NCBI GenBank assembly: GCA_020631435.1
Contig: JAHDHG010000007.1
Coordinates: 1-34,500, forward strand
Length of the DNA stretch: 34,500 bases
Reading direction: 5' to 3'
From: Bacteriovoracaceae bacterium
GTDB taxonomy: Bacteria > Bdellovibrionota > Bacteriovoracia > Bacteriovoracales > Bacteriovoracaceae
Part shown: positions 1 to 34,500 of the stretch, piece after piece
How positions within the stretch are numbered: the stretch's first letter is position 1
Layout: the number at the start of each line of letters is the position of its first letter
The notes under the pieces: model-generated
The model's database searches: none
Seen by the model: only the letters and a program-made list of their open reading frames with translations
What the model was told of the DNA's origin: nothing
Program-made: the position numbers and the translations under genes

Positions 1-534
1 ATTTTGATAAGAATCAATATTTGTTAATTGATCAAAAGCTCTAATAAATCCCTCACTGGTTCCAAGAATTGTTTCAATTTGCTTTGTTCTTGAAAAGTCT
101 ACATCTATGACTGGATATCTTAATCCAGCATCATCTCTAAATTGCAATGCTCCAGTTCTGGTGATTTCTACTGACCCAATCCTAGGGGTAAGTTTGTTTT
201 TAAATTCAGCAGAGCAATCAAGAATGATATCAAAGTTATCTTGAATTTCACCATGATCTATCTCAACATTTATTCCTGCTTCTCTTATAATATTAGCAGC
301 ATCTTCATCTACTGGAAGAAAGCTTAAATTCGTAACTGTAATGTCTGCTCCTGACCTAGAGAGTACCTCAATTTTTTTAGCAGTTTCCATTGTAAGGGGG
401 GTATTATTTAATATTTTGATCCCTTTTAGAGGTTCATTTTTAGAATAATATTCAATCTGTTGATTTAAGAAATAATTATCATTTGGTTCGTAAACATCAT
501 TAAGTTTTTTAAAAGAGGCAAAATTATAATTCAT
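1..534 (-). CDS. Adenosylhomocysteinase-like protein (N-terminal part; runs off left edge)
   Basis: My reverse-strand translation from ATG (532-534) is open for 178 codons to position 1: MNYNFASFKKLNDVYEPNDNYFLNQQIEYYSKNEPLKGIKILNNTPLTMETAKKIEVLSRSGADITVTNLSFLPVDEDAANIIREAGINVEID...YPVIDVDFSRTKQIETILGTSEGFIRAFDQL. The YPVIDVDxSxTK...LGTSEG segment resembles the S-adenosylhomocysteine hydrolase signature region. Confidence 0.5.
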   Translation of the reverse strand, partial: MNYNFASFKKLNDVYEPNDNYFLNQQIEYYSKNEPLKGIKILNNTPLTMETAKKIEVLSRSGADITVTNLSFLPVDEDAANIIREAGINVEIDHGEIQDNFDIILDCSAEFKNKLTPRIGSVEITRTGALQFRDDAGLRYPVIDVDFSRTKQIETILGTSEGFIRAFDQLTNIDSYQN

Positions 535-552
535 AGATTATATTATAGATAA

Positions 553-2022
553 GTGAAGAAAATTAAACAATTTACTATTTTTATATTTACTTACTTTTTA
601 ATAACTTCTTTAAATGCTCAAAAAAAAGATGATCTAATTTATAAATATTCAAAAAATAGAGTGAAAAAAGGAGTTAATTTAATTAAGAGTGAAAATCTTG
701 AGATTAAAAAAATACCTAAAGCTATCCCCAAAAAAAATGATCAAAAAAATGAGATTGTATTAAACAAAAAAAAGGAAGAAGATATAGTTTTTTTTGATTA
801 TACGAAGAAAGAAAGCGAAAATTCTTCAGAAATTGACTCTATCATTGAAGAGCTTAAATCAAAAAAGAAGAAAGAGGCTAAGATAAATGCTTTTGTAAAT
901 ATTAAATCAAGTCTTTTCTTTTTTGATAAGAGGAAATCTAAAGTTTTTGATAATTATTTCATTGAAAATTTTGAAAATTCAGAAACATATAATTCTGCCA
1001 AGGGTAAAGTGGAGATTCCGTATACCTTAAACTCTGATAATTCATATAAAAATTTAGTAATAAAGTCATTAGATACTGTTCCCGTCATAGTAAATGTTAA
1101 GATTAAAAAGAAAACTAAATTGAATTACTCAATTCCAGTATTTGACTCTGTGAGTTTCAAAGATTATTTACCTGAAGATATTAACTATAATTATGGTTTT
1201 TTGCTTTTAGAATTAGAAAAGTTTAAACCACAAAAAATAAGCTCTAAAAGTTCTACTGCTTGTAAATATTATTTCGATCATTCATTTAGGGAACAAAAAA
1301 ATATAAAAGATGCAAAGTTTGTTCTTTTATGTTTTGAGAATGGCATGAGAGAGATTAATTTTTTTGATAAACTTAACAAATTTAAAATACGTAGTTTTAT
1401 TCAAGAAGGGCATGTAAGATATGAAAAGATCTCTTTAAAAAAATCAAATAATATAATCATTATGAATTATGAAAATGGACAACCGTTAGATGTTGAAGAA
1501 GAGAATTTCAGATATTTTCTAGACTTTTCAAAACCGATAAAAAAAAGCATTAATGCTTATATGTTTGAAAGGGTTCTTGTTAATAAACATAAGAAGCCAG
1601 CATACCTAATGAATCTTGGTGGTAAGAAGTTAATGGTCATTGGAAAAAAAAAATATATGTCAAAAATACACCTTACTGATGAAAATAAAATTAAAAAGAT
1701 ATTCAAAAGAATTGATGCTAAGTGGAATAATAAAAGTTGCCTTATTGAGTTAAATGCTAAGAATGACTTAAAGTTTATTGAGTATGGAATTCTTGGAAAA
1801 GCTACGAGAAGTAAAGATGATTGGGATATTACAGAACTAGCAGCTGACTTTATAGTTCAAAATAAATATAATATTGGGGATAATCTAGAAAGAGGCAGTT
1901 TAAGATTTTATTATTATTTTGAAGGAATAGGTCAAATTAATCTTACTTTAAACTATAAAGATAATTCTCAAGATTTCTTATCTTATAATTGTATGAATGA
2001 GTATATTTCAGAAAAGATATAA
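553..2022 (+). CDS. Secreted/periplasmic hypothetical protein, Lys-rich
   Basis: 489-aa ORF with GTG start and N-terminal signal peptide (MKKIKQFTIFIFTYFLITSLNAQ). No family recognised. Confidence 0.7.
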   Translation: MKKIKQFTIFIFTYFLITSLNAQKKDDLIYKYSKNRVKKGVNLIKSENLEIKKIPKAIPKKNDQKNEIVLNKKKEEDIVFFDYTKKESENSSEIDSIIEELKSKKKKEAKINAFVNIKSSLFFFDKRKSKVFDNYFIENFENSETYNSAKGKVEIPYTLNSDNSYKNLVIKSLDTVPVIVNVKIKKKTKLNYSIPVFDSVSFKDYLPEDINYNYGFLLLELEKFKPQKISSKSSTACKYYFDHSFREQKNIKDAKFVLLCFENGMREINFFDKLNKFKIRSFIQEGHVRYEKISLKKSNNIIIMNYENGQPLDVEEENFRYFLDFSKPIKKSINAYMFERVLVNKHKKPAYLMNLGGKKLMVIGKKKYMSKIHLTDENKIKKIFKRIDAKWNNKSCLIELNAKNDLKFIEYGILGKATRSKDDWDITELAADFIVQNKYNIGDNLERGSLRFYYYFEGIGQINLTLNYKDNSQDFLSYNCMNEYISEKI

Positions 2023-2058
2023 TGGTTAATAAAGATCTATTTTGATAAAATTCCACAG

Positions 2059-3957
2059 ATGAGTAAATCTAAAATTAAAAATTTGGAAAAGGAAATATTA
2101 AAGCATAAAGAGCTTTATTATAAGGGTTTTCCAGAGATATCTGACCAGGAATATGACGAGTTGGAGAATGATCTACGCTTATTAGACCCAAGCAATAGAG
2201 TCCTTCAAATTGTAGGTGTAAAAGTTATATCTAATAAAAAAATCAAACATGATTCACCGATGCTCTCTCTTGATAAATGTTACGAGATAAAAGATTTACT
2301 TAAATGGAAAAAAGAATTTGATTTAATTAGTACCTTAAAGATTGATGGATCGAGCTGTTCTCTTTTATATAAAGATGGAAAATTTGAGTTAGCAAAAACT
2401 AGGGGTGATGGGTCTTTTGGAGAGGATATTAGTAATAAAACTATTTATATAAATAATATACCCAGAAATATTAATGAAAAATCAAAAATAGAAATCAGAG
2501 GTGAGATTTATTGTACTGAAGATAATTTTATTAAATTAAAAAAAGAAATGAAAGAAGTTGGGCTTCCTGAACCAAGTTCTAAAAGAAACATAGTTGCTGG
2601 TATTCTTGGAAGAAAAGAATATATTTATCTCGCAAAATATTTATCTTTTTGTGCTTTTGAGTTGGTATCTACTTTAGATATGAACCTTGAAGAAGAAAAA
2701 TTATATTTTTTAAAAAAAGAAAAGTTTGATATTCCTGATTATTTTAAGATTAAAAGTCATCAAGAGGTAGAACAAGAAATTAAAAGATTGGAAGATTTTT
2801 TAGAAAATGGAGATTATTTAGTCGATGGCCTTGTTTTTACCATTAATAACTTAGATGTTCATGAAGAGCTCGGTAGCACAAATCATCACCCAAAATATAA
2901 GATGGCATTTAAGCTTGCTGGAGAAAAAAAACAATCTGTAATTAAATCAATAGAGTGGAATGTGAGTCGTAATGGTGTTTTAACTCCTGTTGCCAATATT
3001 GAACCAGTTGATCTTAGTGGAGCTATGATTTCAAATGTAACATTACATAATCTGGGGATAGTTCAAAAAAATAATCTTAAAGAAGGTGACCAAATTGAGA
3101 TTATTAGATCAGGCGAAGTGATTCCCAAATATTTAAAAACGATAAAAGAATCTAAGAAAAGATTTAGTATACCCAAAAAGTGTCCTTCTTGTGATGAGAA
3201 AGTAAATATCGATGATATAAGGCTTAAGTGCATAAATGAAAAGTGTCCAGATAAAGTAGTTGAAGAAATAAATCATTATATAAAAATATGTAATATTGAA
3301 GATCTATCAGATAAGAGGATTAGAGAAATGATTTCTAAAAAAATAGTTTCTTCTATTCCCGATTTGTATGATCTAAACATTGAGAAATTACTAACTTTGG
3401 ATAAAACAAAAGAAAAGCTAGCTAACAAGCTTTTTAACAATATCCAGGAAGCAAAGAAAATTAAGCTTTCTAAATTTTTATCTGCAGTTGGAATAGATGG
3501 TGTTGCGGAAAACTCAGCTCAAAAAATTATAGATTCTGGATTTAATACTATTGATAAATTTAGGAAATTGAAAATAGATGATATAATAGAGATTGACGGG
3601 TTTGCCGAAAAGTCAGCAGAGAAAATTGTCGAATCACTCAGGATAAAATCTGAAGTTATAGATCAAATCTTAAATAAGGGTATTAGCTTTACTAGAGGAG
3701 AAGAGATTGTTGATAACTTAAATGGAAAATCTTTCTGTATCACAGGAAAACTATCGAGAGGCCGTTCCGAAATTGAAAAAGATATAAAGAAAAATGGTGG
3801 AAAGGTTACTTCATCAGTATCAAAGAACTTAAATTATTTAATATGTAATGAGGAAAGTTCTAATTCAAGTAAATATGTTAAAGCAGAGAAATTGAATATT
3901 TCAATTATCACTGAGCTTGAATTGATGGAGTTGATAAATGGAGAAAATTCAGCATGA
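2059..3957 (+). CDS. ligA: NAD-dependent DNA ligase, divergent
   Basis: N-terminal YY...PEISDQEYDELE, HDSPMLSLD, LKIDG (KxDG), TRGDGSFGED, IRGEIY, four-Cys zinc finger CPSC...C...C, HhH region and C-terminal BRCT domain (GKSFCITGKL...GGKVTSSVSKNLNYLI). Confidence 0.93.
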   Translation: MSKSKIKNLEKEILKHKELYYKGFPEISDQEYDELENDLRLLDPSNRVLQIVGVKVISNKKIKHDSPMLSLDKCYEIKDLLKWKKEFDLISTLKIDGSSCSLLYKDGKFELAKTRGDGSFGEDISNKTIYINNIPRNINEKSKIEIRGEIYCTEDNFIKLKKEMKEVGLPEPSSKRNIVAGILGRKEYIYLAKYLSFCAFELVSTLDMNLEEEKLYFLKKEKFDIPDYFKIKSHQEVEQEIKRLEDFLENGDYLVDGLVFTINNLDVHEELGSTNHHPKYKMAFKLAGEKKQSVIKSIEWNVSRNGVLTPVANIEPVDLSGAMISNVTLHNLGIVQKNNLKEGDQIEIIRSGEVIPKYLKTIKESKKRFSIPKKCPSCDEKVNIDDIRLKCINEKCPDKVVEEINHYIKICNIEDLSDKRIREMISKKIVSSIPDLYDLNIEKLLTLDKTKEKLANKLFNNIQEAKKIKLSKFLSAVGIDGVAENSAQKIIDSGFNTIDKFRKLKIDDIIEIDGFAEKSAEKIVESLRIKSEVIDQILNKGISFTRGEEIVDNLNGKSFCITGKLSRGRSEIEKDIKKNGGKVTSSVSKNLNYLICNEESSNSSKYVKAEKLNISIITELELMELINGENSA

Positions 3958-5290
3958 GTGTCAGTCTTGTGGATATGTTGTACCTAAATGGCTAGGACAT
4001 TGTTCCAAGTGTAATTCGTGGAATTCATTTCTCGAAATCAAAGAAGTCTTAAAAAAGAAAAAATTAAAGAATACAAAATATAAAAAATTACCAGATGTTG
4101 TTTCTGCTGATAATTTAAAGATAAAAACGAATATAAAAGAATTGGATAGAGTTCTCGGAGATGGATTAACTCTAGGTTCATTGATTTTGATAGGTGGATC
4201 TCCTGGAGTAGGAAAATCTACCCTTTTATTAAATATGGCCTATGAAATTTCAAAATCATTTCATGAGAAGAAAATCTTTTACGTCAGTGGAGAAGAGAGT
4301 GAATCTCAAGTGAGCCAGAGGTCAAAAAGATTAGATATAAATTCTGAAAACATTTATTTTCTAAATGAAACATCACTTGAAGAAATAAAGATATCAGCAG
4401 ATAAGTTAAAGCCAAGCATCTTAATTATAGATTCAATACAAACGACTTACTCTGAGGATTTAAATAGTTCTCCAGGGAATATTTCTCAGATTAGACTCGT
4501 CACAAATGAGATAATGAATTATTGCAAAAAAAAGAGAATAACTACCTTTATAGTTGGACATATTACGAAAGATGGATCTTTGTCAGGTCCAAAAGTATTG
4601 GAGCATATGGTTGATACTGTTTTATACTTCGAAGGAGATAAAGAAAATGACCTTAGAATACTAAGGTGTATTAAAAATAGGTTTGGATCAACTGATGAAA
4701 TAGGACTTTTTGAAATGACTCAAAAAGGAATAAAATCTTTAAATGACCCATCAGAAATGTTTATTGATGCAAATTTAAAAAAAAGCTTCGGAAGGTCTAC
4801 AGCAGCTATTCTTGAAGGATCAAGAGTTATATTTATTGAATCTCAAGCTTTAGTAAATGAAAATAAGTTCTCAAATGGTAGAAGAACCACACAGGGGTTT
4901 GACTCTAATAGGTTGTCGATGTTGGTTGCAATAATTGAAAAATATTTCAATATATCACTTTCATTTTTTGATATTTTTGTAAATATTGTTGGAGGTATTA
5001 AGATAGCTAAAAAGGAGCTTGATTTAAGTATTATTGTTTCAATTTTAAGCTCTTACTTTAAAACCCCAATAGATCCACATTGCTTATTCATGGGTGAAGT
5101 TGGCCTAACAGGTGAAATAAGAAAGCTTCATAAAATGGAAAAAAGAATTAAAGAAATTGAAGCCTATAACTATTCAACCTTAGTGACCGGAAACTATAAT
5201 TTAACTTTTGAATCTAAAAAAATAGTAATTCAAAAAATAAACTTAGTTTCCGAACTAAACAATTTTTTTCCTAAATTCTTGGAGAGCTAA
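3938..5290 (+). CDS. radA: DNA repair protein RadA
   Basis: N-terminal CQSCGYVVPKWLGHCSKCNSW zinc finger, Walker A GGSPGVGKST, KNRFG motif, C-terminal Lon-like GEVGLTGEIRKL. Start overlaps ligA 3' end. Confidence 0.97.
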   Translation: MEKIQHECQSCGYVVPKWLGHCSKCNSWNSFLEIKEVLKKKKLKNTKYKKLPDVVSADNLKIKTNIKELDRVLGDGLTLGSLILIGGSPGVGKSTLLLNMAYEISKSFHEKKIFYVSGEESESQVSQRSKRLDINSENIYFLNETSLEEIKISADKLKPSILIIDSIQTTYSEDLNSSPGNISQIRLVTNEIMNYCKKKRITTFIVGHITKDGSLSGPKVLEHMVDTVLYFEGDKENDLRILRCIKNRFGSTDEIGLFEMTQKGIKSLNDPSEMFIDANLKKSFGRSTAAILEGSRVIFIESQALVNENKFSNGRRTTQGFDSNRLSMLVAIIEKYFNISLSFFDIFVNIVGGIKIAKKELDLSIIVSILSSYFKTPIDPHCLFMGEVGLTGEIRKLHKMEKRIKEIEAYNYSTLVTGNYNLTFESKKIVIQKINLVSELNNFFPKFLES

Positions 5291-5420
5291 TTTCTCTCTC
5301 TTGTTTTTCAGGAAATGTTTCTTCAAATTTTTTAAATTCAGCTGAATGATCTCTTGTTTTCACGAGCGAGCAGCTAAAAGTTGTCAGTAGAAAAAGTAAA
5401 AAAAGAATTGCTTTTACCAT
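5271..5420 (-). CDS. Small lipoprotein (49 aa)
   Basis: Manual translation: MVKAILFLLFLLTTFSCSLVKTRDHSAEFKKFEETFPEKQEREISSPRI*. Lipobox TTFSC after a hydrophobic stretch; SD-like AAGGGGGG upstream of ATG. Not in the supplied ORF track (too short). Confidence 0.65.
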   Translation of the reverse strand: MVKAILFLLFLLTTFSCSLVKTRDHSAEFKKFEETFPEKQEREISSPRI

Positions 5421-5499
5421 GATATCCCCCCTTGGGTGAGTGACTATCTCTTTTAGAATATCACTCCCTTTTATTTAATATCGGTAGGGGCATTTTTTT

Positions 5500-6306
5500 C
5501 TAAACAGAAAATTTGTAATTATCTGATGATACTTGTATGAATTTTAAATTTGGCATATAGATTTGATCAGAAATTTTATCTCCGATCATGATTGAATTGT
5601 TTATATCTATTTGATATTTAAGGATTGATTTGTTGATTAAACCAGGTTGGGGTTTTCTATAAATGCTAGGAAAATTATACGGCTGCAGTGCTTCTAAATG
5701 ATAGGGGCAATAATAACAATCTAAAAAGGTTATCCCTTTTTTTCGATAATATTTATTTAATTCAATCATTCCATTATTAAATTCTTCTTCTGTATAAAGA
5801 CCTCTTCCAATGCCAGATTGATTCGTAATGATTATAAATTCATAACCTTTGTCCTTGGCATTTATCAGTGAAGGTAAAATATTTTCAATATATGAAAAGT
5901 TTTTATATGGGTAATTTGTATCTTTAACTAAGACACCATCCCTATCTAGAAAAACTATTTTTTTTAGATTTTTTGAATTCTCTATTGGAAATCCAAAATA
6001 ATCCTTAGGGTCTAAAGTGTTACTTTGGTTAGTTTTTATTAAACCGGAGAATGATAAACCATCATGTGTATTAGGCTTTAAGCTAAAGTTTTTATCTAGT
6101 AAATATTTTTCAGCATTGCTTTCTATTAGTGACAAAGAGCAGGAATTTATAGGTGAATTTTCAAGAAAGTAATTAATTGAATCTTCATTAAGATAATCGT
6201 CTTTTATAAAAAGAAATTCATTACTTTTAAATTTATAAGTGATTTTTTTTCTATCTATAGAAACATTGTTACTTATAAAAATATTTTCTTTTGAAGTTTC
6301 TTCCAT
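5500..6306 (-). CDS. HAD-IIIA family phosphatase (GmhB/histidinol-phosphatase-like) with an extra N-terminal region
   Basis: FLDRDGVLVKDTNYPY, IIITNQSGIGRGLY, CYYCPYH, YRKPQPGLI, MIGDKISD motifs of the GmhB-type HAD family. About 110 N-terminal residues precede the HAD core. Confidence 0.8.
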   Translation of the reverse strand: MEETSKENIFISNNVSIDRKKITYKFKSNEFLFIKDDYLNEDSINYFLENSPINSCSLSLIESNAEKYLLDKNFSLKPNTHDGLSFSGLIKTNQSNTLDPKDYFGFPIENSKNLKKIVFLDRDGVLVKDTNYPYKNFSYIENILPSLINAKDKGYEFIIITNQSGIGRGLYTEEEFNNGMIELNKYYRKKGITFLDCYYCPYHLEALQPYNFPSIYRKPQPGLINKSILKYQIDINNSIMIGDKISDQIYMPNLKFIQVSSDNYKFSV

Positions 6307-7751
6307 TGATCCTTTTTTATTTTTAAATATTCTGTTTGCTCTTCTTTGAATTCTTGATCAAGCTCCCAAAAATTTTTAACTTCATTAATAGATATTTTGC
6401 CTAATCCTATCAAAGATCCAAGAATTGAACCAAAAGCAGTTGTTTCTATGTTTTGTGGTCTTTTTATATTGGAATTTAAGATTGATGATTGAATTCTCAT
6501 CAGATAATCATTTTTAGATGCGCCACCATCAACATTAATAGAGTGAATTTTTTTATTAAAATCAGATTCAAATGCATGAATTAAATCCATGATTGAAAAT
6601 GCAACTCCCTCTAATGTTACTTTTGAAATATCTGAAATATTTGTACTTCTTGTTAATCCTAAAATACTTCCTTTGGCTTCTGGTTTCCAAAATGGACTTC
6701 CTAAGCCTGTAAGGTATGGAAAGAAAATTAAATCTTTAGTGTTTTCATCTAAGCTGTTTAAAGTTAGATTTTCAATTTCTTCAGATTTTTTAAAAAATTT
6801 TAAGTTATCTCTTAAAAATTGAACGGCAGCACCTGCAATAAAAGAGCTACCTTCTAGGGCATAATTTGTATCTTCCTTATTTTTATATGCAACGGTAGAA
6901 AGTAATCCAGCATTAGAATGAAAGATATTTGTTCCAGTATTTAATAATGCAAAAGCCCCTGTACCATAAGTGCATTTTATATCACCTTCTTTAATGCAAG
7001 CTTGACCAAATAAAGCAGATTGTTGATCACCAAAAAGACAAGTAATTGGGATTCCGTCGGGTAAAAAATTTAAGTTTTCTGTTAACCCGAAATGATCGAA
7101 AGTGTTTTTTATTTCTGGTAAATTTTCTTTTGATATTGAAAGAAAATCCAATGCCTCACCTGACCACTGTGAAGTTTCTAGATTCATTAACAATGTTCTT
7201 GAAGCATTTGTAGGCTCAGTAAAAAATGACTTGTGATTAGTTAGTTTGAATAAAAGATAGGTATCTATAGTTCCAAAGCATAAGTTATTTTTATCTTTTT
7301 CTTTTTGCACTTTTTTAGAATTTTCTAAAAACCATTTTATTTTTGTTCCACTGAAATATGGATCTAAAGGAAGACCATTTGTTTTCTTAAGATTATATTG
7401 AGATGAATTCTCTTTACACCAGCTAATGGTTCTTTTGTCTTGCCAGACAATGGCCCTTTCAATGGGATTTCCTTGTTTTGTGAAGGCGCAAGTAGTTTCT
7501 CTTTGATTAGTAATACCTATTGAAATAATTTTTTTTGGATTAATTTTCAATTCATTAATTAATTCTTTTGTACAATTCTCAACAGTATCCCAGATTTCGT
7601 CTAAATCATGTTCTACCCAAGATGTTTTTGGATAATATTGCTTAAATTCTTGATTCTTGCTTCCAATAATTTTCTTTGATGAGTAATCAAAAAACATTAT
7701 GGTAGTACCTGTTGTTCCTTGATCTATAGATAGAACTATTTCTTGATTCAT
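6273..7751 (-). CDS. glpK: Glycerol kinase
   Basis: FGGY kinase: SIDQGTTGTTIMFFD, ITNQRETTCAF, AIVWQDKRT, FGDQQSALFGQACIKEGDIKCTYGTGAF, INVDGGASKNDYLMRIQSSIL. Confidence 0.95.
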   Translation of the reverse strand: MNQEIVLSIDQGTTGTTIMFFDYSSKKIIGSKNQEFKQYYPKTSWVEHDLDEIWDTVENCTKELINELKINPKKIISIGITNQRETTCAFTKQGNPIERAIVWQDKRTISWCKENSSQYNLKKTNGLPLDPYFSGTKIKWFLENSKKVQKEKDKNNLCFGTIDTYLLFKLTNHKSFFTEPTNASRTLLMNLETSQWSGEALDFLSISKENLPEIKNTFDHFGLTENLNFLPDGIPITCLFGDQQSALFGQACIKEGDIKCTYGTGAFALLNTGTNIFHSNAGLLSTVAYKNKEDTNYALEGSSFIAGAAVQFLRDNLKFFKKSEEIENLTLNSLDENTKDLIFFPYLTGLGSPFWKPEAKGSILGLTRSTNISDISKVTLEGVAFSIMDLIHAFESDFNKKIHSINVDGGASKNDYLMRIQSSILNSNIKRPQNIETTAFGSILGSLIGLGKISINEVKNFWELDQEFKEEQTEYLKIKKDQWKKLQKKIFL

Positions 7752-7777
7752 TAAAAAATTATGATGAACTTATTTTA

Positions 7778-7981
7778 TTATTTCAACTTTAGATTTTGAT
7801 CGGTTACCACATTTGCAACCTGAGCCCAAATTTGTCTAATTTGTTTATGTACCAGAGTGTGAAATGAAATAGAAATTAAAGAAATCACGAATAATAACAT
7901 GATATATTCAAGTATAGCTTGACCTTTTTTGTTAAGAATTTGTGATTTCTTTAATTTTTGTAAAACTTTTCCAAGCTTCAT
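7778..7981 (-). CDS. Flp/TadE-like type IVb pilin or pseudopilin
   Basis: The internal Met of the track ORF is the likely start: MKLGKVLQKLKKSQILNKKGQAILEYIMLLFVISLISISFHTLVHKQIRQIWAQVANVVTDQNLKLK. G-QAIL-EY matches the G-X4-EY type IVb prepilin processing motif followed by a hydrophobic helix. Confidence 0.7.
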   Translation of the reverse strand: MKLGKVLQKLKKSQILNKKGQAILEYIMLLFVISLISISFHTLVHKQIRQIWAQVANVVTDQNLKLK

Positions 7982-8012
7982 ACGATAATTATAATAAGGA
8001 TAAGGACTTAGT

Positions 8013-8570
8013 ATGATGAATAGTAAAAAATTGCCATTAATTACTGGATTAGGAATATTTATTCTTACATTAGTACTATTTAAGCTCGTTTTTAGTGGTC
8101 CTTCCTTAAGAGCGAAACCTTTTGTGCTCGATTCCACTCAAAAGGCACATTATGAAAATATCTTCATTAAAGACAAGTATAATTTTCGAGATGGAGAAAA
8201 AGTAGACTTCTTAAAGTTTAATGAGGAAATTGTGATTTTAAATTTTTGGGCCAGTTGGTGTGTCCCATGTGTAAAAAAGTTTAAAGACATTAGAAAGCTT
8301 CAAAATAAATTTGAAAATAAAATTAAAGTTGTAGGTGTTAATTCTGGAGAGAACTTATCAGATAAAGAGTATAAGTCTTTTAAGCAAAAGCATAAATTGA
8401 AATTTAAATCAATTAAAGATGCTGAAAATAACATTCTATCAAAGTTTCATTTATCTTTTCTTCCTGCAGTGGTTATTTATCACAAGGGAAAGGTAATTCA
8501 TTTTAGCAATGATCAAAAATCTTTTAAATACAAGGCTATTGAGTCGCAAATTTCAAAATTATTAAAATAA
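8013..8570 (+). CDS. TlpA/ResA-like membrane-anchored thioredoxin-family protein
   Basis: N-terminal TM segment; FWASWCVPCVKKF thioredoxin motif (CVPC); SD AAGGA upstream. Confidence 0.9.
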   Translation: MMNSKKLPLITGLGIFILTLVLFKLVFSGPSLRAKPFVLDSTQKAHYENIFIKDKYNFRDGEKVDFLKFNEEIVILNFWASWCVPCVKKFKDIRKLQNKFENKIKVVGVNSGENLSDKEYKSFKQKHKLKFKSIKDAENNILSKFHLSFLPAVVIYHKGKVIHFSNDQKSFKYKAIESQISKLLK

Positions 8571-8633
8571 TTTGCTAGTTCATTTTTTCTTTAGTTAAAT
8601 TTTATTATCTATCTTAATTAAAAGGAGAAATTT

Positions 8634-9011
8634 ATGTTAAGCGAATTTAAAGATTTTGCCATGAGAGGCAATGTAGTTGATCTAGCAGTTGGTATGGTCA
8701 TTGGTGGTGCATTTGGAAAAATTGTATCTGCATTGGTTACACACATCGTTACCCCACCTATTGGAATGATGATGGGTGGAGTAAATTTTGCTGATTTAGG
8801 TTATAAGTTAGGAGTAGATCCTGCTGGTAAAGATGTTATTGTTGGTTATGGTGCTTTTATTCAATCTATCTTAGATTTTATCATTATTGCTTTTGCAATT
8901 TTTCTAGTAGTGAAAGCTATTAACTCTGCTAAGAAAAAAGAGGAAGAAGCTCCTGCAGGTCCATCTGAAGTAGATCTTCTAACTGAAATTAGAGATTCAT
9001 TAAAAAAGTAA
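8634..9011 (+). CDS. mscL: Large-conductance mechanosensitive channel
   Basis: [35 protein letters not shown] is a characteristic MscL N-terminus; 125 aa; SD AAAGGAG upstream. Confidence 0.97.
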
Positions 9012-9037
9012 TTTCTAAATTTAAAATTAATTATTAT

Positions 9038-9063
9038 GGGAGAGCAATGCTCTCCCTTTTTTT
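9038..9063 (+). terminator. Rho-independent terminator downstream of mscL
   Basis: GGGAGAG-caatg-CTCTCCC stem followed by TTTTTTT. Confidence 0.85.
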
Positions 9064-9631
9064 ATTTATTGTATTTTACAGAGCAACCGTAAGGTTTATT
9101 TTTTTGTGTAGATGGATAATTTTTTCCAGAGATTAAATAATCTAAAGTCATTGCTACAAAATTTTTAGATTTAGGAATATCTTCTGAATCAAAGCTTGGA
9201 ATGGAGTCAATTGCACCATCATAGATTATGTGATTGTTTTTAACAATAAACATATGTGGTGTAGTTCTAGCGTTGTAATCTTTTCCAATTTTTCCACTTT
9301 CGTCATTAATTAAATAATCTGAACCAATTTCTTTTAGATGTTTTTTAATTTCTTTATTGCTTAAATGACCTTGTTTGCCTTTAGCAGAAGAAATAATAGA
9401 AACCCATTTAACGCCTTTTTCTTTATATTTCTTTTTAAGTGCTTGCATGTTTTTTGATTGATAATGCTTTTTTACAAATGGGCAATCTTTATTATACCAC
9501 TCCAAAACAACAATTTTATCTTTTAGTGTTGATAACTTTGTCTTGCTATCGATGTTGAAATCCTTGGCAGGAATAAGAACATCAGATTTTGAAAAAAGGT
9601 TTAACGATAATAATAGAATAAAAAATTTCAT
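9062..9631 (-). CDS. Secreted redoxin/AhpC-TSA-like thioredoxin-fold protein
   Basis: Signal peptide MKFFILLLSLNLFSKS; VVLEWYNKDCPFVKKHYQSKNMQ...SIISSAKGKQGH motif typical of the WxNxDCPFVKKHY redoxin family. Confidence 0.82.
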   Translation of the reverse strand: MKFFILLLSLNLFSKSDVLIPAKDFNIDSKTKLSTLKDKIVVLEWYNKDCPFVKKHYQSKNMQALKKKYKEKGVKWVSIISSAKGKQGHLSNKEIKKHLKEIGSDYLINDESGKIGKDYNARTTPHMFIVKNNHIIYDGAIDSIPSFDSEDIPKSKNFVAMTLDYLISGKNYPSTQKNKPYGCSVKYNK

Positions 9632-9640
9632 AAAATCTCC

Positions 9641-11167
9641 TTAATATAAGCTTAGTTCATTTTCTACTAATTCAAGTATATGATTTTTTTCAATCATTTC
9701 TTTAATGTTTACAATGTCTTTACTAAAAACTCTGTCCTCTTCAATTTTTGGGACTTTAGTTCTTATCAATTTATAGACTTTGTTTAGAACTGGTGATGAT
9801 TTTTTGTTGATGAAGTCAAATGCTTGTGTGTTACATAAAAATTCTATAGCCAGACAATTCTCAAGATTATTTAAAATTTGTGAAAGTTTTCTTCCTGAAG
9901 TTATCCCCATGCTTACATGGTCCTCTTTGTCAGTTGACGTTGGAATTGAATCTACAGATGCTGGAAAACATAAAGTTTTATTTTCAGATGCTAAAGCTGC
10001 AACGGTAACGTGAGCAATCATTAATCCGCTATTTAAACCAGAGGAATTTGTTAAAAAAGCTGGAAGACTAGAAAAGGTCGGATTCATCATTTTTTCAATG
10101 CGTCTTTCTAATACACTTGATAACTCGCTTAAACCCATTGCTAAATAATCCATTGCAAGCGCCAAAGTTTCACCATGAAAATTCCCACCAGATAATACTT
10201 TGTTTTTGTCTTTGAAAATTAATGGATTGTCAGTAACTGAGTTAACCTCAGTATCAATAACTTTTTCAGCATGATAAAGAGTTTGTCTGCAAGCACCGTG
10301 AATTTGCGGAAGACATCTAAGTGAATAGGGATCTTGAACTTTTCCGCAATTTTTATGAGAATTTAATATTTGTGAATCTCTTAAAAGTTCATTTAAATTT
10401 TTTGCAACATCAATAATGCCTTGATGAGGTTTAAGATTTGCAATATCTAAGTCGAATGGCTTTGATGATCCTTGAAGCGCGTCTAGAGTCATTGAAGCTG
10501 CAATATCACATAATTTAAAAACTCTTTTTGCTCTTGAGATACTTAATGATCCCAAAGCATTCATAACGGTAGTTCCATTAATAAGGGCCAACCCTTCTTT
10601 AGGTTTTAGAATAACGGGTTTTAAAGAAAATTTTTCTAAGATTTCTTTGGTCTCATATTTTTTATCTTTATAAAAAACTTCCCCTTCTCCAATTAAAGTT
10701 AGGGCCATGTGTGCTAATGGTGCTAAATCTCCAGAGGCACCAACCGAACCTTGGGCAGGAATTACTGGAATGATATCATGTTTAAGAAAATTAAAAATTA
10801 ACTCGATAGTTGAAAGATCAATACCTGAATATCCTTTAAGTAAACAATTTGCCCTAATCAGCATTATTGCTCTGACTGTTTCTCTGCTAAAAGGTTTTCC
10901 CACGCCCGTGCAATGTGATCTTACGAGATTTATTTGTAGCTGCTTAAGATCACTTTTGTTAATAATGGTATTTGATAAAGCACCAAAGCCTGTATTGATC
11001 CCATAAACAGTTTCACCGCTTTTAATAATATTTTGAATAAATTCTTGAGACTCAAATATTTTAGTTTTTAAATTTTCAGGAATTAAAAAGTTAATTTCAT
11101 TTTTATAGAATGATACTTTGTAGACTATTTCTGAATCTAAACTAGATCCATCAAGTGTGATTTCCAT
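9641..11167 (-). CDS. hutH: Histidine ammonia-lyase
   Basis: YGINTGFGALS, GSVGASGDLAPLAHMALTLIGEGEV (ASG MIO-forming tripeptide), SGGNFHGE, TSTDKEDHVSMG. Confidence 0.94.
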   Translation of the reverse strand: MEITLDGSSLDSEIVYKVSFYKNEINFLIPENLKTKIFESQEFIQNIIKSGETVYGINTGFGALSNTIINKSDLKQLQINLVRSHCTGVGKPFSRETVRAIMLIRANCLLKGYSGIDLSTIELIFNFLKHDIIPVIPAQGSVGASGDLAPLAHMALTLIGEGEVFYKDKKYETKEILEKFSLKPVILKPKEGLALINGTTVMNALGSLSISRAKRVFKLCDIAASMTLDALQGSSKPFDLDIANLKPHQGIIDVAKNLNELLRDSQILNSHKNCGKVQDPYSLRCLPQIHGACRQTLYHAEKVIDTEVNSVTDNPLIFKDKNKVLSGGNFHGETLALAMDYLAMGLSELSSVLERRIEKMMNPTFSSLPAFLTNSSGLNSGLMIAHVTVAALASENKTLCFPASVDSIPTSTDKEDHVSMGITSGRKLSQILNNLENCLAIEFLCNTQAFDFINKKSSPVLNKVYKLIRTKVPKIEEDRVFSKDIVNIKEMIEKNHILELVENELSLY

Positions 11168-11168
11168 C

Positions 11169-11837
11169 TTAATCCTTTAAAAGAGAGTTAAATGCTTCTT
11201 TGTATTGATCATGTTTAAAGAAATATGATCCACTAACAAGATTAGTTGCTCCTGCTGAGATCACAGCTTTTGAAGTTCTATTATTAATTCCACCATCTAC
11301 TTGAATAATTAAATTTTTATTAATTTTTTCTTTTCTTAAGTTTGCTTCTTTTATTTTATTTAAAGATTTTTCAATAAATCCTTGCCCACCAAACCCTGGT
11401 TCAACACTCATGATTAAAAGTAAGTCGAGAGATTTAAATACTTCATCAGAAATAGAGCTAAGTTCAGTATTTGGTTTTATTGAAATTCCTGCAGATGGAA
11501 AAATGTCTTTAATTTTATCAATGAACTCCCTTGGATTTTTTTCTGCTTCAAAATGAAATGTAAAATTATGTAATTTATAATCTTTAAACCATTCTAAATA
11601 ATCCCTAGGGTTAGTTACCATGAAGTGAGCATCAAGTTTAAACTTACAATCTTGGTGAATTGATTTTATGATTGAGGATCCAAAAGTAAGATTAGGAACA
11701 AAATGACCATCCATGATATCTAAATGAAGCCAAAGATCAGGATGATTTTCATGAAGTTCATTTAATTTTTTTATTTCTTTACCGAGATGATTGAAATCTG
11801 CTGAAAGTAAGCTTGGAGAAATTGTAATATTAGTCAT
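11169..11837 (-). CDS. rpe: Ribulose-phosphate 3-epimerase
   Basis: ISPSLLSADFNHLG, LHLDIMDGHFVPNLTFG, MSVEPGFGGQGFI, VDGGIN. Confidence 0.96.
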   Translation of the reverse strand: MTNITISPSLLSADFNHLGKEIKKLNELHENHPDLWLHLDIMDGHFVPNLTFGSSIIKSIHQDCKFKLDAHFMVTNPRDYLEWFKDYKLHNFTFHFEAEKNPREFIDKIKDIFPSAGISIKPNTELSSISDEVFKSLDLLLIMSVEPGFGGQGFIEKSLNKIKEANLRKEKINKNLIIQVDGGINNRTSKAVISAGATNLVSGSYFFKHDQYKEAFNSLLKD

Positions 11838-12766
11838 GAAAGTATTATTTCTTCATTTAATCCATTAATAAAGTCTATGTCAGACATTTTTCTTTTACCT
11901 CCTGGTTGCAATTCTAAGGCCCTAAATGATTTGTCTTTGGACCCAAAAAGGAGTTGTCCATATTTAATTTCAACTTTGCCTGCTTCAATTTTCTCTTTTG
12001 ATTCTTCTATTTTTAATATTTTTACAGTCTTGTTATTTAAACAAACAAATGCTTTTGGCCAAATTGAATAAGCCCTAACCTTTCCTAAGATTTTAAGATA
12101 ATTTTCTTCTTTAAGATTAATTCTAGCATCTTCTTTTTTAATTAAAGGTGCAAAGCTTACTTGATTTTCGTCTTGGGGAGTAAAGCTTAGTTTGTCATCA
12201 ATGATTGAAGTTATAAAAGGCTTAATTGAACTAGCAGCTTCTTCTTGAAGTTTCAAAAACAAAGATTGTGCATTATCGCTTTTATCAATAGGTATTTCCT
12301 TTGAGAAACATAAATCACCTGCATCCATCTTCTTAACCATTTTTTGAATGGAAACACCTGTCATGTCATCATTGTTTAACAAAGCATATTGTACAGGAGC
12401 TGCACCTCTGTATTTAGGCAATAGTGAAGTATGAATATTAAAACATCCTATTTGGGGGAGATCTAATATTTGTTGAGAGATAAATTGTGAAAAAGCTAAT
12501 ACTATAATAAGATCAATTTTTTCATTTTTTATTTTTGAAATAATCTCTTCAGAATGATTTATTTTTTCAGCTTGAAAATATTTAATATTATTTTTTATAC
12601 AGAAATCAATTACTGGAGGATTCTTTATTTTTTGGCCACGATCTCTTTTCTTGCTCGGGTTAGAAACTACAAACTTAAGATCTAAGTGTTCGTTGTTATA
12701 AATTTCATTAAGAGTAGAAACTGAAAACTCTGGGGTTCCTAGAAAAACAGTTTTAAGTCTAGTCAT
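11834..12766 (-). CDS. fmt: Methionyl-tRNA formyltransferase
   Basis: VFLGTPEFSVSTL, NIHTSLLPKYRGAAPVQYALLN, DAGDL motifs. Confidence 0.96.
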   Translation of the reverse strand: MTRLKTVFLGTPEFSVSTLNEIYNNEHLDLKFVVSNPSKKRDRGQKIKNPPVIDFCIKNNIKYFQAEKINHSEEIISKIKNEKIDLIIVLAFSQFISQQILDLPQIGCFNIHTSLLPKYRGAAPVQYALLNNDDMTGVSIQKMVKKMDAGDLCFSKEIPIDKSDNAQSLFLKLQEEAASSIKPFITSIIDDKLSFTPQDENQVSFAPLIKKEDARINLKEENYLKILGKVRAYSIWPKAFVCLNNKTVKILKIEESKEKIEAGKVEIKYGQLLFGSKDKSFRALELQPGGKRKMSDIDFINGLNEEIILS

Positions 12767-13355
12767 CTTTTTTTGCGAGTCTCTTTTTTTCTTTAATCAT
12801 TTTCTTATGATAAAAACTAAATTTAAGCTGGCTAAGTTTTTCAATAAATAAAATTCCATCGAGGTGATCATTTTCATGCTGGATACATATTGATAATAAA
12901 CCATCTGCACTCATGCTTTGATCGTCACCGTTAACATCTTTATAATCTACAACGAGAGTTTCAAATCTTTTTACATCATCAAATATTTCAGGAATAGAGA
13001 GGCAGCCTTCTTGATATGTAGTCTCTCCTTCTAAGTCTCTAAGTGTTGGGTTTATAAAAACCATTGGATTCAATTCAGAAATTTCATAATGATCATTTTC
13101 TTCATCAATACAGTCTCTTTTATAATCAACATCAAGAACAAAGATTCTCTTACTTATCCCTACTTGTGGGCCTGCTAATCCAATTCCTGGAGCATGGTAC
13201 ATTGTTTTTAACATACTATTTGCTAGGTTTTTAAGATCATTGTTAAATTCTGTGATTTCTTCTCCTTTAACCTTCAGAACTGGATCAGGATAGATAACAA
13301 TGTTAAGAGCTTCGGAGTCACTTGGATAAAGTGGGTCAGTAGATGAAATTTTCAT
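12759..13355 (-). CDS. def: Peptide deformylase
   Basis: GIGLAGPQVGISKRIFVLDV, EGCLSIPE, IQHENDHLDGILF metal-binding motif. Confidence 0.96.
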   Translation of the reverse strand: MKISSTDPLYPSDSEALNIVIYPDPVLKVKGEEITEFNNDLKNLANSMLKTMYHAPGIGLAGPQVGISKRIFVLDVDYKRDCIDEENDHYEISELNPMVFINPTLRDLEGETTYQEGCLSIPEIFDDVKRFETLVVDYKDVNGDDQSMSADGLLSICIQHENDHLDGILFIEKLSQLKFSFYHKKMIKEKKRLAKKDD

Positions 13356-13373
13356 AAAAAATATTTACCAATT

Positions 13374-14453
13374 TTATACAAGCTTTTCCAGCTTAAAATA
13401 ATGATATAAGCAAAATAAGGCCATAATTATGTGAAGTGTGAATACTGATAAAAGAGCAGATAAATTGTAGGATTCCCCTATAGAGATTAATGCTCCTGCC
13501 ATAAACCAAAAACTCAATGTGAAGATTAAGGTGAGAAATAACCCTCCCATAATTGAGCTAGATCTCTTACCAACGTTATGAATCGTAAAAATAGGAAAAA
13601 TTGTAAATAAAAGACATGCTATGGCTGATGCAATTTTCTCATAATATAAAATAAAGTATGATCTTACATTAATTCCAGCTTCTTTCATATTATCAATAAA
13701 GCCTTTTAGGCTTATAAGGCCTAGAGAATAAATACCAGCTTGGTACTTTTGAAAATCTCCAGCGGCCCTATCTAGTGTTGTGCTATAACTTCCAAGGTTT
13801 TCTGCTACAGGGAAGGTTGCACCTGATAGATTTTTAAGAATTTTTGCATTATGAAAGTTCCAAGTTCTATTTTCATCAATGATTGCATAATCACCTTGAA
13901 TGATTTTATCTACAACTTTTTCTTTGGTCATAAATAATTTGGGATTGATGATTTTATTTTCTTTTTCATCAAAAAATAGAAAAGATCCAAAATATTCATT
14001 TCCTTTAAACCAAATAGTTCCATCTTTTGTAACTTTCTTTTTAAATTTAAATGAGTTTTTTTTATTATCTTTTATGCTCAGGTCATAAAGAAAAGTTTCG
14101 TAATATCCTCTGTTAAAAAGTTGAATTCCAAAAGTTATAATGCCTCCAAGAAATAAAATTTGAGCAATTTTTTTCTTTGGGAAACTTCCAGACAATATAG
14201 CAGTTAATTCACTATGATTTTTTAAATTAATAAATAAGAATAACGAGCTAAATAGACAGCAAATAGGAAGGATTTTTTCAATAATAATGCTAGTTTTTAA
14301 AAACAAATTCCAGAACATTTCTGATGTTCCATATTTATCTTTAAGTGCAAAACTGATGAAGTCACCAAGCGCTCCCATGAAAAACATAGCCATAAAAATA
14401 ATAAGAAAATACTTAAGCCATTTTTTAAATATAAATTTACTTAATTTGGACAT
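13374..14453 (-). CDS. LptF/LptG (YjgP/YjgQ) family permease
   Basis: MSKLSKFIFKKWLKYFLIIFMAMFFMGALGDF...LPICCLFSSLFLFINLKNHSELTAILSGSFPKKKI plus three C-terminal TM helices; characteristic of the YjgP/YjgQ family. Confidence 0.82.
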   Translation of the reverse strand: MSKLSKFIFKKWLKYFLIIFMAMFFMGALGDFISFALKDKYGTSEMFWNLFLKTSIIIEKILPICCLFSSLFLFINLKNHSELTAILSGSFPKKKIAQILFLGGIITFGIQLFNRGYYETFLYDLSIKDNKKNSFKFKKKVTKDGTIWFKGNEYFGSFLFFDEKENKIINPKLFMTKEKVVDKIIQGDYAIIDENRTWNFHNAKILKNLSGATFPVAENLGSYSTTLDRAAGDFQKYQAGIYSLGLISLKGFIDNMKEAGINVRSYFILYYEKIASAIACLLFTIFPIFTIHNVGKRSSSIMGGLFLTLIFTLSFWFMAGALISIGESYNLSALLSVFTLHIIMALFCLYHYFKLEKLV

Positions 14454-15328
14454 TAAAGGTTAATTAAGACTGATGAAGTAATCTCTCTTAGTTTTTCATC
14501 TTTAGATAATATAGACTTTAGTGAATCATCATTTGATGTTAAGTCTCTAAATCCAATATCAAGAGTAAGCTTTCCACCTGTCCAGCCTAGTCCAGCGGAA
14601 TACCCTTTCAAGTTTTCAAATTTATCAACTTTATATCCAGCTCTTGCTGTAAAGTTATCCATGAAAGTTAACTGAGCTCCAAACTTATATAATAGAGTAT
14701 CTGATAATTTAAATTTATAGTTATATCCGGCATCTGCAAGTAATTGGATAGTATCTGAAACATGATAAGCAAATCCTAGCGCCCCTAAAGTTTTTTGATC
14801 TTTGTAAGTGTTGTATAAATCATTTACGACAATTCCAAATGTTGTTTTTGGATTAGCTACCATGTTAAAACCAAAATTACTTTGGTGCTTTTTAATTTTC
14901 TTCTTTGTGATTTCATTTTTATCAATCGTGTAGAAGTGAGTTACTCCCATAGAAGTCTTTTGAGTAAATGGTGAGCTCATATTAATAGCAAATCTATTTC
15001 TTTTTATTGCTCCCTCTGAGTAGTTTTGATACATAATTGCACCACTGGCTACCTCGGTAGAATCAATAACTGCTAAAGTTAGACCATCAAGCTCATCATC
15101 TTCAGATCTTTTAATCGTAGAGTCTGAGAACGAACTCATGTTGTACCCAGCAAAAAAGGAACTATTTCTAACAAAAGCGGAACTTGCTGGATTTAGCTGT
15201 AAGCTATCTACAGAAACTATTGATCCTACACCGGCTCCAGAAGTAGATAGGGTTTGAGTACTCTCCATATCTCTTATAGTGGAAGCATAAATAAATTGTG
15301 ATAAAGTAAATAAAATTAAAATTTTCAT
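14453..15328 (-). CDS. Probable outer-membrane beta-barrel protein (PorV/FadL-like style)
   Basis: Likely true start MKILILFTLSQFIYAS (signal peptide) rather than the upstream start in the track. GAGVGSIVSVDSLQLNPASSAF N-terminus and alternating barrel-like strands. Confidence 0.65.
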   Translation of the reverse strand: MKILILFTLSQFIYASTIRDMESTQTLSTSGAGVGSIVSVDSLQLNPASSAFVRNSSFFAGYNMSSFSDSTIKRSEDDELDGLTLAVIDSTEVASGAIMYQNYSEGAIKRNRFAINMSSPFTQKTSMGVTHFYTIDKNEITKKKIKKHQSNFGFNMVANPKTTFGIVVNDLYNTYKDQKTLGALGFAYHVSDTIQLLADAGYNYKFKLSDTLLYKFGAQLTFMDNFTARAGYKVDKFENLKGYSAGLGWTGGKLTLDIGFRDLTSNDDSLKSILSKDEKLREITSSVLINL

Positions 15329-15393
15329 GAAGAAAGTATAAGAATTAAAATCGATCATGAAAATCAAATGAAAGAACTTATTTTAAAAATAGA

Positions 15394-17307
15394 ATGTACT
15401 GTCAAATAGCTGTCAATTTTCCAAAAATAAACTCTGTTTTAACCTATAAACTAGGTGAAGTAAAAGATGTACAGGTAGGTTCAATAGTAGAGGTTCCTCT
15501 GGGTAAAAGGTTTGCTTTAGGATGTGTGATAGAAATTTTAGAAAATGCTAATGTGGATAAGTCTATAAAATACAAAGAACTCAAAAGCTTAAGTCATGAA
15601 TATTTTAAGCTAGATAAAAATGAACTAGAAATATATAGATGGGCCTCAAAGTATTATATGTATTCTTATGGGAAATTAATTTTTGATTCTTTACCTAAGT
15701 ATATGAAAAGAATTAAGGATCCTGAATATAAACACGGGATAGCAGAAGAGATTCCTTTCAAGTTAAATGAAGACCAAAAAAATGTGATTGATAATATAAG
15801 CTTTGAAAAATTTAATCAAAGTTTAATTCACGGAGTAACTGGTTCTGGTAAAAGTTTAATTTTTCTAGAGTTAACAAAGAGGGTTTTGGCAAAAGGAAAA
15901 TCTGTTCACTATCTTCTACCAGAAATTAATTTAACCTCACAATTCTTAGATTTTTTTTCAAAGTATTTAGGGGTGAAAATCTTTTCATATCATAGTTCGA
16001 TCAAGGATTCTCAAAAATTTAATCTTTGGAGATGGTTAAAAGAAAATAAAGAACCTGTTTTAATTATAGGAGTCAGAAGTTCAATATTTCTTCCGGTAAA
16101 TAATTTAGGATTGATTATAATTGATGAGGAACATGATAAATCTTTTAAGCAAGATGATAGATGTAAGTTTAATGCCCGAGATATTGCGATTAAAAAATCT
16201 CAACTTTTAGATATTCCAGTAGTCCTTGGTAGCGCAACTCCAACTTTAGAATCATTTTATAGATTTAAAGAGAATGAAAAATTGAATTATTTTTCTTTGA
16301 AGAAGAGATTTAATTCTTCAAAACTTCCAGAAATTGAAGTCATTGATTGTCCAACAGAAGATCTTGAGACATGGCCATTTTCAGAGAAATCAATTTCAGA
16401 GATCAGAGGTAGCTTAGAGAATAATTTTCAAGTTTTAGTTTTTGTAAATAAGTTAGGTTATTCAAAATATATTCAATGTAAGGGATGTGGGTTTTCATTC
16501 GAATGTCCTAATTGTGATATAAGGCTTACAAGTTTTAAGTCTAGATCAAAACTGGAATGTTATGCTTGCTCCTATGAAGAGCTCATTCCTAAATCTTGCC
16601 CGGAATGTGGCTGCATAGATCTTCTAAATCAGGGTTTCGGTACAGAAAGAGTATTTAACTCTCTAGAAAAAGAATTTAATAATTTTAAGATTAAAAGATT
16701 CGATAGAGATGAATTAAAAAAACAAGAAGATGTTGAAAAGGTATTAGAAGAGTTTCGAAAAAAAGAGATAGATATTTTGGTAGGGACTCAAATGATTGCC
16801 AAAGGGCATAATTTTAAAAATGTTGATAAAATTATTATTTTAGGCATTGATAATTATCTTCACATTCCTGACTTTAGAACTAACGAAAAAATTTATCAGC
16901 AATTAGTCCAAGTTTCAGGAAGAGCAGGAAGATTTGGAGAAGATGCTAAAGTCATTATTCAATCAGATTTAAAACCATCTTTTTTTGATTATATTAAAAA
17001 TCATTCTTTTGATGAGTTTTATTTTTCAGAGTTAGATTTAAGGGAAAAGCTTAGTTTTCCTCCTTACTCAAAGATTATTCATATAGAAGGAAGATCAAAT
17101 GATGAGTCTAAGTTGGTTAGAGAGTTAAGTCGACTTAAGATTGGAATAGAAAAAAACATTCCAGATAGTTTTGTTAGGGGGCCTATTCCATCGATTATTA
17201 AGAAGATTGGAAATAAGTATAATTATTATCTTTATTTAAAGGATCAGAGGGTTAATTTTAATGAAGATATTAAGGGTGTTGATTTGAGGTTTAATGTTGA
17301 TCCGTAG
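15394..17307 (+). CDS. priA: Primosomal protein N' (PriA helicase)
   Basis: GVTGSGKS Walker A, DEEH, GSATPTLESF, zinc motifs CKGCGFSFECPNC...CYACSYEE...CPECG, GTERV, GTQMIAKGHNF, VSGRAGR. Confidence 0.96.
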   Translation: MYCQIAVNFPKINSVLTYKLGEVKDVQVGSIVEVPLGKRFALGCVIEILENANVDKSIKYKELKSLSHEYFKLDKNELEIYRWASKYYMYSYGKLIFDSLPKYMKRIKDPEYKHGIAEEIPFKLNEDQKNVIDNISFEKFNQSLIHGVTGSGKSLIFLELTKRVLAKGKSVHYLLPEINLTSQFLDFFSKYLGVKIFSYHSSIKDSQKFNLWRWLKENKEPVLIIGVRSSIFLPVNNLGLIIIDEEHDKSFKQDDRCKFNARDIAIKKSQLLDIPVVLGSATPTLESFYRFKENEKLNYFSLKKRFNSSKLPEIEVIDCPTEDLETWPFSEKSISEIRGSLENNFQVLVFVNKLGYSKYIQCKGCGFSFECPNCDIRLTSFKSRSKLECYACSYEELIPKSCPECGCIDLLNQGFGTERVFNSLEKEFNNFKIKRFDRDELKKQEDVEKVLEEFRKKEIDILVGTQMIAKGHNFKNVDKIIILGIDNYLHIPDFRTNEKIYQQLVQVSGRAGRFGEDAKVIIQSDLKPSFFDYIKNHSFDEFYFSELDLREKLSFPPYSKIIHIEGRSNDESKLVRELSRLKIGIEKNIPDSFVRGPIPSIIKKIGNKYNYYLYLKDQRVNFNEDIKGVDLRFNVDP

Positions 17308-17419
17308 AGCATTTACTTCCTATTATATTTTACATTGAGTACAATTTTGTGATTACTTATGAAAAATACTTAATTCTATAATCAAGAAGGGTTATAAAAT
17401 CTAAACTACCGGATAAGAT

Positions 17420-17651
17420 ATGAGTTTTTAAAAAAGTACTGGGTAAAAGTAGTAAAAAAGTTCAAAATAATTTTAAAGCTTGCTGTAAAGAGTTAAGTGA
17501 ATCTATTTCATTTCCGCCAAATAGTTTTTTCAGAGTTGAAGACAATAGCTTCCTATATTTGGCTGTCGGTTATATTGACACGGAAGAAGGGCCCGGATTT
17601 TTCGATCAGAAAGTTAATTTTTGTCCTTTTTATTCAACTGAAATTGTGTGA
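17420..17651 (+). pseudogene. Small cytosolic protein gene with apparent +1 frameshift (or non-canonical start)
   Basis: Open frame (stop 17649-17651) encodes ...KKVLGKSSKKVQNNFKACCKELSESISFPPNSFFRVEDNSFLYLAVGYIDTEEGPGFFDQKVNFCPFYSTEIV*. It has no in-frame ATG/GTG/TTG before the conserved-looking part. The ATG at 17420 reads MSF then TAA and would join this frame by a +1 shift at TTT-T-AAA. Confidence 0.5.
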
Positions 17652-17670
17652 TTTTATAATCATTATCGAA

Positions 17671-17745
17671 TGGCTGGGGTGGCAGGGATCGAACCTGCGC
17701 ATGACTGGATCAAAACCAGTTGACTTACCACTTGTCGACACCCCA
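17671..17745 (-). tRNA. tRNA-Gln (anticodon TTG), CCA encoded
   Basis: Reverse complement TGGGGTG TCGACAAGTGGTAAGTC ... ACTGG TTTTGAT CCAGT ... GCAGG TTCGATC CCTGC CACCCCA G CCA folds as a cloverleaf. The 7-nt anticodon loop TTTTGAT gives TTG. Confidence 0.95.
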
Positions 17746-17762
17746 ACAAATTTAAAGATATC

Positions 17763-19670
17763 TCAATTTATATCTAAAAACTCATCCCTCTGTCCAGAAT
17801 TTAAGCATTCTAGAGGTCTTAATTTTTTACCATTTCTCATGTGAATTGATTGAAATAGCTTGAAGGCCGATCCTGACCCGGATAAATTTAACTTTTTATC
17901 TGTCCTGTCTCCATCTATTCCAACCCAAATAACTTTCATTTTTTCATCATCAATAGTGATAAACCAATTATCTAAGGAGTTATTAGTTGTTCCCGTTTTT
18001 CCAAAAAACTCTAATCTGGAAAGTTCGGAGTTAACGGAGTTTTTTAAAGTATTTTCGATGGGATTATTGAGAATAAAATATACTCTCCTATCATTTAAAC
18101 ATTCCTGGTTTTTAAAATTTCTATAAATTTCAAAAATTTCAGGAAATCCTAGCTCTAAAGAGCCAAGAATTTGAGAAGGATACTCTCTCAAAGGTCTTTT
18201 GAAATCTTTTGTATATTTTTCAAATTCTTTTTCTACTTTATCAAAACCAAAGTCTCTTACCTTCCTAACAATAGGAATATTTCTTGATTCTTTTAAGGCC
18301 CGATCAAGGCTTATAAAGTCAGAGTAAAATTTTCTATCTCTAGGTACCCAAGACCCTGAAGGTAAAACTATTTCCACTGGAGCAGTAGAAATTTCTTCAA
18401 ACGAAGCAACTCCATTATTTAGCATGATTTGATAAAATATAGGCTTAAGTATACTTCCAACTTGTTTTTTCTTCTTTAAAAATTCGATTGAGTCTAGCTC
18501 AAGTTTAGAAAAATAATTCAAGTCGCAATATCTTTGATCACATCTAAAGGAATTTTCATAATATTTTACAGAAATATCTTCATTATTATTTTTTATAAAT
18601 TTTAAAGACTCATCATGAGTTATAAAATTATTAATAAAGTCTTCTTCTTTGGATGCGAAAGCATAAGCTTTAAATTTGGTATCTTTATTTTTATTTTTTA
18701 TGATTTCTTCCCATTTATACCAATCTTCCTCTTCCCATAAAGATTCATCTAGCTTAGAAATCATCTTTTTGGAAACTAAGTTTTTATAAAGGGAAATGGT
18801 TCTTTTTTTTAACTTCTCTAAATTTTTAAGCGGATGATAAGAATAAGGGCCTTTAAGCATAGAGCTTAAAATGATTGCCTCAAAACTACTAAGTTGACTT
18901 GGATCTTTTGAAAAATAAAGTTTGCTTGCGGCCATTACTCCCTTAATACTTATCCCGGCCAAGCTACCCCAGCTTACTTCATTAAAATAAGCTTGCAATA
19001 TTTCTTCTTTCGAATATTTTGATTCGATATAAATCGCCATGATGGCTTCTTTAATTTTTCTGGTGATGCTTTTTGAATTTGTGAGAAATAGATTCTTTAC
19101 TAACTGTTGCGTTAAAGTGGATCCACCCTGAACAAAACTTCCAGCTTTGATATCAACAATAATTGCTCTTAATATTGAAATTGGATCAATGCCTTGATGA
19201 TCTAAGAATCTAAAATCTTCTATTCCAATTAAGCCTCTCCATAAAACAGAAGGTAAATTAGAAAAATGAATCCTTCTTTGAAGACAATTAACTAGTTCAC
19301 AATGATTAACTTTTTCTATTTCAAAACTTAGAGGATTTAAAACTTTAAATTGAGTTTTTGAGATCTCAGTTAAGTTGCTAAAATAAACATTATCTTCCAC
19401 CCACTTATTGGTTTCTTTAATACTTGAAAAGAGTTCTAGGAAGTTTAGATCTTTAATATTTAAATAACTGTCTGTTTCAAAAACAATAGAATGATGGATT
19501 TCTTTTTCAAAAGTTTCTTTTTTTAAAGAGAATGTTCCAGATTTATTCAGGTCATTTATAAGGCTAAACGTGTAGATGACCCCCAAGAGTATTCCTAGGA
19601 AGATGATCAAAAAAAGAAATTTCAAAATCTTTACAATAACGCGAAAAGTCATTTCATTGCCAGTACTCAT
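17763..19670 (-). CDS. Class A penicillin-binding protein (transglycosylase/transpeptidase)
   Basis: Glycosyltransferase GIEDFRFLDHQGID, GGSTLTQQLVKNLFL; transpeptidase SxxK (GSILKP), SRN and KTGTT motifs. Confidence 0.9.
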   Translation of the reverse strand: MSTGNEMTFRVIVKILKFLFLIIFLGILLGVIYTFSLINDLNKSGTFSLKKETFEKEIHHSIVFETDSYLNIKDLNFLELFSSIKETNKWVEDNVYFSNLTEISKTQFKVLNPLSFEIEKVNHCELVNCLQRRIHFSNLPSVLWRGLIGIEDFRFLDHQGIDPISILRAIIVDIKAGSFVQGGSTLTQQLVKNLFLTNSKSITRKIKEAIMAIYIESKYSKEEILQAYFNEVSWGSLAGISIKGVMAASKLYFSKDPSQLSSFEAIILSSMLKGPYSYHPLKNLEKLKKRTISLYKNLVSKKMISKLDESLWEEEDWYKWEEIIKNKNKDTKFKAYAFASKEEDFINNFITHDESLKFIKNNNEDISVKYYENSFRCDQRYCDLNYFSKLELDSIEFLKKKKQVGSILKPIFYQIMLNNGVASFEEISTAPVEIVLPSGSWVPRDRKFYSDFISLDRALKESRNIPIVRKVRDFGFDKVEKEFEKYTKDFKRPLREYPSQILGSLELGFPEIFEIYRNFKNQECLNDRRVYFILNNPIENTLKNSVNSELSRLEFFGKTGTTNNSLDNWFITIDDEKMKVIWVGIDGDRTDKKLNLSGSGSAFKLFQSIHMRNGKKLRPLECLNSGQRDEFLDIN

Positions 19671-19721
19671 TCAATTACATAATATTTCTGTAGTTAATTA
19701 ATATACTATAGGAGATTGCGA

Positions 19722-21164
19722 TTGAAATCCCACATTTTTATTGTTTTGAGTTTCTTACTATCTTTATCAAGCTTTGCGACTACTGCTAATTTTAAAGGAT
19801 CAATTGCTGTTGAGACTTCAAGAATTCACGATTACAAGAGAGCAGACAAGGCAACCGGTGCTCCTTTTGCTTTTGGATCAGGAAGCGAAGAAGTTTTTGG
19901 AAACTCTGATAACGCAGAAATTCAATCCTTTATTTTCAGGTTAAATCCTGAGCTTATTATTAATGATCACGTGACAGTTTTCTCTGAATTGTCTTCTGGT
20001 CATGCTAGAGGTGGAAAGATTGGTGGAAATGGAAATACAGCAAACCAAGTTGGAAATTTTGGAGGAAGATTTTTTCAATCAGCACCTACAAGTGACGATA
20101 CTCTTCATATCAATCAAGCTTATATGGAAATTTATTCTGATATCGCCACTTTTAAAGTCGGTAGGTTTGCAAAGCATTGGGGGCTTGGTGCGGTTTTAAA
20201 TAATGGATCAAATGCAATGGATAGATTCATTTCTAGATATGATGGGATTGAAGGGCAATTTAGTGTTGGTAAATTATTTGTTACTCCTTATTGGTCAAAG
20301 ACAGATGGAACTCTTCATCATTTATCTGGATCAGTTAGAGATATGGGTGTTTCTGTTTTATACGATGATACAAATAATGATATGCAATTAGGTCTTCTTT
20401 GGAGTGAAAGAAAAGCAGGAAGTAGAGCGGGTTCAATGCAGCAATTTAACGGAACTCTTTTGCCTGTGAACGTAAGCGAATCAAGTATTAGAATGTTTGA
20501 TTTTTTCTATAAAAAAGACTGGAAAAATTTTGGTTTTGGTTTAGAGGTTCCATATCTTGATGGAGATGGTGCAAGTAATCTTTACGGAACAGCTGGCAGC
20601 ACAGATGGAATTCAATCAATTTCAGTAATTTTTGAAAGTTATTTCAATGTGAATTCAAATTTCTCTTTAGATTTTAAAGCAGGAATGGTGAGTGGAGATG
20701 ATTCTAGTAAAGAATTTTCTGCAATGTACTTAAATAATAATTACAAACTTGCAGAGCTTTTATTTTCTTATAACTTGCACGCTGTTGAAAATTCTCAGTT
20801 TAATGTTTTTGATGCCGCTGTAACGAATGCTACTTACGCAAAACTTGGTATGAATTATACTAAGGGCCAATGGACATGGAAGCTTGGACTTCTTTGGGCC
20901 AAGGCAAATGAAACTGCAGAGTCTGGTAAGCAAGCTTGGAATCATGATTTAGGATATGCTTATACTGCTGCTGCTAATCAAGATAGTGACTTAGGAATTG
21001 AAGCAGATCTTGGTTTTGATTATCAGTGGAATCCAAATTTAATGCTAAGTGGTTTTTTAAGTTATTATATGGTTGGAGATTATTACGCTTTTACCAATAC
21101 GGGTGCCAACCTTGATACTAAGAATCAGATAGGTGGCGGTTTAAGACTTGCTTTAGATTTCTAG
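19722..21164 (+). CDS. Outer-membrane beta-barrel/porin-like protein
   Basis: Signal peptide MKSHIFIVLSFLLSLSSFATT; repeated amphipathic strands; C-terminal GGGLRLALDF ending in aromatic F. TTG start at 19722 is better spaced from GGAG (19711-19714) than the track start at 19716. Confidence 0.75.
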   Translation: MKSHIFIVLSFLLSLSSFATTANFKGSIAVETSRIHDYKRADKATGAPFAFGSGSEEVFGNSDNAEIQSFIFRLNPELIINDHVTVFSELSSGHARGGKIGGNGNTANQVGNFGGRFFQSAPTSDDTLHINQAYMEIYSDIATFKVGRFAKHWGLGAVLNNGSNAMDRFISRYDGIEGQFSVGKLFVTPYWSKTDGTLHHLSGSVRDMGVSVLYDDTNNDMQLGLLWSERKAGSRAGSMQQFNGTLLPVNVSESSIRMFDFFYKKDWKNFGFGLEVPYLDGDGASNLYGTAGSTDGIQSISVIFESYFNVNSNFSLDFKAGMVSGDDSSKEFSAMYLNNNYKLAELLFSYNLHAVENSQFNVFDAAVTNATYAKLGMNYTKGQWTWKLGLLWAKANETAESGKQAWNHDLGYAYTAAANQDSDLGIEADLGFDYQWNPNLMLSGFLSYYMVGDYYAFTNTGANLDTKNQIGGGLRLALDF

Positions 21165-24100
21165 TTAAATGGGCTAAAGGGCTGATTTCCGTTAAAGCCA
21201 TAATTATTATATCCTGTTTGGCTAAATGAATCAGAGATATATTCATTTTGAATTGCTCCGCCTAGAGAAAGATTTGTAAGTCCTTCTCCGAAAGGTGTGT
21301 ATAGAGAACTCTCATTTCTATAGTTCTGTAGTGTAATGTTCGCAATCTGTTGACTTGCTAATCTGTTTTGTTCCATGGTGTTTGATAGAATTTGGTACAT
21401 ATTATCAAGCTCAGTATTTAAGAAGTCTATGCTGGATATAGAAGAGGAGGTGTCAGCTGTCTTTGCATCAGCAAACTCTTCAAGCTTGTTTTTTTCTTTG
21501 TAATAATCATAAAATTCACCAATGGTTTGATCATCTTGAGTTACCTTTGGAACCGAGTTTTTACATTCGTCTCTGTAATCTTTTTCTTTTAATAACTTAT
21601 CTCTTCTTTTCTCAAGAAATTTAATTCTTTGATTTAGCCCCTTATCATCATCTTCACTAAATTCAACAGAGCTTATTGGCTTAAAAACTTCTTCTTCGTT
21701 AATTTCAACATCTTCATCTTTTTTAATATCATTTAGATCTCTTAATTTTTTAAGTTGGCTTAAATGGAAATCAGTTTTCTCTACAGAGAGTTCACAGTTG
21801 ATAATTTGATCAATGGCCTTACATTTATTTAGTTTGCTTTCTAATTCTTTTTTATCGCTTTTGATGTTGTCTAAATTGTTCGAGTTGTTAATGTCAGTAA
21901 TTTTAGTAATACCTCTTAATGTTCCAATCGCATCTAAAAGATTTTTTTGAATGCTTGAATCTTTGACATACATTGCAGAGTTTTCTAACTTTTGAAGATT
22001 TGATTTTGAATATTTATTTTTAACATAATTTACAATTTTGATATATCTAGCTTTTGATTTTCCTTTGTTACCATTTGTTTCAGAATGATAAGTAGCATGG
22101 GAAGCAGATAATTTGCTTAATATCTTATTAGCTTGAGAATTTATCTTGTTTGCAAAATCTTCAGTGGAAAGATTTCCAATATTTTCAATTTGATTTGATA
22201 ATGAGTTTAGTTGTAATTTTTTTCTAAATTCTTGAAGATCTTTTGTTGGTATGTCTTCAGCAGAGCATTCTCTAGGATCTATGTCTGAAATTTTAATTCC
22301 TTTACTTTTATTATTTGGAACTTTGCTGTCAATGATTTCATTGTCTTCACCTAGCTTTATATAGATATCTTCAAAAACATCGGTAAAATCACCAGTGATT
22401 AAAGATCTTGGGTCAAGGCAATTTACAATATTACTAATTTCATCATCTTTATCTAAGATAAGGCTTGCATCATAACTTTCGCCTCCTCCAAAGCAAGCTT
22501 CTTTTTGTTTTGGATCATCAAATGCAGGGATATGAATAAGGTTATCTAGTGAATCATAATCATTAAAATCAAAATCTTTTGAAGATTTTTCAAGATTTAA
22601 ATCCTTCATTATTGCATTGTTTAATCTATTCGATCTGCTTTCTTTGGTGCCTTCTTTGTCTTTAAATAAATCTGTGAATTTATTAAAAATATTACCTCTA
22701 GCTTTTTTATTAACATTAAATTTTTCAATATTCTCAGTATAATCTTTTAAGCAATTTCCAATTAAAGAGCTAGGGTCAAATGTATCATCTGTATTAATAA
22801 TTTTTTGGAATTTTTTAGATTTAGATTTAAAAAAAGCAGAATAAATATTTATGTCGCCTCCTCCTTGAATATTGTCGGCTTCAATCTCGTTAAGACAATT
22901 CTTTGGAAAACCTTTGAAGGAAACTTTTAACTGGCTACTTCCAATTGGTTTATGCATCTCTATTTTAGGGAGAGAGTTCTCACTGTCTAATTGCTTTATT
23001 AGATAAGCAATTTGAGCCTCATAATCGTTATTTTTGTTCTTTTGTGATTGATCTAAAAGATTTTCTATAGAAGCCTTCAGCTTGTCTTTTATTTCTTCGT
23101 TCATCTTATTAGCAAATTGACTCATCGCTTGTAATGAAGCAGTTTTATAATCTTCCTTTTCAAAACATCGTCTTGGCACTGATTCTTCAAAGCATATTAC
23201 TTGTTCATCATCGACATTTTCTTTTACTGCCCAAGTGGGATTGATTTTAATCCATCCACTTGGCTTGGGTTTTGAGCAATCTTCTGGGTTTTTGATTATA
23301 TTTATTGAAGTATTTTCTTCACTTGAAACAGAGGTGTTTTCATCTGAGCTATCGCTTGTTTCGCCTATGTTATTTTTATTAATAGAAGCAACGTTTCTAT
23401 CAGTCTTTTCTTCACTACTCTCATTGAAGAGCTCTTTAATTAATTCTTTTTCATCAGTAGCCTCTACATTACCTTTATTATTTGAAACTATGATGGGGTC
23501 ATCGTATTCATCTGATCCACCAGAAGAGTCTGTAACTCCATTGCTATCCGAATCATATTCTCCTAAGCTAATTTGGCTTGAAGGTTTATTGAATACATTT
23601 AATTCATCAAATTGAATAGAGTTTGGATAAAAGTTAGCCGTTCTGTAGTTATAGGAATTTGGGAACAATATATCATTTGGTGCAAAAGTTGGTGTGTCTC
23701 TAGGATTTTTTCTTTTGTTTAATGAGTATAGCCAAGGATTTGTATTATTGCTCGCTCCTGTAAAATTTAGAGAGCCTGCATTATTGTTCTGATCCTTGGT
23801 TCTAGTTGCAATTTTTTCTTCATTAAATTCAATTGTATTTATCTTGGGTGCTTTTGAAATACTTGTTTTCTCTATTGCTTTAATTTCTTTGGTAATATTA
23901 AGTTCGTCTTCGATAAATTTACTACTTACTGTTTTATAATCAGAAGGATCATTGTCAGCTTCAGCAGGATTGTCTTTTCTGTTTTCTAAATATTTTATTC
24001 CCGCCTCAGTAAGATAAGGTTTCCCATTAATTATTTTATGAAGATTATCACCTGAATTATTTGTCAATGGTAATTGATATGAATATCTAAAAAGGTGTTC

Positions 24101-24385
24101 TAGTTTTGCTGGTTCAATCTGAAGATTTCCTTTCTTCTCTTCTGCAATAATCATTGAAGCGATTTGTCTTTTTTTAATTCTTTTTAAGTGATTTAATTTT
24201 TTTTCTTTAAATTCTTTTCGATCTTTAGATATAGTTTCTAATTCTTTTTCTGTTTGAGAAATTTCGTCATTCGTTCTTTGTATTGCTTTAGCTAAAGGCG
24301 AGTCAGGCATTTTAAAGTTGGAAGAACCAGATAACCCATAGGTATTAAGAGTAAATAAAAAAATAAATGTGATTATTATATTCAC
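21161..24385 (-). CDS. Large secreted coiled-coil-rich hypothetical protein
   Basis: 1074-aa ORF, GTG start, signal peptide MNIIITFIFLFTLNTYGLSG, then long charged coiled-coil-like and low-complexity Ser/Asp/Glu segments and a G/N/Y/F-rich C-terminus. No family recognised. Confidence 0.75.
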   Translation of the reverse strand: MNIIITFIFLFTLNTYGLSGSSNFKMPDSPLAKAIQRTNDEISQTEKELETISKDRKEFKEKKLNHLKRIKKRQIASMIIAEEKKGNLQIEPAKLEHLFRYSYQLPLTNNSGDNLHKIINGKPYLTEAGIKYLENRKDNPAEADNDPSDYKTVSSKFIEDELNITKEIKAIEKTSISKAPKINTIEFNEEKIATRTKDQNNNAGSLNFTGASNNTNPWLYSLNKRKNPRDTPTFAPNDILFPNSYNYRTANFYPNSIQFDELNVFNKPSSQISLGEYDSDSNGVTDSSGGSDEYDDPIIVSNNKGNVEATDEKELIKELFNESSEEKTDRNVASINKNNIGETSDSSDENTSVSSEENTSINIIKNPEDCSKPKPSGWIKINPTWAVKENVDDEQVICFEESVPRRCFEKEDYKTASLQAMSQFANKMNEEIKDKLKASIENLLDQSQKNKNNDYEAQIAYLIKQLDSENSLPKIEMHKPIGSSQLKVSFKGFPKNCLNEIEADNIQGGGDINIYSAFFKSKSKKFQKIINTDDTFDPSSLIGNCLKDYTENIEKFNVNKKARGNIFNKFTDLFKDKEGTKESRSNRLNNAIMKDLNLEKSSKDFDFNDYDSLDNLIHIPAFDDPKQKEACFGGGESYDASLILDKDDEISNIVNCLDPRSLITGDFTDVFEDIYIKLGEDNEIIDSKVPNNKSKGIKISDIDPRECSAEDIPTKDLQEFRKKLQLNSLSNQIENIGNLSTEDFANKINSQANKILSKLSASHATYHSETNGNKGKSKARYIKIVNYVKNKYSKSNLQKLENSAMYVKDSSIQKNLLDAIGTLRGITKITDINNSNNLDNIKSDKKELESKLNKCKAIDQIINCELSVEKTDFHLSQLKKLRDLNDIKKDEDVEINEEEVFKPISSVEFSEDDDKGLNQRIKFLEKRRDKLLKEKDYRDECKNSVPKVTQDDQTIGEFYDYYKEKNKLEEFADAKTADTSSSISSIDFLNTELDNMYQILSNTMEQNRLASQQIANITLQNYRNESSLYTPFGEGLTNLSLGGAIQNEYISDSFSQTGYNNYGFNGNQPFSPFN

Positions 24386-24391
24386 GTATAT

Positions 24392-24418
24392 TGATCGGAA
24401 TTTTTTAACATTGCTTTA
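24392..24418 (-). promoter_or_regulatory. FliA (sigma28)-like promoter motif for the 1074-aa gene
   Basis: Minus strand TAAA-N15-TCCGATCA against consensus TAAA-N15-GCCGATAA; ends 7 nt before the GTG start. Confidence 0.4.
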
Positions 24419-24556
24419 ATTTATCAAGAATGGAAAAGTGACAATTCATTTTGCTATTTAAAAATCATAAAACCTTTATGTTTTTGCCTACCTTTTTTGT
24501 ATGTTTTTATATAAACCCTTGAAATTACGATTTAATTTTAAATCCAAGTATTTTGC

Positions 24557-24584
24557 TAAAGTAATTATTTTTTTACTCCGATAA
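24557..24584 (+). promoter_or_regulatory. FliA (sigma28)-like promoter motif for the first giant lipoprotein
   Basis: Plus strand TAAA-N16-TCCGATAA (7/8 match to GCCGATAA, spacer one longer than consensus). Confidence 0.4.
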
Positions 24585-24692
24585 TAAAACTGTAGTACGT
24601 AAGTCGGTCAAAAAATCGAAGACTATAAATTTATATAAAAAGAGGCTAGAATTATGGGGACATTAATTTCTATACTTCACGAAAAGGACTTT

Positions 24693-27600
24693 ATGAAGGC
24701 GTTAGTTTTATCAACACTTTTATTTTTAATTGGTTGTTCTAATCAAAATGCAAATCTTTTTGATCCAGGACAAACATCGGGAACATTTCCTGCAAATTCA
24801 TGCGTAGCTACTTGTAAACATGTAGACGGATTAAATTATGACGTTAGCACACTTACTATTGAAGCAGGTGCTTGTCAGTTCAGTGCTTGTTTGGATCCAA
24901 ACTTTGCAGAGAATTCAAAAGCTACAGAGTATCAAGCATATATAGATGCTCATGGAGGAACTCTTGTTCACGATGCTTCTAAATGTTACACGACTAAAAC
25001 TTATGGAACAGGTTGTCCTTATCAAGGAGCCTTAAACTATACAGCAGCTTCACAGACTCCTGGAACTTGTGACTTTAGAGCTTGTACAGATCCAGACTAT
25101 ATGGAATATTGGCAATATTTAGGGATGCAAGCTTATGAAGCAGCTTATCCAGGAGGAACAATTACTTCTGATCCATCTTTATGTTTAACAAAATTTTCTG
25201 GATGTAAATCTACTAGTCAATACGTTACAAATTTTGAAAGCGGTGTTCTTTTCGATGATGGTTCATGTAACTTTGATGCTTGTACACAGAAAGGTTATCA
25301 ATATTATGATGTAGCTGAAGAGACTGCGATTAATTCATATAAATCTTCACTTGGAAATTGTAGACCTTTTACTGGTACAGTGACTCAAAATTGTGGAGGT
25401 CTTTTAGGATGTGCTTTCCAGCATGCTAGTAATTATAATACTAATGCTGAAGTTGAAAATGGAACTTGTAACATCTCTTGTTGTTCTACTGTTGGATATG
25501 AAAACTTCGATGCTAATTGTCAGGCGAATATAGCTGCTTATCAATCATTATTAACTAGCTTAGGTGTAACTCTTACTGGAACTTTAGATTCTGCAGCAGA
25601 TTGTGGAAAAGCTCTAGGTTGTTATTTCCAAAATCAACATGTTTCAAATTATAATGCTCAAGCCAAAGAAGATGGTTCATGTGATATTAGATGTTGTGGT
25701 GACCAGACTGCAATTAACTACGATCAGTCTTGTCAGCAAGCTATTAATACTTATCAACAAACTCTTGCTGGCTTAGGAGTTACTCATACAGGTGTCTATG
25801 ATACATATGCTGGATGCCAATATCCTACTCCAGGATGTGCTTATCAACATGCTTATGTCACAAACTGGCAGCCTCACAAAGTTGAAGATGGCTCATGTGA
25901 TATTCAATGTTGTGGAACTCAGGGTTATGAAAACTATGATCCAAACTGCCAAGTTGTAGTCAATCAGTATACACAAGCAGCAGGTGGTTCAACATCTGGA
26001 AATATAAATACTAACTATCAATGTGGTAAAAAATTAGGTTGTTACTTCCAGAATCAATTTGTTTCTAACTATGATCAAAACTCTATTGAAAATGGATCTT
26101 GTAATATTCAGTGTTGTGCTCAGCAAGGATATGCAAACTATGATCCGCTTTGTGCTCAGGCAGTAAGCCAATATCAATCACTTCTACAATCACTTGGTTT
26201 AACACAGTCAGGCGCTATCAATACAAGTTATAATTGTGGGCCGCAACTTGGATGTAATTACAATGATTCCTTAGGAACTGGTTATGTTTTAAATTATAAT
26301 CAGGGTGCTCAAGAAGATGGATCTTGTAATATTCAATGTTGTGCTGATCCAAATGCTCAGTACTATGATCCAAAATGTCAGCAAGTTATCAATGGATATA
26401 CTCATACTCCAAAAATTGGAAACATTAATGATAGATTTGGATGTGGTCAAACTTTAGGTTGTTCTTATAATGCTTCAGGTGTTCAAAATTATGCAGCCGG
26501 AACAAGTGAAAATGGATCTTGTAATATAGCATGTTGTTCTACTCCTGGATTTGAAAACTATAGTGCAGCTTGTGCTTCAACTGTGAATGGTTACTCTCAA
26601 TTATTAGCAAGTTTAAATATGGCTCCAAGTGGAGTAATTGATCAGGATTACAATTGTGGAAGAAAGAAAGGTTGTACAAATTCTTACGCTTCTAACTACG
26701 ATGCTACAGCTCAACTAGAAGATGGAAGTTGTAATATTGCTTGTAGAGTATGTCCTGCAGGATATTCTCTTTCAACAGATCAAGCATGTGTAACTGCACA
26801 AAACCAATATACTCAATATATTGCGAGCTTAGGCCTAACATCAACTGGAAGTATTTCTACAACTAGTAGTTGTGGATCTGTTCAAGGGTGTGCTTACAAC
26901 GATACAAGAGTAACGAATTATAATTCGCAAGCTCAAGAAAATGGAAGCTGTAATATTTCGTGTTGTGCTAGCCCTGGATATCAAAACTATGATCCAAACT
27001 GTCAAAGTGCTATTGATTCATATTCAGCTTCATTGGCTGCTCTTGGTTTAACGGGATCAGGTATTTTAAATAATAATTATCTTTGTGGTGGCTACGCAGG
27101 ATGTACTTATGCTTCTCAATATACAACTGTTACTCCAGGTGCAACTGTAGAAGATGGAAGTTGTTCTATTAACTGTTGTGCGGATTCATCTAAGTCAAAT
27201 TATGATCCAAACTGTCAGGGTGCAATTAATGCGTATACTTCATTAATTAATGGATTGACTCCTACTGGAACAATTTCAAATAGTGCAAACTGTGGAATTG
27301 ATGTTGGTTGTAGTTATAACAATTCTTATGCAAGTAACTATGAAGCTAATACTCAAGAAAACGGAAGTTGTAATATTGCTTGTTGTGCACTTCAGGGTTA
27401 TGAAAACTATGATCCGAACTGTGCTACTGCAATTTCTGGATATCAAAGTTTCTTAGCAAGTTTAGGATTATCTTCAAATGGTTCTGTTAACAGTAGTTAT
27501 AACTGTGGAGCTCAACTTGGATGTTCTCAACCTAATCTTGTTGGTTCAAATGGACAGCCTGGAAATGCTTCTTATGTAGAAGATGGATCTTGTAATGTTC

Positions 27601-28319
27601 AGTGTTGTTCTAATCCAAATAGTGCAAACTATGATCCAAACTGTCAGGCAAAGATTAATTCTTATTCTCAGCTTCTTGCAGGATTGAGTATTACTCCTAC
27701 TGGTCAGATTGACAGTGCTTTTAATTGTGGTGCTCCTCTTGGTTGTAGTGATAATAGACCAGGAGTATATGTGAGTAATTTCTTATATGGTGCTCAAGAG
27801 AATGGTTCTTGTAATATTCAATGTTGTGGAACTGCAGGTTATGAATTTTATAATCAAAACTGCCAGGCTTATATTTCTAATTATCAGCAACTTCTTGCAA
27901 GCGCTGGTTTAAGTGCTACTGGTTTACTGGATAGTAATTATAACTGTGGTAGAAAGATTGGATGTACTGATCAGTATGCAATGAATTATGATCCTTCTGC
28001 TCAGCATGATCCAAATAACTCATGTATCTTTAAGGCATGTTTGACTCCTGGATATGAAAACTATGCAAGTGACCAACCAATTAGAGATGCTTATGCAGCT
28101 TATGGATCACCTGTTGGTCAGTTATATGCTGGTCCATGTGGAAATAAAATTTGTCCTGCTGGTTTTATCCCTGTAGGAAACACATGTCAGTGTCCTACTG
28201 GTCAAGTTTTATGTCATGGTCAATGTCTAAACTCTTGTCCTGCCGGATACATTGAGCAAAATGGTACTTGCGTTTGTGCACCAGGTACTTATCAAAATAG
28301 TAGCGGCTATTGCGAATAA
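24693..28319 (+). CDS. Giant cysteine-rich tandem-repeat lipoprotein, copy 1
   Basis: Internal start MKALVLSTLLFLIGCSNQN gives a canonical lipobox (LIGC) and an AAAAGGA SD; the track start at 24654 adds 13 residues. Fourteen Cys modules: GC...NYD...EDGSCNIxCC-x11-C...Y..LLASLGL..G.I...NCG, then a CPAG/C-rich C-terminus. Confidence 0.92.
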   Translation: MKALVLSTLLFLIGCSNQNANLFDPGQTSGTFPANSCVATCKHVDGLNYDVSTLTIEAGACQFSACLDPNFAENSKATEYQAYIDAHGGTLVHDASKCYTTKTYGTGCPYQGALNYTAASQTPGTCDFRACTDPDYMEYWQYLGMQAYEAAYPGGTITSDPSLCLTKFSGCKSTSQYVTNFESGVLFDDGSCNFDACTQKGYQYYDVAEETAINSYKSSLGNCRPFTGTVTQNCGGLLGCAFQHASNYNTNAEVENGTCNISCCSTVGYENFDANCQANIAAYQSLLTSLGVTLTGTLDSAADCGKALGCYFQNQHVSNYNAQAKEDGSCDIRCCGDQTAINYDQSCQQAINTYQQTLAGLGVTHTGVYDTYAGCQYPTPGCAYQHAYVTNWQPHKVEDGSCDIQCCGTQGYENYDPNCQVVVNQYTQAAGGSTSGNINTNYQCGKKLGCYFQNQFVSNYDQNSIENGSCNIQCCAQQGYANYDPLCAQAVSQYQSLLQSLGLTQSGAINTSYNCGPQLGCNYNDSLGTGYVLNYNQGAQEDGSCNIQCCADPNAQYYDPKCQQVINGYTHTPKIGNINDRFGCGQTLGCSYNASGVQNYAAGTSENGSCNIACCSTPGFENYSAACASTVNGYSQLLASLNMAPSGVIDQDYNCGRKKGCTNSYASNYDATAQLEDGSCNIACRVCPAGYSLSTDQACVTAQNQYTQYIASLGLTSTGSISTTSSCGSVQGCAYNDTRVTNYNSQAQENGSCNISCCASPGYQNYDPNCQSAIDSYSASLAALGLTGSGILNNNYLCGGYAGCTYASQYTTVTPGATVEDGSCSINCCADSSKSNYDPNCQGAINAYTSLINGLTPTGTISNSANCGIDVGCSYNNSYASNYEANTQENGSCNIACCALQGYENYDPNCATAISGYQSFLASLGLSSNGSVNSSYNCGAQLGCSQPNLVGSNGQPGNASYVEDGSCNVQCCSNPNSANYDPNCQAKINSYSQLLAGLSITPTGQIDSAFNCGAPLGCSDNRPGVYVSNFLYGAQENGSCNIQCCGTAGYEFYNQNCQAYISNYQQLLASAGLSATGLLDSNYNCGRKIGCTDQYAMNYDPSAQHDPNNSCIFKACLTPGYENYASDQPIRDAYAAYGSPVGQLYAGPCGNKICPAGFIPVGNTCQCPTGQVLCHGQCLNSCPAGYIEQNGTCVCAPGTYQNSSGYCE
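25410..27965 (+). repeat. Intragenic array of six-Cys modules (modules 2-13 of copy 1)
   Basis: About 65-75 aa period; invariant C-x3-CC-x11-C core; strongly recurring nucleotide phrases such as GAAGATGGATCTTGTAATATTCAATGTTGT and TATGATCCAAACTGTCAG. Confidence 0.9.
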
Positions 28320-28329
28320 TACTTTTAAT

Positions 28330-28366
28330 GCTCACTAGGAATTAATTTCCTAGTGAGCCTTTTCTT
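28330..28366 (+). terminator. Rho-independent terminator between the two giant lipoprotein genes
   Basis: Perfect 12-bp inverted repeat GCTCACTAGGAA-ttaat-TTCCTAGTGAGC followed by CTTTTCTT. Confidence 0.85.
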
Positions 28367-28396
28367 ATAAAACTTATCAAGTAAAAAATTGTTATT

Positions 28397-28424
28397 TTGT
28401 TTATATCCTATAATTTGCTATAAT
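28397..28424 (+). promoter_or_regulatory. Sigma70-like promoter for copy 2
   Basis: TTGTTT-N16-TATAAT about 50 nt upstream of the ATG at 28473. Confidence 0.4.
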
Positions 28425-28472
28425 TTTATTGTTTCGTGACGGAGTCACTTTATTCATCATAGGAAGGAATCT

Positions 28473-31400
28473 ATGAATATATTTTTTAAATCTTTATTCT
28501 TATTTTTGTTAATTTTTAGTTGTTCTAAAGACACAAATGTTACTGCAGAACCAGGAAGTTCAGTTGTGCCAGCTGCAGCGGCAACATATTGTCAACATCC
28601 TGACTCAACACAATCATCTTGTTCGATTAATCCCGGCGAATGTGTTTTAAAAGCATGTAAAGATCCTAACTTTGTTGAATATATCTATGCTGAAGAATAT
28701 CAGTATTATGTAGATCAATACGGTGGAAGTGTTGAGCATGATCCTCTTCTTTGTAAAACATCTATCAGTTACGGAGAGTCTTGTGCTCATCCAGAAGCAA
28801 GTAATTACACTACAGCAGGACATCAAACTAGAGGAGCTTGTACATTTCAAGCTTGTGATAATCCTAATTTTAAAGAATATCATAAGTATAATTTCTATAG
28901 ATACTATGTCTCACAACATGGAGGGGAAGTAATTTCAAACCCTTCTTTATGTTTAACCAAAATTGGAGGATGTAAATTAAGCTCACCTTATGTTAGTAAT
29001 TTTGATGCTGCTGCATGTGCTGATAATGGGAGTTGTATTTTTACAGGTTGTAATAAAAAAGAGTTTTCTAATTACGATGAAAACTTTGATCAATTTCTAG
29101 CAGATTACTTAGAGAGTTTAGATGGAGTTGCTTTTACGGGTTCTGTTAATTTAACTTGTTCAGGAGTTGGTGGATGTACGTCTCCTATTGCTAACAACAA
29201 AACTGACCAAGGACAGTGTGATTCATATGGAAAATGTGAATCAGTTAAAGAAAATGGAACTTGTAAGATTGAATGTTGTGGAATCCCTGGTCATGAAAAT
29301 TATTCAAAAGAGTGTGCAGATGGCGCAGCTGCTTATCAAGCATTATTAACCTCTCTAGGATTAACTCTCAAAGGTGTAATTAACATTAATCATCAATGTG
29401 GTGGAAAGCTAGGTTGCTCCATAGATAAGCATAATTGCTCAAATGGATATTCGGGAGCAAAAGAAAATGGAAGCTGTAATTTTAGATGTTGTGCGGATAA
29501 GGCTGCTTCAAATTACGATGCAAGTTGCGATAAAGATATTCAAAGTTATTTAGAGTTATTAGCAAGTCTTAAAATTCCACATACGGGAGTCATAGATAAG
29601 AAGTATGGATGTAACTATGTAATGAAAGGATGTAGTTTTTCTAGTTCTTATGTTTCAAATTATGTTCCAGGTGTAAAAGAAGATGGAAGTTGTGATATTG
29701 CCTGTTGTGCACTTTCTGGTTATGAAGGGTATTCAGAATCTTGCCAGGCAACGGTTGATGAATACAAAGGTACTTTAGGATCTATCGCTCATACAGGAGC
29801 TATAAAATTAGATTATAATTGTAAAAAGAAACTAGGTTGTAATTATAATCATTTTGCATCCAATTATGATGCTAACAGTAAAGAAAATGGAAGCTGTAAC
29901 TTTACTTGTTGTGCTACTGAAGGATATGAAAAATATGATCCAAGTTGCAAGGTTAAAATTGATTCTTATTTAGCAATGTTGGCTTCTATGAATATTGGTT
30001 TTGTAGGATCAATTGATAATAATCATCAATGTGGGAAAAAATTAGCTTGTAATTACAACGGTCCAAATTCAAGTTATGTAAAAAATTATATGCCAGATTC
30101 AGTTGAGGATGGATCGTGTGATATTCATTGTTGTGCTGATCAATCAAAGCCAAACTATCAACCTGACTGCCAGTCGACAATTAATGGTTATTCTCCAGGT
30201 GTTGTTAAAACTGGAAATATTAATTCAAGCTACAATTGTGGAGAAGTTAAAAAAGGATGCCACTTTAAAAATGATTATATAACAAATTATATGGATGATG
30301 TTAGTGAAGATGGATCTTGTGACATTACTTGTTGTAATAAACCGGGTTATGAAAATTATAGCTCAGCATGTGATATTGCAATAAATGCTTATAATTCAGT
30401 GTTACTAAGTTTAGGATTAAGTTCATCTGGGACTATCGTGACTGATGCTTGTGGAAAAAAGAAAGGTTGTACAGTTAGTTATGCAAGTAACTATGATTCA
30501 GAAGCTGAATTAGATGATGGATCTTGTATTATTTCTTGTAATCAATGTCCAAATGATTTCAATACAGATAGAAATTGCTTAAAAGCTCAACAAGATTACC
30601 AGACGATGCTTTCTTCTCAAAGCATTACACTAACAGGACAAATTATTATCACTAATAATTGTCCAACTGATGGATGTCACTTTAATCATCCACAAGTAAT
30701 GAATTATGATGCGAATGCAACTGAAGATGGATCTTGTGATATAAAATGTTGCTCTGATGATAAATTTGCAAATTATGATTCAAGTTGTTTGACTGTGATT
30801 GGTGCTTATCAATCTCTTCTTTCTAGCTTGAACTTAACGAGTTCTGGAACATTAGATAGCAATTATGATTGTAAAGGAATTAAAGGATGTACTAATCCTA
30901 AAGCAAGTAATTACAATAGTTCTGCAACAGTGGAAGATGGTAGTTGTTCATTCGAGTGTTGTTCAACGCAAGGTTCTGCAAACTATGATCCGAGTTGTCA
31001 GTCAACAATCGATTCTTATTTGAGTTCTCTAGGAGGAGCGACACATACAGGACAAATTAATAATACTCATGGTTGTACACCTCAAACAGGTTGTGCATAT
31101 AACCACAGTTATGTAGATAATTTTGAACAAGGTGTAAGCGAGGATGGATCTTGTAATATTAGATGTTGCTCAAATGAAGATTATGAGAATTATCAATCAG
31201 ATTGTGAGTCTGCTATTGAAGGGTACACACATAATCCTAAGACTGGAGTAATTGATAACGAGTATAATTGTGGTGAGAAATTAGGATGTAGTTATAAAAA
31301 TGCTTCAAATTATGATGGTGATGTTAAAGAAGATGGTTCTTGCATTATTAAATGTTGTTCTAAGAAAGGTCATGAAAATTTTGATCAAAGTTGTGATGAG

Positions 31401-32204
31401 AAGATTTCTGAGTATAACAAAATTTTAGCTGCTGCTGGAGTTGGAATAAGTACTGGTATGACTGATAACATGTATAATTGTGGACCAATGCTCGGGTGTA
31501 CTGATGCTAGACCTGGTAGTTATGTGAAGAATCTGCTTCCTAAGACTAATGACCTTCAAAAAGAAGATGGATCTTGTATTATTCATTGTTGTGGGAAGCC
31601 TGGATTTCAAAACTATGATCCAAACTGTAACTCTCACATAAGTAACTATCAAATCTTCATCGCTCAACTTGGATTAAGTGTTAGTGGTTCTTTAAGAAAT
31701 GATGTTAATTGTGGAGGAGTCATAGGTTGTATGGATCCATTGGCAGAAAATTATAATCCAAATGCAACAATAGATTCTAAGAAAGAATGTATTTTTAAAG
31801 CATGTAATATACCTGGAACTGAAAACTATGCTAAAGATAAGCCAATTAGAGATGCTTTCAATAGATATGGAAATGGTACTCTAAGGCCTTCAGACTGTGG
31901 AGATCCTATCCTTACTTGTAATAACGGTTTTAAGCCAAGTGGGAGTAAATGTATTTGTCCGTATCCAAAAGTGATTTTTAATAATCAATGTATCAATTCT
32001 TGTCCTGCCGGTTCTGGAATGACAATAATTAATACATCTACTGGAAGAATGTGTATTTGTGCTGGAGGAGGAAGTTATAATTCAGGATCAAATAATTGCG
32101 TTTTTCCGACAACGACAACAACTACTAGAGCGACTACTACAACGACTAGAAGACCTACAGGGACTACAACTGGAAGCTTTAGAAGAGGTGGATACAGAAG
32201 ATAA
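28473..32204 (+). CDS. Giant cysteine-rich tandem-repeat lipoprotein, copy 2, with Thr-rich/Arg-rich tail
   Basis: Lipobox MNIFFKSLFLFLLIFSCSKD; SD AGGAAGGA; the same 14-module Cys architecture as copy 1; C-terminus PTTTTTTRATTTTTRRPTGTTTGSFRRGGYRR. Confidence 0.93.
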   Translation: MNIFFKSLFLFLLIFSCSKDTNVTAEPGSSVVPAAAATYCQHPDSTQSSCSINPGECVLKACKDPNFVEYIYAEEYQYYVDQYGGSVEHDPLLCKTSISYGESCAHPEASNYTTAGHQTRGACTFQACDNPNFKEYHKYNFYRYYVSQHGGEVISNPSLCLTKIGGCKLSSPYVSNFDAAACADNGSCIFTGCNKKEFSNYDENFDQFLADYLESLDGVAFTGSVNLTCSGVGGCTSPIANNKTDQGQCDSYGKCESVKENGTCKIECCGIPGHENYSKECADGAAAYQALLTSLGLTLKGVININHQCGGKLGCSIDKHNCSNGYSGAKENGSCNFRCCADKAASNYDASCDKDIQSYLELLASLKIPHTGVIDKKYGCNYVMKGCSFSSSYVSNYVPGVKEDGSCDIACCALSGYEGYSESCQATVDEYKGTLGSIAHTGAIKLDYNCKKKLGCNYNHFASNYDANSKENGSCNFTCCATEGYEKYDPSCKVKIDSYLAMLASMNIGFVGSIDNNHQCGKKLACNYNGPNSSYVKNYMPDSVEDGSCDIHCCADQSKPNYQPDCQSTINGYSPGVVKTGNINSSYNCGEVKKGCHFKNDYITNYMDDVSEDGSCDITCCNKPGYENYSSACDIAINAYNSVLLSLGLSSSGTIVTDACGKKKGCTVSYASNYDSEAELDDGSCIISCNQCPNDFNTDRNCLKAQQDYQTMLSSQSITLTGQIIITNNCPTDGCHFNHPQVMNYDANATEDGSCDIKCCSDDKFANYDSSCLTVIGAYQSLLSSLNLTSSGTLDSNYDCKGIKGCTNPKASNYNSSATVEDGSCSFECCSTQGSANYDPSCQSTIDSYLSSLGGATHTGQINNTHGCTPQTGCAYNHSYVDNFEQGVSEDGSCNIRCCSNEDYENYQSDCESAIEGYTHNPKTGVIDNEYNCGEKLGCSYKNASNYDGDVKEDGSCIIKCCSKKGHENFDQSCDEKISEYNKILAAAGVGISTGMTDNMYNCGPMLGCTDARPGSYVKNLLPKTNDLQKEDGSCIIHCCGKPGFQNYDPNCNSHISNYQIFIAQLGLSVSGSLRNDVNCGGVIGCMDPLAENYNPNATIDSKKECIFKACNIPGTENYAKDKPIRDAFNRYGNGTLRPSDCGDPILTCNNGFKPSGSKCICPYPKVIFNNQCINSCPAGSGMTIINTSTGRMCICAGGGSYNSGSNNCVFPTTTTTTRATTTTTRRPTGTTTGSFRRGGYRR
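29172..31728 (+). repeat. Intragenic array of six-Cys modules (modules 2-13 of copy 2)
   Basis: Same C-x3-CC-x11-C core and module order as copy 1; sequence more diverged and more Lys/Asp/Glu-rich. Confidence 0.88.
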
Positions 32205-32213
32205 AAATTAATT

Positions 32214-32242
32214 AAAGTGGGCTTTTGAAGGCCCACTTTTTT
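32214..32242. terminator. Bidirectional terminator between convergent genes
   Basis: AAAGTGGGC-ttttgaag-GCCCACTTT stem flanked by A and T tracts between the stop at 32204 and the convergent stop at 32241. Confidence 0.8.
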
Positions 32243-33497
32243 ATATTTTACAGTTTGTTGTACTAGGTTCAATTCCCCATCTTGCATAAATATCATCGTT
32301 AGGGTTTGAAGAAAATTCTTCAGAAACAATTTTAGAGTATACTTCGTTTAAGTCCATGCTTTCTTCTTCAGAATAATTAACAGGACATTGTTCTTTAAGT
32401 AGATCTAAATCAACTGTTTCAACATCTTCTTGAAAAATATTATAAAGATGAGCATAAAGAGGATTTTCAATAGTTATTTCTTCATCCTCTTCTACTTCAT
32501 TAACAAAATATTTTGCAATATTAAAAGCACCTTTAATTCTTCCATCTCTTAATGGAGTAGAATAAATATCGTATTCAGACGCATTCATACATCTTTCATT
32601 TATTTTTTGCTTATAAGAAAGTGCATCATTTACCGCTTCAACTCTTCCGTTCATTCTTTCACATAAATCATTAAATAAACGAGTTGTTTTTTTCTCAGGA
32701 TTTTCTTTTTCAGTTTGAAGTTTAGATTGAATATAAGCAAAGAAAAATGCACCATCGTTTTCAGCTACTATATCGTATTGCATATTATTGTATGCTTTAA
32801 TTGCTGATTTTGGTCTGTAATAATCTGTAGGCTTTTTAAATCTTTTAAATCCCCATTTCTTTTTTTCAGGAGCTAAAATAGGAGAAAACATATGATTTTT
32901 CTTATAATACATTTGCTTTCCTTCATCTCTAGCAGTTTGAGTTGAGTAAATAATATCGAATAAGCCAGTAGGCGTAACATTTTTGATCATGAAAGCATGT
33001 CTAGTAATAATTTCAGAATTAGGATCAAGTTGTTTCTCAAACATGAAAAAATCACCTGGTCTAATATCTTCAGGAGCGATTGAGAAAGAATCATGATGAG
33101 CCAATGATTGAGTACCAAAGTTATCAGCTAGATGTTTTAAGAAAGCCACAAACCGTTCCTCTCTAGGTAGATAATTCCAAGAATTATTGAGATTTGTGTA
33201 ATACTTTTTATGAGGACCCCAAGTGTAAAGAGGATGAAGAACTATAAAGTCTAATCCGTTTTCATAAGAAAAAATTGCTCTTAAAAGATACATGACATCC
33301 GCACAATCAACTGCAATTCCGTTATACGGACTTTCAGGATTTACAAATAAGTCCCTTCTTAGATCATCAGATTGAACCCATTCAGAAAACTTAGTTTCCC
33401 AAATATTGTTCTTCTCGTACCAGTTTCTCTCGGTCTTCCAAATTGTGGAAAAGGAGTTAAAAGAAATCAAACAAAAAATATATAATAGTGTTTTCAT
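32241..33497 (-). CDS. Secreted hypothetical protein, possible NlpC/P60-like cysteine-hydrolase fold
   Basis: Signal peptide MKTLLYIFCLISFNSFS; YNGIAVDCADVMYLLRAIFSYENGLDF (candidate nucleophile Cys at a helix start), then RPGDFFMFEK...ITRHAFMIKNV (candidate His strand). Confidence 0.6.
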   Translation of the reverse strand: MKTLLYIFCLISFNSFSTIWKTERNWYEKNNIWETKFSEWVQSDDLRRDLFVNPESPYNGIAVDCADVMYLLRAIFSYENGLDFIVLHPLYTWGPHKKYYTNLNNSWNYLPREERFVAFLKHLADNFGTQSLAHHDSFSIAPEDIRPGDFFMFEKQLDPNSEIITRHAFMIKNVTPTGLFDIIYSTQTARDEGKQMYYKKNHMFSPILAPEKKKWGFKRFKKPTDYYRPKSAIKAYNNMQYDIVAENDGAFFFAYIQSKLQTEKENPEKKTTRLFNDLCERMNGRVEAVNDALSYKQKINERCMNASEYDIYSTPLRDGRIKGAFNIAKYFVNEVEEDEEITIENPLYAHLYNIFQEDVETVDLDLLKEQCPVNYSEEESMDLNEVYSKIVSEEFSSNPNDDIYARWGIEPSTTNCKI

Positions 33498-33603
33498 ACC
33501 GACACGTTAAAACATGTGGAAAATTAAGTAAAATAATTTCAATACTTATTTAGCTTATGTTATGAAGAAAGTGTCTGTTTTAACAAAATAAAAGAGGTGA
33601 GCA

Positions 33604-34500
33604 ATGAGTCGAATTGTTTTAGTTTCTGGTAATTCGAACCTTGAGCTTTCAAAGAAAATTTCAAATATTCTTGATGTATCTTTGGTGGATCCACAGTTAA
33701 TTAAGTTCGCAAATGGTGAGATTTATTGCGAAATCAATGAAACTGTTAGAGGTGCTGATGTTTTTGTAGTTCAATCAACATGTAGACCTGCCAATGATAA
33801 TTTAATGGAATTACTTATTATGCTTGATGCGTTAAAGAGAGCATCAGCTAATAGCGTAACGGCCGTTATTCCTCATTACGGATATTCCAGGCAAGATAGA
33901 AAAGTAAGACCAAGGTCACCTATTTCAGCAAAACTGGTAGCAGACTTACTTACTACTGCAGGGGCAACTAGAGTAATAACTATGGACTTACATGCTGGGC
34001 AGATACAAGGATTTTTTAATATTCCTTTTGATAATATTTATTCTTCTCCTGTAATCCTTGAATACATTCAACAAAATATGAATCTTAAAGATGATAACTT
34101 TATCTGCGTATCTCCAGATAGTGGTGGTGTTGAAAGAGTAAGACATTACGCTAAAAAACTTGGTTGTGATCTGGCTTTAATAGATAAAAGAAGAACAGCT
34201 CATAATGTTGCAAAAGCTTTTAATGTTGTTGGTGATGTTAAAGGTAAAGATTTATTTATCATTGATGATATGATTGATACGGCAGGGACTTTAGTAGAGT
34301 CCGCGAGAGTTTTAAAACATGAAGGTGCTGGAAAGATTTTTTCTTTTGCGACTCATGGTATTTTTTCAGGGCCAGCAATTGATAGAATTAATAATGCCGA
34401 TGAGATTGAACAAGTAGTTGTGACAGATACTATTCCTCTTTCTGAAGAAGCTAAAGCATGCTCAAAAATTAAAGTTTTATCGACGTGTAATATTTTAGCG
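33604..34500 (+). CDS. prs: Ribose-phosphate pyrophosphokinase (partial, runs off right edge)
   Basis: MSRIVLVSGNSNLELSKKISNILDV...FANGEIYCEINETVRGADVFVVQSTCRPANDNLMELL...IPHYGYSRQDRKVRPRSPISAKLVADLL...TMDLHAGQIQGFF...DDMIDTAGTL; SD AGAGGTGAGC. Confidence 0.96.
   Translation, partial: MSRIVLVSGNSNLELSKKISNILDVSLVDPQLIKFANGEIYCEINETVRGADVFVVQSTCRPANDNLMELLIMLDALKRASANSVTAVIPHYGYSRQDRKVRPRSPISAKLVADLLTTAGATRVITMDLHAGQIQGFFNIPFDNIYSSPVILEYIQQNMNLKDDNFICVSPDSGGVERVRHYAKKLGCDLALIDKRRTAHNVAKAFNVVGDVKGKDLFIIDDMIDTAGTLVESARVLKHEGAGKIFSFATHGIFSGPAIDRINNADEIEQVVVTDTIPLSEEAKACSKIKVLSTCNILA

Follow-up and report, generated by a model that had tools for sequence, protein, structure and literature searches.

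TraA of Myxococcus carries Cys-rich tandem repeats (TIGR04201) that have been proposed to act as a rigid stalk, holding out a binding domain at the cell surface (PMC3325183). In Bdellovibrio bacteriovorus, Bd0875 is a MIDAS adhesin (PMC11003981). Studies have also described the MAT fibres of Bdellovibrio, which are intertwined trimeric beta-prisms with variable C-terminal tips (PMC10769870). In Bacteroidetes, a lipoprotein export signal (LES) near the lipidated Cys reads K-(D/E)2 or Q-A-(D/E)2 (PMC5080379). The present locus contains two neighboring genes for large Cys-module lipoprotein precursors, P1 and P2. These are like TraA in the idea of a Cys-repeat stalk; however, TraA starts with a PA14 domain and ends with a sorting tag, whereas P1 and P2 have a predicted N-terminal lipid anchor, and neither TIGR04201 itself nor other Cys repeats of NCBIfam matched P1 or P2 at E values up to 1. 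Bd0875 comes from the same phylum, and VWA/MIDAS domains with DxSxS are carried by paralogues of P1 and P2 but are absent from P1 and P2 in Pfam searches; a term search of PMC11003981 found a Cys-module stalk mentioned nowhere for Bd0875. The MAT fibres and the proposed stalks would both be large surface fibres, the former built of beta-prisms and the latter of disulfide-stapled modules, and no Pfam match to a trimeric beta-prism shaft with S74 or another MAT tip was obtained in P1 or P2.

The source genome is that of an uncultured bacterium of the Bacteriovoracaceae type, with a size of 2.43 Mb and a completeness of 88%, and the window (the whole stretch of DNA that was analyzed) is one contig of 34,500 bases. 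Four species of the genus were compared, i.e., the window genome and three further ones. The features of the locus are listed in the table. The ORF of P1 has an alternative open start (ATG at 24654), and its length is counted from the lipobox Met at 24693; an RBS-like sequence, AGGAAGGA, lies upstream of P2. Because of the intergenic hairpin with its T-rich tail, P1 and P2 are probably separate transcripts. Neighboring genes of the pair encode a secreted protein of 418 residues and ribose-phosphate pyrophosphokinase. In the genomes G001 and G003, which have a single P1/P2-type copy, that copy is also followed by an ORF of 418 residues that runs in its direction. Directly 3' of P2 in G002 lies a gene (L051:9422-10513) for a lipoprotein of the DsbA/thioredoxin-like type (PF13462, 7.8e-14). 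Upstream of P1 on the opposite strand, the window encodes a 1074-aa protein with a signal-peptide-like start (21161-24385) and without a family match in Pfam or NCBIfam. A 482-aa probable outer-membrane protein lies at 19716-21164 and shows a weak TIGR04551 match (1.7e-9, below the cut-off). The sole tandem repeat reported by TRF in the whole window, 2.1 copies of a 26-base unit, is at 15293-15351.

Table. Positions in the window of the features of the P1/P2 locus.
Feature	Position	Strand	Remarks
P1 lipoprotein precursor	24693..28319	+	1208 aa; 16 Cys modules and furin/EGF-like tail
P1 signal peptide, lipobox and post-lipobox signature (C-SNQ-NANLFDP)	24693..24791	+	signature common to paralogues
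P1 six-Cys modules 1-6	25407..26666	+	
P1 variant module (CxxC for CC)	26670..26885	+	position equal in all homologues
P1 six-Cys modules 8-12 of series, five canonical	26886..27959	+	first three modelled, pLDDT 97.5
P1 terminal four-Cys module and Cys-rich tail	27960..28316	+	tail like furin-like Cys-rich repeats
Terminator-like hairpin between P1 and P2	28330..28358	+	12 pairs and T-rich tail
P2 lipoprotein precursor	28473..32204	+	1243 aa; module order as P1; Thr-rich and Arg-rich C-terminal extension
P2 six-Cys modules 1-6	29172..30464	+	first with 2 and second with 1 Cys more than six
P2 variant module (CxxC)	30465..30671	+	
P2 six-Cys modules 8-12 of series, five canonical	30672..31724	+	
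Bidirectional terminator-like hairpin 3' of P2	32214..32239	.	

Both ORFs, the lipoboxes, the module order 3+6+1+5+1 and the Cys-rich tail given in a preliminary description of this DNA have been found in P1 and P2. This order, consisting of three four-Cys-type modules, six six-Cys modules, one variant module, five six-Cys modules and one terminal four-Cys module ahead of the tail, sums to 16, and the 14 modules of the earlier title are wrong. The module that had been called aberrant is present but still contains six Cys, with CxxC in place of CC, and it is the seventh of the six-Cys series not only in P1 and P2 but also in their orthologues and in the giant paralogues examined. Of the six six-Cys modules that precede it in P2, the first contains 8 Cys and the second 7. 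An HMM built from the 24 six-Cys modules, as had been proposed, found this module series again in the orthologues, as well as in paralogues that are 2108-2277 aa long. The colinearity of P1 and P2 has been confirmed, with an equal-position score of 1900; permutations gave a mean of 1585 (sd 71), and none of 20,000 reached the observed score. Even so, the best match was the positional counterpart in no more than 5 of 13 modules.

The six Cys columns are held in 116-120 of 120 homologous modules (those above 50 bits), in which the G before C1, the N before the aromatic residue and the G before C2 are also nearly fixed and the helix Tyr occurs in 120/120. Among six P1/P2-type homologues that are 39-75% identical, 97 of 109 Cys columns are invariant, compared with 196 of 1069 other full columns. 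The 97 consist of the lipid Cys, four in each of four four-Cys-type modules, six in each of twelve modules and eight in the tail. Without the lipid Cys they form an even set of 96, so that the conserved core can pair completely. Total Cys counts after the lipid Cys, taken from window 24693-28319 and 28473-32204 and from L040, L041 and L051, are odd in the P1/P2-type proteins (99 in four, 101 and 103 in the two P2) and even in the giant paralogues (134, 148, and 152). Between orthologues, the synonymous distance exceeds 1 and dN is 0.16-0.32; because dN/dS over the modules is ~0.15-0.28, P1 and P2 are maintained under purifying selection.

By sequence, the module grades into the four-Cys modules of the paralogues and the two-Cys motif of marine viruses and bacteria. 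In the four-Cys form (alignment A2), C2-x4-C stands where the six-Cys form has C2-x3-CC. The second Cys of the CC and the final Cys after the helix are common to both forms, and the six-Cys form has in addition the first C of the CC and a C twelve residues later. The second half of the module had been taken for an added subdomain, but the four-Cys paralogues already have the same helix-Tyr-Cys second half, and what was added in the six-Cys form is most likely one cystine. The motif GCTDxxAxNYDP...DDGSC, ascribed earlier to proteins of marine bacteria and giant viruses, has been confirmed for marine viruses and further genomes of the phylum; the instances found did not include giant viruses as such. 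Short tandem repeats of the two-Cys form are present in such further genomes, on six IMG/VR contigs and in the virion structural protein of Synechococcus phage S-CAM3; no Pfam model was found for the group, which has no named family. Most modules, including those of the four-Cys paralogues, have the Gly-Cys, Asn-aromatic and Asp/Glu-x-Gly-Ser-Cys elements at the spacing of this motif. The first half is thus alike in spacing, NY/NF and DGSC. The two-Cys repeats, however, fit 2 Cys into ~24-29 residues, whereas the modules of the present family span ~55-77 residues with 4 or 6 Cys and continue into a second half that contains a helix. The nested 2-, 4-, and 6-Cys series suggests the cystine pairing C1-C2 and C4-C6, with C3-C5 added last.

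AlphaFold2 predicted a three-module segment of P1 with a pLDDT of 97.5 and a pTM of 0.75, at which the angles between modules are uncertain. Foldseek with this model gave no match at E <= 0.001 among 350,542 PDB chains; among predicted structures it matched three of viral origin (2.9e-6 to 7.8e-4). The PDB result is suggestive of a new fold without being proof of one, as small folds rich in Cys may be hard for Foldseek to match. Pfam, NCBIfam, PDB sequence and PDB fold searches yielded no described family, in agreement with the earlier statement that no named system matches. No Pfam-A model exceeded the gathering score in P1, and P2 gave only AF_0924 at 12.1 bits, below the cut-off of 27. Searches of PHROGs and Pfam with single four-Cys modules returned scattered weak matches only, and a literature search on the motif string returned unrelated matter only. 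Among PDB sequences, the matches of the six-Cys profile (A1) to NDUFB10 and of the four-Cys profile (A2) to MPEG1 had E values of 0.3-0.6 and were dismissed. The perforin-2/MPEG1 stretch (E 0.42 over 22 residues), which may lie in the EGF-like linker region, resembles the first half of the module and lacks the second half, and is kept as a lead with no claim of homology. A 44-bit match of Phage_connect_2 (Pfam) on a giant paralogue, in which no single stretch passes, was read as repeat-driven. Overall, the module family appears to be new and the architecture, a Cys-repeat stalk lipoprotein, to be of a known kind; no precedent was found in these searches for the six-Cys module.

The tail of P1 was modelled from an alignment of six sequences with a pLDDT of 80. 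Its one PDB match at E <= 0.001 was the IGF-1R ectodomain (7.7e-4, TM 0.17), and the next, weaker values belonged to furin-like regions of the EGFR family and R-spondin. Because of these matches, the modelled cap is probably an ordinary kind of Cys-rich domain.

Profile searches place P1 and P2 in a larger family of lipoproteins that occurs mainly in this genus. The six-Cys profile matched 7 of the 369 genomes of the phylum at 1e-5. Within the phylum, long six-Cys arrays were restricted to the genus (4/4 species), and beyond it three of 365 genomes (G006, G108, and G137) had one or two weak modules each. The four-Cys profile matched 14 of the 369 genomes. A scan of 84,980 species with a P1 pattern returned only Bacteriovoracaceae bacterium MAG-111 RZ_1335, with the same contig as one species of the genus. 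A phage origin was rejected, as six-Cys modules had no match in phage records and the pattern E[ND]G[ST]Cx[IF]xCC had none in IMG/VR, and so was a plasmid origin, P2 having no match in plasmid records. The Cys-module lipoproteins of the genus also include proteins of 2,100-2,300 residues, four-Cys-only pairs and proteins ending in a VWA domain. In the latter, which are four-Cys paralogues, the best Pfam VWA_2 match is 3.2e-6 and DxSxS is present in 5/5 aligned; these matches are weak, with whole-protein scores below the Pfam gathering score, and the VWA tails gave none among PDB sequences at E 0.1. In G137, which belongs to another genus, four-Cys modules are followed by a DNSMS region (VWA-like by eye), a BNR propeller-like region, a weak Rax2 match and the sequence HEIFHGLGAPHTTH, the last read by eye. 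The giant paralogue of G002 (L039:2912-9238) has, by eye, a CxxCH sequence and dockerin-like DxNxDGxxxxxD repeats toward its C-terminus. In relatives the giant paralogue is a single ORF, but in G000 (C116; L032:3337-10183) a frameshift or assembly error has divided it into two ORFs (610 and 1674 aa) with an overlap of a few bases. An unrooted tree, to be read with caution because of long branches, placed P1 and the single copy of G001 and G003 on one side and P2 and the 2,100-2,300-residue paralogues on the other with a bootstrap of 100. Because of this grouping, P2 is probably not a recent copy of P1, and a recent tandem duplication is doubtful also in view of the hairpin between the genes.

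Both precursors have a signal peptide and a lipobox ending in Cys (LLFLIGC|S in P1, with LIGC at residues 12-15, and LLIFSC|S in P2), and are predicted to be lipidated. In most family members, the residues directly behind the lipid Cys read N-x-[NH]-L-[FY]-D or TN[VI]. This signature is missing from most ordinary lipoproteins of the same loci and is present in some large lipoproteins of other make-up; together, the Cys-module and other large lipoproteins with the signature come from the loci L039, L042, L044-L049, L073, L078, and L079. These observations come from a small sample of selected loci, partly picked by a search with the same signature. The signature is a candidate export signal. It is like the Bacteroidetes LES in position and specificity but differs in its letters (PMC5080379), and the LES motif is absent from P1 (CSNQNANLFDP) and P2 (CSKDTNVTAEP). 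DsbA-type and VKOR-DsbA fusion proteins are encoded in all four species of the genus.

We consider it fairly probable that P1 and P2 are outer-membrane lipoprotein stalks of cystine-stapled modules whose tip would reach out from the cell and touch surfaces or other cells. The N-terminal lipid would anchor them in the outer membrane, and the mature part, a chain of small cystine-stapled modules, would form a stiff stalk ending in the furin/EGF-like Cys-rich cap. In the wider genus family, six- or four-Cys modules would serve as stalk or spacer and the C-terminus as the functional head (VWA/MIDAS in several paralogues), and the stalk would display its tip outside and bring it to surfaces or other cells. 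This reading is favored chiefly because the modules come first and the differing domain last in paralogues and relatives. A rod shape, surface exposure and an adhesive role are, on sequence grounds, probable. Adhesion is made plausible by the paralogues with a C-terminal VWA domain; against it, P1 and P2 themselves have neither a VWA nor another recognized binding domain. This lack of a head would suit a structural coat or matrix without specific binding, in which cystine-rich modules would withstand proteases and mechanical stress. The constant module number across species and the odd Cys count of 6/6 P1/P2-type proteins, which would permit intermolecular cystine, agree with such a coat, but the lipid anchor and the specificity of the modules for their positions point to a defined molecule, head domains occur on related proteins, and we regard the coat as unlikely.

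Lipoproteins can face the periplasm, a lipobox by itself is no proof of surface export, and no exporter has been identified. P1 and P2 may therefore remain periplasmic as envelope spacers or ligand-binding proteins. We judge this very unlikely, since an extended 16-module chain would probably be longer than the periplasm is wide, the post-lipobox signature is mostly confined to large lipoproteins of this kind, and the VWA-bearing paralogues recall the MIDAS adhesin of a related predator (PMC11003981). Relatives within the Bacteriovoracaceae, known predators in the phylum and the type IV pilus retraction ATPase PilT in 4/4 species would fit prey-recognition fibres of a predatory lifestyle with a role equal to that of the MAT fibres. 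However, flagellin is found in 0/4 genomes, none of the findings establishes predation in the genus, and P1 and P2 have no MAT-type domain in Pfam, which makes such fibres distinctly improbable. A broader version of the preferred stalk reading, with a surface display system of the genus's own that combines a new module fold as stalk, a genus-specific export signature, interchangeable heads and odd-Cys cross-linking between stalks, is tentative and has a low chance of being right.

The module family thus has a confidently predicted fold without a match among solved structures, and its nested 2-, 4-, and 6-Cys forms allow a stepwise gain of cystines to be read. If P1 and P2 are surface-exposed, a disulfide-built stalk would be added to the known surface contact proteins of the phylum, and through the post-lipobox signature the export of lipoproteins to the surface would become directly testable in this group.
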